Assembly (NCBI RefSeq): GCF_019669905.1
Contig: NZ_AP019777.1
Coordinates: 3,162,001-3,226,000 of the forward strand
DNA: 64,000 nt
Origin: Methylomonas koyamae
Lineage (GTDB): Bacteria; Pseudomonadota; Gammaproteobacteria; Methylococcales; Methylomonadaceae
Direction: 5' to 3'
Below are positions 1-64,000 of this stretch, piece after piece. A program made the translations under genes and the position numbers. How positions within the stretch are numbered: position 1 is the first letter of the stretch; every line of letters starts with the position of its first letter. Below the pieces are notes generated by a model. It was not told where the DNA came from and searched no databases. It saw only the letters and a list, made by a program, of their open reading frames with translations.

Positions 1-1476
1 CTGGAAGCCTTGTTGCTGGGATTTTTACTAACGTTACCGGGCATCGCCGGTTCGGCGCTGCGTATCCTGGCCGCCGGCTTACTGGGTTTGAGTCTGATTT
101 TGAAATTGGCCGATCTCGGTGTGGATCAATTTTTCGGCCGACCATTCAACCCGGTATTGGACGGCCGTTTTCCCCGCGACGGCATGCAGTGGCTGACCGG
201 CACGGTCGGCCAGCTCGGTAGCTATCTGGCGGTAGCGGCCCTGGCCTTGTGTCTGATCGGCCTGCTGCGGCTGGTCAATGCCGCACTGAATAGCTTGCAA
301 ACCGCGCTTGCCGGCAAGCGTGGTGCCAGAGTCGGTTTGGCGGCAACCGCTGCGGTCTGGCTGGTTCTAAATTTCAGTGCGCCAACAATCGCAGTCCGGC
401 CAACTATCGACTGGCTAACCAGCCATTGGCAAAACGCGCGCGACAGTCTGGCCGACTTGAAGCAGTTCGCTGCCGGCGTTGACAACGACCCCTACGCCAG
501 CACGCCGAACCCGGCATTGTTCCAAAAACTGCAAGGCAAGGACCTGATGCTGGTGTTTGTGGAATCCTACGGCCGCACAGTGTTCGATCAACCGGATTAC
601 GCCCAGCACGTCCGGCCGCGCTTGCAACAATACGCCGCGGAACTGGGCGCCGCCGGCGTTTCGATGCGCAGCAGTTACTTGACCTCGCCCACCTACGGCG
701 GCATCAGTTGGCTGGCGCACGGCACTTTATTGTCCGGCCTATGGATTAACAGCCAAAGTCGCTACGACCGACTGGTTATGAGCCGGCGGCCCACTTTAAA
801 CCGTTTATTCCAGCGCGCCGGCTGGCGTACGCTGGCCGTGCAACCCGCCCATACCCTGCCTTGGCCGCAGGGCGACTATTTCGGCTACGACCGGGTCTAT
901 GCGGCACAAGATCTGAATTATCGCGGCCAGCCGTTCAATTGGATCACGATGCCGGACCAATACACCTTGTCCGTTATTCAACGCTTGGAACGGCCGGCCG
1001 GCCCGCGCCAGCCGGTCATGGCGGAAATGGCTCTGATCTCGTCGCACGCACCCTGGACGCCGCTGCCTCGCTTGGTGGATTGGCAAGACGTCGGCGACGG
1101 CTCGATATTCAACCAAGCCAGAGAAGGCGATACGCCTGAAGCCGTCTGGCAAAGTACCGAACGGATTCGCGAGCAGTACCGCAAATCGATCGAATACGTC
1201 CTCGAAACCCTGGTGTCTTTCGTCAAAACCTATGGCGACGACAAGCTGGTGCTGCTAGTGGTCGGGGACCACCAACCCGCCTCCTTTGTCAGCCACGACT
1301 CAGCCAGCCACGACGTGCCGGTGCATTTGATCGCCCGCGATCCGGAGGTCATCAAGGCGATAGACGGCTGGCAGTGGACGCCCGGCTTGATTCCCGACGC
1401 GCAAGCGCCGGTTTGGCGGATGGACGAGCTGCGGGACCGCTTGATTCGTGCGTACTCCGCACTACCTACCCTTTGA
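1..1476 (+). CDS. Membrane-anchored sulfatase / phosphoglycerol transferase-like protein (5'-truncated)
   Basis: The reading frame is open to the left edge, so the true start probably lies outside the window; a TTG at 10 is the first start-type codon inside. The visible protein begins with about three hydrophobic segments (within residues 1-135). A periplasmic alkaline-phosphatase-fold domain follows. Its core strand DLMLVFVESYGR resembles the metal-binding N-terminus of LtaS/MdoB/EptA-type enzymes. TYGGISWLAHGTLLSG would hold the catalytic Thr/Ser region. Late metal-ligand stretches LISSHAPW and VVGDHQPASF are also present. Family enzymes move phosphoglycerol or phosphoethanolamine groups onto envelope glycans, or hydrolyse sulfate or phosphate esters. 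The substrate cannot be read here. The gene ends 312 bp before the convergent lipoprotein gene. Superfamily fairly sure; reaction unknown. Confidence 0.75.
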   Translation: MEALLLGFLLTLPGIAGSALRILAAGLLGLSLILKLADLGVDQFFGRPFNPVLDGRFPRDGMQWLTGTVGQLGSYLAVAALALCLIGLLRLVNAALNSLQTALAGKRGARVGLAATAAVWLVLNFSAPTIAVRPTIDWLTSHWQNARDSLADLKQFAAGVDNDPYASTPNPALFQKLQGKDLMLVFVESYGRTVFDQPDYAQHVRPRLQQYAAELGAAGVSMRSSYLTSPTYGGISWLAHGTLLSGLWINSQSRYDRLVMSRRPTLNRLFQRAGWRTLAVQPAHTLPWPQGDYFGYDRVYAAQDLNYRGQPFNWITMPDQYTLSVIQRLERPAGPRQPVMAEMALISSHAPWTPLPRLVDWQDVGDGSIFNQAREGDTPEAVWQSTERIREQYRKSIEYVLETLVSFVKTYGDDKLVLLVVGDHQPASFVSHDSASHDVPVHLIARDPEVIKAIDGWQWTPGLIPDAQAPVWRMDELRDRLIRAYSALPTL

Positions 1477-1788
1477 CCACTGTCATGGTCAACTGAAACC
1501 GGCGACCTACCAAGCCGGATTTTTAAATAATCCGGTTCGAATTGAAGCCGGGATTGGTCGGCACAAGTCGAGTGGCTTCGACGACCATCGAAGAAGGCCA
1601 AATAATCCAGCAGACTTCATTTTGCGGCCTGTTTGGTTATTAAGGCCTCGTGTTCAAGTTGCTCGAATTCAAACCGCGGAGAAAACGTTCGGAGGGCGCG
1701 TTATCCGAACCGTTTCCCTTGCGGCGGATACTTAGCTACATCTCCATCGGCTTACTGCCGGTTAATTAAGCTTTCGCTGTTTGCATGG
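1477..1788. other. Intergenic stretch between convergent genes
   Basis: 312 bp between the 3' ends of two convergent genes. Short open frames occur on both strands, but none has a ribosome-binding site or a recognisable protein. Weak inverted repeats around AAGCCGGATTTTTAAATAATCCGG (interrupted) near 1513-1536 could act in termination. No clear stem plus T-run was seen. Confidence 0.4.
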
Positions 1789-3027
1789 TTATTCGACGCT
1801 CCTATCCTGACCCGCTCGAATCCAGCCAGCCGTCTGCTCCAAACTGTGTTCAGCAAAACACCAAAACGGTTTTTGATTGAGAAAACCGTGATTGGGCAGG
1901 ACGTTTTTATCGGTCTGCACAAACCATAACGGCGCGGCTTGCGATCTGGCGGGCAGTCGTTGCAAGCGCAAGCTGGGCTGGTTAAGTTGAGGCAGCTCGT
2001 CGCCGGCGGCGGCCAACAACTGCGGATTACCTGCCAGCCCTGCGCTGCCATCCGCCACAGCCGGACACGCCGCGTCGTCCGACAGCCCTGGTGCGGACTC
2101 CAGGCGATGCGTCAGAAAGGGTTGGTAATGGCCAATGGCGGTGGTGCTCAGTTCCCAGGGCGAGGCCTCCGGCAATTCCAGTGCAAGGCCCGGGTCGGGG
2201 CCTGGCTCGAACAGCGCCGGCACTGCTCTGGTCCAGGTAAAGGCCGATCGGGTCATATTGTCGGCTTCAGAGCCGATCACCATCAACGATGGATAAGCCG
2301 GTTCGCCCGACACCGGTTCCGAATCGGGTAACGCGTGGCGCAGCTCGATAAAACGGCGGGCTTCGATGGCCGGATTGACCAGCAACAGCAAATCGTCGAA
2401 GCCGGAACCTTGCCGGCGTAGCCGTTCCAGCCACTCGGACTGTAGCGCGTTGTAAATTGCCAGCGCCCCCAGGCTATGACCTATCGTCAATAGCCGATTT
2501 TCCGAATGGGCCTTGACGGTGCGTTCGACCTGAAGCAGAAAATCCTTGAACGGGCCCCGGCCCAGCCTTTCACTGACCGCCCGCCGGTTCCAAAAGGTCA
2601 GCATCCGCAGATACGGAGTATCCAGGATTTCGCCGCGCCAGCCCAGATATAGCCCCACCACTCGATAGCCTGGGTGGCGTTGTTTAATGCTCTGCAAACT
2701 GTCTTTGAAGCGGCGGACGTTGAAGTCGGTGTCGCTGGCGTTATGGTGCCAGCCGTGGGTATAGACCACGACGTATTGCGGCTCGCTGCTGTTTTGCAGC
2801 CAGTGCAGCACGCTTTCGGCCTGGCGGGCGTCGTAAAAACACCCTTCGTCGTCGAATTCAACGAAGCCCAGCGCATATCCGCGGTCTTCATCGACCAGTA
2901 AACTCGCCTCCCGGCAATCATGGTTCGCCGAGCGGGCACAGGGTGTCAGCTCGACTTGGGTGCGAAAGTAGTCGCGCGGACCGCAACCGGCGAGCAGCAG
3001 TAACAGAATCAGGCAGGATTTTTTCAT
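1789..3027 (-). CDS. Alpha/beta-hydrolase lipoprotein
   Basis: The start at 3027 was chosen because it gives a textbook lipoprotein signal (MKKSCLILLLLLAGC, lipid-carrying Cys15); a longer frame to 3099 adds only unstructured residues. The 412-aa protein has an alpha/beta-hydrolase core. The early strand VVVYTHGWHHNA (about 86-97) resembles the oxyanion region. The nucleophile elbow is GHSLGALAIYNAL with Ser185. Late Asp and His residues could complete the triad. The protein is probably a membrane-anchored esterase or lipase-like enzyme; its substrate is unknown. It is the third gene of a leftward operon behind the DsbD-like protein and the redoxin, 47 bp after the redoxin stop. Several Cys residues (30, 38, 63) may be clients of those thiol-redox proteins; that link is inference. 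Confidence 0.72.
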   Translation of the reverse strand: MKKSCLILLLLLAGCGPRDYFRTQVELTPCARSANHDCREASLLVDEDRGYALGFVEFDDEGCFYDARQAESVLHWLQNSSEPQYVVVYTHGWHHNASDTDFNVRRFKDSLQSIKQRHPGYRVVGLYLGWRGEILDTPYLRMLTFWNRRAVSERLGRGPFKDFLLQVERTVKAHSENRLLTIGHSLGALAIYNALQSEWLERLRRQGSGFDDLLLLVNPAIEARRFIELRHALPDSEPVSGEPAYPSLMVIGSEADNMTRSAFTWTRAVPALFEPGPDPGLALELPEASPWELSTTAIGHYQPFLTHRLESAPGLSDDAACPAVADGSAGLAGNPQLLAAAGDELPQLNQPSLRLQRLPARSQAAPLWFVQTDKNVLPNHGFLNQKPFWCFAEHSLEQTAGWIRAGQDRSVE

Positions 3028-3074
3028 CTGCGAAGGGTGGGAGGCAGCCGTTTGGCCTCCTCCCGGAACTTGCC

Positions 3075-3692
3075 TTAGCTTGCGTATTTGACGGTGCATC
3101 CATAGGGTTTGGTTACCGTCTTGCTGATTGGCTTGCCGGCCGCCAGCTCTTTCAAGGCTGAATCGATGTAGTTTTCGGCACCGGCGATGTCATCCTTGTC
3201 CGCCGAAGCGATGCTGTCGATACCGCCCTTGTACAACAAAAGCCCTTTCGGATCGATGATAAACAGTTGCGGCGTGTTGGTGGCACCGTAGAGCTTACCG
3301 ATGGAGCCGTTCGCGTCGAGAATGGTATTGGCCGGCGTTGCCCCCCGCTCCTGGTTCAATTTTTTCGCGGTCGCGGCGTCGACAAAACCTTGCTTGCCAG
3401 TACCTGACGAAATCACTTGCAGCCAGACGATGCCCTGGCTAGCCGCCTGCTTTTGCAATTTGGGAATGTTGCCGGATTCGTAGTGCTTTTGCACAAACGG
3501 ACATTCGTGATTGGTCCATTCCAGAATCACGGTTTTGCCGCGCAAATCGGCCAGGCTTAGGGCGCCACCTTCGGCGGCGGTAGCGGTAAAAGCGGGGGCC
3601 GGCTGACCGACCACCGGTTCGGCACGGACCGCCAATGGCGCCAACAAGGTAAAACTCAGGGCAAAAACGCCAAACAAACGTTGCGATAACAT
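3075..3692 (-). CDS. Periplasmic AhpC/TSA-type redoxin (thioredoxin fold)
   Basis: 205 aa. The ATG at 3692 is preferred over the GTG at 3698 because GAGGAG sits 5 nt upstream of it. A signal peptide (cleavage near AVRA-EP, residue about 24) precedes a redoxin domain: PAPAFTATAAEGG, LADLRGKTVILEWT, then NHECPFVQKHY with Cys64. The second Cys of a CxxC pair is missing, as in peroxiredoxin-like redoxins. The later strand NTPQLFIIDPKGLLLYKGGID contains the cis-Pro typical of the fold. Likely role: periplasmic thiol peroxidase or thiol-disulfide reactions. It lies 19 bp downstream of the DsbD-like gene, its plausible electron donor. A final Cys (GCTVKYAS) could be the resolving residue. Family sure; exact reaction not. 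Confidence 0.82.
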   Translation of the reverse strand: MLSQRLFGVFALSFTLLAPLAVRAEPVVGQPAPAFTATAAEGGALSLADLRGKTVILEWTNHECPFVQKHYESGNIPKLQKQAASQGIVWLQVISSGTGKQGFVDAATAKKLNQERGATPANTILDANGSIGKLYGATNTPQLFIIDPKGLLLYKGGIDSIASADKDDIAGAENYIDSALKELAAGKPISKTVTKPYGCTVKYAS

Positions 3693-3711
3693 AAACACTC
3701 CTCTGGATCAG

Positions 3712-5847
3712 TTACAAACTGGCACCTTTGACAGCACCGATGACAAGATCCGGCGTCAGCAACTGCGGCAATACCGCCGCCTGCTGGGCACCGGGCGCAA
3801 AATACAGGTACAGCGGCACGCCGCTCCGGCCGTGTTGGGCCAAAACCTCGGCAATCGCCGGATCGCGGTTGGTCCAATCGCCTTTCAGATAGACGACGCC
3901 GCGCTCGCGAAAGCTATCGAGCACTTGCCGGTTAGCGAGCGCCACTTTTTCGTTGACCAGACAGGTGATGCACCAGTCGGCGGTGAAATTGACGAACACC
4001 GGCGTACCCTCAGCACGCAACCGGCTCAACCGTTCAGCGCTGTAGACTTCGAATGCTTTGGATTCCGAACCAGCCTGCCGAGTTGCGGTACTTCCCGAAG
4101 CGCCGACGACGATGGTGCCGCCGGCCAAGGCCACCGTTAGCGCCAAGGTCGCAACACTAAACGCCAGATGCCGCGCGAAATCGGCGGCAGGTCGGCTAAT
4201 TTGATAAAGCCAGGCCGCCAAACCGATCAACACCAAACCCAGCAAGGCGGCGGCCACGGCATCCGGCCCGGCTTGGCGGGCCAACACCCAGATCAGCCAG
4301 GCGGTCGTCGCGTACATTGGAAAAGCCAACCCCTGTTTCAAGGTTTCCATCCATGCTCCAGGCTTGGGCAAGCGGCGTTGCCAGGCCGGCCAGTGGCATA
4401 GCAGCCAATACGGCAAGGCCAGACCGGCACCCAGACTCAAAAACACCGCCAGCATCGCGACGGCCGGCTGAGTCACGGCAAAGCCGATGGCGGCACCCAT
4501 GAACGGCGCGGTACACGGTGTGGCCACTACGGCCGCCAACACCCCGGTAAAAAAACTGCCCTGATAGCCACCGCGCGCGGCCAGACCGGAGCCGATACCG
4601 GCAATCCGCGAACCGAACGTAAACACGCCGGACAGGCTCAAGCCAACGGCGAACAGCAGGTAGGCCACGATCAATACGAACAGCGGCGATTGGAATTGAA
4701 AGCCCCAGCCGATAACGGCGCCGCCGGCTTTCAGCGCAATCATCAAACCGGCCAGGCCGGCAAAGCTGGCCAACACGCCGGCCGCATAAGCCCAGCCGTG
4801 GCGGCGGGTCTGGCCTGGCTGGTGTTTGGCCTGTTCGAATAAGGCCAACGCTTTCAACGACAACACCGGAAATACGCAGGGCATCAAATTCAGGATCAGG
4901 CCGCCGGCCAGCGCCAATAGCGCGGCCCAGGCCAAAGTCAATTCGCTGCGGGGCTGAATAAGTCCCGGCTGGGCCTCGGCCTCGGCGAGCGGTTTGGCCG
5001 TGGTTATGGCCGGCCAAACCGCGCTGACTTGATAGCCGCTTGCCTTACCGTTGGCACCGACCGCGACGACGCCGCGTAACGTTTCCCCAGCCGCCAAGGG
5101 CTGATCGCCAGCTTTCAGCAAAATCTCCACCGCATCGTCTTGCACCGTAGCCTGTTGCTGGAAACCATGGGCGATGGGCCCCCATTGCTCCGGGTAAAAC
5201 CACAGCGGCTGCTCGCGCAAAGCGGCCAGATCGGCGCCGCTCAGACGTAACTTAACCGTATCATCCGCCGCAGCCACCACTTCTGCGTGCCAGGGAGATG
5301 CCGTCGGCCAACTGGCCTTGGCAAGTTCAACCAACGTGCTACCGGGGCCAACCGCCGCCCCGGCTGCGACGACCGGCAAACGCAGCGCCAACTCAGCCTG
5401 TTGCGGAATACAAATTTCGGCGCAAACCAGCCACTTTACCTTGGCGCTAATCGGCAATTCCCCGCCTACCGGCGCATCGGCGGCTACCTGCAACGGCGAC
5501 AATAATGTCACCGCCTCTTCGTAGCCGTAATTCACCACCGGCCCCAATACAATCTTGCTCGGCGTCGGCCACGTGATTTCGCCCACGCTCGAGCCGGCCG
5601 GCAGTTGGTATTGAATTTTGGTCGTCAACCCGGAATCGCCGGGGTTTAGCCAGTAGGTATGCCAGTGCGGGATGATTTGCTGATGGACGCCGATCCAGAT
5701 TTGATCGCCGGGGTGCACCGCCGCAGCCGATGCAACCAATTGCACTTTGACCTGCTCGGTCGCCGCCTCGGTACTGGGTTCGGCACTGGCCGGGGTTGGT
5801 CCGCACAGTATCGCCACCAAAATCGGTAAATAGCGGGTTACAGACAT
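3712..5847 (-). CDS. DsbD/ScsB-like thiol:disulfide interchange protein
   Basis: About 711 aa. Order: signal peptide (LPILVAILCGPTPASA), an N-terminal periplasmic DsbD-alpha-like domain with a Cys pair in WLVCAEICIPQQ, an eight-helix transmembrane beta domain with the two signature cysteines in NLMPCVFPVLSLKAL and VATPCTAPFMGAAIG, and a C-terminal thioredoxin-like domain with CITC in NFTADWCITCLVNEK. DsbD-family proteins carry electrons from cytoplasmic thioredoxin across the inner membrane to periplasmic thiols. The long N-terminal domain and the genetic link to a redoxin fit the ScsB/DipZ subgroup. Start choice is open: ATG 5847 has a weak AGG, while GTG 5871 has GGAG 8 nt upstream. It heads the leftward operon. 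Confidence 0.88.
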   Translation of the reverse strand: MSVTRYLPILVAILCGPTPASAEPSTEAATEQVKVQLVASAAAVHPGDQIWIGVHQQIIPHWHTYWLNPGDSGLTTKIQYQLPAGSSVGEITWPTPSKIVLGPVVNYGYEEAVTLLSPLQVAADAPVGGELPISAKVKWLVCAEICIPQQAELALRLPVVAAGAAVGPGSTLVELAKASWPTASPWHAEVVAAADDTVKLRLSGADLAALREQPLWFYPEQWGPIAHGFQQQATVQDDAVEILLKAGDQPLAAGETLRGVVAVGANGKASGYQVSAVWPAITTAKPLAEAEAQPGLIQPRSELTLAWAALLALAGGLILNLMPCVFPVLSLKALALFEQAKHQPGQTRRHGWAYAAGVLASFAGLAGLMIALKAGGAVIGWGFQFQSPLFVLIVAYLLFAVGLSLSGVFTFGSRIAGIGSGLAARGGYQGSFFTGVLAAVVATPCTAPFMGAAIGFAVTQPAVAMLAVFLSLGAGLALPYWLLCHWPAWQRRLPKPGAWMETLKQGLAFPMYATTAWLIWVLARQAGPDAVAAALLGLVLIGLAAWLYQISRPAADFARHLAFSVATLALTVALAGGTIVVGASGSTATRQAGSESKAFEVYSAERLSRLRAEGTPVFVNFTADWCITCLVNEKVALANRQVLDSFRERGVVYLKGDWTNRDPAIAEVLAQHGRSGVPLYLYFAPGAQQAAVLPQLLTPDLVIGAVKGASL

Positions 5848-6544
5848 GCGATTGCCTGGCAACAAATTCACTGAAATATCTCCATAACCGGATTGTTTTT
5901 TCGCCGCGCGCAAACCGAACTGCGCAGCGGCAGATTGGCGACATCCGCTTCTTACTGCTCACTCGAACGCGCCAAATCGGAATCGCGTTCGGTAAGGACT
6001 TAAAAATTCAGATGTTGCCAGCCAACGATTCCTGCGGCCCACCGCGCAGCCAGCCGTCAGCGCCTTAGCTACAAGCATTGGTCTGACAACGAAGGCGCCG
6101 AAAAATTGCGGCAAATTCTGGCTGCCAGGCCTTGACTAACCGACACGGAAAGCGCCGGTTGCGTATTGAACCGCGAGTATCATGCAAATTAGCGGCCAGA
6201 TGTTCGGCTGCTGTCTGCCAGGCCTAAGCCAGCCCCGTTAACCACATGGCGTGCCGGCTGCCGCTTGCCTTGATCGGATGCGGTAAAACCGCAAAGGCAT
6301 CGAATACCCGTCCAATAGTTTGCCCAGCAACAGCTAATGCAGCTCCGCTGTTGCTGAAGCAGCAATCATTGGCCAAGCGGCAGTGGCGCAATGTCATCGC
6401 GTCAATTTTCCGCAAGCCGCGTTTTCCGTTGATCGAAACCGTTTCTGAAAGCCAAGCAAGCAATCGGGCCCGTTTTTTGCGTTGCAGGCCTAAACCTTTT
6501 TTTAATTTCAGAGCGACTGAGATGCGCAACAACGAGAATCCGAG
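5848..6544. other. Divergent intergenic region
   Basis: Nearly 700 bp between the divergent DsbD-like and DUF6152-type operons, so it must hold both promoters. Short open frames on both strands (for example around 6224-6548) lack ribosome-binding sites and recognisable products. The motif CTGCCAGGCCT occurs twice (near 6121 and 6217), which hints at a decayed repeat. No RNA gene was recognised. Confidence 0.35.
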
Positions 6545-6970
6545 ATGAACAAAAAAGATCTGTTACCCATTTTGTTTGCCGCCGGCCTGACCTTTCTGGT
6601 TACCAAACCGGTCGACGCCCACCATGCGTTTTCCGCCGAGTTCGATGCCGAACAGCCTATCGAGCTGAAAGGCGTCGTCACTAAATTGGAACTGGTCAAT
6701 CCGCACAGCTGGCTGTATCTGGACGTCAAACAACCCGACGGCAATCCGGCCAATTGGGGCTTCGAGTTCGGCGCGCCGTTCAGTTTGAAGCAAAAAGGCA
6801 TCACCAAAGCCAGCCTGCCGATTGGCAGCGAAGTCACGGTACAAGGCTTCCGCGCCAAAAACGGCAAAAACTTCGGCTATGCGGTGACGACGATATTGTC
6901 GGACGGCCGCGCGGTCAAAACCGGCGGCGCGCAGGATGCACCGGGCGCCCAAGAAAACCCGGCGCAGTAA
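6545..6970 (+). CDS. DUF6152-type periplasmic protein
   Basis: 141 aa with an N-terminal signal peptide (MNKKDLLPILFAAGLTFLV...VDAHH) followed by the hallmark HHAFSAEFD. The remainder is a small beta-rich domain: ELKGVVTKLELVNPHSWLYLDV, GSEVTVQGFRAKNGKN. That layout is typical of DUF6152 proteins, which resemble OB-fold or copper/nickel-binding periplasmic domains but have no proven function. The paired His of the mature N-terminus (HH) would suit metal binding; that is inference. It leads a seven-gene rightward operon with tight spacing (34 bp to the next gene), so it probably acts with the secreted, membrane and heme proteins encoded downstream. Confidence 0.78.
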   Translation: MNKKDLLPILFAAGLTFLVTKPVDAHHAFSAEFDAEQPIELKGVVTKLELVNPHSWLYLDVKQPDGNPANWGFEFGAPFSLKQKGITKASLPIGSEVTVQGFRAKNGKNFGYAVTTILSDGRAVKTGGAQDAPGAQENPAQ

Positions 6971-7004
6971 CCAAAACCTAACTCGAAAGCAAAGGAGTTC
7001 TTTC

Positions 7005-7805
7005 TTGAAGACCAAACCCACGCAACGGCCGACGCTGCCGCAAACCGTTCTGTTACTTGCCAGCAGCGTTTTACTGCTGGCGCTGGCCGCCCATAACGTC
7101 AACGCGGCGACGCAGAAAATTCCGCGCCTCGCCAATGGCAAACCGGATTTTTCCGGTATCTGGCAAACCACTAGCGCCGCCGATTACGACCTGGAGCCGC
7201 ACAGCAACCGCAAGGACGCCCCGCCCAGCGCCGGCGTGGTAGAAGGCTTTTATCTGCCTTATCTACCGAAGGCGCTGGAGCAAAAACAAAAGAATTTCGC
7301 CGAGCGCGACAAACTCGATCCGGCCCTGAAAGGCTATACGCTGGGCGTGCCGCGCGGCATTTATTACCCCGAACCGTTCCAGATCTTTCAGCGTAAACAG
7401 GATTTGACGCTGGTCCACCAATTCGGCCATTCGGTGCGCACGATCCACACCGACGGCACCGGCCACCCGAAAGACCCGTACGACTGGTGGTTGGGCGACT
7501 CACGCGCGCATTGGGAAGGCGACAGCCTGGTGGTCGATGTCAAACATTTCAACGATAAGACCTGGTTCGACCGCGCCGGCAATTTTCATAGCGATGCCTT
7601 GCATGTCGTCGAAACCTGGACGTTTCTGGACCCGAATACCATCGAATATAAAGCCCATATCGAAGACCCCAACGTCTTCAGCAAGCCCTGGGATTTATCG
7701 GTGATGTTGTACCGGCACCGGGAAAAGAATTTTCAATTGATCGAAGACTACCGGTTCACGCTGGATTACGACGAGCACTACCCGCCCAAACCCGACGGCA
7801 AGTGA
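7005..7805 (+). CDS. Conserved secreted protein, paralogue of the next gene
   Basis: The start is TTG at 7005 because AAAGGAG lies 7 nt upstream (6991-6997); the frame stays open further upstream but has no such site there. The 266-aa product has a signal peptide (TVLLLASSVLLLALAAHNVNA). A domain follows with LANGKPDFSGIWQTT near the mature N-terminus and DSRAHWEGDSLVVDVKHFND in the middle. The second stretch is clearly shared with the following gene (DSRGHWEGNTLVVDVTNQNG). I do not recognise an enzymatic motif. Such proteins occur beside DUF6152 genes in other bacteria, to my recollection, without assigned function. Gaps are 34 bp upstream and 24 bp downstream, consistent with co-transcription. 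Confidence 0.75.
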   Translation: MKTKPTQRPTLPQTVLLLASSVLLLALAAHNVNAATQKIPRLANGKPDFSGIWQTTSAADYDLEPHSNRKDAPPSAGVVEGFYLPYLPKALEQKQKNFAERDKLDPALKGYTLGVPRGIYYPEPFQIFQRKQDLTLVHQFGHSVRTIHTDGTGHPKDPYDWWLGDSRAHWEGDSLVVDVKHFNDKTWFDRAGNFHSDALHVVETWTFLDPNTIEYKAHIEDPNVFSKPWDLSVMLYRHREKNFQLIEDYRFTLDYDEHYPPKPDGK

Positions 7806-7829
7806 TAGCAGCCCCGCCATGAGGATGAT

Positions 7830-8888
7830 ATGAAATACAGCTTACCCAACCGCCCACTTGGCCGCGCCGGCCTGGTGGTTTTATCTTTGCTTACCACGCA
7901 CGCTGCCACGGCTGAGGACGCCAAGCCGACCGAGAATGCCGCGGCCCAACCGACCGGCGCGGCGCCGGCCGCCGCCCCGCGCCAACCCCGACCATTGAAA
8001 CTGGGCGGCCCAGGCATCGACCAGGAACGCAGCTTTAAACCGATTAGCTCCGGCAAATGGACCGGCCCACGCCTGGCTGACGGCCAACCGGCCGTGCAAG
8101 GCCACTGGTCCAACACCATCGCCAATCACAACAATTTTACCGACCCGCAAGGCGGCATCATTAACGACCCCAACCCGAATCGGGTCGCCAAGGGCCCGCG
8201 CGAGGAACGCGCACCGAGCCGGGTCAGCGATCCGGCCGACGGCCAGGTGCCGTTTCAGCCTTGGGCGCTGGCCAAGGTTAAGGACTTTCAAGCCCATTTT
8301 CACGACCCGGTGCAGCCTCAATACATAGAACCGCTGGCGCGGTGCGCGCCGGCCGGTATTCCCAAATCGCTGTATTGGCACGGCTACCAGATCAGCCAAT
8401 ATCCGGGCTACGTACTGTTCCAGTTCAACTCCGGCACCCGCATCATCCATCTGGACGGTAAGCCGCATTTGCCGGACAACATCAAACTCTGGAACGGCGA
8501 TTCGCGCGGCCATTGGGAAGGCAACACCCTGGTGGTGGATGTGACCAACCAGAACGGCAAGGCCTTGTTCGGCCGCTCCGGGGAGTTCATCAGCGAAAAC
8601 GGCCATATCGAGGAACGTTACATTTTCAGTAACGAGGAACGTGATCGCTACATTTACCAAGCCACCCTGACCGATCCGACGGTGTACACCCGGCCGTTTA
8701 CCGTGACGGTTCCGGCCCGGCGTTGGTCGGCCAAGGACCAGCCGAATGGCTGGCATTTTGAAGTGGAGCCGGCCAATTATCTCGGCAAGGACACGCTGAA
8801 GGAGCCGATTCTGGACCATTACGAACGGGTCTGCGCCGAGAACAATGGCGGTTTCGGCTTGGTTGCCGAAGAAAGCGCCAAGAAGTAA
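7830..8888 (+). CDS. Conserved secreted protein, larger paralogue
   Basis: 352 aa. Signal peptide (LGRAGLVVLSLLTTHAATA), then an Ala/Pro-rich linker (about residues 30-55). The main domain shares several blocks with the preceding gene: a LADGQPAVQGHWSNT block resembling its NGKPDFSGIW block, the central DSRGHWEGNTLVVDV block, and a late TLTDPTVYTRPFTV block resembling its IEDPNVFSKPWDL. The N-terminal extension has many His/Asn residues (HWSNTIANHNN). The AGGATGATATG just before the start supplies the ribosome-binding site. Function unknown; export to the periplasm is likely. The pair probably arose by duplication, and the two may form a heteromer; that last point is inference. Confidence 0.75.
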   Translation: MKYSLPNRPLGRAGLVVLSLLTTHAATAEDAKPTENAAAQPTGAAPAAAPRQPRPLKLGGPGIDQERSFKPISSGKWTGPRLADGQPAVQGHWSNTIANHNNFTDPQGGIINDPNPNRVAKGPREERAPSRVSDPADGQVPFQPWALAKVKDFQAHFHDPVQPQYIEPLARCAPAGIPKSLYWHGYQISQYPGYVLFQFNSGTRIIHLDGKPHLPDNIKLWNGDSRGHWEGNTLVVDVTNQNGKALFGRSGEFISENGHIEERYIFSNEERDRYIYQATLTDPTVYTRPFTVTVPARRWSAKDQPNGWHFEVEPANYLGKDTLKEPILDHYERVCAENNGGFGLVAEESAKK

Positions 8889-8942
8889 CACACCACAAAA
8901 CCAATAAAACGGATGCTTAAATTTTCTGACTAAGGATTACTT

Positions 8943-9755
8943 GTGAAAAACACGACATGGCGTCACGGCCTGTTACTAGCGTTTGTATTTTGGTCAGACG
9001 CTAACTTGGCTAGTACGCTGAGCACTCCTGACAATATCCAAATTCACCCTGGGGGTAATTTAGATATCCAGGCCGGTCAAACTTCAGTAAATCTGGCAAT
9101 TACAAAACCGCCGTTGATTGCAGCAGGCAACATTCAACTTTCGCCTAGTGGCAGGATAGAAATTCAAGCGGGTCAAACTCCTCTCAATTCCGGCACAATC
9201 CAGACAGCGGCATTACCTTTGCCTGGCGAAACCAAATTTTGGGCAATACATTGGACATCAGGCATCACCCGAATAGGGGACTACTTCGATATTGAAGTGG
9301 CAGCATTTGCGCCGCTGGCTGACGCCAATACCGACGAATTGATAGTAGGTTTTGGCTTTAATGCCTTGACCGGCGGTACGGGTTCGGCACAGTTCCTCGG
9401 AAGCAGTGCCAGTTCCTTATTCACCGACATCTCCGCCCAAGACGGGGTTAATTTGACCGCTGCCGGCATAGCCTCTCCGGGTTTGGGGTCTAATGAAGCG
9501 GGTTCGTTACTCTCGCTGGCAGTTTTACATTTTCGGGCCATTGCGGCGGGCAACTGGAACATTGCCATTACCGGCGACTTGAGCGACCCCAATCAGGGTT
9601 TGATTTATCGGAATCAGGCGCGGTTGGCGATACAGGCGAACAACACTGTGACCATCAGCGCCGTACCCTTGCCGGGAGCCTGGCTGGCGTTTCTGTCTGG
9701 AGCGGGGATTTGCCTGCGCCGACTGGCGCGCAAGCCAGCGCTGCTGCACCCTTGA
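8943..9755 (+). CDS. Exosortase-type sorted secreted protein (VPLPG variant) with N-terminal repeat
   Basis: Starts with GTG at 8943, AAGGA 6 nt upstream. The 270-aa protein has a signal peptide and then two near-identical repeat units of about 50 residues: NIQIHPGGNLDIQAGQT and NIQLSPSGRIEIQAGQT. A cohesin-like/beta-sandwich stretch follows (FDIEVAAFAPLADANTDELIVGFGF). At the C-terminus is a sorting signal: AVPLPGAWLAFLSGAG, a short hydrophobic helix, and a basic tail (RRLARK). This matches the PEP-CTERM/VPLPA-CTERM architecture processed by exosortases. It would be exported and anchored or released at the cell surface. Base composition is lower in GC than its neighbours. It sits in the middle of the DUF6152-type operon (54 bp and 46 bp gaps). 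Confidence 0.75.
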   Translation: MKNTTWRHGLLLAFVFWSDANLASTLSTPDNIQIHPGGNLDIQAGQTSVNLAITKPPLIAAGNIQLSPSGRIEIQAGQTPLNSGTIQTAALPLPGETKFWAIHWTSGITRIGDYFDIEVAAFAPLADANTDELIVGFGFNALTGGTGSAQFLGSSASSLFTDISAQDGVNLTAAGIASPGLGSNEAGSLLSLAVLHFRAIAAGNWNIAITGDLSDPNQGLIYRNQARLAIQANNTVTISAVPLPGAWLAFLSGAGICLRRLARKPALLHP

Positions 9756-9801
9756 TAAAGTTATTAATCCCAACCCTCAAATAACCTGCCTTTTGACCAA
9801 C

Positions 9802-10299
9802 ATGGCTTTACTCGACTTTGCTCAAACTCTTTACGACCCCGAATTCGGCACCGGCTTACGCGAATCGGTGCTGGTGTTTCCGATTATCGAAGGCCTGCAT
9901 TTGATTGGCCTGGCCTTCTCGGTCGGTCTGATTTTCTTTGTCGACTTGCGCCTTTTGGGCTGGTTTCTACCGAAAGTCCCGGTTCACAGCATTCTGCAAC
10001 CTTTAAGGCCCTGGCTATTCGGCGGCTTTGCCCTAACGCTAGTGACTGGCGTCGTGTTGTTCATTGCCACTGCGGTCAAGGTCATCGTCCTGCCGGTGTT
10101 TTTTTACAAACTGGGCTTCATCGCCCTGGCCGGTGTTAACGCCACCTGGTTCGAGTACCGCTGGGGGCGCCGGATCGGGGATTGGAGCGAGCATACGATA
10201 TTGCCAAGCGGCGTCCGCCGGGCCGGCTGGGCATCGCTGGCGTTATGGAGCCTGGCCGTCGTCACCGGCCGGCTGATTCCCTATCTGAGCTACCAATAA
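9802..10299 (+). CDS. DUF6644-like integral membrane protein (copy 1)
   Basis: 165 aa with about four to five hydrophobic helices: VLVFPIIEGLHLIGLAFSVG, LFGGFALTLVTGVVLFIATA, FFYKLGFIALAGVNA and a last helix SLALWSLAVVTGRLIPY. ATG 9802 was chosen; a TTG at 9793 would add three residues, and neither has a strong ribosome-binding site. Membrane-embedded His (GLHLIGLAF) and the same layout in the next gene point to DUF6644-type proteins, whose helix/His pattern recalls small cytochrome b-like subunits. Heme binding is inference only. Probably forms a complex with the next gene product, 16 bp downstream. Confidence 0.72.
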   Translation: MALLDFAQTLYDPEFGTGLRESVLVFPIIEGLHLIGLAFSVGLIFFVDLRLLGWFLPKVPVHSILQPLRPWLFGGFALTLVTGVVLFIATAVKVIVLPVFFYKLGFIALAGVNATWFEYRWGRRIGDWSEHTILPSGVRRAGWASLALWSLAVVTGRLIPYLSYQ

Positions 10300-10315
10300 C
10301 CGGCGAGGAACTGTT

Positions 10316-10789
10316 ATGTCCGCTTTGGAAACTTTTAAAGCTTTGCAATCCAGCGAATTCGGCCGCTTTATCGGCGGCCAGAACCATTTGTTCTGCGCCG
10401 GTCTGGAGTTGGCGCACATCGTCGGCATGATTCTGCTGCTGGCCTCGATTGCCTTGGTCAGCCTGCGCCTGTTCGGCATCGGTTTGAAACAACAATCGGT
10501 AGCCGCCTTGAGCAAGGCTACCGCCGGCTTTGTCTGGACCGGTTTGGCCTTGTTGGTTGGCTCGGGCTTGCTGATTTTCATCCCCGCCGCCACCAGCTAC
10601 TACCCCAACGATTTCTTTTGGTACAAGGCCGTATTGCTGGCATTGGCCCTTGCCACCCATTTAACCGCGTTCCGCTGGGTCACGCGTAACGAAACGCCGT
10701 CGCCGCTGATTGCCCGCACGACCGGCGCAATAAGCCTGAGCCTGTGGTTGTCGGTGGCTTTCGCCGGCCGCTTCATCGGCTTTTTTTAA
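10316..10789 (+). CDS. DUF6644-like integral membrane protein (copy 2)
   Basis: 157 aa, four to five hydrophobic segments with the same plan as the preceding protein: LELAHIVGMILLLASIALVS matches GLHLIGLAFSVG, then LVGSGLLIFIPAA, FFWYKAVLLALALATHLTAF and SLWLSVAFAGRFIGFF. Conserved features across the pair are a His in helix 1, the FFWYK/FFYK turn and a GR(L/F)I near the end. GAGGAACTGTT precedes the ATG. The two copies look like paralogous subunits of one membrane complex in the uncharacterised operon; a role in electron transfer with the downstream heme lipoprotein is inference. Confidence 0.75.
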   Translation: MSALETFKALQSSEFGRFIGGQNHLFCAGLELAHIVGMILLLASIALVSLRLFGIGLKQQSVAALSKATAGFVWTGLALLVGSGLLIFIPAATSYYPNDFFWYKAVLLALALATHLTAFRWVTRNETPSPLIARTTGAISLSLWLSVAFAGRFIGFF

Positions 10790-10810
10790 TTTTTAGCACG
10801 GAGTTAATGC

Positions 10811-11359
10811 GTGAAATTGCACCGTCCCCTGGCCGCAATGGCTTTATCGGCACTGGCTGCCTGCGAACAACCACCAGCCGCCAAGCCCGCGGAACTCGCG
10901 TTTAAGCCGGTCGCCAGCCTGCAAGAACTGATGCTGGCGGTGATCGATCCCAACATCGATTTTGTCTGGAACTCGGTGGCGTCGATCACCAGCACCGAGG
11001 GCGAGCAGGAACGCCGGCCCACCAAACCGGAAGACTGGGAAGCGGTACGCCAGCATGCGCTGGTTGTCGCCGAGGCGGCCAATCTGCTGCTGATCGATCG
11101 CCCGGTAGCCAAGGGCAGCATCAACACGGCCAGCGGCGGTGCTGAGTTATCAGCGTTGGCAATTCATAACCTGATTCAGGCCAACCGCGAGCAATTTCAA
11201 CAACGCGCGGTCGCCCTGCAAGACGCCAGCCAGCAATTGTTGGCGGCAATCGATCAGCAAAATGCCGACGAACTGGAGCGCGCCGGCGGCGTAGTCGAAC
11301 AGGCCTGCGAACAATGCCACAGCCAGTTCTGGTATCCGGGCGATAAGCGGCCGAAATAA
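10811..11359 (+). CDS. Cytochrome c'-like lipoprotein (C-terminal CxxCH)
   Basis: GTG start with GGAG upstream (10801-10804). The 182-aa product has a lipoprotein-style N-terminus (AAMALSALAAC, Cys18), a mainly helical body, and one heme c attachment motif close to the end (EQACEQCHSQFWYPG). A heme motif at the C-terminal end of a four-helix protein is the layout of class II cytochromes c (cytochrome c'), and the length fits. It would be an inner- or outer-membrane-anchored periplasmic electron carrier or sensor. It is the last gene of the operon and the only one with a clear redox cofactor, so it is the best clue that the operon handles electrons. Confidence 0.8.
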   Translation: MKLHRPLAAMALSALAACEQPPAAKPAELAFKPVASLQELMLAVIDPNIDFVWNSVASITSTEGEQERRPTKPEDWEAVRQHALVVAEAANLLLIDRPVAKGSINTASGGAELSALAIHNLIQANREQFQQRAVALQDASQQLLAAIDQQNADELERAGGVVEQACEQCHSQFWYPGDKRPK

Positions 11360-11851
11360 CCAATCGGGCTGAGATCACCGGTTTAAGGAAATACGATAGT
11401 TGCCGGAGTTTTCAGGAACCCATTCGCCAGACAGCGGAAGCCGTTCGACGGCTCTCATTTCGTGCGCAACGGCTGTGTTTGCATATTCCGATGAAACCGG
11501 CCACCTATTCCAATCGCAAAACAGCCCGCAATTGATCGAAACCCGCAAGCGATGCCGACCGGCCAATACCGGTCGAAGATGATGTCGGTGAAATTTTTAA
11601 TCCCTATTTGCAGCGAATGGCAGCTTTTTGGCAAGCAATCTCGTGCCTTCTTCGGCTCAACCCGGTCAAAAGCAGACAGATGGTTTTTCTGACGAAGGTC
11701 TGCTGATATATCTACAGCCGCCAGCCGTAATCCCAAAAAGGTTCGACCACTTATAGGTTGTGCCGAGCCATGCGAGGCGCAACAACCGCGAACTGGGCAT
11801 CTTATGGCCTTGGATGCATTTCCGCAGCGGAGCGTGAGAACGATGAAAATG
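11360..11851. other. Intergenic stretch between convergent genes
   Basis: About 490 bp between the convergent cytochrome lipoprotein and NACHT genes. Apart from the repeat-like segment at 11811-11845, I see no gene, RNA or strong terminator. Open frames here lack start signals and protein features. Confidence 0.4.
11811..11845. repeat. Dispersed intergenic repeat (copy A)
   Basis: The segment CGCAGCGGAGCGTGAGAACG with flanking GCATT closely resembles 61694-61727 (CTCGCGGAGCGTGGGAACGATG region preceded by GCATTCC). In the other orientation these read as CGTTCYCACGCTCCGCG..., a type of short hairpin repeat common between genes in some Gammaproteobacteria. This copy is slightly degenerate. Confidence 0.5.
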
Positions 11852-14800
11852 TTAAAAACTGATTAACGGTAAGTTCATCATTTTAAGTTTCGCCTCATCA
11901 AAGCCACTGGGTTTTGCTTCCAAAAGAGTTTGCCTCAACGTTTCGGCTCTGGCGCGGAGTTGCCATTTATCTTCTGGGATAATCTCAAGCAATTTCTTTA
12001 ATACAATTTCTAAGGCAATCGTTTCTTTTGCGTGGTGTTCGAGTGCGGACACTAAAATTTCAAAAGCTTGTGGCTCGCCATTTTCGCCTGTGACAAATGC
12101 GAATTGCCCAACCATTTGCTCTGCTTCGCTAAACAATAAATCTTGTTGCGACATTCGCACTAACATTGCCGCAAGCCGATATTTGGGTTCTTGGAATTTT
12201 TCTAGTGGGAACAAAACGGCTGGGTTAATTGCCGCTTGCCTACCAGCCGCACACCAAAATCCTGCTAACCGTAACAAGCCCAGTTTTTTTGAATCCTCGG
12301 CAAAAGCATTTAAGATTTGTTCGAGAGGGACGCTTTCAATTTTCCAATTCTGATTTGTAAAGCATAATGTCGGTAATTTCCCGAAACAATCGTAAAATTC
12401 GATAAACTCACTTAATAGTTCAGAGTTAAGTTTTTCTAACTTGATTATAAAGTCTCGATCAAACCATTGCTTTTTGGATGATATGATATTTGACTTTAAT
12501 AAATTAGGATCAAGACTATTTAGCTTTCCTTTACAGGCCCCATAAAACCCGATTATCCTAAGAATTTCTTTTCTTATATCATTGCAAGTTATATCTGCTA
12601 GATATTTAGCCATATGATTTAAAGCAGGTAGGGAAATGATTCCATTTTCTCCGCCGCCAACTTTAGTTTCTATTATTCCCTGAACTAAAGTCACTTCGCT
12701 ACTAAATAATGGATTTATTAATTCTTCAAAACTAATGCCATTGTTTTTCCATTTCGTTTCTAATATAAGCCACTGCTCTGCGTCTCCGAACATGCCTGTT
12801 CGTATTTGTTGGGCAAAGGTCATTAACTCTGCTTTTGTTGTTGCTCTCAACAAATGTACTGCTAGTGGCCAAGGCGACTTTCTTGCTAAGAAAGACCAAA
12901 TTTCCGGCTCACTAGCATCGGCGATATATTCAAGGGCATCGGTGAGATTGTTGACTGTGGGCTCTATATAAAAATCGATTATATTTATTAGTAACTTCCA
13001 GTCGGGATGTAATGAGATTTCCAAGTCTAAAGACTTAATTGTTTGAAGTTCAATATATTCATGTTGCTGTGAAATTGAAATTAATTTAATTGTAATTTCT
13101 GATTCAATAGAATTTACAAATAATTTAGCCTCTATTCGATTAAGCTTATTCCACCAATGTATTAATGTCGGCAACCAAATCAAGCTACAATCATTTGGGC
13201 TATTGAAAAGACTATTATGGCATTCTTTGAAGGATAGATTTGGAAGCAATTTCTCTAATCGATTTGAGGTAAACTTATCCAAAGGGTTATCCAAACCGAA
13301 CCAAGTTGACAATAATATTGCAGCCTCACTTGCTTTTTGTGGCCAATACTTGCATATAACTGACGTTGCCCACTCAATATAAGATTTCTCAAGATACAGA
13401 ACCAGCATCCATGCCGGCAAAGCACGATTCATATTTTGTTGGCCCAGCCAAATATCAATTTGAGATTGAAATACATTTTGCACAGATGTGGAATAAATAT
13501 TTCTAATTCGGCTTTGTAAATTGATTGATTCGGCGATTGGTTGGGCAAGCAGCTCTAACGTACACGCTGTTAAGCTGCGAATGATTAGCGGCATATTGCC
13601 GATGATACCGCTTTCTAAAATTTCCAATGCCAGATAGGAGCCTAATTTTGTTTGTGCTTGTTCATCATCGCCAAAATTCAAATCTTCGCAAAATAGCCTG
13701 ATTTTATCGCGTTGACTACGCAGATGTTCATCAACGAAAAAGCGACCGATTGCAAAAAGCAGAGTGTTTCGCCAGTAAGCTGAATGGGCAATCGTATTCA
13801 AACGCTGAATGATGACATCTGAATCGGCATTATTGGTTAAACACGCCGCCGCCATGTATTCTTGTAGTGAGCGCACATCAAAACTCAATCGGTCTGGTGT
13901 CCGGCTGGTCAGAAAAACTAAACGCTGATTTGCTGCTCCTATAATCAGTTCTTTTTGGTTTTCCAGTTCCGATTGGGATAAGCCGTTTTCTTCTAAACAG
14001 TCGATGACCAGCCTTTCAAATTCTGCAATTGAAATATCTGCTTGGGTTTCCCCTGAGGATTCGGCACGGCATTGCAAAATAAAACCCACCCGATGATGTA
14101 ATGTACCGATGTCAGAACGACGTTCGCTTAAGGCAACATCAAACGGCGGCACAGCCTTATGTAATTCGCGTTCATAAATAATCCGATAATAATCACTGAA
14201 AAGCTGCCAGCGGCTATCGCTGGGTTTGCCGCTGGCGGCTACGACGGTTACCATAAAAGTGACTTGCAATGGCGAACACATCAGTTTGGCAATCAATGGA
14301 TTGTCAACAGCACTGGTCAATGTTGCCATCGCTTCTTTAGCCCGTTGGTGGCCTTTGGTAGCAGTTTTGGCATCGACATAGCGTTGGGCACAAACCAATG
14401 CTTGTTCTTTGGATAAGGGCTGTAAGTATTTATAAGCCACTTCATCGTCATCAAATTCGCCCGCATAACCATCAGGGCGGGAACTTGCCACGATCATTAA
14501 ATCGGCTTCCACATCCCTCGCTTCACTTAGAAAATTGTGGATAGCTGCGATTACTTCACTGCGGTTGCTTGAGGAAGGCACTTCGTCTAAACCATCTAAG
14601 ATAAGCAGCCAAGGGAACAAACCTAACCATTCGCGTAAGTCTTGATGAGAAAGTTCTTCATCTTGGCTTAAGTGACGACGTAAATAGGCGGATAATGTGT
14701 TGACTTCCTTTTTTGCGAGGGCTTTGGCAAAAGCATTTAGCTCGATACGGAACGGATAACGTGGCGTAGTAGGCCAAGACACTTGTTCTTGTTCGCAACG

Positions 14801-15796
14801 GGCTTTGATTTCTTTGATGATATTTTTGACTTTATTCTCTACACGACGAGGTTCGCGCCTATCCAACAACGCAGCACGATGGATTTGAGCGAGAAATTGC
14901 CCTATGGTGGATTTACCGGAGCCTGGGCCGCCTAAGAATACAAAGCGCCCATAAACCCGCTTTACTCTGAGTCTCTGGTTATTTAATGCTTTTCGATACT
15001 CTTCTAACGCCAATGGATCGAGTTTAAAACCTGAGGCTTGAAGAAGCTCTTGTAACGAACTGTGGCGACTTCGGTTAAAATGATGTTGTTCTTCCGGTTC
15101 AAAATTTAGCTTATCGGCAACTGGTAAATCGACGAATACATTGGCTAATCTAATTCTGTCTTCGGAGCGATCACCGGCTTGGCTCAGCTTAGCGTCTTCA
15201 TCCGCCAATATTTCTTTACACAAATAGGCAGTTAAAACAGAATCAGGATTAACGGCTTTGGATAATTTTTTGGCGATGGCTGCCAATAAATCACCAGGGG
15301 TGAAAAAGCATTCAAACCGTTGCCGAATTTCCGCGTAACCATCAACATAGCCCGTCAGTTGATTGGCATCCCAGATGGCAAAATCTTTTAAGCCTATTTT
15401 GTCTTTATAGTCTTTAAATACTTGATTTATGATGTCTTTACCGCCGTTAGTGGCGGAACTGAGTTCAACATTGGTACAGAAAATGAAGTAATCCGGTTTT
15501 GGCTCACGCTTATGGTTTACAACCCATTTTTCGAGTTCGGTTTCTAATTGTGATTTTGCCCATTGTTGGTCTTTTTGGGTTGTTTCGGGTTTTTCTTTGA
15601 ATTTTGCTTGTAGGACTCCATAGCCATTCCAAATATTTTCTGGTGGTGAAGGAAAACTGGCTTTCCCTTCAAAATTAGCTTCTCGCCCTCCATCGGGTCC
15701 ATTTCCGAAAATAGTAACACCAGGGCCAATGACTTTTAAGGCAAGGGCGCGAATGAATTGCTCGAATGAATCGGGTGAAAAGCCTTGGAAGTTCAT
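11852..15796 (-). CDS. NACHT-domain NTPase with PD-(D/E)xK-like N-terminus (candidate NLR-like antiphage protein)
   Basis: 1314 aa. Residues 1-170 look like a restriction-endonuclease-like fold: GPDGGREANFEG (Glu39), then GVLQAKFKE (Gln63, Lys65), the E...QxK pattern of PD-(D/E)xK/Mrr-type nucleases. A NACHT ATPase follows, with Walker A GGPGSGKST (289-297), Walker B LLILDGLDEVPSS (397-409) and a sensor-like VASSRPDGY. The long helical C-terminal part (about 600-1314) has Leu-rich helical repeats and would be the sensing region. Bacterial NACHT proteins (bNACHT) and related STAND ATPases are known antiphage sensors that trigger an effector domain; here the effector would be a nuclease. The gene stands alone, is richer in AT than both flanks, and has no partner gene, which suggests horizontal transfer and a self-contained system. 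Assignment of NACHT is strong; nuclease fold moderate; antiphage role inferred. Confidence 0.82.
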   Translation of the reverse strand: MNFQGFSPDSFEQFIRALALKVIGPGVTIFGNGPDGGREANFEGKASFPSPPENIWNGYGVLQAKFKEKPETTQKDQQWAKSQLETELEKWVVNHKREPKPDYFIFCTNVELSSATNGGKDIINQVFKDYKDKIGLKDFAIWDANQLTGYVDGYAEIRQRFECFFTPGDLLAAIAKKLSKAVNPDSVLTAYLCKEILADEDAKLSQAGDRSEDRIRLANVFVDLPVADKLNFEPEEQHHFNRSRHSSLQELLQASGFKLDPLALEEYRKALNNQRLRVKRVYGRFVFLGGPGSGKSTIGQFLAQIHRAALLDRREPRRVENKVKNIIKEIKARCEQEQVSWPTTPRYPFRIELNAFAKALAKKEVNTLSAYLRRHLSQDEELSHQDLREWLGLFPWLLILDGLDEVPSSSNRSEVIAAIHNFLSEARDVEADLMIVASSRPDGYAGEFDDDEVAYKYLQPLSKEQALVCAQRYVDAKTATKGHQRAKEAMATLTSAVDNPLIAKLMCSPLQVTFMVTVVAASGKPSDSRWQLFSDYYRIIYERELHKAVPPFDVALSERRSDIGTLHHRVGFILQCRAESSGETQADISIAEFERLVIDCLEENGLSQSELENQKELIIGAANQRLVFLTSRTPDRLSFDVRSLQEYMAAACLTNNADSDVIIQRLNTIAHSAYWRNTLLFAIGRFFVDEHLRSQRDKIRLFCEDLNFGDDEQAQTKLGSYLALEILESGIIGNMPLIIRSLTACTLELLAQPIAESINLQSRIRNIYSTSVQNVFQSQIDIWLGQQNMNRALPAWMLVLYLEKSYIEWATSVICKYWPQKASEAAILLSTWFGLDNPLDKFTSNRLEKLLPNLSFKECHNSLFNSPNDCSLIWLPTLIHWWNKLNRIEAKLFVNSIESEITIKLISISQQHEYIELQTIKSLDLEISLHPDWKLLINIIDFYIEPTVNNLTDALEYIADASEPEIWSFLARKSPWPLAVHLLRATTKAELMTFAQQIRTGMFGDAEQWLILETKWKNNGISFEELINPLFSSEVTLVQGIIETKVGGGENGIISLPALNHMAKYLADITCNDIRKEILRIIGFYGACKGKLNSLDPNLLKSNIISSKKQWFDRDFIIKLEKLNSELLSEFIEFYDCFGKLPTLCFTNQNWKIESVPLEQILNAFAEDSKKLGLLRLAGFWCAAGRQAAINPAVLFPLEKFQEPKYRLAAMLVRMSQQDLLFSEAEQMVGQFAFVTGENGEPQAFEILVSALEHHAKETIALEIVLKKLLEIIPEDKWQLRARAETLRQTLLEAKPSGFDEAKLKMMNLPLISF

Positions 15797-15835
15797 TTCT
15801 TTAAAGTCACTTAATGATTATTGATTAGAGGCTAG

Positions 15836-15907
15836 GGCTGGGTGGAGCCGCAACGATACCCAGCTTTAATGGCTTTTAGCTGGGTTTCATTGTCATTCAA
15901 CCCAGCC
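15836..15907. repeat. Nested inverted repeat (REP/MITE-like)
   Basis: Two perfect 8-bp stems are nested. The outer pair is GGCTGGGT (15836-15843) with ACCCAGCC (15900-15907). The inner pair is ACCCAGCT (15858-15865) with AGCTGGGT (15878-15885). The arms are themselves related, so the 72-bp unit looks like two REP-type hairpins back to back. It lies in the 359-bp gap upstream of the NACHT gene and downstream of the sulP gene. No coding sequence is seen in the rest of the gap. Confidence 0.65.
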
Positions 15908-16155
15908 TACTTCCACAAACGCAGATTCAGCTTATGATCCATTACCGGTCATTTGAAAATTCAACCGACTGTCTCTGTCGGGTCGGTTGGACTCAGTAAC
16001 GAATAGCCGCTTTCAGGTTTCGGAATTCACAGCTTTCCGGCGATGAATCTGAAGAGGTGACGGTATATGCCGCCATCCCAACTTTTTCCAGTGAGAGAAG
16101 GAGCGGATTTAGCTTTTACGAAAGCCTCCTCTGGGTTGAGGGACAAGCAGAGAAG

Positions 16156-17790
16156 TTATTTTTTAATTATATCCATAGCGATCTGTTGTATTCGGTCCAC
16201 CACATTTGGCTTGCCGACTTGACCAACCAGCCCTGCGCGGCGGAGTTTTTCCAAGACATTCGGTCTTGCGCCGCACAGGATTAGTCGGGTTTTGTGCCGT
16301 TTGCAGTTATCCAGCAAATCCCATAGCGATTGCAGGCCGGTTGCGTCGATGAAAGGCACTTTTTCCAGGCGCAAGACCAGAATTTCGGTATGGCCGTGAA
16401 TCACTTCCAGAGCGGATTCCAACCTTGCCGCCGCGCCAAAAAAGAAAGGCCCTTCCATGGCAAAAACCACGGTATTGGCTGGCAGCGTAAAATCCGCATC
16501 ATCGAGTTCTTCCATGACGGCGTCGTGCGCTTGCCGCTCTATGCCCACGGCTTCCGACATGCGTTTCATGAATAACAGCGCCGCCAGCATCACGCCGATA
16601 TTGACGGCGATGACCAAATCGCTGAACACGGTAAGCAAAAAGGTAATCAGCAGCACCGCCACATCCGACTTCGGCGCCGTTCTGAGCATATGGCCGAAAC
16701 GGTGCAACTCACTCATGTTGTAGGCTACGACAAACAAAATGGCGGCCAACGCGCTTAGCGGAATCAACGACGCATAAGGGGCCAGTAACATGACGATGCC
16801 GATCAAGGTCAAGGTATGAACAATCCCCGCCAGTGGACTGTTGGCACCATTGCGCACATTGGTCGCCGTGCGGGCAATCGCCCCGGTAGAGGCAAAGCCG
16901 CCGAACAATGGAGAGCATATGTTCGCAATCCCTTGACCGATCAATTCCTGATTGGCGTCATGTTTGGTGCCGGCCATGCTGTCGGCGACCACGGCTGACA
17001 ACAGCGACTCAATCGCGCCCAGCAAGGCAATCGTAAAAGCCGGGCCGATTAATTGCAGCACCTCCGATACCGACATTGCCGGCAGTTGGAATTGCGGCAA
17101 CTGCTGCGGAATGCCGCCAAAGGCGCTGCCTATCGTCGCCACGCCGTCCCATTGCAATTGCCACTGCGCGCAGGTGGCAATCAACATGGCGACCAGCGGG
17201 GCGGGAATGCGTTTCAGAATCCGGCCGGAAATCAGCAACACCGCCAAGGTCAAGCCGCCTAGCAAGGCGGTTTCAACGTGCAGCCCAGGAAACGCCTGTG
17301 CCAACGCCCAAAATTTTTCATGAAATTGCTCGGCGCCGGCGGCGGGGCTCAAGCCAAAAAAGTCTTTCCATTGCCCCACAAAAATGATGACCCCGATACC
17401 GCTGGTAAAGCCGACGATGACCGGATCGGGTATATATTTGATGACGCCGCCCAACTTGGTAAGCCCCATCAATAATAATATGATGCCGGCCATCAAGGAG
17501 GCTATTTGCAAGCCGCCGATGCCGTATTTGCCGGTAATGCCGGCTAGAATCACGATAAAGGCGCCGGTTGGCCCTGCGATCTGCACGCGGCTGCCGCCAA
17601 ACAATGATGTCAATCCACCGGCCACGATGGCCGTGTATAGCCCCTGCTCGGGTTTGGCGCCAGAGGCTATCGCAAAGGCCATGGCCAGAGGCAGTGCCAC
17701 TACGCCGACAATCACGCCGGCCAACAGGTTATTCAGCCAATGCGCCCTGGACAATAAACCCGCGCGACTGGCTTCAAGAATTGCAATCAT
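16156..17790 (-). CDS. SulP-family anion transporter with STAS domain
   Basis: 544 aa. N-terminal transport domain of many membrane helices, beginning WLNNLLAGVIVGVVALPLAMAFAIASG. The SulP signature region is IAGPTGAFIVILAGI, and the later GQGIANICSPLFGG / ATNVRNGANSPLAGIVHT stretch is typical of SulP/SLC26 proteins. The cytoplasmic C-terminus (about 435-540) is a STAS domain with VPFIDATGLQSLWDLL. Family members carry sulfate, bicarbonate or other anions with H+ or Na+; the substrate cannot be told from sequence. Monocistronic as far as seen, with about 360 bp and 410 bp of non-coding DNA on either side. Confidence 0.93.
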   Translation of the reverse strand: MIAILEASRAGLLSRAHWLNNLLAGVIVGVVALPLAMAFAIASGAKPEQGLYTAIVAGGLTSLFGGSRVQIAGPTGAFIVILAGITGKYGIGGLQIASLMAGIILLLMGLTKLGGVIKYIPDPVIVGFTSGIGVIIFVGQWKDFFGLSPAAGAEQFHEKFWALAQAFPGLHVETALLGGLTLAVLLISGRILKRIPAPLVAMLIATCAQWQLQWDGVATIGSAFGGIPQQLPQFQLPAMSVSEVLQLIGPAFTIALLGAIESLLSAVVADSMAGTKHDANQELIGQGIANICSPLFGGFASTGAIARTATNVRNGANSPLAGIVHTLTLIGIVMLLAPYASLIPLSALAAILFVVAYNMSELHRFGHMLRTAPKSDVAVLLITFLLTVFSDLVIAVNIGVMLAALLFMKRMSEAVGIERQAHDAVMEELDDADFTLPANTVVFAMEGPFFFGAAARLESALEVIHGHTEILVLRLEKVPFIDATGLQSLWDLLDNCKRHKTRLILCGARPNVLEKLRRAGLVGQVGKPNVVDRIQQIAMDIIKK

Positions 17791-18204
17791 TGGAATAGTT
17801 TTAAATGTTTATCGAGGGGGCCCATGATAGCACCCGGGTTGTAGCGATTGCCGCAGGAAGCAAGTCGTGACCGCCGAGCAGTTTGGTTGGGTACACATCG
17901 CGTAACTTGTGTCAGTCGCTACCATGATGACCCTCTATGGGTTCGCGAGCGTACCCTGCATCTACATCTGGACTTTGAGACAAGCCAAATCATGGTCGGA
18001 ATACAGCCGGTTTGATGCCATTGGTCGGAGCATACTCAATGGCTCAAATAGGCCGACTGCCGGAAACCACGAAAGCCCGCTTCGTAGCAGCGAAACCCGA
18101 AAAACGATGTCTGGACTTGTGGCCGCTTTGGAGAATGGCGAAGACGGGTGAGGGTCGATTTCGACAAGTCGCTACAGCTTGGGCACCGGCCATGCCAAAC
18201 CGGT
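17791..18204. other. Intergenic stretch
   Basis: 414 bp between two leftward genes, so it should include the sulP promoter. Contains GGGTACACATCGCGTAAC (17888-17905), a degenerate relative of the GGTACGCrwyGCGTACC palindromes at 25385 and 25533. A short open frame (17909-18151) lacks a ribosome-binding site and looks non-coding. Confidence 0.35.
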
Positions 18205-19293
18205 TTAGGCGTTACACGGCCGAACGCACCCCACATCGTCAGGCCGGGCCAGCAGCCCGCCGCGGCGACCTTTGAGTACGGCCTGAATCGCGGCGACAAT
18301 GGCCAAGGCTATTTCCTCCGGCGTTTCCGCGCCAATGTCCAAGCCCACCGGCCCGAACAAGCGTGTCTGCAATTTGGCCGCCAACCGCTCCGGCAGACTA
18401 TCCAGCAAGCGTTGCCGGCGCCGCGCCGGGCCTAGCAGGCCGACATACGGTATCTCCGACTCGGCCAAGGCCGCTAAATAACGTTGATCGTGTTCGATGT
18501 TATGGCTCATCACCACGCAGGCACTGAAGCGATGCAGTTGCAACCGTTCGGCCAAATTAGCCGCCTGCAGCGTGCACACGCAATCCGCGCCGGCAAAACG
18601 TCCGCCTTCCAGATATGCCGGACGCCGGTCGGCAACGGTTACTCGCCAACCCAGGGCCTTGGCGCCAGCCAACAGCGGGATCGCATCGTCGCCGGCGCCC
18701 AACACCAATAAATGGGTCGGCGTCCGCACGGGCTCGTAGAATACCGCGACGCTGTGGCCGGCAATTTGCTGATTTTCCAGACCGGCGCGCTGCGGTAATA
18801 GCGGGTGGGTCAATGGCCAAGCCGATAGTCCTCCGGCAAACGGCAGAAGCCGGCTGAGGCCGGCCGGAAAGTCGGGATGGTCGGATTCGACGACGGTTGC
18901 CAACGTGGCGGTTTGCTCGGCCTCGGCGGCCTGCACCAGCAGGCCCAAAGCGCCAAAGCCATCGTCGGCAACCAGCGTCTGCAAAAATATCCGCGCCGCG
19001 CCGTTGCAACCCAGGCCTAACCCCCACAAGGCGTCTTCGGCGGCCCTCATGTCGTAAAACAACGTTTTCGTGCCGCCGGTTTCGAACAGGATTTTGGCAT
19101 GTTCGATTAAGTCGCGCTCGAAACAACCGCCGCCCAGCAAACCTGTCAACTCGCCGTTCTGCCCGATCAGCATCCGCGCCCCGGCCTTTTGGTAGTTGGA
19201 ACCGATGGTTTCGATAATGGTCGCCATCACCAGCGGTCGCCGGCTTTGCATCAAGCTGGGATAGGCGGCTAACAGGCGATGGTGGCGGGACAT
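18205..19293 (-). CDS. XdhC/CoxI-family molybdenum cofactor maturation protein
   Basis: 362 aa. The N-terminal XdhC_CoxI domain contains RRPLVMATIIETIGSNYQKAG and LLGGGCFERDLIEHA, the conserved GGGC motif included. A C-terminal Rossmann-type half carries LLVLGAGDDAIPLLAGAKAL and the late ETPEEIALAIVAAIQAVL. XdhC-family proteins bind the molybdenum cofactor, help sulfurate it and deliver it to xanthine-oxidase-family enzymes. The gene starts one base after the stop of the Mo-subunit gene (TGAGATG), so translation is probably coupled. Its client is almost certainly that adjacent enzyme. Confidence 0.9.
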   Translation of the reverse strand: MSRHHRLLAAYPSLMQSRRPLVMATIIETIGSNYQKAGARMLIGQNGELTGLLGGGCFERDLIEHAKILFETGGTKTLFYDMRAAEDALWGLGLGCNGAARIFLQTLVADDGFGALGLLVQAAEAEQTATLATVVESDHPDFPAGLSRLLPFAGGLSAWPLTHPLLPQRAGLENQQIAGHSVAVFYEPVRTPTHLLVLGAGDDAIPLLAGAKALGWRVTVADRRPAYLEGGRFAGADCVCTLQAANLAERLQLHRFSACVVMSHNIEHDQRYLAALAESEIPYVGLLGPARRRQRLLDSLPERLAAKLQTRLFGPVGLDIGAETPEEIALAIVAAIQAVLKGRRGGLLARPDDVGCVRPCNA

Positions 19294-19294
19294 C

Positions 19295-21547
19295 TCAACT
19301 CCAACTCAAATCGGTTTTGCGCAACGGCAATTCGCGCACTCGAATACCGGTGGCGGCGAAGATGGCGTTGCACACCGCCGGCGCCAACGGCGGCAAGGCC
19401 GGTTCGCCGAGGCCGGTGACCGGAAAATCGGTCTTCAGGAAATGTACCTCGATCTTGGTTGGTGCATCGCCGATGCGGATCATCGGGTAATCGCCGAAAT
19501 TGCTTTGCACGATCCGACCTTTGTCGATATCCAGTTCCTGGAACAACAATGCACCCAAGCCGTCCACCACCGAGCCCTGGACCTGATTTTCCGCGCCGCT
19601 CAAATTGACAATCTGCGCGCCGATGTCGGTCGATACCACCACGCGGTCGACTTTCAATTTACCGTCTTTGGAAACCGTGACTTCGGCCACCTGAGCGATG
19701 TAACCGCGATGGCTGAAATGGAAGGCAATGCCCTGCCCCTGGCCGCGCGGAAAATGTTTCTTGCCCCACTCGGCTTTTTCGGCGACGTGGTGCAGCACAT
19801 GCTTCATCCGGTTCACGTCGTATGGGATGCCCTGCTCGCCGGTGCCTGGCAGAAAGCCCTTGTCGCCGAGCAGTTCCAAACGAAATGCCAACGGGTCCTT
19901 GCCGACGGCATGCGCCAATTCGTCGATAAAACTATGAAACACCCAGGCTAGTACATTGCTGCGTGGCGCCCGCCACGGCCCCATCGGGATGCCGCATTCC
20001 AACGCGGTATGTTCGATCCGGCAATTGGGCACCCAGCGACCAGGAAACTCGTCGCCGGACAAATTGGCCCCGGCGCCAAGCTCAATTACCGGTTTGCCGT
20101 CCTTGAACACCGGATGCGAAAAGGTGACGAAATGGTTGTGCCAGGCAATGAGCTTGCCAGCCTCATCGAGGCCGCCGCGCAGAAAATGAAAGCCGCCGGC
20201 CCGATATTGGTCGTGTTGCAGGTCATCCTCGCGGGTCCAGGTCAGTTTGACCGGGCCTTTTACGCGCTGCGCGATGGCCGCTGCTTCGATGATGTAATCC
20301 GGAATCAAGCGCCGACCGAAGCCGCCGCCGCTACGGGTGATGTGCAGCGTGATTTTGTCCTTGGGAATTCCCAACACTTCGGTGACGATTTTCTGGCCGG
20401 CTTCCGGATTTTGCGTCGGCGCCCAAATTTCGATGCCGCCGTCTTTGACCCAGGCCGTGGCGTTTTGCGGTTCGATGCTGGCGTGGGATATAAACGGGTA
20501 GCGGTAGGTCGTCTCCACCGTTTGAGCCGCCTTGGCCAGTGCGGTTTCGACATCGCCATCGTTGCGCAAAACTTCGCCGGCCGGCTGTTTAAACAGCGCC
20601 TTGGCCTGCTTGGCGAAACCCTGCCAACTTTGCTCGGCGACTTTGCCTGCGTCCCACTCCACTTTTAACTGCTTGCGGGCACTGAACGCCGCCCAGGTCG
20701 AGTCGGCGACAATCGCCACGCCCGGCAACAGTCCTTTCAGATTGGCGGTGCCGTCGATAACAAAAGCGTCGCGCACGCCCGGCAATTTTTTGATGTCGTC
20801 GAGATTGGCGCTAACCACCTTGCCAGCAAAAGCCGGCGACTTGACGTAAGTGGCGTACAGCAAACCGGGCAGTTGCACGTCGATACCGAACAAAGGCTTG
20901 CCGGTGACGACGGCCGGATTGTCGACGCCGCCGATGCGTCTGCCCAGCAAACGAAATTCTTGCGGATCCTTCAGTTTGATTTGGTCGGCCGGCGGCACCG
21001 GCAATTTGGCCGCAATCGGCGCCAATTTGCCGTAAGACAACTGTTTACCGCTGGCTAGATGGTGCACGGCGCTGCCACGGGCGACCAATTCGTCGGCCGG
21101 CAGTTTCCAGGTCAACGCCGCGGCCTGAATCAACATAGTCCTGGCAGTAGCACCGAGTTTGTGAAACTCCTCGTAATTGGTCGGCGCCGAGCGCGAGCCG
21201 CCGGCACTTTGGCTGCCGTAAATCGGATCGAGATCGCCCTGGACAATGACCACATCCCGCCAGTCCACTTCCAGTTCTTCGGCGATGACCATCGGCAACG
21301 ACGTTTTGATGCCCTGGCCGATTTCCGGCTGCTTGCTAATCAGCGTGACTTTGCCGTCCGGCGCGATGCGAATGAAGGCGTTGGGGCGAAACTCGTTGCC
21401 GCCAGCCTGAGCGCCGGGCTTGGCAACGCCCTTGCCGGCACCGCTGGCAGCATCGAAATAAAAGCCCAACACCAAGCCGCCGCCGGCTAACGCCGAGGTT
21501 TTCAAGAAATCGCGGCGAGCCGGATTGATCGGAGTATCGACTGTCAT
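19295..21547 (-). CDS. Molybdopterin-binding large subunit, IorB/aldehyde dehydrogenase type
   Basis: The start at 21547 overlaps the stop of the 2Fe-2S subunit (ATGA); longer versions of the frame upstream are out-of-phase readings of that subunit. 750 aa with a TAT signal ([15 protein letters not shown]). The domain layout is that of the isoquinoline 1-oxidoreductase beta / membrane aldehyde dehydrogenase group: substrate- and cofactor-binding blocks [30 protein letters not shown] and [16 protein letters not shown], then the conserved Glu region [15 protein letters not shown] near the C-terminus. Catalyses hydroxylation or oxidation of aldehydes or N-heterocycles in the periplasm; the real substrate is unknown. 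Works with the small 2Fe-2S subunit and XdhC in this operon. An electron-accepting cytochrome subunit is not encoded nearby. Confidence 0.9.
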
Positions 21548-22017
21548 ACCGCCCCCTCTGCTGCCAGTTCGGCCGCGCGATGAATGCCGGCGCGGATACG
21601 TAAATAAGTACCGCAACGGCATAGATTGCCGTCCAGCGCCGCATCGATTTCCGCATCGCTGGGTTTGGGCGACTTTTTCAACAGCGCAGCAGCCGTCATG
21701 ATCTGCCCGGCCTGGCAATAGCCGCATTGCGGCACATCCAGTTCCTGCCAGGCTTTTTGCAAAGGATGGTCGCCGTTTTTGCTCAAACCTTCGATGGTCG
21801 TCACCTGCCGCCGTCCCACTTCGCCGACCGGCGTAATGCAGGCGCGAGTTGGCACGCCGTCCAGATGCACGGTGCAGGCCCCGCACTGGCCGATGCCGCA
21901 ACCGAATTTGCTGCCGACCAGTTGCAATTGGTCGCGCAACACCCACAACAACGGGGTTTCCGGGGCGGCATCCAGCGTTCGCGCCGCGCCATTGATAGAA
22001 AGTGTGTATTGGCTCAT
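21544..22017 (-). CDS. 2Fe-2S small subunit of a molybdenum hydroxylase (IorA-like)
   Basis: 157 aa from the ATG at 22017 (an upstream ATG at 22035 has no ribosome-binding site). The plant-type 2Fe-2S cluster ligands are Cys40, 45, 48 and 60 ([15 protein letters not shown]...C). The second, helical 2Fe-2S domain has Cys98, 101, 133 and 135 (CGYCQAGQ and CRCGTY). All eight cysteines are present, so the subunit should be functional. It passes electrons from the Mo centre of the large subunit, whose gene overlaps it by 4 nt. First gene of a three-gene leftward operon, divergent from the chromate operon. Confidence 0.93.
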
Positions 22018-22232
22018 GTTGCCGGTGTACTCCATGGTTTGTGTTTTATAGCCTGTGCCCTTGCCTCGACCGCTCCGCTGAGTAAAGCAGAATCCATACC
22101 GCTTAGAGCCGGCGAATCAGGCTGGATTTCCGGGTCTTTCTCTCCGGCAATTGCTGATAACGCAACAAATACTGTTGATTTACTGGCGCCCTGTCAGCAC
22201 TCGAAACTATCCGGCAGCGTTGGTTGAAATTA

Positions 22233-22258
22233 ATATTTGTAAATCTCAAAACAAATAT
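22233..22258. promoter_or_regulatory. Perfect 8-bp inverted repeat upstream of chrB (candidate operator)
   Basis: ATATTTGT (22233-22240) and its exact reverse complement ACAAATAT (22251-22258) are separated by 10 nt. The repeat lies 14 nt upstream of the chrB start codon, in the AT-rich end of the 255-bp gap between divergent operons. ChrB proteins of other bacteria act as chromate-responsive repressors, so this could be an autoregulatory operator. That function is inference. Confidence 0.5.
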
Positions 22259-22272
22259 GTAGAGTAATTTAC

Positions 22273-23223
22273 ATGACCTGGAATTTACTGATCCTCAGCC
22301 TGCCCACAGAAAACGCCACGTTGCGCATGCGCGCTTGGCGCGGCCTGAAAAGCGCCGGTGCGGCGGTGTTGCGCGACGGCGTTTACCTGCTGCCGGAGCT
22401 TGCCGATTGCCGGCAAACCTTGGACGGCATCGCCGCCGATGTCAATGCCGCCGGCGGTAAAGCCTTGGTGTTGGCAATCGCCGACGCCGAACACGTCGAT
22501 CTGAAAGGCTACTTCGACCGCAGCAGCGATTATGCCAAGCTGATCGAAGCGGCCATTGCGATTCGCCAGCAACTAAACACCGACAGCGTCGGCGACTGCC
22601 TCAAGCAAACTCGCAAGCTGCGCAAGGACTACGCGCAATTGGCGGCCATCGATTTTTTCCCCGGCTTGGCCCAACAACAAACCGACGGTACCTTGAAACA
22701 ACTGGAACGCGCGATTGCCGTGGCGTTGGCACCGGACGAACCGCTCCCCGCCGACAGCGAAATCGCCCGCTTGCCGGCGGCCGATTACCAAGCCAAGACT
22801 TGGGCCACCCGGCGCCGGCCGTGGGTGGATCGGTTGGCATGCGCTTGGCTGATTCGGCGCTTTATCGATCCGCAAGCGACCTTTCTCTGGCTGGAAAGCC
22901 CGGCCGCCTGCCCGGACGAGGCCTTGGGTTTTGATTTCGACGGCGCCCGCTTCAGCCATGTCGGCGATTGGGTGACGTTCGAGGTATTGCTGGCCAGCTT
23001 TGGCCTGGAACAAGCGGCCTTGAAGCGGCTGGCGACGTTGGTGCATTTTCTGGACGTCGGCGGCGTGCAGCCGGCGGAAGCCAGTGGCGTCGAAAGCGTG
23101 TTGAAGGGTCTGCGGGACAGCGTGACCGATGACGACCGCTTGTTGAATCTGGCGACGGCGGTATTCGACGGCCTGTATACGGTATTTCAAGCTCCCCACG
23201 CAACGGTATCCGCCGATGACTGA
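22273..23223 (+). CDS. chrB: Chromate resistance protein ChrB
   Basis: 316 aa. The N-terminal half (WNLLILSLPTENATLRMRAWRGLKSAGA, LRDGVYLLP) and the C-terminal ChrB domain (TWATRRRPWVDRLACAWLIRRFIDPQATFLWL, FDFDGARFSHVGDWVTFEVLL, HFLDVG), described here in pieces, match chromate resistance ChrB proteins. In characterised chr operons ChrB senses chromate and regulates expression. It overlaps chrA by 8 nt and is followed by a chrC-type superoxide dismutase, giving the order chrB-A-C. Confidence 0.9.
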   Translation: MTWNLLILSLPTENATLRMRAWRGLKSAGAAVLRDGVYLLPELADCRQTLDGIAADVNAAGGKALVLAIADAEHVDLKGYFDRSSDYAKLIEAAIAIRQQLNTDSVGDCLKQTRKLRKDYAQLAAIDFFPGLAQQQTDGTLKQLERAIAVALAPDEPLPADSEIARLPAADYQAKTWATRRRPWVDRLACAWLIRRFIDPQATFLWLESPAACPDEALGFDFDGARFSHVGDWVTFEVLLASFGLEQAALKRLATLVHFLDVGGVQPAEASGVESVLKGLRDSVTDDDRLLNLATAVFDGLYTVFQAPHATVSADD

Positions 23224-24568
23224 CAACAAACTCCCCTCACCTACCGTACCCAGCCTGGCCGAAGCCAGCAAATTCTGGTTAAAACTGGGCTTTATCAGTT
23301 TCGGCGGCCCGGCCGGCCAGATTGCGATCATGCATCAGGAGCTGGTCGAGCGCCGGCGCTGGATCAGCGAAAAACGCTATTTGCACGCCTTGAACTATTG
23401 CATGGTGTTGCCTGGCCCGGAAGCTCAGCAACTGGCGACTTACATCGGCTGGCTGCTGCACAAAACGCCGGGGGCGTTGATCGCCGGCAGCCTGTTTTTT
23501 CTACCGGCGCTGTTGATACTAATCGGTTTGGGTTGGGTGTATATGCGCTTCGGCGATCTGCCCAGCGTGGCCGGCTTGTTGTACGGCATCAAACCGGCCG
23601 TCACCGCCATTGTGTTGTTCGCCGCTTACCGGATCGGTTCGCGGGCGTTGAGAAATCGCTGGCTATGGGCGATGGCCGCGGCGGCGTTTCTGGCGATTTT
23701 TGCGTTGCGGGTGCCGTTTCCGTTGATTGTTATTGCCGCTGGCCTGATCGGCGCCGCCGGCGGCCAATGGGCGCCACAGTATTTCACGGTCGGCGGCGGC
23801 CACGGCAACACCAAGGCCCATTTCGGCCCGGCCGTGATCGACGACGATACGCCAACGCCGGAACATGCGCGCTTCAGTTGGGGAAAATTCTATCGTTTGC
23901 TGGCGGTTGGTTTAGCGTTATGGGCCGGCGCACTCGGCTGGCTGTGCGCCGAATACGGCTGGCAAGGCGGCTTGACGCAGATGGGTTGGTTTTTTACCAA
24001 GGCCGCCTGGCTGACTTTCGGCGGCGCCTATGCGGTGTTGCCCTACGTGTACCAGGGTGCGGTCGAGCATTACCACTGGCTGACGCCGCAGCAAATGATC
24101 GACTCATTGGCTTTGGGCGAGACCACGCCCGGCCCACTAATCATGGTCAACACCTTCGTCGGCTTCGTCGCCGGCTGGGGCCAGGCCTGGTTTGGTGCGG
24201 ATTCGCCTTTTCTGGCCGGCAGCGTGGCTGCCATCGTCGTGACTTACTTTACCTACCTGCCCAGCTTTCTATTCATCCTGGCCGGCGGGCCGTTGGTGGA
24301 AACCACTCACGGCAATTTGAAATTCACCGCGCCGCTAACCGGCGTCACCGCCGCCGTGGTCGGCGTCATCGTCAATCTGGCCGCGTTTTTTGCTTATCAC
24401 GTGTTCTGGCCGCAAGGCTGGGACGGGCAGTTCGATTTATTTTCCGCCGTGCTGAGCCTGGCGGTGCTACTGGCGCTGTTTCGCTGCAAGATCGGCATTA
24501 TTCCGGTCATCGCCGGCTCCGCGTTGAGCGGCTGGCTGTGGCTGTTTTTACAACCCTGGTTCAACTAA
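23216..24568 (+). CDS. chrA: Chromate efflux transporter ChrA
   Basis: 450 aa, long-chain CHR-type transporter with two homologous halves. The first half has FGGPAGQIAIMHQELV and YCMVLPGPEAQQLATYIGWLLH. The second half has FGGAYAVLPYVYQGAVEHYHW and LGETTPGPLIMVNTFVGF. The duplicated GG...PGP motifs are diagnostic. ChrA extrudes chromate from the cytoplasm, using the proton motive force in characterised cases. The start overlaps the end of chrB (8 nt), indicating coupled translation; 12 bp separate it from the SOD gene. Confidence 0.94.
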   Translation: MTDNKLPSPTVPSLAEASKFWLKLGFISFGGPAGQIAIMHQELVERRRWISEKRYLHALNYCMVLPGPEAQQLATYIGWLLHKTPGALIAGSLFFLPALLILIGLGWVYMRFGDLPSVAGLLYGIKPAVTAIVLFAAYRIGSRALRNRWLWAMAAAAFLAIFALRVPFPLIVIAAGLIGAAGGQWAPQYFTVGGGHGNTKAHFGPAVIDDDTPTPEHARFSWGKFYRLLAVGLALWAGALGWLCAEYGWQGGLTQMGWFFTKAAWLTFGGAYAVLPYVYQGAVEHYHWLTPQQMIDSLALGETTPGPLIMVNTFVGFVAGWGQAWFGADSPFLAGSVAAIVVTYFTYLPSFLFILAGGPLVETTHGNLKFTAPLTGVTAAVVGVIVNLAAFFAYHVFWPQGWDGQFDLFSAVLSLAVLLALFRCKIGIIPVIAGSALSGWLWLFLQPWFN

Positions 24569-24580
24569 AGGAGTGTTGCC

Positions 24581-25336
24581 ATGGAATCCGTTACTACCCG
24601 CCGCGATTTTTTAAGCCTGGCCGCCGCCGGTGCCGCTTTGTCGATAGTCACGCCCGGCATCGCCCGCGCCGCCGAAACCGAGGCTCCGACTATTGCCTTG
24701 CCCAGCGCCTTTGCCGCCGACCACGCGCCAAAGCCTTTGGGTTTCGATCCGGCCAAACTGAACGGTTTGTCGGAGAAACTGATCCGTTCGCACTGGGAAA
24801 ACAATTACGGCGGCTCGGTCAAGGCGCTGAATGCGGTCAAACAAAAACTGTCGGTATTCTTGGAAGACGGCAATCTGCCGGCTTATATCTACAACGACCT
24901 GAAACGCGAGCACCTGCTGCGCACCGGCTCGGTGGTGTTGCACGAACTGTATTTCGACAACCTGGGCGGTAGCACCGCCCCGGACCCTGCGTTGAAAAAT
25001 CTAATCGCTTCCGCGTTCGGTTCGTTCGCAACCTGGGAAAAAGAATTCCGCCGCATCGGCGCCGGCTTGGGCGGAGGCTCGGGTTGGGTGACCTTGGGTT
25101 TGAATTTGCATACCGGCACCCTGGAAAACTACTGGCATTGGGACCACCAATACGCCCCCACCGCCAGCCTGCCGATTCTGGTATTGGATATGTACGAACA
25201 CTCCTACCAAATGGACTACGGCGCCGCCGCGCCGGCCTATCTGGACGCGTTCTTCAAAAACATTCAGTGGGAAACGGTGGCGGCGCGGTTGGACAAGGCG
25301 TTGAGGTTATTGGAAATTGCTCGTCAAGCTGGCTGA
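24581..25336 (+). CDS. chrC: TAT-exported Fe/Mn superoxide dismutase (ChrC-type)
   Basis: 251 aa; AAAGGAG precedes the ATG. A TAT signal (TTRRDFLSLAAAGAALS, cleavage near IARA) is followed by an iron/manganese SOD domain. Metal ligands are visible as SHWENNYGG, VLHELYFDNLGG and VLDMYEHSYQMDYG. These are the divergent variants seen in chromate-operon SODs rather than SodB. ChrC is thought to remove superoxide formed by chromate reduction. The TAT signal implies periplasmic action, which I find notable. The last five codons (RQAG plus stop) lie inside the 125-bp dispersed repeat starting at 25322. A second copy of the last 68 codons is found 482 bp downstream. Confidence 0.88.
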   Translation: MESVTTRRDFLSLAAAGAALSIVTPGIARAAETEAPTIALPSAFAADHAPKPLGFDPAKLNGLSEKLIRSHWENNYGGSVKALNAVKQKLSVFLEDGNLPAYIYNDLKREHLLRTGSVVLHELYFDNLGGSTAPDPALKNLIASAFGSFATWEKEFRRIGAGLGGGSGWVTLGLNLHTGTLENYWHWDHQYAPTASLPILVLDMYEHSYQMDYGAAAPAYLDAFFKNIQWETVAARLDKALRLLEIARQAG

Positions 25337-25446
25337 TGCAATGGCTTGGATGTAGGGTTCCGTCATGGCGGCAGAAGCCAAGCAAGGTACGCGTTGCGTA
25401 CCTGCGGGTTAAAGTCGACGACCAGGCGTTATCGACGCGATTGGCC
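25322..25446. repeat. 125-bp dispersed repeat, copy 1
   Basis: Three equally long copies occur: 25322-25446, 25804-25928 and 37681-37805. Shared landmarks are CGTCAAGCYGGCTGA, ATGGCTTGGATGTAG, CCGTCATGGCGGC, CTGCGGGTTAAAGTC and CGATYGGCC. This copy includes the end of chrC and, internally, the palindrome GGTACGCGTTGCGTACC (25385-25401). It matches copy 3 better than copy 2 in its second half (GACGACCAGGCGTTATCGA). Confidence 0.75.
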
Positions 25447-25610
25447 ATTAGCAGTCATAGAATGCACGCCAACCAATGGCGGCAAACCATCTGTGTCCAG
25501 TCAATTATCTGATTTGTCTAATAATCCAGACGTAGGGTACGCATCGCGTACCATTAAAAGGCCGTCATGGTGGCGAAAGCCAGAAGGTACGCGTTGCGTA
25601 CCCTACTAGG

Positions 25611-25818
25611 CTACTGGCATTGGGACCACCAATACGCCCCCACCGCCAGCCTGCCGATTCTGGTATTGGATATGTACGAACACTCCTACCAAATGGACTA
25701 CGGCGCCGCCGCGCCGGCCTATCTGGACGCGTTCTTCAAAAACATTCAATGGGAAACGGTGGCGGCGCGGCTGGACAAGGCGTTGAAGTTATTTGCAATT
25801 GCCCGTCAAGCTGGCTGA
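25611..25818 (+). pseudogene. Partial duplicate of the chrC 3' end
   Basis: 208 bp almost identical to 25129-25336, with only a handful of substitutions. It encodes the last 68 residues of the SOD (YWHWDHQYAPTASLPILVLD onward, including the metal-binding DMYEHSYQMDYG). It has no signal peptide, no N-terminal domain and no ribosome-binding site, so it is a non-functional fragment. The duplicated block continues into copy 2 of the 125-bp repeat, making 318 bp duplicated in tandem with a 482-bp period. Its left junction falls directly after a GGTACGCGTTGCGTACC palindrome (25587-25603). Confidence 0.85.
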
Positions 25819-25928
25819 GGCAATGGCTTGGATGTAGCGTACCGTCATGGCGGCGGAAGCCAAACCAGGTAGGCGTTGCGTTCCTGCGGGTTAAAGTCAA
25901 GGACCAGGGATTATTGACGGGATCGGCC
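25804..25928. repeat. 125-bp dispersed repeat, copy 2
   Basis: Second copy, overlapping the end of the chrC fragment. It differs in the central palindrome, which is degraded to GGTAGGCGTTGCGTTCC as in copy 3, and in the tail (GGACCAGGGATTATTGACGG). Confidence 0.75.
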
Positions 25929-25984
25929 AAAAGCCGACGGGCCTTTAAATGTTTGATCGTCCGATTAAGTGCTTTTATTAGATG

Positions 25985-26040
25985 GGTGGGCAAATTTGCC
26001 CACCATTGCAACCCGCGTGGGCACAAAAAGCCGTGCCCAC
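25985..26040. repeat. Pair of palindromic intergenic repeats
   Basis: GGTGGGCAAATTTGCCCACC (25985-26004) is a perfect 20-bp palindrome. Right after it, GTGGGCAC (26017-26024) pairs with GTGCCCAC (26033-26040) around an 8-nt loop. The two hairpins share the GTGGGC core, as in REP/BIME units. They lie just left of the IS630-type element. Confidence 0.65.
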
Positions 26041-26083
26041 CCTACCGGGCTGCAGTGGTCACGAATGATGAGCTCCACGCTGT

Positions 26084-27188
26084 TACTGCTCTTAAAATAA
26101 GTTAAGCCATATTCATGAGAAAATAGCCTCATGAAATGTAAAAGAGATTCCGACGGCCGAGAAATTGATCACCATACCCTGCAAGTGATGCGGCAGCAGG
26201 CGGTAAAAGCCGTAAAAAATGGGCAAACCGCGGCCAGCGTGGCGGCGGCGATGGGGGTCAACATACGCACGGTGTTTCGTTGGTTGTCCGATTTTGCCAG
26301 CGGCGGTCAAAATGCTTTGCTAGCCAAGAAGATCACGGGGCGCCCACCACTAGTGACGCCCGAAGAAATGCGCTGGATCGCCGATACCGTGCGGGACAAA
26401 ACACCCTGGCAGATGAAACTGGAGTTTGGCTTGTGGACCTTGTCGTTGATTGGCGAAATCATTTACCGTCAGTTTGGTAAACGCCTGACCGCACCGAGCG
26501 TAGGACGGATCATGCGGTTGCTGGGTTTTACAGCGCAAAAGCCCTTGTATCGGGCTTGGCAACAGGACCCGGTTTTGGTGGAAAAGTGGCAGGCGGAAGA
26601 GTTTCCTGCCTTGAAGGCCGAAGCCAAGCGCATTGGCGCGGTCATCTATTTTGCCGATGAAGCCGGCGTGCGTTCTGACTTTCATGCCGGTACTACTTGG
26701 GCGCCGGTTGGACGGCCGCCGACCGTGAAAACGACGGGGCGAAGGTTTGGTTTGAATTTGATCTCTGCGGTCAGTGCGCGCGGCGACTTTCGCTTCATGG
26801 TGCAAGAAGGCAACGTCACCGCCGAAGTGTTTGTCGAATTCCTGAGACGTCTGCTACGCGGTGCCGAACAGCCAATCATTCTGGTCGTCGACGGCCATCC
26901 GGTTCACAAGGCTAAGAGCGTTAAAACCTTTGTGGGGCAGCAGCAAGGTCGGTTGAAATTGGCTTTTCTGCCACCCTACGCGCCGCAATTGAATCCCGAT
27001 GAACAGGTGTGGGGCTATATCAAACCGCGAGTAGCCAAGCAAATGCCAGAAAATAAAATCGAATTAAAGAAACTCGTTCAATCCGCCATGCATCGATTAC
27101 AGAAACTCCCGGATGTTGTTAAATCTTTCTTCAGACACCCGGAATGCCAATATGCTGGCGGGTGACAATACTTTCTTTATGAGCAGTA
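26084..27188 (+). mobile_element. IS630-family insertion sequence, apparently intact
   Basis: Terminal inverted repeats are visible: left CTGCTCTTAAAATAAG from 26086, right end reading inward CTGCTCATAAAGAAAG from 27186. Both ends are flanked by TA (26084-26085 and 27187-27188), the target duplication expected for IS630/Tc1-type elements. The element between the TAs is 1101 bp and holds one uninterrupted transposase gene. It sits between the duplicated chrC fragment and the Mrr-type gene. Confidence 0.85.
26131..27165 (+). CDS. IS630-family transposase
   Basis: 344 aa. N-terminal helix-turn-helix domain (AASVAAAMGVNIRTVFRWL) and a linker with GRPPLVTPEEMRWI. The DDE catalytic core then shows Asp in FADEAGVRSDFH, Asp in LVVDGHPVHKA and Glu in LNPDEQVWGYIK (DDE, not DDD). 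The length is normal for the single-frame members of the family. No frameshift or stop was seen, so the enzyme may be active. Confidence 0.93.
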   Translation: MKCKRDSDGREIDHHTLQVMRQQAVKAVKNGQTAASVAAAMGVNIRTVFRWLSDFASGGQNALLAKKITGRPPLVTPEEMRWIADTVRDKTPWQMKLEFGLWTLSLIGEIIYRQFGKRLTAPSVGRIMRLLGFTAQKPLYRAWQQDPVLVEKWQAEEFPALKAEAKRIGAVIYFADEAGVRSDFHAGTTWAPVGRPPTVKTTGRRFGLNLISAVSARGDFRFMVQEGNVTAEVFVEFLRRLLRGAEQPIILVVDGHPVHKAKSVKTFVGQQQGRLKLAFLPPYAPQLNPDEQVWGYIKPRVAKQMPENKIELKKLVQSAMHRLQKLPDVVKSFFRHPECQYAGG

Positions 27189-27196
27189 AACGCATC

Positions 27197-28315
27197 TTAT
27201 ATGCACTGTGTTTCTAAATTGTTTTCAATAATCGTAGTATTGTAGTCATCTAAGTATCTTTGTAACTCATCCCTGTCAACAAGCTTAATTTTTGCGCTCA
27301 AGGCAAGTTCCTTAGCTGATGGAGTAAAATACCTGTTTGTAATGACCATGCCATCACTACAAGAATAAAATTGTTTAGCCGCTATAACTTCTTGAACGGC
27401 CTTGTTTCCAATATTTCCCTGATAGTTCTTCGCTTGAACAACTATTCTTTGACCAAATGATTCAATAAACAAATCTGCTCCTTGATCTCTTCCTTTAGGT
27501 GTGCTTTTTACTTCGCAACCTTTTTTCTTAAATAACTCAACCAGAAAATCCTCAAATTCGTAACCATCCATCCCATCAATAGCATAAATTGTTACATATT
27601 GATCGGGATTAAAATTCTCAAGTGTATGTTGAAATCTTTTCACCCGTACCTTCAAGTATATATTCTCACAAATATCGTAGACATCTTGATGATTTCGCGT
27701 GGCATAGTCAATATCAGCCATATCTCCATATGGATCAACTTTTCTCGAATACAAGATGCTTTCGTTAAATAAAGCCTTATCATAAATATAATGAATTAAC
27801 AATGGAAGTTCATACCTAAAAAGATCGCCTTTTTCCTCTATCCAGGAAGCCAGCGTTTCCTCTAGTGAATCTTTTATATGATGTGAAGTTATTTCAATAA
27901 AATTATTGAATTTAAAATTAAAATCCGTTGATATAATCAGCTTTTCAAGCAATCCTGGGTATTCGCTAATTTCATCAAACCCCAAGTTAAGCAGCACCTG
28001 TTTAAAAAGATCGAAATCATTAAATTCTATTGAAGATGCAATGTTTCTTAATGCATTTTGAGATGACAAAAAACAATAGTTTATAAAATATGGACTCTTA
28101 AAAGTATTATATTTTGATAAAACAGCATCTAACTTGCCACCTATTTTTTCTTGCTCTTTCTTCTTAAAAAGAATATCCCCAATAAGCCCTTTTGATTTAT
28201 ACTCAAACTCAGGATAATATTCAGGCTTTAGCGGAATATTGCTGTCAACACCTCCGCATTGAGGGCAATTCTTGTGGAAATTATAGGAGTTGCATTTATA
28301 GCACTGATAAATCAT
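27197..28315 (-). CDS. Mrr-type restriction endonuclease-like protein with N-terminal zinc ribbon
   Basis: About 372 aa. The ATG at 28315 has GGA 7 nt upstream; an ATG at 28327 is the alternative. It opens with a zinc-ribbon (CYKC...CPQC), has a helical middle of unknown fold, and ends with an Mrr_cat-like nuclease domain (about residues 250-365): DGYEFEDFLVELFKKKGCEV, GRDQGADLFIE and VVQAKNYQGNIGN, then AKQFYSCSDGMVITN. The D...QxK residues of the PD-(D/E)xK fold are all present. Mrr-family enzymes cleave methylated or foreign DNA; no methyltransferase is nearby, so a type IV-like role is plausible. The gene is very AT-rich compared with the core genome, which points to horizontal transfer. 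The IS630-type element lies just downstream. Confidence 0.82.
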   Translation of the reverse strand: MIYQCYKCNSYNFHKNCPQCGGVDSNIPLKPEYYPEFEYKSKGLIGDILFKKKEQEKIGGKLDAVLSKYNTFKSPYFINYCFLSSQNALRNIASSIEFNDFDLFKQVLLNLGFDEISEYPGLLEKLIISTDFNFKFNNFIEITSHHIKDSLEETLASWIEEKGDLFRYELPLLIHYIYDKALFNESILYSRKVDPYGDMADIDYATRNHQDVYDICENIYLKVRVKRFQHTLENFNPDQYVTIYAIDGMDGYEFEDFLVELFKKKGCEVKSTPKGRDQGADLFIESFGQRIVVQAKNYQGNIGNKAVQEVIAAKQFYSCSDGMVITNRYFTPSAKELALSAKIKLVDRDELQRYLDDYNTTIIENNLETQCI

Positions 28316-28570
28316 ACTTAATTCCATTAAATAAACAAATAAAAACTATAGACTTATTAACCTTTGGCGCTGATTTATATTAGGTTGAACACTAAATTCA
28401 GGCTCCGATTACGCTTCCCTATTCGAAGCTCACAAGCTGGAGCTTGCGAAAGTTGGAGCTCCCAATCAGGAGCTTGAAAGCAAGCAAATCCACCCGTCGA
28501 AAAATATTGTGACAACAACCATCCCCAGCACTAAGGAGGAACCACAGGGTTTCGTTTTGCTCAACCAAGC

Positions 28571-29908
28571 TTACGAACTTCCTTTTTGAAATCGCGTCCT
28601 TATTGCCAAAGTTGCCAGTATCAACACTAAATACGTTCCAAGAAATTGGATGCCCGCCAATATCTGAATAAAAATATTAGAGGTTAAAACTAGAGGCTTA
28701 TGAGAAATAATCCCAAAAGGGGTAAATACGTTTTGTAATGCGAAAATTAAGGATGGACATTTTGCAGAGCACAAAAATTCACCTTGTGTAGGGTCGATTT
28801 TAAATTCAGAAAAGCCTAAGCATTCCGCACCTATAAACATTAGGAATGACATTATGTTGATGCCAAGAAGCCAATATACTGCACGATTGACGTTGCTGCC
28901 GTATTCAGATATCCAGTCGTAACCCAATGAAATAAACCATTCAATGGGAGTCCAACGAACAAAGCAATATTTCCAATACCTAAGCCTACCCGGATGCCAA
29001 GTATCAAAAACTAGCAAGTCATTAAATCCAAGCTTACCTTGCTTGCTCGTTCTGTAGGATTCATTTTGCCATTCCAAGCGAGGAGCCAAAAAGACTTTTC
29101 GATAATATCTCTGTTCCAAGGCAAAAAAATTAGCTTCATCTTGTTGGCCTTTATAAATGGCGGCGAGTTGCCTTAATGTACGCAATGCAATGATTTCTTG
29201 CTGAAAGTCTCGCTGAAATTTGTCATGCCCCATTTCCTCAAAACGTGCGCCTGTAAATGAAGAGCCTTGAGCAAGCTTGGCCTCGTGAAGGATTGGCGCG
29301 CGATTAAAAACCGCGCGACTAAAGTCCGCTCGTCTTGAAAACGTAGCTCTTTGAAATGATGCACCTTTATTAAATCCAAATTCACAATTAACAAAAAATG
29401 CCTCCCTGTAAAAAAGTGCACTATCGAAATTAACTTCCCCATAAAATTTTGTTTCATCGAAACGAATATCTAGACAAAATTTCACATCATAAAAACTGGC
29501 ATTGCCAAGGAATATATTGTGCGCAAACAGGAGATAGTTATCATGGATTTCGGAATAATCGAAGTTAACCGGCGCCCAATCTCGACTGAATTCGCTCTGA
29601 TCAGCTATAAGATCAGCTGGTGAAAGCGAAATAAACAACCCGCGACAATCAATAAACCACTGGCTTTTAAAATTATTTTTCTGTTCTTCAGGTATAGACT
29701 GCCACTTTTCAGTAAATTCCTTTGCATACTCAATAACCTCATTTATGGAGGCTTTTAAAAGCGGTTTATATTCCCCTCCAAAACTGACTAATTTAGGTTC
29801 ATTTTTTTCATCGCGCCATTCTTCTAAACCAGACCTAAACCTTTGTGTCAGTAACTGAAACTCATCTGGTTCAGGTAGATAATTCTTTTGTATGTCTTGG
29901 CCTTTCAT
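28571..29908 (-). CDS. Pentapeptide-repeat protein with C-terminal membrane domain
   Basis: 445 aa. Residues about 120-235 hold pentapeptide-like repeats with A(D/N)F-type units (FDETKFYGEVNFDSALFYRE, ASFQRATFSRRADFSRAVF). A helical segment follows, and then two or three transmembrane helices near the C-terminus (AVYWLLGINIMSFLMFIG, FLGTYLVLILATLAI). The region before the last helices resembles a truncated ion-channel-like pore (LIFALQNVFTPFG), but no selectivity-filter signature was found. Function unknown. It is AT-rich like the Mrr-type gene 255 bp downstream on the same strand, so both may have arrived together. Confidence 0.78.
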   Translation of the reverse strand: MKGQDIQKNYLPEPDEFQLLTQRFRSGLEEWRDEKNEPKLVSFGGEYKPLLKASINEVIEYAKEFTEKWQSIPEEQKNNFKSQWFIDCRGLFISLSPADLIADQSEFSRDWAPVNFDYSEIHDNYLLFAHNIFLGNASFYDVKFCLDIRFDETKFYGEVNFDSALFYREAFFVNCEFGFNKGASFQRATFSRRADFSRAVFNRAPILHEAKLAQGSSFTGARFEEMGHDKFQRDFQQEIIALRTLRQLAAIYKGQQDEANFFALEQRYYRKVFLAPRLEWQNESYRTSKQGKLGFNDLLVFDTWHPGRLRYWKYCFVRWTPIEWFISLGYDWISEYGSNVNRAVYWLLGINIMSFLMFIGAECLGFSEFKIDPTQGEFLCSAKCPSLIFALQNVFTPFGIISHKPLVLTSNIFIQILAGIQFLGTYLVLILATLAIRTRFQKGSS

Positions 29909-30438
29909 GAAAAATCCATATTATTTTTTTGTTTAGATCTGTTCATTATGCATGTTTACAAAACGAGGTCATGTCTTGAAATCAATCCCTGATGTTACAT
30001 TGAATGAAAGTTATGTATTCTAGCCAATAAAACTCATTATACTGGCGCCTGCAACGGCTCGCTCTCGACAGCCCAAAACTTCCCGCCGTCGTGATCTTTG
30101 CCTATCACAGTACCAAGCTCCTCCCGAATCCAATCAATTCGCCCCCCAACAACGAAAGCAACTGCTGATACAGCATCAACAACTGCTTCGCACCTGCTCC
30201 ATTTCCAGCACGCCAGCCAACACTAAAATCAATTTAACCCCGGACATAATCGCCGCCACCAGCGGCCACCACCGGAAACCGCCCGCCGGACCCACGCCAA
30301 AAAACGCCCGCATAAAACTGGCTTACTACTTGCTGATTTAAGCGCATTTGTTGTCTTAAATGGCGCATCGGCGGGTTGAAATAAGGCCAGGCCTGCCAGG
30401 CAAGGCACGTCACACGCAATCGAATTCCCCAAAACGCC
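29909..30438. other. Intergenic stretch between divergent genes
   Basis: About 530 bp at the boundary between AT-rich accessory DNA and the RND operon. On the minus strand, an open stretch (about 30042-30200) reads EAVVDAVSAVAFVVGGRIDW and continues to a stop, but it has no start or ribosome-binding site. It could be the tail of a decayed gene. Nothing else was recognised. Confidence 0.3.
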
Positions 30439-33400
30439 ATGTGGATTGTCCAAATCGCCCTGCGCCGGCCGTATACCTTTGTGGTCGCAGCCTTGCTTAT
30501 CATTTTGTCCACGCCTTACGTGCTGCGCAAAATGCCGACCGATATCTTCCCGACCATCGACGTACCGGTGGTGGCGATGCTGTGGGATTACAAAGGCATG
30601 ACGCCCAAGGAAATCGCCGACCGGCTGACCGCCAACGTCGAACGCAGCATGAGCTTGATCGACGGCATCGAGCACAGCGAGTCGTTTACCTATCCCGGCG
30701 CGGCGGTGATCAAGGTATTCTTTCATCCCGGCACCGATATCCGCACGGCGATTGCCCAAGTCATGTCCAGCAGCAATTCGGTGTACCGTTCATTGCCAGC
30801 CGGGACCATGCCGCCGCAGGTGATTCAATATTCGGCCGCCGACCTGCCGCTGGTGCAGTTGGGTATTTCCAGCGCCTCGGTACCGGAAACCGAGGTCAAC
30901 GACTACGTTAACAACATCGTCCGCACCGAACTGCAATCCAAGTGCGGCGTGGCGATGACCAACCCGTTCGGCGCCAAAAGCCGGCAAATCACCCTGGACG
31001 TCAACGCCCCGGCCTTGATCGCGCGCGGCCTGTCGCCGTCGGATTTAAGTAATGCCCTGGCCGAACAAAACCTGATCCTGCCCACCGGCAGCGTCAAAGT
31101 CGGCAGCAACGAGTTCGACGTAACCTTGAACGGTGCGGTAACGGCAATTCCGCGTTTGGCCGACCTGCCGGTCCGCACCGTCGACGGCGCCACCACGCTG
31201 GTCCGCGATGTGGCCACGGTGCGCGATGGCCCGGCACCGACCACCACCATCGCCCGGCAGAACGGCGAACGCGGCATTTTGACGTCGATTTTCAAGATCG
31301 GCCGCACCTCGACGCTGGAAGTGGTCGAGCACGTGAAGAACACGATACCGCGCATGCTGAGCCTGATGCCGGAAGGCATCAACATGCGCTTGATGTTCGA
31401 CCAATCGCTATTCGTCAAAGCCGCCATCGGCAACGTGTTGCACGAGGCGTTGATCGCCGCCGCGTTAACTGCGGCGATGCTGTTGCTGTTTCTGGGCAAC
31501 TGGCGCACCACCAGCATCATCGCGGTGTCGATTCCGCTGTCGATTATGGTGTCGGTGATTGCGCTGTATCTGCTCGGCGAGACTATCAATTTAATGACGA
31601 TGGGCGGCCTGGCTTTGGCGGTGGGGATTTTGGTGGATGATGCCACCGTCGAAATCGAGAACATCGAACGGCAAATGCTGCTGGGCAAGAATCCGCATCA
31701 GGCGATTCTGGACGGTGCGGCGGAAATTGCGATGCCGGCTCTGGTTTCGACGCTGTGCATCTGCATCGTGTTTGTGCCGATGTTCTTCCTGACCGGCGTG
31801 GCTCGCAGCCTGTTCGTGCCGATGGCCGAAGCGGTGGTGTTCGCGATGCTGGCTTCGTACATTTTGTCGCGCACCTTGGTGCCGACGCTGGTGTTATACG
31901 TGATGTCGGGCCACCACGGCCATCTTAAGCAAGCGCCGGGCAATACTTTGGCCCGCGGTTTTCAACGTCTGCACCGGGCTTTCGAGGCGGGCTTCGAGCG
32001 ATTTCGCGGCCATTATGTGGTGCTGGTCAGCCACCTGTTAAAACACAAATTGCGCTACGGCTCGGCGATACTCGGTTTTTGCCTGGCGTCGCTGGGCCTG
32101 GTGCCTTTGCTGGGCCAAGACTTGTTTCCGGCGGTGGATGCCGGCCAGATTCGCCTGCACGTGCGCGCGCCGTCCGGCACTCGTATCGAAGAGATGCCTC
32201 AGCACATTGACGCGGTCGAAGCCGTTATCCGTCAAATTATTCCCAAGGACGAAATCGCCGACTTGCTCGATATCATCGGCGGCCCGTACAGCACCCGCAA
32301 CACCCTGTTCGGTAATTCCGGGACGATGGATACCGCCGATAGCGAGATCATGATTTCATTGCGCCCCGGCGAGCATCGGCCCAGCGTCGAGTACATCAAG
32401 GCTCTACGAGCAGCCTTGCCCAAACAGTTTCCGACCCTGGAGTTTTTCTTTCAGCCGGCCGACCAGGTCAGTCAAACTCTGAATTTTGGCGTGCCGGCGC
32501 CGATAGACATTCAGTTCATCGGCGGCAAGCCGGAAGAGGTCATGCCGCAAGTATTGGCTTTCCAGCATCGGCTACAACAAATTCACGGCATCGTCGATGC
32601 CCATATCTATCAGCGCATGAATAAACCGGCGCTGGAGCTGGAGATGAATCGCCAGCAGCTCCAGCAAATGGGCTTGTCGGCCCGCGACGTGGCGCAGAAT
32701 TTGTTGTTGACCTTGAGCGGCAGCATGCAAACTGCCCCACAGTTCTGGCTGAATCCGGCCAACGGCAATTCGGTCAATATCGGGGTAATGGGCAATTCGC
32801 TGGATCTGGACAATCTCGACGCGTTAATGCGCATCCCGGTCAGCGGCAGCGGCGACAAACCGCAATTGCTCGGCAATTTGGTGTCGTTAAAGCGTACGGT
32901 GCTACCGGCTGCGGTGACCCATTACAACGCCTACAACGTGCTGGACATTTACGCCAACGTCGAAGACCGCGACCTTGGCTCGGTCGGCCGCGAAATCGAG
33001 ACCATTGTCCAAGACCTACGCGGCAAGTTGCCACGTGGCGTGGATTTGAACGTGCGCGGCCAGTTGCAAACCCTGGATAGCTCCTTCACCGGCCTGGCGT
33101 CCGGCCTGGCGGTGGCCATCGTGCTGTTGTACCTGCTGCTGGTAGTCAATTTTCAATCCTGGCTGGATCCGGCCATCATCGTCAGCGCCCTGCCCGCCGC
33201 GCTGGCCGGCATCGCCTGGACCCTGTTCCTGACCGGCACCACGCTCAGTATTCCGGCATTGACCGGCAGCATCATGGCGATGGGCGTGGTTACCGCCAAC
33301 AGTATCTTGCTGGTGTCGTTTGCCAGAACCCGCATCACGGACGGCGTGCCAGCGGCCACCGCCGCGCTGGAGGCCGCCGCCACCCGCTTGCGGCCGGTGT

Positions 33401-33612
33401 TGATGACCGCCTTTGCGATGATCGTCGGCATGCTGCCGATGGCGATCGGCTGGGGCGAAGGCGCCGAACAAAACGCGCCGCTGGGCCGGGCCGTGATCGG
33501 CGGCCTGGCTTTTGCCACCGTTTCCACCTTGTTATTCGTGCCGTTGGTCTTTGCCGGCGTTCATCGCTGGCTGGAACAACGCCGCCCGCATCCCGTTTTT
33601 TCAGTTGCCTAG
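30439..33612 (+). CDS. RND-family efflux transporter, inner-membrane permease
   Basis: 1057 aa, full length for AcrB/HAE1-type RND pumps. Twelve-helix plan with two periplasmic loops. N-terminus RRPYTFVVAALLIILSTPYVL. The TM4 proton-relay acids are present in VGILVDDATVEIENIE. The first porter-domain motif is DIFPTIDVPVV. In TM10 the stretch GVVTANSILLVSFA lacks the lysine found in AcrB at the corresponding site, as I recall is usual for this subgroup. The adaptor gene follows after 8 bp, but no TolC-type outer-membrane gene is next to them, so an outer-membrane partner must come from elsewhere. Substrates cannot be predicted. Confidence 0.93.
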   Translation: MWIVQIALRRPYTFVVAALLIILSTPYVLRKMPTDIFPTIDVPVVAMLWDYKGMTPKEIADRLTANVERSMSLIDGIEHSESFTYPGAAVIKVFFHPGTDIRTAIAQVMSSSNSVYRSLPAGTMPPQVIQYSAADLPLVQLGISSASVPETEVNDYVNNIVRTELQSKCGVAMTNPFGAKSRQITLDVNAPALIARGLSPSDLSNALAEQNLILPTGSVKVGSNEFDVTLNGAVTAIPRLADLPVRTVDGATTLVRDVATVRDGPAPTTTIARQNGERGILTSIFKIGRTSTLEVVEHVKNTIPRMLSLMPEGINMRLMFDQSLFVKAAIGNVLHEALIAAALTAAMLLLFLGNWRTTSIIAVSIPLSIMVSVIALYLLGETINLMTMGGLALAVGILVDDATVEIENIERQMLLGKNPHQAILDGAAEIAMPALVSTLCICIVFVPMFFLTGVARSLFVPMAEAVVFAMLASYILSRTLVPTLVLYVMSGHHGHLKQAPGNTLARGFQRLHRAFEAGFERFRGHYVVLVSHLLKHKLRYGSAILGFCLASLGLVPLLGQDLFPAVDAGQIRLHVRAPSGTRIEEMPQHIDAVEAVIRQIIPKDEIADLLDIIGGPYSTRNTLFGNSGTMDTADSEIMISLRPGEHRPSVEYIKALRAALPKQFPTLEFFFQPADQVSQTLNFGVPAPIDIQFIGGKPEEVMPQVLAFQHRLQQIHGIVDAHIYQRMNKPALELEMNRQQLQQMGLSARDVAQNLLLTLSGSMQTAPQFWLNPANGNSVNIGVMGNSLDLDNLDALMRIPVSGSGDKPQLLGNLVSLKRTVLPAAVTHYNAYNVLDIYANVEDRDLGSVGREIETIVQDLRGKLPRGVDLNVRGQLQTLDSSFTGLASGLAVAIVLLYLLLVVNFQSWLDPAIIVSALPAALAGIAWTLFLTGTTLSIPALTGSIMAMGVVTANSILLVSFARTRITDGVPAATAALEAAATRLRPVLMTAFAMIVGMLPMAIGWGEGAEQNAPLGRAVIGGLAFATVSTLLFVPLVFAGVHRWLEQRRPHPVFSVA

Positions 33613-33620
33613 CATTATTT

Positions 33621-34838
33621 ATGAAAACCCAGACCAGTCATGCTTTTGAATTACCCAAAACCGATAACCCCGGCACCACCTTGCGCCTGACCAAGCGTAC
33701 CGGTCTGGTGATACTGGGCCTGTTGTTGTCCGGCGCCGCATTGCGGCTGGCGGCCAATCAACGCCACGACCAGCAATTGCAGGAAACCACCGCCGCAGCC
33801 TTGCAGCGCAATGTCATCACCGCCCGCCCGCGTCTTGGCGAGAATGCCCGCAAACTGGTGTTGCCCGCCACGTTGCGCGGCTACACCGAAACCCAAATCT
33901 TCGCCCGCAGCAACGGCTATTTAAAAAAGTGGCACAAGACCATCGGCGACTCCGTCAAGCAAGGCGACTTGCTGGCGGAAATCGATGTGCCGGAACTGGA
34001 ACACGAATTGGCGCAAGGCCGGGCCACGCTGGCACAGGTCAAGGCCAAGGCTGAGCTGGCGCGCACCACGTTGCAACGCTGGAGCCAGCTCAACGAAACC
34101 GACGGCGCCCCGTTGCAAGAGTTTGAGGAAAAACGCGCCGCCTTCCTGCAAGCCGAGGCCGATGTTGCATCCGCCGTGGCCAACGTCAAACGTCTGGAAA
34201 ACATCGAAGGCTACCGGCGAGTGCATGCGCCTTTCAACGGTGTCATTACCCGCCGTGCAGTGGACGTTGGCGCGTTGATCAACGCCGGCACCCAGGAATT
34301 ATTCGCGCTGACCCAAACCGATCCGTTGCGCCTGAATGTCTGGGTGCCGCAGGCTTACGCCGACGAAATCAAAACCGGCCAGGACGTCAGCGTCAGACTG
34401 CCCGACAAGAAAGACGGCAAAGCGCTGACCGCCCGCGTCGAACGGGTGGCCGGCGCGCTGGACACCGAAACCCGCAGCCGCCAGGCGGAAATCGTGCTGG
34501 CCAATAACGATGCCAAACTGTTACCGGGCAGTTACGTCGAAATCAGCATCAACGTGCCCACCAAAACCCCGGCCTTGCTGGCCCCGGCCAATACGCTGGT
34601 GATCGACCAGGCCGGCGTTCACGTGGTTGTAGTTGGCGAGGATAAAAAAGTCAGCTTCAAACCGGTAAAACTGGGACGGGATTTTGGCAAGGAAGTGGAA
34701 ATTGTCGAAGGCATTGCCGCCGATGACATACTGGTCGCCAGTCCGTCCGATTTGTTGGTCGAAGGCGAAAGCGTCGGCATAGTCGAAGCGACGCCAAAAA
34801 CCGCGGAAAAACCCAGTCAAGCGAAGAAAACCGGTTGA
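33621..34838 (+). CDS. RND efflux periplasmic adaptor (membrane fusion protein)
   Basis: 405 aa. One N-terminal membrane anchor (TGLVILGLLLSGAALRLAA) without a lipobox. Then the barrel-sandwich lipoyl half-motif (YLKKWHKTIGDSVKQGDLLAEIDVPE, in pieces), a coiled-coil hairpin (LAQGRATLAQVKAKAELART and LQEFEEKRAAFLQAEADV), the second lipoyl half (VHAPFNGVITRRAVDVGALI) and a beta-barrel plus membrane-proximal domain. It bridges the RND permease and an outer-membrane channel. No ribosome-binding site is obvious in the 8-bp gap, so translation may depend on the upstream gene. Confidence 0.92.
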   Translation: MKTQTSHAFELPKTDNPGTTLRLTKRTGLVILGLLLSGAALRLAANQRHDQQLQETTAAALQRNVITARPRLGENARKLVLPATLRGYTETQIFARSNGYLKKWHKTIGDSVKQGDLLAEIDVPELEHELAQGRATLAQVKAKAELARTTLQRWSQLNETDGAPLQEFEEKRAAFLQAEADVASAVANVKRLENIEGYRRVHAPFNGVITRRAVDVGALINAGTQELFALTQTDPLRLNVWVPQAYADEIKTGQDVSVRLPDKKDGKALTARVERVAGALDTETRSRQAEIVLANNDAKLLPGSYVEISINVPTKTPALLAPANTLVIDQAGVHVVVVGEDKKVSFKPVKLGRDFGKEVEIVEGIAADDILVASPSDLLVEGESVGIVEATPKTAEKPSQAKKTG

Positions 34839-34865
34839 CGCTCAGCCGATGTCTCCCTCTGCTGA

Positions 34866-34956
34866 TGGAGAGGGCTGGGGTGAGGAGAACTAGAAACAAG
34901 GACAATACCCAATGTTGATTCCCCTCACCCTGCCCCTCTCCCCTAGGGGAGAGGGG
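34866..34956. repeat. Inverted intergenic repeat with a perfect 24-bp palindrome
   Basis: GGCTGGGGTGAGGAGAA (34874-34890) is mirrored by CCCCTCACCCTGCCCCTCTC (34921-34940). Next to it, 34933-34956 is a perfect palindrome: CCCCTCTCCCCT followed at once by its reverse complement. This CTCACCC...CTCTCC type of element is common between genes in many proteobacteria. It lies downstream of the RND operon; the absence of a T-run makes a classical terminator unlikely. Confidence 0.6.
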
Positions 34957-35130
34957 ATGCTTGCCTTAACTTAACGACAACCTCATTGCGGGAGAGACAG
35001 TAAACCAGCTATTTTTGGCCGAAGCTGAATAGTGACAGCCGATTAATACTTTAACCCGACAGATTTATCATTTATCGCTGCGCAGGAAACTGCTCACCCA
35101 AAACCACCCACACACTATCAGGAGATCACC

Positions 35131-35559
35131 ATGGAACGTCGCGATTTTATCAAACTCAGCGCCGCCGGCGCGGTAGCCGGCCTGGCCATTCCGGCCGTCG
35201 TCAACGCCGAAGCCGGCAAGCTACCGACCCCGCCCGGCGAAGTGTTTTATACCAAAGACTCGCAAGGCCGCTGGAACGGCAAGGCCGCCACGCATTTGCC
35301 GGTCATCGAAGCCAGCAAAGACGGCGGTAAAACCAACGTCAAAGTCACAACGCCGCATGAATTGAAAGGCTACGAACATTACATCGTCAAGCACGTGTTG
35401 CTGGACAAGGATTACAAATTCCTGGCCGAACACTTTTTCGATCCCACCAAGGACACGGTGCCGGTTTCGACGTTTAGCCTGGATAATTACAGCGGCACCC
35501 TATACGCGTTGAGCCTGTGCAACAAACACGATTTGTGGCTAAGCAGCGCCGAAGTGTAA
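35131..35559 (+). CDS. TAT-exported desulfoferrodoxin-family protein (superoxide reductase-like)
   Basis: 142 aa; AGGAG precedes the ATG. TAT signal MERRDFIKLSAAGAVAGLA, cleavage near VNA-EA. The rest is a class II superoxide-reductase-like domain with likely iron ligands His55 (ATHLPVIE), His76 and His83 (TPHELKGYEHYIVKH), and Cys130/His133 (LCNKHDLW). The N-terminal rubredoxin-type iron site of desulfoferrodoxins is absent, as in neelaredoxins. It would reduce superoxide to peroxide in the periplasm. A TAT-exported SOD is also encoded in this window (chrC-type), so two different superoxide defences point to the same compartment. Followed by a clear terminator, so monocistronic. Confidence 0.82.
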   Translation: MERRDFIKLSAAGAVAGLAIPAVVNAEAGKLPTPPGEVFYTKDSQGRWNGKAATHLPVIEASKDGGKTNVKVTTPHELKGYEHYIVKHVLLDKDYKFLAEHFFDPTKDTVPVSTFSLDNYSGTLYALSLCNKHDLWLSSAEV

Positions 35560-35567
35560 CCACCTCA

Positions 35568-35590
35568 AACCCGCCGCCGGCGGGTTTTTT
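35568..35590 (+). terminator. Rho-independent terminator after the superoxide-reductase-like gene
   Basis: Stem AACCCGCC / GGCGGGTT with a 3-nt loop (35568-35586), running into a T-run to 35590. It begins 8 nt after the stop codon. Confidence 0.9.
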
Positions 35591-35929
35591 GTTTGAATCG
35601 AGAAGTTAGTCCATCGCCCTGGCGACGAGAAAACAGCTTGTCCACGGCGGCCTGACATCCTCGCAACACCTTCCACCTTGTCGGCGCAAACCTGCGTCCC
35701 CAGCAACAGCGCAACAGCAATTTCTGCCGACTGACCAACAAACATGGGTTTAACCCTGACCGGGTTTGCATAGCCTGATTCGCCAGCTTCACTGGCACCA
35801 GCGGCAAATACCCGGATAAATTCTGCCCAGGCACGAGGTTTGCACTACTTGGCTTTCTCAATTTTAAATTTGGCTGCTCGTTGGCAGGAAACATCCAGTG
35901 GCAGCCGTTTTGAACATTCAGGAGCCAAC

Positions 35930-37399
35930 ATGCGCAACCCTCTATTCACCGCCGCCGGTTTTACCCTGGCGCTAACCACCGTCAGTTGCAGTTCTCTGCA
36001 CCAGAACGCCGTCAAGCAGGCAGCGGATGCCGCTGGCGTCGATAGCATCAAATCCATCGAATTCAGCGGCACCGGCCGCTGGTACCAGTTTGGCCAAGCG
36101 CCCAGCCCCGAACTACCGTGGCCGCCGTTTGCGGTAAAAAGCTATACCGCTGACATCAATTACGAAACGGCCAGCGCGCGGGTGCAAATCAGCCGTTTGC
36201 AGGAGATAGGAGCCGGCCGCAATCGGCCGGTGCCGACCGAGCAAAAAGTCGATCAATATATTAACGGCAACGTGGCCTGGAATCTGGCGCCGCCGGCGGC
36301 CAACGCCAGTACGCCAACGGTCACGCCGCAACCGGCGGCAAGCGCAGAACGCGCGGCGGAAATTTGGAGCACGCCACAAGGCTTTTTACGTGCGGCGCAA
36401 ACTCATCAAGCCAAATCGGAGGCCAAGGGCGAGAACACCGAAGTCAGCTTTACAGTGGCCGGCAAATACCGCTATGTCGGTACGCTGAATGCCGAACACC
36501 AACTGACCAATGTCAAAACCTGGATCGATAATCCGGTGCTGGGCGACACCTTAGTCGAAACCCGCTTCAGCGATTACAAAGCCTTTGACGGCGGCGAGTT
36601 CCCCAGCCACATCGTCCGCCTGGCCGGCGGTTTTCCGGTGCTGGACATCAATGTCAACAATGTCAAAGCCAACCTGCCGGTCGATCTACCCATTCCCGCC
36701 GAAGCTTCCAAAAAGCCCTCTGTCGTCGTAGCGGCCAATAAATTGGCCGACGGCGTGTATTACTTGACCGGCGGCACGCACCATAGCGTGGCGATCGAGC
36801 AGAAAGATCACATCGTTTTGGTGGAAGCGCCGCTGAATGAAGAACGCTCGTTGGCCCTGATCGAAAAACTGAAAGAGACTGTCCCCAACAAACCGATCAA
36901 GTATTTGGTCAATACTCACGCCCACTTCGACCATTCCGGCGGCTTACGGACCTTCGTCGATGCCGGCGCGACCATCGTCACCCACGACCCCAATCAAAGT
37001 TACTATCAAACCATTTGGAGCAATCCGCATTCGATCAATCCGGACCGGCTGGAAGCGTCGAAAAAAGCCGCGAAGTTCGAGAGTTTTACCGGTAAAAAAG
37101 TATTGAGCGACGGCAAACGCAGCATCGAGATCCATTCGCTGGCCGATAACAGCCATAACGATGCCTTTATTGCGGTGTATTTGCCCAAGGAAAAAATTCT
37201 GGTCGAGGCTGACGCTTACACACCGCTGGCCGCCAACGCGCCGGCACCGAGTTCGCCTAACCCCTATTCGGTGAATCTGTACCAGAACATTCAAAAACTG
37301 AAACTGGATGTGAAGCAGATTGCCGCATTGCACGGGCCACGGGTAGTAACGCTGGCCGATTTGCGCAACGCCATCGGCATCACCAAAGCCGCCCGCTAA
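35930..37399 (+). CDS. Metallo-beta-lactamase-fold lipoprotein
   Basis: 489 aa from the ATG at 35930, which has AGGAG 5 nt upstream; an open frame begins at 35840 but lacks start signals. The N-terminus looks like a lipoprotein signal (FTLALTTVSCSS). Residues about 25-270 form an extra domain without a recognised match. The C-terminal half is a metallo-beta-lactamase fold with the metal-binding motif NTHAHFDHSGG, a later His in LADNSHNDAFI, Asp in LVEADAYTP and a final His in ALHGPR. It is probably a Zn-dependent hydrolase of unknown substrate at the cell envelope. It follows the superoxide-reductase-like gene, but a terminator separates them. Confidence 0.85.
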   Translation: MRNPLFTAAGFTLALTTVSCSSLHQNAVKQAADAAGVDSIKSIEFSGTGRWYQFGQAPSPELPWPPFAVKSYTADINYETASARVQISRLQEIGAGRNRPVPTEQKVDQYINGNVAWNLAPPAANASTPTVTPQPAASAERAAEIWSTPQGFLRAAQTHQAKSEAKGENTEVSFTVAGKYRYVGTLNAEHQLTNVKTWIDNPVLGDTLVETRFSDYKAFDGGEFPSHIVRLAGGFPVLDINVNNVKANLPVDLPIPAEASKKPSVVVAANKLADGVYYLTGGTHHSVAIEQKDHIVLVEAPLNEERSLALIEKLKETVPNKPIKYLVNTHAHFDHSGGLRTFVDAGATIVTHDPNQSYYQTIWSNPHSINPDRLEASKKAAKFESFTGKKVLSDGKRSIEIHSLADNSHNDAFIAVYLPKEKILVEADAYTPLAANAPAPSSPNPYSVNLYQNIQKLKLDVKQIAALHGPRVVTLADLRNAIGITKAAR

Positions 37400-38108
37400 A
37401 CAAGAAAGACCGCTGCCAAGACATTGCGTGGGAACGAAAACGTTACCCACGCACCTCAGTTCCCCCCCTCCGACACCATCCGTCATCCAAGCCGGTTAAA
37501 GCGCTTCCTAGCCGCAATGCCGTCAAGTTAAGAAAACCCTGAACAAGTCTGTTTTTGATATTCCAACGCGAAGAAAAACACTTCAATTTTATCCAGGTCC
37601 GCCGATTTGCCCCTGATTTCCCAGGGGGCGGGACCGGATTTCGCCCTGGGTGGGCAACCAGGCGTTTCGAATCGGGTACTCGTCAAGCCGGCTGAAGCGA
37701 TGGCTTGGATGTAGCGTTCCGTCATGGCGGCAGAAGCCAAACCAGGTAGGCGTTGCGTTCCTGCGGGTTAAAGTCGACGACCAGGCGTTATCGATGCGAT
37801 CGGCCTATAGCTGCCGCTGAGGATGCTGGCGAAATTTTCCAGCCTTAAGTTCAGAGGATGGCGGCTTTTCGGCACGCGATCTTGCGTCCTTTTTGGTTCG
37901 CCCAGGCCATTTTGCGACATTCAAGAAAGAGGGCAACCAGTGGTTCAAACAGCAGGTTTTAAATCATAGATGAGGCGTTACCGAAAAATTGAACAACCGA
38001 TTAAGTGAAACACCTGCTATTTTTGAGCGTCCGTCAGGACTAAGCCGATGCCCAATTTCGGGCTTTTGGCTTGCCTATCATCAGTCATTTAACACGCCTA
38101 TTCGTAAT
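37400..38108. other. Intergenic stretch with hairpin and repeat
   Basis: About 700 bp between the MBL gene and the PAS kinase. It contains a GCGTGGGAACG AAAA CGTTACCCACGC hairpin (37426-37452, no T-run) and copy 3 of the 125-bp repeat (37681-37805). A frame from TTG 37989 runs in phase into the kinase and could add 40 residues to it. No other gene was seen. Confidence 0.45.
37681..37805. repeat. 125-bp dispersed repeat, copy 3
   Basis: Same length and landmarks as 25322-25446 and 25804-25928 but 12 kb away and not linked to a SOD gene, although it too begins with the codons for RQAG and a stop. This shows the element is mobile or was copied independently of the chrC duplication. Confidence 0.75.
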
Positions 38109-40223
38109 ATGGACCCCTATAAACGCATTTTTGAGTCTACTCCCGATGGTTTATTGGTTATTAATAAATTTGGGAGTATTTCGGTGGTAAACGAGCAAGC
38201 GGAACGGATGTTTGGCTACGACCGCGATGAACTGGTTGGTAAGGAAATCGAAATCCTGATCCCCAGTCAGTTCGCCTCCCATCATGTCAAGCACCGTTCG
38301 GACTACTTTAAAAATCCCAGATCGCGCCCCATGGGGGCTGGTCTGGAGTTATTCGGTCGTCGCAAGGATAACAGCGAATTTCCGGTCGACATCATGCTCA
38401 GTCCTATCGGTGTCGAAGCGGAAAGCGCCGTTTTATGTGTGGTCCGCGACATTACTGAGCGACATCGTGCGGAAAAGAAGTTTCGTGGTTTGCTCGAGTC
38501 GGCCCCGGATGCGATGGTGATCGTCGATGCCAACGGCCACATTGTATTGGTGAATTCGCAGACAGAAATAATGTTCGGCTACCGGCGCGACGAGCTGCTG
38601 GGGAAACCGGTTGAAACACTGATGCCGAAACGCTTTCGTACGCATCATTCAGACCATCGCAACGGTTATTTTGCGGGTCCTAGGGTCCGTCCGATGGGCG
38701 CCGGCTTGGAATTGTACGGTTTGCGGAAGGATGGCTCGGAATTTCCGATCGAGATCAGTCTGAGTCCGTTAGAGACCGAAGAAGGTGTTTTGATATCCAG
38801 CGCCATTCGCGATATTAGCCGGCGCAGGAGCGCTGAAAACGAGCGTTCGCGTCTTGCCGCCATTGTGGAATCGGCAACCGATGCCATCATCGGCAAAAAG
38901 CTGGATGGTACGATTTTGAGTTGGAATCCCGCCGCAGAACGCCTATTTGGCTACCGATCGGACGAGGTGATTGGACAGAACATCAAGATGCTGATCCCGC
39001 CGGATCGCTTAGAGGAAGAATCTCGCATCTTAAATTTGATCCGCAATGACGCGCGTGTCGAGCCTTACGAAAGCGTCAGACAACGTAAGGACGGTACGTT
39101 GATCGAAGTATGGCTGACCATGTCGCCGGTAAAAGACGCCGACGGTAATGTCATCGGCGCGTCTAAGATCGTTGCCGACATCACCGGACGCCGGCGCGCC
39201 GAGAAAAAATTCCGGGGTTTGCTCGAGTCGGCCCCGGATGCCATGGTGATCGTCAATGCCAATGGCCAAATCGTATTGGTGAATTCGCAGACAGAAAAAA
39301 TGTTCGGCTACCCGCGCGATGAGCTGCTGGGGAAACCGGTTGAAACACTCATGCCCCAACGAATGCGCGAGCATCATCCAGGCCATCGCAAGGGTTATTT
39401 TGCAAATCCCAGGGTCCGTCCGATGGGCGTTGGCTTGGAACTGTACGGCTTGCGGAAGGATGGCTCGGAATTTCCGATCGAGATCAGTCTGAGCCCGTTA
39501 GAAACCGAAGAAGGCGTTTTGATATCCAGCGCCATTCGGGATATTAGCGAGCGCACGCAAGCGGAGAAAAAGATTCTGGAGTCTCTGCGGGAAAAAGAAG
39601 TGCTGCTTAAGGAGGTGCATCATCGCGTCAAGAACAACTTGGCCGTGATTTCCAGTCTGTTTTACCTGCAGTCGACCTACACGACTGACGAACTGATGCT
39701 GAAAATTTTGCAGGAATGTCAGGACAGGGTGCGTTCGATGGCTTTGGTGCATGAAAGCCTCTATGGTTCGGAAAATTTCGCAGCGGTCAATTTTGCCGAG
39801 TATGCACGTAATCTTAGTGAACAATTGATTCATACCTATGGACTAACCACCAACCAGATTCAATTAACGACAGACATGGATACCCTTCTAATCGGCATAG
39901 ATTTGGCGGTGCCATGCGGCTTGATCTTGAACGAATTGCTGACCAACGCCATCAAGCATGCCTTCCCGAACGGGCAACAGGGTATGATCGGATTAGGCTT
40001 ACGCTTTACCGATAACGATCGCGTATTCAGGTTGCTTGTGAGCGATAATGGTATCGGGTTACCTACCGGGCTCAATATCGAGACCTGTCCGTCGCTGGGA
40101 CTACGCCTGATTCGGTCTTTGACTCGCCAAGTTGGCGGGCACTTCGAATTTGCAGCCACGCATCCAGGAACGGAAGCACGACTTACCGTGCGATTGGATC
40201 ATCATCATAATGACAGACAATAA
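38109..40223 (+). CDS. Multi-PAS sensor histidine kinase (HisKA_2/HWE type)
   Basis: 704 aa from ATG 38109; TTG 37989 is an alternative start adding 40 residues. No transmembrane helices are visible, so it should be cytoplasmic. Four PAS/PAC units: about 1-120, 121-240, 245-360 and 364-480. Units 2 and 4 are near-identical (both contain [22 protein letters not shown] and [13 protein letters not shown]). A HisKA_2-type dimerisation domain follows with the phospho-acceptor in [14 protein letters not shown] (His504/505), then an HATPase_c domain with [13 protein letters not shown] and [11 protein letters not shown] units may bind heme, flavin or small ligands; no diagnostic Cys or His for a cofactor was noted. 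It overlaps the next gene by 14 nt, its likely phosphorylation target. Confidence 0.9.
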
Positions 40224-43200
40224 TCAGACTTTGGGTAAACGCATTTTAATCGTCGAGGACGAAGCCCTTATCGCCGAGGAAATGCAAGATCGGTTACAAC
40301 GCTTGGGTTATCAGGTCGCCGGTATTGCTGACACCGGGCCTACGGCCATCAGTATCGCCGAACAAACCCGGCCCGATCTGGTGTTAATGGACATCCAGCT
40401 CAAAGGCGAGATGGATGGCATCGAAACCGCGGAGCGCATTTATCGGCAGCTACATATTCCTGTGGTCTATGTGACGGCGCACGCCGATCATGCCACCCTC
40501 CATCGTGCTAAAAACATCGCGCAATTCGGCTACATACTTAAACCGTTCCAAGAACGAGAGCTAATGGCCTCCATCCCCATGGCGCTGCATCGCCACAGTG
40601 TGGAGAAGCTGCTCCAGGACAGCCAGATTACCTATGCGACCATATTAGCCAGCATTAGCGACGGCGTTATCGTCACCGATGAGCACGCCCGCCTGCGTTT
40701 CCTGAATCCCGTAGCCGAAAAGCTAACCGGATGGCGTCTTTCGGAAGCGCACGGTGCTGCTGTCGAAAGCGTTTTAACGCTGGTTGACGAAGTCACTCAG
40801 CGCACATTCGAAAATCCACTTATTCAGGTGCTGCAAACAAAGTCCGTTGCCACCTTTAGCGAAGCCTGTTTGTTAATCGATCGCAATGGACGAGCCATAC
40901 CCATCGACTACAGCGCCGCTCCCGTGATAGGGACCTCCGGCGGCCTGGTCGGAGCCGTCGTCGTGGTCAGAGATATCAATGCCCAGCGTGCCGCTGAAAG
41001 GAAATTCAGAGGCCTGCTGGAATCGGCGCCGGATGCCATGGTGGTCGTCAATGAAGGCGGTCAAATCGTATTGGTCAATTCGCAGACAGAGAAAATATTC
41101 GGTTATCCGCGTCAGGAGCTGCTCAACCAGCCGGTCGAAAAACTCATGCCGGCCCGCTTGCGGGAACAACATCCCGGGCATCGTCAAGGTTATGTTGCCA
41201 GCCCGCGGGTGCGGTCCATGGGCGCGAGCATGGAGTTGTATGGTCTACGGAAGGACGGTACCGAATTTCCGATCGAGATGAGTTTAAGTCCGCTGCAGAT
41301 CGATGATGGCCTACTGGTTTTCAGTAATATCCGCGACACAACTGATCGCAAGCAACGCGATGCGGAATTGCTCGCCAGCGAACAACGTTTTCGCACGCTG
41401 GTTGAACAGGCATCGGACGGCATTCTTACTGCCGATGCCAATGGGGTCTATCTCGATGTCAATGCGGCCGGCTGTGAAATGTTGGGTTATTCGCGGGAGG
41501 AGATATTGCAAATGTCGATCGCAGACTTGCTCTCTCCCGAGGAAGTATTGCGTATAACACCGGAACTGGCCCGCTTGGGCGAAGGCGCCGCGGTTAAAAG
41601 CGAATGGCGTTTCCGCCGTAAGGATGGTTCGATTTTTGTGGGCGAGATTAATGCCCGGCAATTACCCGACGGTCGATTATTGGCCTTTCTGCGAGACATT
41701 ACCGAAAGAAAGCAGACCGAGGATGCATTGCGCATCAGTCAGGCGCGTTTGGCCGAAGCTCAGAAACTGGCCGAACTCGGGCATTGGGAACTGTGTTTCG
41801 GCAGCAATCAACTGATGTGGTCCGACGATGTACACCGCATCTTCGAAACATCGCCCGAAACGTTCGGCGCGAGCTATCAGTATTTTGAGGAGCGCGTGCA
41901 TCCGCATGACCGGGAGGCTGTCAACCAAGCCTATACCGAGTCACTGCAGAATAAGACGATTTTGGACGTGGAATATCGACTGCTGATGGCCGATGGGCGC
42001 ATTAAATATCTTCATGCCCGCGGGCTGACCGAGTATGACGCCGCCGGCACGCCGCTGCGTTCGCTCGGTACCGTTCAGGACATCAGCAAGCGGAAACAGG
42101 CGGAACAACGCATTGAGCGGCTCAACAAGCTATATGCCACGCTGGCCGAGACTAACGAAGTCATCGTCCGCGTTCAATCCAGAACGGAATTATTTGCCAA
42201 TATCGTCCGCATTGCTGTCGAATTCAGCGAGCTGGCGTGCGCTTGGATTGGCTTGGTCGACGCAAAGAGGCAGCGTTTGCGACCTGTAGCGGTATATGGC
42301 CCCAGTTCATCCTATGTCGACAACCTTTTGATATCGTGCGATCCGCTTCTGCCGGAAGGATCTGGGCCTTGCGGGTTGGCGCTAAACGAAGACAGCCACC
42401 AGCTCAGCAACGACTATCAGCACGATCCAAGAACCGCCCCTTGGCGGGCTGCCGCCAAGTCTTTCGGCATACACTCGGCCGGCTCATTTCCGTTACGACA
42501 GCAGGGACAGGTTATCGGCGTTTTGACGCTTTATGCTAATGAAGTGAACTTTTTTACCGAGGACATCGTTCGTTTATTGGAGGATATGACGATCGACATT
42601 TCTGTCGCGCTGGATCGTTTCGTCCATGAAGAAAAGCGTCAATTGGCTGAAAACGCCGTTCGCGAAAGCGAGATGCGCCTCAATTTGGCCATTGCTTCAT
42701 CCAAATTGGGCATTTACGATGTCAACATCAAGACCGGCGAGAGGACTTACAATTCTGAATACGCCGCCATGCTGGGCTATGAACCGACAGGTTTTGAAGA
42801 AGACGCCGAGAGCTATTTCGAACACATTCATCCCGATGACCGCAAGGCGTGGTTGAACGCTTACAACGACTGCATTTCCGGCAACCGGGAGCATTTCCGC
42901 GCCGAATTTCGCAAGCGCACCGCGGACGGCGATTGGAAATGGATCTCGGCGATTGGCGCCGTGGTAGCGCATGATGCAGACGGAAATCCCTTACGTTTTA
43001 TCGGCACGCATTCCGATATATCAGAACGTAAGTCCAGCGAGGAACATTTGCGTCTCTTGGCATCCGTTTTCGACTCGAGTCACGAATCCATCGTCGTCAC
43101 CGATGTCAATCTCAATATTGTTGCCGTCAATAAGGCTTTTGCGGAAATGACCGGCTACAGCGCCGAAGAGTCCATAGGGCAACATGTCAGGATTTTCAAA

Positions 43201-44736
43201 TCCGGGCATCATGACCATGCGTACTACGAAACCATGTGGCAACACATTAATAGCCTGGGCTATTGGCAAGGCGAGCTTTGGGTGCGGCATAAGAGCGGTG
43301 ACAGCTATCCCTCCCTGACCGCAATCTCGTCAGTCCGCGCTGATAACGGCGGTGTTACCCACTATGTCAAAATATCGGCCGATATTACGCAACACAAGGA
43401 AGCCGAACAACGCATCAAGCAATTGGCCTATTACGATGCCCTGACGGGAATTCCGAACAGAATACTCATGCGCGAGCAGGCGCAAAAGGCATTAGCCCTG
43501 GCGCAACGCAATCAGACCGAGCTTGCCTTATTTTTTATCGATCTCGATCGTTTCAAGAACATCAACGATTCGCTGGGCCATATCGTAGGCGACCAATTGC
43601 TACAGATCATGGCGGAGCGCCTATGTCAACTCGTGCGCGACACGGATACCGTGTGCCGCCTCGGCGGTGACGAGTTCTTATTGCTTCTGTCCGCCGGCGC
43701 CTCTACCGCGGCCCGCGTCGCTCGGAAGTTGTTGGCGGAGTTGGCCGAACCTTATGACATTGCCGGACATTCGTTACGGATTACTTGCAGCATTGGCATC
43801 GGCATTTTTCCCAAGGATGGGGGCGGTTTCGATGAGTTGCTAAAAAATGCCGACATTGCCATGTATAAGGCAAAGGAATCGGGACGCAATGCATTCCATT
43901 TTTTCTCTGCGGAAATGAACGCCGGCGCGATGGAGCGTCTGTTGCTGGAAAACGCCTTGCGGCAGGCACGCGTTAACAATCAGTTTTCGTTGTACTACCA
44001 GCCGCAAATCGATCTGTCCGATGGCCGTGTCATAGGCATGGAGGCATTGATCCGTTGGCAACATCCGGACACGGGTTTCATCTCACCGGCCAAATTTATT
44101 CCGATTGCCGAGGAAACCGGCCTTATTGTGCCGATAGGCGAATGGGTATTGAAGGAAGCATGCCGGCAGAATCGAGCTTGGCAGTTAACCGGTCTGGTCG
44201 ACGTGCCGATTTCCGTCAATCTATCCGTACGCCAGTTTTCGCATGACAATGTGTTGCGTTTGATCAGCAAAACCCTGCGAGAGACTGAGATGCCGGCGAC
44301 GAGTTTGGAAGTCGAGATTACCGAAAGTATCCTGGTGCAGGATGTGGAAAAGACGCTGGGCGTCTTGCATGAGTTGAAGGCCATGGGGGTGAAGATTGCA
44401 GTCGATGACTTCGGAACCGGGTATTCGAGCCTGTCTTATCTGAAGCGCTTTCCATTGGACAGATTAAAAATTGACCAGTCGTTTGTGCGTGACGTGGTCG
44501 AAAACCGGGACGATCAAGCAATCGCTTCCGCTACCATTAATCTTGGGCATAGCCTTGGGCTGGTTGTCATTGCCGAAGGTGTCGAAACCAAAGCGCAATT
44601 GGATGTCCTGCGAACGCTCGGTTGCGACGAAGTTCAAGGTTACTTCTTCGCTAGGCCGATGCCGGCAGTAGCAATGGAGCAGTTCTTACGGGACAAAGTC
44701 ATCAATGGATCGAAGAATTACATTGAGCGCTGTTAA
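40210..44736 (+). CDS. Response regulator with PAS/GAF, GGDEF and EAL domains (cyclic-di-GMP)
   Basis: 1508 aa; the ATG at 40210 lies inside the end of the kinase gene, so translation is coupled. Order: receiver domain (Asp61 in LVLMDIQL, Lys in YILKPF); several PAS units (about 140-640); a GAF domain (about 650-800); two more PAS units (about 815-1065); GGDEF (canonical RLGGDEF, about 1150); EAL (GMEALIRW, about 1276; then NLSVRQF, EITES and [19 protein letters not shown]). An RDTD inhibitory-site motif sits exactly five residues before GGDEF. Both catalytic sites look intact, so it could make and break cyclic-di-GMP. The third PAS-like unit ([15 protein letters not shown]) is closely related to units 2 and 4 of the partner kinase. 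Physiological signal unknown. Confidence 0.92.
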
Positions 44737-44815
44737 ATTATCCGAGCAGACATGCAAATCTCAAGCCAAACATTGAAGCTTGACTTATCGTATTGAATTT
44801 AGAGCCTATAAACGC

Positions 44816-44986
44816 TTAGTTTTGAAAAAACGCCCGCTGGCAACCTGTTTTGAGGAGATAGAAGCTACCGTTCAATAGGACTCGGAACTCTCGCGGTTTT
44901 GAACCACCGGGCTTTAGGCGTTTGAACCGTTCCAGTAAGGGCTCAACAAGCTCCCAACAATCGTCCGAAATTTCTTGATAGCCCAT
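44816..44986 (-). pseudogene. IS5-family transposase fragment (N-terminus only)
   Basis: From ATG 44986 the frame reads SDDCWELVEPLLERFKRL and LLNGSFYLLKTGCQ, the typical N-terminal DUF4096-like domain of IS5-type transposases. It then diverges and stops. The DDE core is missing on both sides, so this is a remnant. No terminal repeats were identified. The 530 bp to its right contain only short frames; one on the plus strand ends NEWKALHDGAKDEDTILQ near 45180-45240, with no start. Confidence 0.7.
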
Positions 44987-45518
44987 AACTGGCAAATGCC
45001 ATCGATAAATCAAGAGATTATTCAATATTCACAACATCAGGCACTAGTTGTGCCGGATATCTTCTAACCACCCGACTGCGCAACAGCAGGCACCCAAATT
45101 ACGGCGCCTTCGGCACTGCCAGCGAAACCCGGTATTAGCGCCGGCCCAGCCCGGCCTGTAAACGAATGGAAGGCCCTCCACGACGGCGCCAAGGACGAAG
45201 ACACCATCCTGCAAATTGTCGGCATCGGCCCGGCAACATCGGTGCCGGCGCCGGCCAAATAAGCGGCAGCGCTAGTGGGTACAAGCGGCGACGGCTGCTG
45301 CCACGGCAACAACCCTGCAACAACACTTGCGCCGGCAAAAACATATTCCGGGCATTGTTATTTAAATCGCCAATAAAATCAGAGCATTAGCTCTGGCACG
45401 CAATTTGTGTATTCCATTACGGCGCCGCGCATGTCTCGATTAGCCTTGGCCAACCTTTGCGTAACCGGTGTCGAATTCACTTTTTAAACAAACCAATCCA
45501 ATAACGGGGGACTTTCCT

Positions 45519-45848
45519 ATGAAAAAAATCGCGATTATCAGCGCCTTACTGTTAACCAGCACCGGCGTATTTGCCGAAGAGCACGCGGCCGAAGCGTTGA
45601 AACATTCCGAGCACGCCGTGACTCACGGCCAATCCGGTCACGCCGAGCAGTTGGTCGAACATGCCGGCAAGGCGCTGGACCACGCCAAACAAGCCGAAGG
45701 CGTAGCCAGCGGTTCGGCGAAAACCCATGTATCCGCCGGCATCAAATCGTTGGAAGAATCGATTGCCCACGGTAAACAAAACCACGCCGACGTGGCCACC
45801 AAACACGCCGAGGAAGCGGTAGGCCATTTCAAAGCCAGCAACGGTTAA
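45519..45848 (+). CDS. smbP: Small metal-binding protein SmbP-like
   Basis: 109 aa. ATG 45519 gives a clean signal peptide (MKKIAIISALLLTSTGVFA) with a G-rich ribosome-binding site upstream; the frame open from 45468 is too long. The mature protein is an all-helical, His-rich repeat (HAAEALKHSEHAVTHG, HAEQLVEHAGKALDHAKQA, HADVATKHAEEAVGH). This is the pattern of SmbP from Nitrosomonas, a periplasmic protein binding copper and other divalent metals. It lies between the IS5 remnant and the convergent HupE-like gene. Metal storage for copper-dependent enzymes is a reasonable but unproven role. Confidence 0.85.
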   Translation: MKKIAIISALLLTSTGVFAEEHAAEALKHSEHAVTHGQSGHAEQLVEHAGKALDHAKQAEGVASGSAKTHVSAGIKSLEESIAHGKQNHADVATKHAEEAVGHFKASNG

Positions 45849-45993
45849 AGCTATTTCCCAAGCCGATAGCCGGGGCGTTTTAACCGCGCCGGCCTTCGGC
45901 CGCCCGGCTCAGGATTCGCCGGGACGCAAAACTTAAACCTTACATCGGCGCGGATTGCGCCAAACAGCATCCTCTCACCGCAGCGGAATCCGC

Positions 45994-47112
45994 TCAGAAA
46001 ATCTGCAAACTGATCTCCAGACTGCGCTCGGCCAGCCAAATGCAGGCCAGCGCCGCAATCGCCGCCGAGCTCCAGCGCATGGCCGAACCCGGATACGCGG
46101 CGAAACGGCCGGCGTATACCACCAGCGGAAACGCTAGCGCCACGACCACCAGTTGTCCGGCCTCGACGCCAAGGTTGAAGCCCAGCAAAGCCGCAATTGG
46201 CGAACTGCTCCCGTTGCCGATATCCAATAACACGCTGGCGATACCCATGCCATGGATCAAACCGAAACCGAACGCCAGCCAGGCCCGGCGCCGCGCCAAC
46301 AGCGGGTAGATATTGTTCAGCGCCGCCAGCGCCACCGATGCGGCGATGGCCGCTTCGACCCAGCGCGCCGGCAAGGCGATGACATGCAATGCGGTCAGGC
46401 TCAAGGTTAACGAATGCGCCAACGTAAATGCGGTGACGACGGCGGCGACCTCCAGCGCAGCCGCGCGCCAACTGCCGACCGCGCGCCAGCCGGTTCGGTC
46501 CCAGGCCAGTCCGGCCGGCAGCAACAGGCTGAACAAAAACAGCAGATGGTCGTAGCCGATCAGGATATGGTGCGCGCCCTCCCCGGCAAAACTCGCCAAT
46601 ACCTGCCAAAGGCTGTGTTCGGTCGCAACGTCGAACGTCTGCCGCTGCGAGTCCGGGCCGAATATAGCCGGCCGGCCGGCGCTGCCGGCCCAACTGAACA
46701 GACCGCGGTGCTGGGCGTCCAGATCGAAAAACAAACGGTAATCCAGCGCCCAGGTCCCGGCCAAGTCCGGACAGGAAAGCGCAAAATTCAATACGGCGTA
46801 GTTGCCATCGCTATGGCTAGCGACCTGCAATTGGCCCGGCTGTAACGCGCAATCCCGGCCGGCACTGGCAACGCTCAGCCGTTGCATGGCATAAGCGAAT
46901 ACGGCATCGCTCATGTTGCGCAATTCGCCCCAGGTAAGCGCGCCGTCGCCGTTTGCGTCCAGGCCCAGTGCGTAATCCAGGTCGCGCAAGGCGATATCCC
47001 AGCGGCCTTGCAGGCGGGCCGGGTCCAGACTCAAATAGCTGTCGCTGGCTTTATGCGCCATGGCCGGGGCGGAGCAGCACAACCATAAGCAGAGTAAGGC
47101 CCAGTTCTTCAT
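45994..47112 (-). CDS. HupE/UreJ-like membrane protein with EF-hand-like loop
   Basis: 372 aa. Signal peptide (LLCLWLCCSAPAMAHK), a periplasmic domain of about 160 residues, then six or so membrane helices with HupE/UreJ_2 motifs: IGYDHLLFLFSLLLPAG, TAFTLAHSLTLSL and GFGLIHGMGIASVL, each with intramembrane His. HupE/UreJ proteins are linked to nickel or other metal uptake. The N-terminal domain contains DANGDGALTWGEL, which fits the 12-residue EF-hand calcium loop (D-N-D...E). The start overlaps the TPR gene stop (ATGA), so translation is coupled. Last gene of the PEP-CTERM/DUF4331 operon. Metal transport is possible; specificity unknown. Confidence 0.8.
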   Translation of the reverse strand: MKNWALLCLWLCCSAPAMAHKASDSYLSLDPARLQGRWDIALRDLDYALGLDANGDGALTWGELRNMSDAVFAYAMQRLSVASAGRDCALQPGQLQVASHSDGNYAVLNFALSCPDLAGTWALDYRLFFDLDAQHRGLFSWAGSAGRPAIFGPDSQRQTFDVATEHSLWQVLASFAGEGAHHILIGYDHLLFLFSLLLPAGLAWDRTGWRAVGSWRAAALEVAAVVTAFTLAHSLTLSLTALHVIALPARWVEAAIAASVALAALNNIYPLLARRRAWLAFGFGLIHGMGIASVLLDIGNGSSSPIAALLGFNLGVEAGQLVVVALAFPLVVYAGRFAAYPGSAMRWSSAAIAALACIWLAERSLEISLQIF

Positions 47113-48287
47113 ACTCCCTCCCCGCCGAACTGGGCGATCAACGGCTGTAAGCGGCTATCCTGCAAACCGGTACGCGCCAGAAAATCCAGCACCGGCCGCA
47201 ACTCGGTCCGGCTTTTGCCGGCGGCCAGCGCCGCTTCCAGCAAAATCCGGGTGTCGCGTGGCTCGCGTTGGATTTGCCAATTGGCTTGCGCCAGCGCGAA
47301 TGCGGCACCGGCCTGATTGCGCAGATGCAACAGAAACCGGGCTTCGTCGGCTTGGTGGCGGCTGTCGCCGCGCATGCGCAACGCGGCAAACCGCGCCTGT
47401 AACGCATCGGTATGGGCGGCGGCGTCCCGCTGCGGCAAATGCCGTTCCGCAAGCGTTAGCCGCAACAACAACGGATCGGCGCGGGTATGGTCGGCCAACA
47501 GCTCGACCAATTCGGCATACCGCTGCCGGTCCAACAGAAAGTCGGCATAGGCAGCCAGCAAATAGCCGTCGGCCTCCGCGCTGGCCAACGCCTGCCGGTA
47601 ATGGCGCTCGGCCGCGGCCAGGTCGCCGTTGCGCTCGGCGATTTCGGCTAAGGTGGTAAATGCCCATTGCCGGTCGGTTGCCGACGCTTCGTTTGCATTC
47701 GCCAACGCTTGTTGCAACTGGCGGTAAGCCGCATCGCCCTGCCCGGTCAGGCTGATTACCGAATCGATGCAGACCGCGCTGACCAGCGGCGCCGCGGTTT
47801 TCGCCAGCGGCAGGCAACTACGGCCGGCGGCGGCATAGTCGCCTTGCACTTCCAGAATCGCCGCCCGGGTCAACCAGGCCTGGGCCAGCCGGGGCCGCAG
47901 TGCCAAAGCCCTTTCCAGCAAGGCCAGCGCCGGCGCGAATTCGTGCCGGTTTTGCAGCAAGGTCGCTTGCAGCGTCAACACTTCCGGGTCGGCGGCTTGC
48001 CGAGCCAACCATGGTTGCAAAGCGGCTTCGGCATAGCCGAAATAACGCGGATCGGCCTCGGCCCGGCCCAGTTCGATATAGCGCCGCGCCAGTTGCAGTA
48101 CCGGCGGCAAAGCTTGGGGCTGGGCGGCGACTTGCTGGCGCAAGCCGCGCAGTTCCAGCCAATGGCTACCGCGGGCCGGCAAGGTCTCGATCACCTGACC
48201 GGCGTCGGCCGGCACGAACGCGTCGGCCCAACAAGGCTGCAGCGCCACAGTCAACACCATCCAGCCCATTCTCCAGCGATTAAACAT
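47109..48287 (-). CDS. TPR-repeat secreted protein
   Basis: 392 aa. ATG 48287 was chosen because GAGGAG lies 7 nt upstream; the ATG at 48293 would be too close to it. Signal peptide (MGWMVLTVALQPCWA), then a nearly continuous run of tetratricopeptide-like helices (ADPRYFGYAEAALQPWL, EFAPALALLERALALRP, GDLAAAERHYRQALASAEAD). TPR arrays bind partner proteins. It sits between DUF4331 (58 bp upstream) and the HupE-like gene (4-nt overlap), so it is likely a scaffold for that system in the periplasm. Confidence 0.82.
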   Translation of the reverse strand: MFNRWRMGWMVLTVALQPCWADAFVPADAGQVIETLPARGSHWLELRGLRQQVAAQPQALPPVLQLARRYIELGRAEADPRYFGYAEAALQPWLARQAADPEVLTLQATLLQNRHEFAPALALLERALALRPRLAQAWLTRAAILEVQGDYAAAGRSCLPLAKTAAPLVSAVCIDSVISLTGQGDAAYRQLQQALANANEASATDRQWAFTTLAEIAERNGDLAAAERHYRQALASAEADGYLLAAYADFLLDRQRYAELVELLADHTRADPLLLRLTLAERHLPQRDAAAHTDALQARFAALRMRGDSRHQADEARFLLHLRNQAGAAFALAQANWQIQREPRDTRILLEAALAAGKSRTELRPVLDFLARTGLQDSRLQPLIAQFGGEGV

Positions 48288-48345
48288 CGTCATTCTCCTC
48301 GGCAAAGGGAGGCGGCCGCGCCGCCTCCGCGGTTGATAACGAAGG

Positions 48346-49965
48346 TCAATTGCTCGTGCAATTGCCGGGTAAGCCGCTGACTGGGTTGACGCAACCGGCT
48401 TCGCCCGGATCGACGTGCCGGCTGTGCCGGCCGCTGTTGGCGAAGGCGACGTAAGGAAAGGTTTCCTGGTAGATACGGTCGTTGCCGTTGACGCCGTCGG
48501 CGACCCGGTTGTTGGGAAAGGTATTGAACGCCGGGTTCAACACCCCGGCCACGGCTTGGGCGGCGATATCGGTGACGTCGTCGGATACTCGGCGCCCGTT
48601 CGGGAAACCGGCATTGTCCCCGGCCAGAAAGCCCATACGCTGCCGCGCTGCCGCCACGGTCGGGCCGATGCCGGTATTCAGCCGCAACAGGTCGGCCAAG
48701 GGTCCGCTCTGTCCGGCCGAGCAGCCTGGGCAAATCGGTGCGGCGTAAAATACCAGCGGCGCCAAGTCCAGCCGCGGCGGCGCCGGAATCGGCAACGCAC
48801 CGCCGTAGGCGGCATTCAACACCCGCGCCAACAGCGGATCGAGCAGGTAATTGGCGAACGCGGCGTCGTTTTTCGGATCGCTCATGCTGAATTTGTCTTT
48901 GTCGCCGGTGCCGATCAACAACTCGTTGATCAACGGGTTACCCATGCGCTGGATCTGCGCGTAAGCGTTCGCCAACTTGGGTTTACCGCCCGGTTTGTCG
49001 GCATAGGCCTTGGTGCGCGGCCGCGAGGTAGTGGCATAGGTGCCGATCACGGCCAACGCATCGCTGGCGGCATGTTGTTTGCCGTCCTGGGTCAGGAGCG
49101 CGATCGGCAGTTCGATGGCAATGGAATTGACATTGAAGCCGGCCACGTCGTCCGGCGCGTAGTTGTTGCCGTTGTCGGCGGCCTGGCCGTCGGAAAACAC
49201 GCCGGGAATCCCAGTACCGAAGGCGTCGCCGCGAAAATTAAAGGTATCGAACGCCGCGCCCAAATCGATGTAAAACGGATCGTCCACCGTGCCGGCAAAC
49301 ACTCGTACGCCGCCGCCCAAGTCGTAAATCCCCTGCCGGGCCAGATCGGTGTAATTCGGCATCGTGCGCGGCCCGACGTTGGACGGCACCGCATACAGCT
49401 TCTGTTGTTGGCTCAAGTCGATGACTTGGCGATTGGCGCCCTTGCCTTTGATTAACGTCACGCTGTAGCTTTGGCGCAGACCCAGGCCCTCGGAACCGGG
49501 ACCGTCCAGCGCCGTGATGGCCGGCGGCACGATCGGACTGCCCGGAGCCACCGGCGCCGGCGAATTGGCCGGCGCGAAAATGCCGTTACCGGCACCGACG
49601 AAACCGGTAAACACGCCGGGCAAGCGGTTTTCGGTTTTAAAGCGAAATTGCAGCGTGAGGTCTTCTTCGGCGTCGAAGTCGTTATCGACTTTCATCTCGT
49701 AGAGAATCTCCGGGTCGAACGGAAAGTAGTTGGGACCGTTGCTGGGCTCCAGCAACGGATCGACGTTGAGTATCATCGTCACTTTGCTCGGATCGTCGTA
49801 GCTGACGAAGGCGTACCAGTCGGTAATGTCGGCCTTGCTGTCCAGCGCCGTCAACGGCGCCTCGCGGTGGTTGGCGGCGTCCGCTACGGCCATGCCGGCC
49901 AGATTGATGATGGCGCCGGCCAGCAGTGCCAGCGGCCAGCGGCTGAATGAGTCGTTTGGTTTCAT
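48346..49965 (-). CDS. DUF4331-family secreted protein
   Basis: 539 aa; AGGAG precedes the ATG (8-nt spacing). Signal peptide (LALLAGAIINLAGMAVADA) followed directly by the DUF4331 hallmark NHREAPLTALDSKADITDWY. More family motifs follow: PSKVTMILNVDPLLEPSNGP, YEMKVDNDFDAEEDLTLQF, VFAGTVDDPFYIDLGAAFD and a C-terminal ending rich in Gly/Asn. DUF4331 has no established biochemical role; the Asp-rich motifs could bind Ca2+. It is in the middle of the four-gene leftward operon. Confidence 0.87.
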   Translation of the reverse strand: MKPNDSFSRWPLALLAGAIINLAGMAVADAANHREAPLTALDSKADITDWYAFVSYDDPSKVTMILNVDPLLEPSNGPNYFPFDPEILYEMKVDNDFDAEEDLTLQFRFKTENRLPGVFTGFVGAGNGIFAPANSPAPVAPGSPIVPPAITALDGPGSEGLGLRQSYSVTLIKGKGANRQVIDLSQQQKLYAVPSNVGPRTMPNYTDLARQGIYDLGGGVRVFAGTVDDPFYIDLGAAFDTFNFRGDAFGTGIPGVFSDGQAADNGNNYAPDDVAGFNVNSIAIELPIALLTQDGKQHAASDALAVIGTYATTSRPRTKAYADKPGGKPKLANAYAQIQRMGNPLINELLIGTGDKDKFSMSDPKNDAAFANYLLDPLLARVLNAAYGGALPIPAPPRLDLAPLVFYAAPICPGCSAGQSGPLADLLRLNTGIGPTVAAARQRMGFLAGDNAGFPNGRRVSDDVTDIAAQAVAGVLNPAFNTFPNNRVADGVNGNDRIYQETFPYVAFANSGRHSRHVDPGEAGCVNPVSGLPGNCTSN

Positions 49966-50008
49966 AATCGGTCTCCTGTGGATTCAATAAGCGGATACAA
50001 GCTCCGCA

Positions 50009-50743
50009 TCAGGCAATACGCGCCGGCGCGCTTTGCGGATGCAAGGCAACGGAAATTTTTGCGGAACCGGCACTCGGCTCGCCGCACAAATAGCGGCGGC
50101 CGTTTTTGGGTTTGGCGTAGCGGCCGCCCAGCATAAACAGCCCGGACAAGCCCAGCAGCATCAGGGTGGGCGGTTCCGGCACCGTGGCCGCCTGCGCGGC
50201 ATCGACGTTGACAATGTGGAATTCCCAGGCCGCCGTGCGGTTCGGCTCGACCGGATTGTTGTTGCTGTCGAACAGGCTGCCAGCGCAGAAACGGCCGTTG
50301 CTGCAACCGAATGCGGCAGTGAAATTCGGATCGGCGTCGCGCAAGAAGCCGTCCGCCAACGCCGTGCCGACCGAGAAATTGTCGTATTGGGTTAACGTCG
50401 CCAGATAGTCGCCGGCGGCCAGATTCACAGCCAGATAGCTGTCGAACTCGCCGTAATCGAAAAGCGTGCCGTTGGAGACTTGGCTGCCGCCGGGAAAGCC
50501 GTCGTCCTGTTCCGCCAATTGGTTGCCGCCGCTGTCCCACACGCTGACAATCGGATCGAAGCCGCCGCCGAGCCAGGACGAGGTGAACAAGGTGACGACG
50601 CCGGGGGCACCGAGCGTGAAGTTGAAACGCAATACGTCGTTGTCGTTGGCAAAACTGCCGCTAAAGTCGAAGTCGGCGCCGGCGGCCGTTCCGGCCGCGC
50701 TTAAGCTCGCGGCCAAGGCTGCCGCGCAAAGAGTCTTTTTCAT
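50009..50743 (-). CDS. PEP-CTERM secreted protein, DVUA0089-like
   Basis: 244 aa from ATG 50743 (GGAG 6 nt upstream); the frame stays open for 65 more codons but without start signals. Signal peptide MKKTLCAAALAASLSAAG. A beta-sandwich domain (GSFANDNDVLRFNFTLGAPG, SVWDSGGNQLAEQDDGFPGG, NLAAGDYLATLTQYDN) resembles the DVUA0089 family. The sorting signal is VPEPPTLMLLGLSGLFMLGG plus basic residues. Oddly, about 35 residues continue beyond the usual Arg-rich end (…CGEPSAGSAKISV…), so the exosortase signal is not C-terminal as normal. It is the first gene of the operon with DUF4331 43 bp downstream. Confidence 0.82.
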   Translation of the reverse strand: MKKTLCAAALAASLSAAGTAAGADFDFSGSFANDNDVLRFNFTLGAPGVVTLFTSSWLGGGFDPIVSVWDSGGNQLAEQDDGFPGGSQVSNGTLFDYGEFDSYLAVNLAAGDYLATLTQYDNFSVGTALADGFLRDADPNFTAAFGCSNGRFCAGSLFDSNNNPVEPNRTAAWEFHIVNVDAAQAATVPEPPTLMLLGLSGLFMLGGRYAKPKNGRRYLCGEPSAGSAKISVALHPQSAPARIA

Positions 50744-51169
50744 GATTTGCTCCGCAAAAGAGTGGTTGGGATAGGCAAACTCAGCCGCCGGGTCGCGACG
50801 CGGCCCAACGACTGGCTTGCAATCTTCAATACGCAGCGAATTCGGCCGCGGATGCAGAGCGGCAAAAAAATTTCGGCGGAAATTCTTAAGTGGTGGGTTG
50901 CGGACGGTCGATATCTTGGAAAAACCGACGTGTTTCAACAGCTTGAGCCGGCGGATTCATCAGGCACGTTTGCCAGGCCGGCGAAAGCTGCTTTATAGTG
51001 GCCCGAGAAATCCAATTTCCTTCAGCCTTGCGCCGAAGACGCTCACCCCAACTTGCCGACCGCATCGGTTGAATATGCCTGCCAGTTCGCAAAATTCAGC
51101 GTCTACCCTCCCCTGTCCTGCATCTATGGCGGCGTTCGCCGCGTATTTACCGTAACGGAGTAAGTAGCG
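50744..51169. promoter_or_regulatory. Divergent promoter region between PEP-CTERM operon and ECF sigma gene
   Basis: 426 bp with no gene-like frame. It must drive both the leftward envelope operon and the rightward sigma/cupin pair. I could not identify an ECF-type -35/-10 pair with confidence. The sigma gene has ACGGAG upstream of its ATG. Confidence 0.45.
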
Positions 51170-51814
51170 ATGGCGGACAACGATTGGGACCAAACAGACC
51201 AAGACCAGCCGGCGGAGGCACCGCGCACGGTTCCGGCCGACGAAGCCCAATTGCAGAGCTGGATTGCCGCCATCGTCGATCAAGATCAGTCGGCGCTGGA
51301 ACGACTCTACGATTGTCTGGTCGAGCAAGTGTACGGATTGGCGTTGCGGATTACCGGCCGGGCGCAAATTGCGGAGGAAGTGGCGCAGGACACCTTCTGG
51401 CAGGTCTGGCGGCAGGCGCCGCGTTTCGACCCGGCGCGCGGTTCGGTTAGGGCTTGGGTCATGACGATGGCGCGCAGCCGGGCGTTGGACGCGTTGAGGC
51501 AATTGGATAGCAAGCAGACCGAACTGGAAGAGGAAACTTTGGCCGCCCTCGCCGCACCGGCGGCGCAGCGGCCGGCCGATCTGCTCGGCGCCGTGCAGCA
51601 AGGGCACATCTTGCACGCGGCATTGGCGCAACTGGAACCGCTACCGCGGCAGTTGCTGGCCTTGGCATTCTTCAGAGGCTTAAGCCACGACGAAATCGCC
51701 GAGAGCTGCGGCCTGCCGTTGGGTACCGTCAAGTCGCACATCCGCCGCGCGTTACAGAGTATGCAGCATTTATTGACAGCCGATTTCGGCGAGGTTGATC
51801 GAACCGATGATTGA
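51170..51814 (+). CDS. ECF-type RNA polymerase sigma factor
   Basis: 214 aa. Region 2 is visible as LERLYDCLVEQVYGLALRIT, AQIAEEVAQDTFWQVWRQAP and VRAWVMTMARSRALDALR. Region 4 is LEPLPRQLLALAFFRGLSHD followed by AESCGLPLGTVKSHIRRAL. No region 1 or 3, as in ECF sigmas. The start of the cupin gene overlaps the stop by 8 nt, the usual arrangement for a sigma factor and its anti-sigma factor. The leftward PEP-CTERM/DUF4331 operon is the likely regulon. Confidence 0.92.
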   Translation: MADNDWDQTDQDQPAEAPRTVPADEAQLQSWIAAIVDQDQSALERLYDCLVEQVYGLALRITGRAQIAEEVAQDTFWQVWRQAPRFDPARGSVRAWVMTMARSRALDALRQLDSKQTELEEETLAALAAPAAQRPADLLGAVQQGHILHAALAQLEPLPRQLLALAFFRGLSHDEIAESCGLPLGTVKSHIRRALQSMQHLLTADFGEVDRTDD

Positions 51815-52646
51815 ACAACAGCCGCCTTTGTCCGGCTCTGAAGACGACGAGCTGGCGCCAATTCGCAATCTTTTGGCGGAGAATATTGCGCCGCTGCCGC
51901 TGGCCGGCAACCGCCGCAGCGCGATGCGCCAAGGCCTGATGGCGCAAGTGGCGACCGCCGTCGCCAAACAGGCCGGTCTGACCACGGTGCGGGCCAAGGA
52001 CGGCGTATGGCAAACCTTGAAAACCGGCATCCGGGTCAAACCGTTGTGGGACGGCGGCGCTCTGGGCCGCTCGGTGTTGATCGAATTCGCCGCCGGCGCC
52101 AGCCTGATTCCGCACCGGCATAACAGCCTGGAGGAAGGCATCGTGCTGCGCGGCGATTTGGCGATGGGCGATTTACGTTTGGGGCCGCTGGATTACCATG
52201 CCGCCGCGGCCGGCAGCCGGCACGGCGCGATCTGCTCCGAGCGGGGCGCACTGGCCTATCTGCGTGGCACTTCGCTGGGCGATAGCCGCGAGGTGTTGAA
52301 AGAAGTGTTAAGCGGTTTGTTGCCGTTCGGCGCCGGTCCGTCGCTGACCGCCCATGGCTCGGACGTAAACGATTGGCCGGAGATCGCGCCCGGCGTGCGC
52401 AAGAAAAGCTTGTGGGTCGAAGGCGAGCGCGAGTCGTGCTTTTACCGGCTGGAGGCCGGCGCCCGCTGCCCGGCACACGGCCACGACACCGAACAGGAAT
52501 GCATGATGCTGGACGGCGATTTATTCATCGACGACCTGCTGCTACGCGCCGGCGACTACCAACTGGCGCCGGCCGGCAGCGTGCATCGCGAGGTGTATAC
52601 CGATGTCGGCGCTACCTTGTTCGTGCGCGGCGGCCGCAGCGATTGA
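51807..52646 (+). CDS. Double-cupin protein, probable ChrR-like anti-sigma factor
   Basis: 279 aa from ATG 51807. Two cupin domains: the first with HRHNSLEEGIVLRGDLAM (about 100-125) and the second with HGHDTEQECMMLDGDLFIDD (about 230-250). Each keeps the His-x-His...Glu metal pattern. ChrR anti-sigmas pair an N-terminal zinc-binding helical domain with C-terminal cupin domains; here residues 1-60 are helical but lack the His/Cys zinc ligands of ChrR. The gene overlaps the ECF sigma gene, so an anti-sigma role responding to a small molecule or oxidant is likely but not proven. Confidence 0.75.
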   Translation: MIEQQPPLSGSEDDELAPIRNLLAENIAPLPLAGNRRSAMRQGLMAQVATAVAKQAGLTTVRAKDGVWQTLKTGIRVKPLWDGGALGRSVLIEFAAGASLIPHRHNSLEEGIVLRGDLAMGDLRLGPLDYHAAAAGSRHGAICSERGALAYLRGTSLGDSREVLKEVLSGLLPFGAGPSLTAHGSDVNDWPEIAPGVRKKSLWVEGERESCFYRLEAGARCPAHGHDTEQECMMLDGDLFIDDLLLRAGDYQLAPAGSVHREVYTDVGATLFVRGGRSD

Positions 52647-52653
52647 TCCGGGC

Positions 52654-54246
52654 TCAGCCGATATTCTGGCTGTTCAGATAATCCTCGTAACTGCCGCTGA
52701 AATCGACGATGCCGTTCGGTGTCAGTTCGATGATGCGGGTAGCCAGCGACGACACGAATTCGCGGTCGTGACTGACGAAAATCAGCGTGCCAGGATAATT
52801 TTCCAACGCGGCATTCAACGATTCGATCGATTCCATATCCAAGTGGTTGGTCGGTTCATCCAGCACCATCACATTGTTTTTTTGCAGAATCAATTTGCCG
52901 AACAGCATGCGGCCCTGCTCGCCACCGGAAATGACTTTGACGGATTTGTTAATTTCGTCATTGGAAAACAGCAAACGCCCCAGCGTGCCGCGAATGGTTT
53001 GATCGTCGTCGGTTTCCTTGCGCCATTGGCCCATCCATTCGATCAGCGACATGTCTTCGGCAAAATCTTCGGCGTGATCCTGAGCGAAATAACCGACGTC
53101 GGCGTTCTCGGCCCATTTCACTTCGCCGCTGTCCGGCGTCAAATCGCCGACCAAGGTTTTTAACAAGGTGGATTTCCCGATGCCGTTCGGACCGATCACC
53201 GCCACCCGCTCGCCGACTGCGATCATCATGTTCAGATTTTTAAATAAAGGTTCCGCGCCGTAGCCTTTAGCCAAATCTTTAGCTTCCACGGCCAAACGGT
53301 ACAACTTTTTAGCCTGGTCGAAACGAATAAACGGATTGACTCGGCTGGACGGTTTGACTTCGTCCAGTTTGATTTTTTCCAACTGCCGCGCCCGCGACGT
53401 AGCCTGCTTGGCTTTGGAAGCGTTCGCGGAAAAACGCGCGACGAAGGTTTGCAACTCGGCAATCTGGGCTTTTTTCTTGGCATTGCTGGCCAACAATTGC
53501 TCGCGCACCTGCGTCACCGCAGTCATGTAATCGTCGTAATTGCCCGGATACACTCGCAATTCGCCGTAATCCATATCGGCCATGTGGGTGCAAACGCTGT
53601 TCAGAAAATGCCGGTCATGCGAGATGATGACCATCGTCGAGTTGCGCTCGTTCAGCACATTTTCCAGCCAGCGGATGGTGTTGATGTCCAGGTTGTTGGT
53701 CGGCTCGTCGAGCAGCATGATGTCGGGGTTGGAGAACAAGGCTTGCGCCAACAGCACCCGCAATTTCCAGCCCGGCGCCACCGCACTCATCGGCCCGTTA
53801 TGTTGTTCCAATGGAATATCCAAACCCAGCAATAACTCGCCGGCCCGGGCTTCGGCGGTGTAGCCGCCGAATTCGGCGAATACCGTTTCTAGATCGGCGG
53901 CACGCATGTAATCGTCTTCGCTGGCTTCCATATTGGCGTAGATGGCGTCGCGCTCCGACATCGCCGCCCACATTTCGGCGTGGCCCATCATCACCACGTC
54001 CAGCACGCGCTGGTCTTCGTAGGCAAACTGGTTCTGGCGCAAGATACCCACCCGCTCATTGGCGTCGATGCTGACGTTGCCCGAGGTCGGCTCAAGATCG
54101 CCGCTGAGGATTTTCATGAAGGTCGACTTGCCGCAGCCGTTGGCGCCGATCAAGCCGTAACGGTTGCCGTTGCCGAACTTGACGGAAACGTTTTCGAACA
54201 GGGGCTTGGCCCCGAATTGCATCGTGATGTTAGCTGTAGAAATCAA
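52654..54246 (-). CDS. ybiT: ABC-F ATPase YbiT
   Basis: 530 aa, the same length as E. coli YbiT and recognisably similar along its length ([60 protein letters not shown]). Two ABC cassettes: Walker [10 protein letters not shown] and GPNGIGKST; Walker [11 protein letters not shown] and [10 protein letters not shown]; linker between them ([30 protein letters not shown]). No membrane segments. ABC-F proteins bind the ribosome E site and adjust translation. It is convergent with the cupin gene with only 7 bp between the stops; no terminator was seen in that gap. Confidence 0.93.
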
Positions 54247-54620
54247 AGGAATGTCCTTAAGTAGTCAAGAGCTGGCCGACTGAGCGCCGACGCTGCCATA
54301 GCGCGAAGGCGAGCGCTAAGAAAAACGTCCGATTTTACCAGAGTTTGCGCTGGGGCAGATTTGCCGTAGCCGCGGTACGGGGTTTAGGCTGAGGTTTTGT
54401 CGTAAAGTATCCAAAACAAAAGACACCCCAATGCCGCTCGAAACCTGCGCGCCAAAGGGGATTGAAAAACCAGCCTTTGGCTTTTGTCCGCGTCCAGGTT
54501 AGTGTCCTTTTCCGCCTCTGTTTTAATCGTACCCGAAGCGAAACGAAGGAGCTTCGCCTGTTACAATCGGCGCAGAAAAACCTGCTCAACGACCATCGAT
54601 CAGCCGAACCCGGCAAAACC
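54247..54620. other. Intergenic region between divergent ybiT and GST genes
   Basis: 374 bp without a gene; it must contain both promoters. GAAGCGAAACGAAGGAGCTTCGCC (interrupted, 54535-54558) can form a weak hairpin. No known RNA was recognised. Confidence 0.35.
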
Positions 54621-55295
54621 ATGACCGACTCCAGCTACCCTATTCTGTACAGTTTTCGCCGCTGCCCGTATGCGATGCGCGCCCGTTTGGCAATCGCCGC
54701 CGCCGGCATTTGCGTTGCGCTGCGCGAAATCGAACTGCGCGCCAAGCCGGCGGCTATGCTGGCAGTCTCGCCCAAAGGCACGGTACCGGTATTAGTGCTG
54801 GCGAACGGCCAAGTCATCGACGAGAGTCTGGATATCATGGTTTGGGCCTTGACCCGGCACGATCCGCAAGACTGGCTTAACGTTTCGAGCCGGGCCGACG
54901 CCGACCGGTTAATTGCCGTTAACGACAGCCAATTCAAATACTGGCTGGACCGGTACAAATACGCCGACCGTTATCCGGAACACAGCGCGGAACATTACCG
55001 CGAACAAGGCGAATTGTTTTTGGCCGACTTGGAGCAACGCCTGCAGCGCAACGGTTGTTTCTGCGGCCGCCGTTTCGGCTTGGCCGACGCGGCGATATTG
55101 CCCTTCGTCCGCCAATTCGCCGCGGTCGATGCCGCCTGGTTCGCGCTAGCGCCTTATCCGGCGCTGCGGGCGGCTTTACAACACTTCGTCGAATCCGAGC
55201 TATTCGGCAAAATCATGGCACAGTATCCGGTCTGGCAAGCCACGGATCCGGCCCTCATTTTCGGCGCCGAATCCGGCGGGAGCAGCATATGTTGA
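54621..55295 (+). CDS. Glutathione S-transferase family protein
   Basis: 224 aa from ATG 54621 (longer in-frame openings have no start signal). The thioredoxin-like N-domain begins YPILYSFRRCPYAMRARLAI with the CPY catalytic-type motif. The cis-Pro stretch is KGTVPVLVLANGQVIDESLDI. The C-terminal helical domain includes FCGRRFGLADAAILPFVRQF. The active-site Cys suggests an omega/beta-like or glutaredoxin-like GST (disulfide or dehalogenation chemistry) rather than a classical Tyr/Ser GST. It overlaps the small membrane-protein gene by 7 nt. Confidence 0.85.
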   Translation: MTDSSYPILYSFRRCPYAMRARLAIAAAGICVALREIELRAKPAAMLAVSPKGTVPVLVLANGQVIDESLDIMVWALTRHDPQDWLNVSSRADADRLIAVNDSQFKYWLDRYKYADRYPEHSAEHYREQGELFLADLEQRLQRNGCFCGRRFGLADAAILPFVRQFAAVDAAWFALAPYPALRAALQHFVESELFGKIMAQYPVWQATDPALIFGAESGGSSIC

Positions 55296-55600
55296 AAATC
55301 TACAGAAAAGTCGTCGTCATCAACCCGAACCCGGACCAAGCGCAATTGCCGCCGGCAACAAAACCGCTGTCGCAACGCCTAACCGAGCTGTTGGCTATCC
55401 CGGCGATGATCGGCGGGGCCATCGTAGGCACCTTGGTGTTTTCCGCGCTGTTTGCCATCCTGCTGATTCCGCTATCGATCTTGGGCTTCAAGGTCTGGCG
55501 CGCCTGGCGCACTGCCCAACGCCAACAGGCCGAGCAAACCCTGGACGCCGAGTACACCGTGGTATCGACGGAACGCGACGAAAACCGTCCCGGCCGCTAA
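55289..55600 (+). CDS. Small single-pass (or hairpin) membrane protein
   Basis: 103 aa; its ATG overlaps the GST stop (ATGTTGA). One long hydrophobic region (MIGGAIVGTLVFSALFAILL, continuing IPLSILGF) flanked by charged ends, then a basic, Gln-rich tail. I do not recognise the family. The overlap suggests a role linked to the GST. Confidence 0.65.
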   Translation: MLKIYRKVVVINPNPDQAQLPPATKPLSQRLTELLAIPAMIGGAIVGTLVFSALFAILLIPLSILGFKVWRAWRTAQRQQAEQTLDAEYTVVSTERDENRPGR

Positions 55601-55610
55601 CCTAGCCGCC

Positions 55611-55643
55611 AAAAAAAGGCCTCGAACCTTGCGGTAAGAGGCC
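55611..55643 (-). terminator. Rho-independent terminator for the 51-aa gene
   Basis: On the minus strand: GGCCTC, 14-nt loop, GAGGCC, then seven T (55617-55611). It lies 55 nt after the stop of the small gene on that strand. Confidence 0.85.
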
Positions 55644-55697
55644 AGGTAAGATGCAGAGCATTTACAACGAGGAGGTACTACGAAAATCGGGAAACGC

Positions 55698-55853
55698 TTA
55701 AATCCGGACCGGTTTGGCAACGCTCAGGTTGCTGGCCAGCGAGGCTGCGCCGAATAGCAACGTGGACAAGACAAACTCGCCCGACATGAAGCTGAAAATA
55801 CCGGTGGTGAAAAACAGACCGGTAACGATGTCTTTAAATTTTGACTGGTTCAT
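55698..55853 (-). CDS. 51-aa small membrane protein (short gene)
   Basis: ATG at 55853 with AAGGCGGA 4 nt upstream, 51 codons, stop at 55698. The product starts MNQSKFKDIVTGLFFTTGIF and continues through a hydrophobic stretch rich in Phe/Ser (SFMSGEFVLSTLLFGAASLA) before ending SVAKPVRI. It is too short for many gene callers, but the ribosome-binding site, clean hydrophobic pattern and downstream terminator support it. The AT-rich 200 bp upstream (55854-56061) would hold its promoter and that of the HicA-like gene on the other strand. Function unknown. Confidence 0.7.
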   Translation of the reverse strand: MNQSKFKDIVTGLFFTTGIFSFMSGEFVLSTLLFGAASLASNLSVAKPVRI

Positions 55854-56061
55854 TTTTCCGCCTTGACTGGCTTGAGTCGAATCGTTGAAGTTGGGTTAAC
55901 TATAAACTTTTAATTTTTATTTACAATAAGCCTATTTATAGATGATTTGTTTCTTTTGGAGAAACAAATAGCCGCCATTTAACCGCCCGCTGCAAGCTTT
56001 GGCGGAAAAGTTGGCATTTTTCAGGCAACGCTTTCAACACACCTGCCAGGAGTAAGCTGTC

Positions 56062-56346
56062 ATGAGCCACCATTTAAACCTGCTCCGCGCGATATTTCAG
56101 GACCCGGTCAGCGCCAATCTGCATTGGCGCGACATCGAATCGTTGTTGCGCCATTTGGGCGCCAGCGTGCAACCCAGCCATGGCTCGCGTTTTCACGTGG
56201 TGCTGAACCAGGTCGAAGGCTTTCTGCACCACCCGCACCACAGCGGCGTCTGCAGCAAACAAGAAATCAAACACGTCCGCGAGTACCTGGCCCAGGCCGG
56301 CATCAGCGTGGCGCAGTACGAAGCGGAGCGGCACAAATCGGCCTGA
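56062..56346 (+). CDS. HicA-like protein (orphan)
   Basis: 94 aa; AGGAG upstream of the ATG. The HicA-type double-stranded-RNA-binding fold shows as NLHWRDIESLLRHLGASV, SHGSRFHVVLN with its catalytic-like His, and HHPHHSGVCSKQEIKHVREY. No HicB antitoxin gene is adjacent, and the next gene starts 55 bp on with unrelated sequence. It may be a solitary toxin-fold protein with another job. Family call moderate. Confidence 0.7.
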   Translation: MSHHLNLLRAIFQDPVSANLHWRDIESLLRHLGASVQPSHGSRFHVVLNQVEGFLHHPHHSGVCSKQEIKHVREYLAQAGISVAQYEAERHKSA

Positions 56347-56401
56347 TTGTCGGCTTTCCGCGATCCGGCCCCGGATGCCGCCTAACCGCGTCGCACCAGC
56401 G

Positions 56402-57655
56402 ATGAAGTTGTTCGGAAAGCTGTGCCGGCTGACTTTACTGCTGGCGCCGTTCTTAATCGCGCTGGCGATTTACGCTGCGCTCGACGCCAAACCTTTGTTG
56501 CAAACCCGCGCCGAACTGACGCCGGAGCAAATCGGCCGCGCCCGGCAATTGTTCCACCAAAACGACCCGCGCCGGCTGCGCTCCGGCACTGTCGCCCGCC
56601 TCAGCCTGGAGCAAGCCGATCTCGATTTGGCGCTGAACTACTGGGCCAACCAATTCGCCGGCGCCAGTGCCGCCTTGCGCCTGGAGCAAAATCGGGCCCG
56701 GATCGACGCCACCTGGCCATTGCCGGCCAACCCGTTCGGCGGCTACTTGAATCTAAGGCTGCAACTGCGGCAGAAAATCGGCTTGCCGCTCATCGATTCG
56801 GTTCGCCTCGGCTCCCTTTCAATTCCCGGACCGCTTGCCGAACTGGCGCTCAAAGCCGCGCTAGACTGGTTGCCGCTGCCGGTCGATCTAAAGCTCGTCG
56901 CCGGTTTCGTCCAACATGTGCAATTCCTGCCGCAACGCGCCACCGTCTATTACCGTTGGCAAGCCGATTTACCGCATAAATTGCGCCGCGCCTTACTGGC
57001 CGACGCCGAAGCCCAAATCCTGGAGCCGTACCAGCGCCGGCTGGCCGAACTGAGTGTTAAATTGCCGGACCGCGCCAGCCTGGCAGTATCGACTCAAGCC
57101 TTGTTCCAACTGGCGCAACAGCGCAGCCGAGCCGGCGATCCGATTGCCGAAAACCGGGCGGCGATTTTGGTGCTGACGCTGTATGCCAACGGTATTCCGC
57201 TGAGCAAAGCGATACCCCAAGCCGGACTCTGGCCGCGGCCCTACCGGCGCACGCTGCTGCTGAACGGCCGCGAAGACCTGACCAAACACTATCTGGTATC
57301 GGCAATGTTGGCGGCCTACTCCGGCACGCCGCTGGCCGATGCGGTCGGCTTGTATAAGGAGATCCAGGACTCGCGCGGCGGCAGCGGCTTTTCGTTTCCC
57401 GACCTGGCCGCCGACCGCGCCGGCACCCGCATGGGCGAAACCGCAATTGCCGGCCGGGATCAGGCTGCGCGGCTGCAACAGCGGCTGGCGCAAGCCGGCG
57501 AAGCGGATATGATGCCGGCCACTGCCGACTTGGTCGAATCGATGAACGAAGCCGAATTCGTCCAGCGCTTCGGCGGCGTCGAAGGCGCCGCTTACCGGCA
57601 AACTCTGCAAACCATCGAACGCCGCATCGCCGAACTGGCGTTGTTTCGCGATTGA
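56402..57655 (+). CDS. Conserved hypothetical membrane-anchored protein
   Basis: 417 aa from ATG 56402; an in-frame ATG at 56375 is also possible. Neither has a clear ribosome-binding site. One N-terminal hydrophobic anchor (LTLLLAPFLIALAIYAAL), then a large domain with LTPEQIGRARQLFHQNDPRR, VARLSLEQADLDLALNYWAN and LNGREDLTKHYLVSAMLAAY. The latter His-containing stretch could be catalytic. I do not recognise the family. Ends at a strong bidirectional terminator shared with leuB. Confidence 0.7.
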   Translation: MKLFGKLCRLTLLLAPFLIALAIYAALDAKPLLQTRAELTPEQIGRARQLFHQNDPRRLRSGTVARLSLEQADLDLALNYWANQFAGASAALRLEQNRARIDATWPLPANPFGGYLNLRLQLRQKIGLPLIDSVRLGSLSIPGPLAELALKAALDWLPLPVDLKLVAGFVQHVQFLPQRATVYYRWQADLPHKLRRALLADAEAQILEPYQRRLAELSVKLPDRASLAVSTQALFQLAQQRSRAGDPIAENRAAILVLTLYANGIPLSKAIPQAGLWPRPYRRTLLLNGREDLTKHYLVSAMLAAYSGTPLADAVGLYKEIQDSRGGSGFSFPDLAADRAGTRMGETAIAGRDQAARLQQRLAQAGEADMMPATADLVESMNEAEFVQRFGGVEGAAYRQTLQTIERRIAELALFRD

Positions 57656-57676
57656 TTCGGAAAAATCCGGGCAATA

Positions 57677-57709
57677 AAAAAGGCGGGCCCTTACGGCGCC
57701 CGCCTTTTT
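57677..57709. terminator. Bidirectional terminator between convergent genes
   Basis: AAAAAGGCGGGC (57677-57688), 9-nt loop, GCCCGCCTTTTT (57698-57709). The A/T runs on both sides allow termination in both directions, for the hypothetical gene and for leuB. Confidence 0.93.
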
Positions 57710-57748
57710 ACTGGAGGTTTTAAGCCGATTCGGCTTTACCGCGCAGAC

Positions 57749-58855
57749 TTAAATTTTCGGCATCGCCCGCAGTTTTTCGACGACTTTATCGCCGAACTCC
57801 TGGGTGCTGATCATCGTTACGCCAGTGCCGGGTTTGGACAGATCGGCGGTCGAGTAACCGTCGCCGAACACGCCCTGCATCGCCGCCCAGACGTTTTTCG
57901 CTTCCGCTTCCATGCCAAAACTGTTTTCCAGCATCATCGCCACCGAACCGATCATCGAATAGGGGTTGGCGATGTTTTTGCCGGCGATGTCCGGCGCCGA
58001 ACCGTGTGACGGCTCGTAATAAGCTTTATCGGGACCGATACAGGCCGACGGCATCAAGCCCAGCGAGCCCAAAATGCCGCCGCCCTGGTCGCTCAAAATG
58101 TCGCCGAACATGTTTTCCATCACCATCACGTCGAACTGGGTCGGTCTCAAGCACAGCGCGGTGGCGGCGGCATCGACCAAATAGTTGACGACTTGTACGT
58201 CCGGATAGTCCTTCGCCACTTCTTCCATCACCTCGTTCCACAACACGCTGGACATCAACACGTTGCTTTTATGGATGTTGTGCAGCAACTTGCGACGTTT
58301 TTGCGCCAGCTTGAACGCCTCGTGCATGATGCGGCGGATTTGGTCTTCGTCGTATTCCAGGGTTTCGCGGACGTAGCGCTTACCTTCTTCGTTAACGCCG
58401 CGCTCTTTGTTACCGAAATACAAGCCGCCGACCAGCTCGCGGACCATGATCAAATCGATGCCTTCGCCGATCACTTCCGGCTTTAACGGCGAGAAATGCG
58501 CCAGCGATTTGGGCAACGACACCGGGCGGAAATTGGCGTAAGTGTTGTAACGGCGGCGCATCGGCAGCAAAGCACCGCGTTCGGGTTGCTTCTCGACCGG
58601 GATTTTCTTGGATTCTTCGTGGCTCAAGCCGATAGGGCCTTTCAAGATCGCGTCGGCCTGGTCGCAAATATCAATCGTAGCTTGCGGAAAGGCGTCGCCG
58701 GTTGCGAAGTAAGCGCAGGCGCCGAACAAGGCCGGCAACAATTCGAAGCTCACGTCGTTACGTTCTTCGATGACTTTCAAAACCTTGAGGGCTTCCGCGG
58801 TGATTTCAGGGCCGATGCCGTCGCCGGCCAGGACTGCGATTTTGTAGTTTTTCAT
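57749..58855 (-). CDS. leuB: 3-Isopropylmalate dehydrogenase LeuB
   Basis: 368 aa, normal length. N-terminus [20 protein letters not shown]; substrate-binding arginines in [25 protein letters not shown] with the family Arg/Glu; catalytic Lys region; [19 protein letters not shown] with the metal-binding aspartates; and NAD-binding [18 protein letters not shown]. Catalyses oxidative decarboxylation of 3-isopropylmalate in leucine synthesis. It stands apart from leuCD here; what follows leuB on this strand is a terminator. Confidence 0.97.
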
Positions 58856-59015
58856 GAGATGGTGAGTGCTGAGTGGTTAAAGCGTTGAATCGAAAACGTT
58901 CGGTCAGTAAACAAACCGCGGATTTTAGCAGATTGGCCGCCACGCTTTCCTTGAAAAACGGCTTTCGTTTATCGATAGGCTACACTGTGCACGTCTTAAC
59001 GTGAGAACTGACCTG

Positions 59016-59532
59016 ATGAGTGACGAAAAACGCCTATCCACCACCCAACTCGCCAAATTACGCGGCGTATCCCAGGAGCAAATGTTCGGGCAACTGACCG
59101 CCGCCGGACGTGCTGCCGGCGGCGTTTATCTGACCGGCAAATACGGCCAATACGTCGCTTGGCCGGAAGCGCGTAGCCTCGATGCAGCGTCAGCGGAATC
59201 GAGGATTACAAAATTCCAACCATCAGGTGAACATTAAATAAATGAATTATATTGCCCTTTGAATCCTCGATTGCATCGAGGCTACTTGCTACGAACGCAA
59301 ACTGCCGATTGAAGAGGAAATGTACTGCGACTTTTACATCCCCACCGGCAAGGTGTATATCGAATTCTGGGGCTACGAGAACGACGCCAAATACCAAGCC
59401 GGCAAACAGGAAAAACTCGCCATTTACCAGAAATATAATTTCAATTTGATTGAATTGACCGATAAGGATGTGTTGAATTTGGATGATATTTTGCCGAGGT
59501 TGTTGTTGAGATTTGGGGTGCAGGCTTATTGA
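59016..59532 (+). pseudogene. Broken nuclease-like gene interrupted at a nested inverted repeat
   Basis: The first part (ATG 59016, MSDEKRLSTTQLAKLRGVSQ, then GGVYLTGKYGQYVAWPE) looks like an N-terminal helix-turn-helix/SAM-type domain. The last part (about 59290-59532) reads YERKLPIEEEMYCDFYIPTG, VYIEFWGYEND and KLAIYQKYNFNLIELTDKD, a nuclease-like C-terminal domain as in homologues I recall. The two parts are separated by a 111-bp inverted-repeat element with in-frame stops. Removing the element does not restore the frame, and the middle of the intact protein seems to be gone. So this is a pseudogene by deletion and insertion. Confidence 0.7.
59174..59284. repeat. 111-bp nested inverted repeat (MITE/REP-doublet-like)
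   Basis: Outer arms TAGCCTCGATGCA (59174-59186) and TGCATCGAGGCTA (59272-59284) match perfectly, 13 bp. Inner arms AATCGAGGATT (59197-59207) and AATCCTCGATT (59262-59272) match perfectly, 11 bp. The core between is AT-rich. No clear target-site duplication was found. It breaks the host gene. Confidence 0.8.
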
Positions 59533-59695
59533 TTTCGAAAAATTCGTGTAGGGCGTATTAGCGCTAGCGTAATACGCCGAAAGAAAAGAAAATTCGGCGC
59601 AATGCCCGTTGGTTATTGCGCCTTACGGCATTGGTTGAATATGATTAAAGCGGTTAAGTTTTGATAAATTTTTCATCATTAAATGGAGAAAATAT

Positions 59696-61063
59696 ATGAG
59701 TATGAGCTGGGAAAAACTGTTATGTTCCGAACGTTTAGGTGCTCGACCTTCAAAAACTGAACTAGGGCGTTCAACTTTTATATCTGATCAGGACAAAATA
59801 ATATTTTCGGGTGCGTTTAGACGTCTCGCAAGAAAAACTCAGGTTCACCCTCTAGCAACAAATGACCATATTCACAATCGATTAACACACAGTTTAGAGG
59901 TGGCTTGTGTTGGTAGAAGCTTAGGAAGTTTGGTTGGAAAAAAGCTGGCGTTAGACGGCAATCTTCCAGAGAAAATATCATCGGGTGATATTGGTGAAAT
60001 TGTTAAAGCGACATGTTTGGCTCATGACATCGGAAATCCACCATTTGGTCATACAGGCGAAGAGGCCATACGCAGTTGGTTTAATAACGAGGGAAGTCAA
60101 TATTTAAAGGAGTTAAGACCATGTGAGGCCAATGATTTAAAAACATTTGAAGGAAACGCTCAAGGACTCAGGATTTTGACATCCGTTGAAAATCACTTGA
60201 ATGAAGGAGGTATGCGACTTACATACGCAACACTTGCGTCATTTATAAAATATCCTTGGACCTCACTTCCTTCGACTGATGGTCAAAGGCCAAAAAAGAA
60301 TAAATATGGAGTATTCACATCCGAATTGGAGATATTTAAGGAAATATCAAATGCCACAGGATTAATGAAAAAAGATGGTGATGACTGATATGCGCGACAT
60401 CCTCTCGTTCATCTTATGGAATCGGCAGATGACTTTTGCTACGGAATTCTTGATCTTGAAGATGGATTAGAAATGAACATCTTAAAATGGGATGATATAT
60501 TCGAAATATTAAGACCTGTTTTAGAAATAAATGGGAGCGATATCTCTGATGTAGAAAATGAGTTGGGAAAAATGAATTATGGACGAAAAATGCCTATTTT
60601 AAGAGGAAAGGTAATCGGCGCTTATGTAGAAGCCGCAGCCGATGCGTTTATAAAACATGAAAACCAATATCTTAATGGTGACCCAACAAGCCTGATCGAT
60701 TTATGCGAGTCTGATGTAAAAAATTCAGTGTACAAGGCCAAGGAAATTGCAAAAGATATAATTTTCAATCACCCGCGAAAAATTGAATTAGAAATTGGTT
60801 CTTACAATGTAATATCCACACTACTAAATGTTATGTGTGAGGCAGCTTTAGAGTGGAGCAAGGACTCCAACAAAATGTCTTTTAGAAGTCAGAGAGTAAT
60901 GGATTTAATTGGAAGAAATACTTTTCATCCTAGAATTGGAGAGAATAGCAATGAACTATCCAAAAATTACATGGTATTGCTAAGAGTCATCGATTTCGTA
61001 AGTGGCATGACAGATAATTATGCAACATTTCTCGCTAAACAATTTAATGGCATGGGAATATAG
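59696..61063 (+). pseudogene. dgt: dGTPase/dNTP triphosphohydrolase gene with one in-frame TGA
   Basis: Full-length reading gives 455 sense codons if the TGA at 60386-60388 is read through. GGAG precedes ATG 59696. HD-domain residues are visible: RLARKTQVHPL, HNRLTHSLEV and CLAHDIGNPPFGHTGEEA. Just after the TGA the frame continues YARHPLVHLMESADDFCYGI, the conserved region holding the last metal/catalytic Asp. The frame is the same on both sides, so one substitution (for example TGG to TGA) explains the break. The 5' part alone lacks the ADD motif and should be inactive. Very AT-rich, unlike core genes. dGTPases deplete dNTPs, and some act in phage defence. Confidence 0.82.
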
Positions 61064-61657
61064 GGCCGTAGGATGTGCTGAACACCGTGAAGCCCATCGG
61101 TCGCGAATGATGCGCTTCGCTTTTTTGAACCAAACATCTATCTCCATCAACCCCACCAAGCCTTCATAGTTGGCGGCACTGGAATAACGCCAATGCTGCG
61201 GTAAATTGACATAACCACGCTTGACCGGGTTGGCGTGGATGTAGTCCAGATTCTGCCGCATCATCGCTTCGTTCAAAATCATTTCGGCATGTACGCCCTC
61301 TTGCCAGAACTGGTATTCGCGATCCCGTTTATGTGCGGCTTTGGCAAAATGCAGGCGTTGCAGCAGGCGCTCGGCTTGTTGCCGCTGGAGGTGGTCAATG
61401 ATCCGGCGAGCGGTATAAGCTTTGAAGCCGGCAACGCATTTGTCGAGTTCCGGGGCTTGGGCGATAAAGTGCAGATGGTTTTCCAAAATCACGTAGCCAT
61501 AGAGTTTTAAACCTGTGTGTTGGCGTTGGTATTGCCAACTGTCTAGGACGATTTACACGGTTTCCGGGCGGGTAAACACGGCCAGCCATTCCACGACGGT
61601 GCAGGTCATGAAATGGGGTTTGTCGGCTTCGGTGATGAGATAACGGCTTCTGCCCAT
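60980..61657 (-). pseudogene. REP-associated tyrosine transposase (RAYT) with in-frame TAA
   Basis: From ATG 61657 the frame reads MGRSRYLITEADKPHFMTCT, and at codon 35 meets TAA (61555-61553). It then continues in the same frame with IVLDSWQYQRQHTGLKLYGY, ILENHLHFIAQAPEL (the HxH/Y1-type catalytic region), FWQEGVHAEMILNEA and NPVKRGYVNLPQHWRYSSA. This is the complete RAYT architecture. One nonsense change inactivates it. The normal end is probably near 61130; the frame runs on into antisense of dgt. RAYTs mobilise REP elements, and a REP-like sequence (GCGCTTCGC region, 61068-61125) lies just downstream. Confidence 0.82.
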
Positions 61658-62133
61658 GCTTTACCTTGATTCATAAAGACGCCAGAGCGTCCGGGGCTGC
61701 ATTCCCTCGCGGAGCGTGGGAACGATGATAGGACCAAAATGACTTAAATCGGCATCTCGATTATATCCATTCGAATCCGGTCAAGCATGGTCAAGTAAAA
61801 CCGGCGATGGATTTACCCACAGGGCATAAAGGCCGTATTCCAGTTTTCATCAATTGGTGAAACCCGGAATTTATCCAAATGATTGGGGGAGCAATGAGCA
61901 ATATTAAATTCAAGGTATCGAGTAACGCGAACGATGCGCCTCCTAACGTCGGCAGCATCCTATCAGCGCATTTTATGGGCTTGTTTAAGCGTTGAGGTTT
62001 GCATGGCCAGCCTCCAGAGTAAAATGCTCCCGAGTTAGCTGGCCGAATCGCACGTTGGCGGACAAGGATCGCATAATTCACATTGCGCCCCGGAAGAGTA
62101 GAATTAGGCCGACCCGCAACCGAGGAATAGACC
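61658..62133. other. Intergenic stretch with dispersed repeat copy B
   Basis: Contains 61694-61727, the better-preserved copy of the repeat at 11811-11845 (core CTCGCGGAGCGTGGGAACG). The rest shows no credible gene on either strand; a 114-codon open frame on the minus strand lacks coding features. Confidence 0.45.
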
Positions 62134-62730
62134 ATGGCACTTGCCGAAAAATTGAAGTTGAGCAGCAGCGACTATCTGCAAGGCGAAGAGGCCGCAACGG
62201 TGAAACACGAATATCTGGACGGCGAGGTCTGGGCCATGGTCGGCGCCAGCGATGCGCATGTTTCGATTTCCATGAATCTGGCGTTTCTGTTGAAGCAAGC
62301 GCTGAAACAGTCGCCTTGCCGGCCTTATATTTCCGACATGAAAGTCAACGTGGCCGCGGCTAACGCCTTCTTTTACCCAGACGTGCTGGTCACGTGCCAC
62401 CCAAAGGACCGGGAGAATCGTTTATTCAAACAATATCCGCTGTTCATCGCCGAGGTCTTGTCGCCTTCCACCGAAGCCTTCGACCGCGGCGCCAAATTCG
62501 CCGCCTACCGTCAACTCGACAGCTTGCAGAGCTATTGGTTGATCGACAGCCGAACCCAGGCCATCGATTGCTTCCGGCGCACCGCCGACAACGCCTGGCT
62601 GCTGCATAGCTATACCGACTCGAGCGCTAAGCTGGCATTGCCGGAGCTGGATTTGGCATTGGATTTTGCCGAGATTTACGCCGATGTTACGTTGGATGCC
62701 GAGCCGCCGCTAGCCGAAACCGTTGGCTAA
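62134..62730 (+). CDS. Uma2-family (DUF820) putative endonuclease
   Basis: 198 aa; GAGG upstream of the ATG. PD-(D/E)xK-type layout of Uma2 proteins: KHEYLDGEVWAMVGASDAHV (Glu and His), SDMKVNVAAANAFFYPDVLV with the PD motif, FIAEVLSPSTEAFDRGAKFA (Glu and Lys) and YWLIDSRTQAIDCFRR. Uma2 proteins are abundant in cyanobacteria and methanotrophs; their role is unsettled. Alone in its transcription unit, directly upstream of the vapBC-type module. Confidence 0.85.
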   Translation: MALAEKLKLSSSDYLQGEEAATVKHEYLDGEVWAMVGASDAHVSISMNLAFLLKQALKQSPCRPYISDMKVNVAAANAFFYPDVLVTCHPKDRENRLFKQYPLFIAEVLSPSTEAFDRGAKFAAYRQLDSLQSYWLIDSRTQAIDCFRRTADNAWLLHSYTDSSAKLALPELDLALDFAEIYADVTLDAEPPLAETVG

Positions 62731-62755
62731 ACCGATGCGGCAAGCCGGCCTTGCC

Positions 62756-62818
62756 CTACCCAGCAAACACCGACAACACCCGCAAAAAACTGTCTTCCAA
62801 CTCCGCTCGTAAATGCAG
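62756..62818. repeat. 63-bp direct repeat, left copy (duplicate of truC 3' end)
   Basis: Matches 63595-63657 at 59 of 63 positions (shared blocks GCAAACACCGACAACACCCG and CAAAAAACTGTCTTCCAACT). The right copy is the genuine 3' end of the TruC-like gene, so this left copy is a detached fragment. The two copies flank the vapBC-type module, 839 bp apart. Confidence 0.85.
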
Positions 62819-62926
62819 AGAAAAATCATGCGCTTCGCCGCGCGCGGGAGCGACGAAGCCTTGTCTATAGACCGCCGCCAGTCGATAATTCGTCTTCATT
62901 TCTGTCTCACCCTAAGGAGTTTGCCA

Positions 62927-63193
62927 GTGTCTACCGCCACAATTACCCTGTCCAGCAAAGGGCAGGTTGTTATACCCAAGGAAATTCGCGACGAATTGCA
63001 TTGGGAAGCCGGCACGGAGCTCACCCTGATTGCCAATGCATCCGGCGTTACGCTAAAAGCGGTGGAAAAAAAATCCGGCCGCAATTTGGCGGATTTGATC
63101 GGCATGCTCAAACATGACGGACCGCCGCTATCCACAGATGCCTTATGTAAGCCAGTGGAACTCAACGCAGAAGACGGTTCGGATGCTTCATGA
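62927..63193 (+). CDS. AbrB/MazE-type antitoxin (VapB-like)
   Basis: 88 aa starting with GTG 62927, preceded by AAGGAG 7 nt upstream; earlier in-frame codons read through the direct repeat and are non-coding. The swapped-hairpin DNA-binding domain reads TLSSKGQVVIPKEIRDEL and AGTELTLIANASGVTLKAVE. The C-terminal tail (GRNLADLIGMLKHDG) would bind and block the toxin. Its stop overlaps the toxin start (ATGA). Such antitoxins repress their own promoter. Confidence 0.88.
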   Translation: MSTATITLSSKGQVVIPKEIRDELHWEAGTELTLIANASGVTLKAVEKKSGRNLADLIGMLKHDGPPLSTDALCKPVELNAEDGSDAS

Positions 63194-63585
63194 TTACTTT
63201 TGACACCAACCTATTGGTGCGGGCGGTAGTGGACGACCATCCGGAACAAGTCGCCTTGGTTCGGCAATTGATTGCCAGCGACCGGATCTTTGTTTCGCGC
63301 ACCGTGCTGCTGGAAACCGAATGGGTGTTACGCGCCCGATATAAAAAATCCCGCGACCAACTGATCGCTTTTTTCTCGGCATTATTGGCCGTGGACAACA
63401 CCGTGATCGAGGATGCGGAAGCCGTCGCCAATGCACTGGAATGGTACGCGCAAGGCGCCGATTTCGCCGATGCCTTGCATCTGGCGGCATGCGGCACAGC
63501 CGTCATGCACACTTTTGACCGCAATTTTTGCAAAGCGGCCAGGGATGCCGGATCGGCACCGGAAGTACGGGTGTTAGGAAATTAA
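63190..63585 (+). CDS. PIN-domain toxin (VapC-like ribonuclease)
   Basis: 131 aa. PIN acidic residues in place: ITFDTNLLVRAVV (Asp5), LLETEWVLR (Glu), ADFADALHLAAC (Asp) and HTFDRNF (Asp). VapC-type toxins cleave tRNA or rRNA unless held by VapB. Translationally coupled to the antitoxin (4-nt overlap). The module is inserted between a duplicated piece of truC and truC itself. Confidence 0.9.
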   Translation: MITFDTNLLVRAVVDDHPEQVALVRQLIASDRIFVSRTVLLETEWVLRARYKKSRDQLIAFFSALLAVDNTVIEDAEAVANALEWYAQGADFADALHLAACGTAVMHTFDRNFCKAARDAGSAPEVRVLGN

Positions 63586-63594
63586 ACGACTGCA

Positions 63595-64000
63595 CTACCC
63601 TGCAAACACCGACAACACCCGCAAAAAACTGTCTTCCAACTCTGCCCGCAAATGCAGCATCTCGCCGGTCGCCGGATGCGAAAAAGCCATTTCCGTCGCG
63701 GCCAGCATCAAACGCCCCTGGCCGAAACGTTCGGCAAAATAACGGTTATGGCGGCCGCGGCCGTGGTTGGCGTCGCCGATGATCGGGTGGCTGATGTGTT
63801 TCATATGTCGGCGCAGTTGGTGTTTGCGGCCGGTTTCCGGGTAGAGTTCGATTAGGCTGTAGCGGCTGGTGGGGTGGCCTTCGATGGCGACCGGAATTTC
63901 GGTGGTTGCCAGCCGCCGATAGCGGGTGCGGGCTTCGCGCTCCGGCTGCGGTTCGCCTTTCAAGCGGCGGTCTTCCGGCTCGTCGCGCAGCGGATGGTCG
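63595..64000 (-). CDS. truC: tRNA pseudouridine synthase TruC-like (5' end beyond window)
   Basis: The frame is open through position 64000, so only the C-terminal ~134 residues are seen. DHPLRDEPEDRRLKGEP and TGRKHQLRRHMKHISHPIIG are typical of RluA-family synthases. The combination HISHPIIGDANHGRGRHN resembles TruC (tRNA U65) more than RluC/RluD. The 3' end carries the 63-bp sequence duplicated at 62756. Confidence 0.75.
   Translation of the reverse strand, partial: DHPLRDEPEDRRLKGEPQPEREARTRYRRLATTEIPVAIEGHPTSRYSLIELYPETGRKHQLRRHMKHISHPIIGDANHGRGRHNRYFAERFGQGRLMLAATEMAFSHPATGEMLHLRAELEDSFLRVLSVFAG

Follow-up and report, generated by a model that had tools for sequence, protein, structure and literature searches.

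The described systems closest to the locus considered here include bNACHT25/32 (bacterial NACHT clade 6), for which the available part of PMC12169576 gives an N-terminal PD-(D/E)XK DNase, a NACHT domain and a C-terminal NCH1, with DNA degradation triggered by infection and protection abolished by D48A. In the accessible part of the Avs5 paper (PMC12931631), the Avs1-4 nucleases bring about altruistic death in which phage and host genomes are cut, and their triggers are phage terminase or portal proteins or Ksap1. The effectors of bacterial NACHT proteins are TIR or Sir2 in many cases (PMC10952713, in the excerpt available), and the corresponding portion of the DefensePredictor paper (PMC13092281) lists validated systems, some carrying PD-(D/E)XK and some NACHT domains, and does not name the type described below.

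The gene studied here occupies 11852..15796 on the reverse strand of the window (the whole 64,000-nucleotide stretch that was analysed) and encodes a nuclease-NACHT-solenoid protein of 1314 residues, P0001. Its ORF is intact, with an ATG start and no internal stops, homologues align along 100% of its length with identities from 86% downward among the matches listed, and it is confirmed as a real gene, with a single match within its own 5.1-Mb genome. Based on sequence, structural models and analogy, we put the probability that P0001 is a single-gene bacterial NLR-type (bNACHT-like STAND) immune receptor with a DNA-cutting effector at about 0.75. An earlier note on this DNA had described the gene as AT-rich, and the GC content of the ORF is indeed low, at 41.0% where the remaining window sequence has 55.8%. 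GC at third codon positions amounts to 39% for the core and 34% for the solenoid; four other genes in the window have 48-70%. The neighbours are a SulP permease gene on the same strand, located 359 bp upstream, and, on the opposite strand at a distance of 492 bp, a cytochrome c'-like gene. No known defence gene directly adjoins P0001, and an uninformative promoter and terminator scan at the locus gave no promoter signal exceeding the shuffled level.

The center of the protein is a NACHT nucleotide-binding domain (NBD) with a presumed HD1 (residues 281-560, 14117..14956; all features given here lie on the reverse strand). Pfam NACHT is matched at E<=0.1 by 32 of 37 family members (best 2.6e-10), and P0001 itself scores 19.3 bits, under the cut-off of 26.7. 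In the alignment of the 37 members, P0001 included, residues G289, G290, G292, G294, K295 and T297 of the Walker A motif GGPGSGKST (residues 289-297, 14906..14932) are invariant, as is DGLDE (401-405) in the Walker B/NACHT motif LLILDGLDE (residues 397-405, 14582..14608). The NACHT Walker motifs read in the earlier note are thus borne out, and P0001 has both the NACHT-type Walker A and the hhhhDGLDE Walker B of STAND NTPases (bNACHT). The NACHT of STAND proteins is a switch, not a translocase. Judging from the models, the NBD is probably followed by an NLRP-like winged-helix/HD2 region (WHD/HD2; residues 561-746, 13559..14116), and it is preceded by a helical linker (residues 166-280, 14957..15301); blocks beyond residue 200 of the AlphaFold2 model of P0001 have pLDDT values of 51-73. 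With a putative effector in front and a putative sensor behind, the layout is the tripartite effector-NACHT-sensor arrangement of bNACHT.

The presumed effector is the N-terminal domain (residues 1-165, 15302..15796), for which sequence and model support a PD-(D/E)xK fold with intact catalytic residues. The AlphaFold2 model and PDB structure matches fit the alpha-beta core of this fold, with modest Z values. In the putative active site, G33-P-D35-G-G-R-E39...Q63-A-K65 (residues 33-65, 15602..15700), D35, Q63 and K65 are present in 80 of 80 aligned rows, and position 39 is acidic in all of them (E in 74, D in 6). The E...QxK pattern of the earlier note thus corresponds to E39...Q63-A-K65 with D35 ahead, and, since the AlphaFold check proposed there returned a PD-(D/E)xK fold, the unrelated N-terminus that would have spoken against its proposal was not encountered. 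The closest nuclease folds among the PDB structure matches include the modification-dependent AspBHI and MspJI; Card1 and Can2, which have roles in CRISPR cyclic-oligoadenylate signalling, are also present, and the best-scoring enzymes are DNA cutters. At the sequence level, some family members match the PADLOC models Aga_REase-TIR-PNTD1-PNTD2 (best 6e-9) and PDC-S73 (best 3.2e-8), in both cases within residues 1-179, and 3 of 48 weakly match Mrr_cat from Pfam, which offers no well-fitting model for the nuclease part of P0001. Neither a whole-protein nor a nuclease-only profile gave a sequence-level link to solved nucleases in the PDB; the sole match of the latter profile, a gp41 construct (E 0.061), was rejected as spurious. 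We infer that the domain cleaves DNA.

Residues 747-1314 (11855..13558), the presumed sensor, are modelled as a helical solenoid. AlphaFold2, run with 70 aligned rows, gave a mean pLDDT of 92.7 and a pTM of 0.91 for residues 560-1314, in keeping with the long helical C-terminus noted previously, and placed a beta hairpin at about residues 887-906. Beyond residues 560-746 the PDB structure matches are mostly generic HEAT/ARM-type solenoids, and no specific PDB relative was found for this part, which is not proof of a new fold. Among 36 homologues picked from the best 120 of 936 matches, median identity to P0001 is 56% in the nuclease, 35% in the linker, 55% in the NBD, 52% in the WHD/HD2 region and 22% in the solenoid. 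Homologue P0004, 81% identical overall, has 95, 87, 91, 92 and 67% identity in the same five parts. The least conserved 40 residues, 1041-1080 (12557..12676), are 18% identical to P0004 in a segment where the alignment is uncertain, and residues 1161-1314 are conserved again (75-92% to P0004). With residues 750-1314 as the sole query, 17 proteins were found among 7997 candidates, all of them within the best-120 full-length list.

A search with the full protein matched 936 of 7989 candidates scored at E<=0.001, and the homologue features given here rest on the best 120. A first scan of genome contigs with P0001 alone found no relatives; an alignment-based scan found 182, of which the best 80 were kept as loci. 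Their ORFs fall into 47 of at least 1240 aa, 26 of 870-1129 aa, mostly from Actinomycetota (with L006 and L045 among them broken or incomplete), and 7 others, which include broken or partial frames. In several plasmid-borne relatives similarity begins no earlier than residue 182, and the annotation of four such relatives (H16, H17, H21 and H24) is HNH endonuclease. The protein of Arthrobacter pAL1 (NC_009453.1) shares a homologous linker, NACHT and WHD region with P0001 (26% identity, E 3e-30), but at 891 aa has a shorter C-terminus, and PD-(D/E)xK is replaced by Pfam HNH_2 at residues 45-89 (22.4 bits, cut-off 21), ahead of linker-NACHT-WHD. A caspase-annotated plasmid relative (H18) was rejected as a further effector swap, being similar in the NACHT region only (22.5% identity). 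The HNH swap and the ORF length classes thus indicate lineage-dependent variation at both protein ends around a constant core.

The fast-evolving solenoid is the most interesting part of P0001; judged from the alignments, its variability would look like that of a recognition surface under pressure. We suggest tentatively, and with more doubt than confidence, that P0001 may represent a broad clade of NLRs from bacteria, so far uncatalogued, whose nuclease position is exchangeable (PD-(D/E)xK or HNH) and whose helical-solenoid receptor is of a new type. Diversifying selection would then act on the mid-solenoid (about residues 840-1160, peaking at 1041-1080) as a pathogen-contact surface, as it does on the leucine-rich repeats of plant and animal NLRs. 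If so, recognition would change between close relatives and the killing machinery would not. A conserved switch set against a rapidly changing sensor offers a concrete entry to the question of trigger choice in bacterial NLRs, for which pairs of closely related proteins that diverge mostly in the solenoid are well suited.

In a FastTree tree built from the window protein and 67 of the 80 kept loci, 11 named phyla are represented. Phylum labels change 15 times, where the minimum possible is 10 and shuffled labels average 29, so the phyla are clustered; having more than one label change does not prove transfer. The protein from the window clusters with copies from Ramlibacter and Archangium (support 100); a copy from Methylomonas koyamae falls in a different group, along with two more from methanotrophs. 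Outside the tree, the nearest named proteins among the best 120 of 936 matches are from Methylovulum and Methylobacter, at 64-67% identity; since the other methanotroph copies form a separate tree group, methanotrophs hold at least two lineages.

Any match at all is found in 6 of 61 genomes (its own and 60 relatives), comprising the gene itself, three same-genus copies at 37-38% identity, one in a genome with an additional NACHT-only match, and two weak matches. The SulP gene is conserved in four relatives (93-97% identity) that lack the receptor, and a fifth (G028) has only end fragments of the SulP gene. Synteny with the SulP-bearing relatives ends at window positions 15978-16152, 180-360 bp before the start of the NACHT gene, and left-flank synteny with another genome (G011) ends at 11549, 303 bp past the end of the gene. 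No exact empty site emerged: among the genomes searched (61 for the right flank, 41 for the left), none was seen with the two flanks side by side, and in G024 they are on different contigs. Among the 74 of 80 loci whose flanks reach 6 kb or more, a few near-duplicates included, GC is lower in the ORF than in the flank in 71, with a median difference of -6.9 points. Distribution, synteny breaks and low GC fit a laterally moving accessory gene.

Matches occur in 31 plasmid records, none covering more than 80% of the query in one place, and 4 of the 31 are conjugative by prediction. A conjugative plasmid of Klebsiella variicola encodes a relative of 1320 aa, 28% identical across 774 columns, to which E. 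coli genomes gave no match by megablast. In the vicinity of this relative are a phage exclusion gene of the Lit type and a run of helicase, ATP-binding and TerB-domain genes. Four loci on viral contigs match, and the phage records searched gave no match.

With near-duplicate and sister loci set aside, no neighbour family is found at a fixed place across the 80 related loci; the largest neighbour family group occurs at 9 of the 80, in scattered positions. Together with the permease and cytochrome c'-like neighbours in the window, this supports the view of a self-contained gene without a partner, and, because no tie recurs in the 80 loci, the family does not appear bound to non-defence operons; such a bond would have weighed against the proposal. 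For a survey of defence genes, 4 near-duplicate loci were excluded and 138 nearest neighbours were chosen, of which three longer than 990 aa were omitted; the remaining 135 and 123 distal proteins were compared with PADLOC at 1e-10, and 139 and 106 models, respectively, had matches. These numbers do not allow a claim of defence-island enrichment, because many models match one protein and the distal set lies within the same 10-kb flanks. When ten hand-picked near neighbours were scanned singly, 2 matched defence models (SIR2 and a type II methyltransferase). In two Methylomonas loci, L014 (Methylomonas sp. WSC-7, contig 75, 5659-8685) and L023, a 198-aa gene begins 6 bp past the receptor, with Zeta_toxin/AAA_33 similarity in L014, and in two Riflebacteria loci (L016 and L020) a 368-aa gene overlaps the receptor by 4 bp and is SIR2-like in L016. 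These downstream genes may be local additions, and the arrangement does not apply to the window gene.

We infer that P0001 is a defence system. At rest, the solenoid and WHD would keep the protein inactive until an invader molecule, probably a phage protein, is bound via the variable mid-solenoid. The NACHT would then swap its nucleotide and the protein would oligomerise, and the clustered nuclease domains could cut phage DNA, host DNA or both. Infection would be halted by DNA degradation or abortive death, by analogy with bNACHT25/32 and nuclease-bearing Avs.

The kinship of the nuclease with AspBHI and MspJI, together with the weak Mrr_cat matches in 3 of 48 members, would also suit an NTP-dependent restriction enzyme, in which an MspJI/Mrr-like domain senses modified or foreign DNA and the NTPase drives or gates cleavage in McrBC style, with no protein trigger. 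We consider this improbable: the NTPase is of the NACHT type, which switches and does not translocate, and a probable NLRP-like WHD/HD2 comes after it; variability is concentrated in the solenoid; and the HNH-swapped relative better suits a generic effector slot. Little credence is likewise given to an NLR-type receptor whose N-terminal domain works mainly on RNA, or acts as a DNA-binding or regulatory module, leading to dormancy without DNA cutting. The substrate is not readable from sequence, and Card1 and Can2 are among the related folds, but all four catalytic positions are kept in 80 of 80 rows (allowing E or D at 39), and the best-scoring matched enzymes cut DNA. Activated bNACHT25/32 also degrade DNA, according to the available part of PMC12169576.

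That the gene serves the host as a housekeeping STAND regulator and not in defence is very improbable. Its immediate neighbours are the SulP permease and cytochrome c'-like genes and include no known defence gene, which would be compatible with such a role, but the four relatives with a well-conserved SulP gene lack the receptor, the 80 loci have no fixed-place neighbours (near-duplicate and sister loci aside), the ORF is below its flanks in GC in 71 of 74 loci, and the window and Methylomonas koyamae copies belong to different tree groups. The immune receptor with a DNA-cutting effector is the preferred reading.

Among restriction endonucleases, AspBHI/MspJI and Mrr-like enzymes share with P0001 the nuclease fold and the D...QxK motif, which is the active-site motif of MspJI; P0001 differs in having no identified DNA-recognition domain and in being fused to a NACHT switch. 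PDC-S73 and Aga_REase-TIR-PNTD1-PNTD2, by name an Argonaute-associated REase, have a nuclease domain distantly related to that of the family and different partner domains. Avs4 (STAND, PDB 8dgf) has an N-terminal nuclease that shares the fold of the P0001 model, whereas the NTPase of P0001 is of the NACHT type. Neither P0001 nor the 37-row profile found an Avs chain in PDB sequences at E<=1, and no Avs-named PADLOC family was found for P0001 (E<=1) or among the 15 listed for the 37 members (E<=0.1), with Avs entries presumed present in both collections; the sequence similarity to an Avs protein that marks Avs4/AVAST was thus not seen.

P0001 has no match in PADLOC at E<=1 or in NCBIfam, and only a weak NACHT match in Pfam, so surveys of defence genes that rely on these models would probably overlook the clade. 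No NCH-type Pfam model matches P0001 or appears among the families listed for the 37 members (25 listed of 28 in all), in a collection where the presence of NCH1 is unconfirmed. This collection holds PF22727 (NCH2) and PF22730 (NCC-H, a guess for NCH1), which matched nothing in the genome of P0001 and equally nothing in all 14 controls, an uninformative result. A nuclease clade with this solenoid is not described in the literature searched, including the accessible part of PMC7159879 and excluding the original bNACHT survey, and the clade and its sensor look undescribed in the resources used.

The earlier note read the gene mostly correctly, and its suggestion that the domain combination and its sensor may be undescribed holds in part: a nuclease-NACHT receptor whose antiphage DNase activity has been demonstrated is already in print (bNACHT25/32, in the available part of PMC12169576) and the nuclease of Avs4 shares the fold, whereas P0001 itself is unmatched in PADLOC and NCBIfam. 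As described in that same part of PMC12169576, which was compared by description and not by sequence, bNACHT25/32 resemble P0001 in being single proteins with an N-terminal PD-(D/E)xK domain, a central NACHT and a helical C-terminus, and may differ in their C-terminus, which is NCH1. Nuclease-NACHT receptors are an established antiphage type, and the clade of P0001 spans 11 named phyla and plasmids. P0001 is thus best taken as a new, widespread and uncatalogued representative of the known nuclease-NACHT receptors.

Directly adjoining the 3' end of the receptor gene, at window positions 11479-11750, are dispersed repeats of approximately 90-110 bp with up to 95% identity, which are scattered at many sites in this and related genomes. 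Farther along the window lies an AT-rich pair of genes, 27197-28327 (-) and 28571-29908 (-), with GC contents of 33% and 39%. One of the two proteins carries an Mrr_cat nuclease domain at its C-terminus (1.2e-30), and the ZorD and PDC-S02 matches reported by PADLOC cover this same C-terminal part; the adjoining one is a pentapeptide-repeat protein. The pair looks like a second accessory islet, possibly of the restriction type. Two further adjoining AT-rich genes are present at 59696-61063 (+) (GC 40% and 35%), the first with an HD domain and the second with a weak HD_assoc match, and both are possibly parts of a single HD phosphohydrolase system.

Approximately 39 kb from the receptor gene in the same genome, a two-ORF locus (L115:4637-9292, (-) strand) encodes a NACHT-like protein of 1168 aa (GC 42%), for which the PF05729 score is below the cut-off, and an adjoining protein of 315 aa (GC 41%) without a Pfam match. 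Together, these two ORFs may form a further NLR-type system in which the effector is a protein of its own.

The same-genus copy of the receptor gene on contig 75 of genome G005 (L111) contains a single internal TAG within the matched frame. The ORF of the Mycobacterium kyogaense copy continues upstream past the nuclease domain for approximately 320 aa (L057:9041-10000); this stretch is either an additional domain or the result of a misassigned start. The conjugative Klebsiella variicola plasmid NZ_CP044049.1 encodes a distant relative of 1320 aa that is flanked by IS110 elements; a phage exclusion gene of the Lit family lies nearby, as does a run of DEAD/DEAH helicase, ATP-binding and TerB-domain genes.

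In two Riflebacteria, genes of equal length (368 aa; L016:13981-15084 and L020:13972-15075) overlap the receptor gene by 4 bp, and that of L016 is SIR2-like. In two Methylomonas copies, 198-aa genes (L014:9535-10128 and L023:13877-14470) start 6 bp downstream of the receptor gene, and the former product shows similarity to Zeta_toxin/AAA_33. The 198-aa proteins could be a lineage-specific partner of the receptor.
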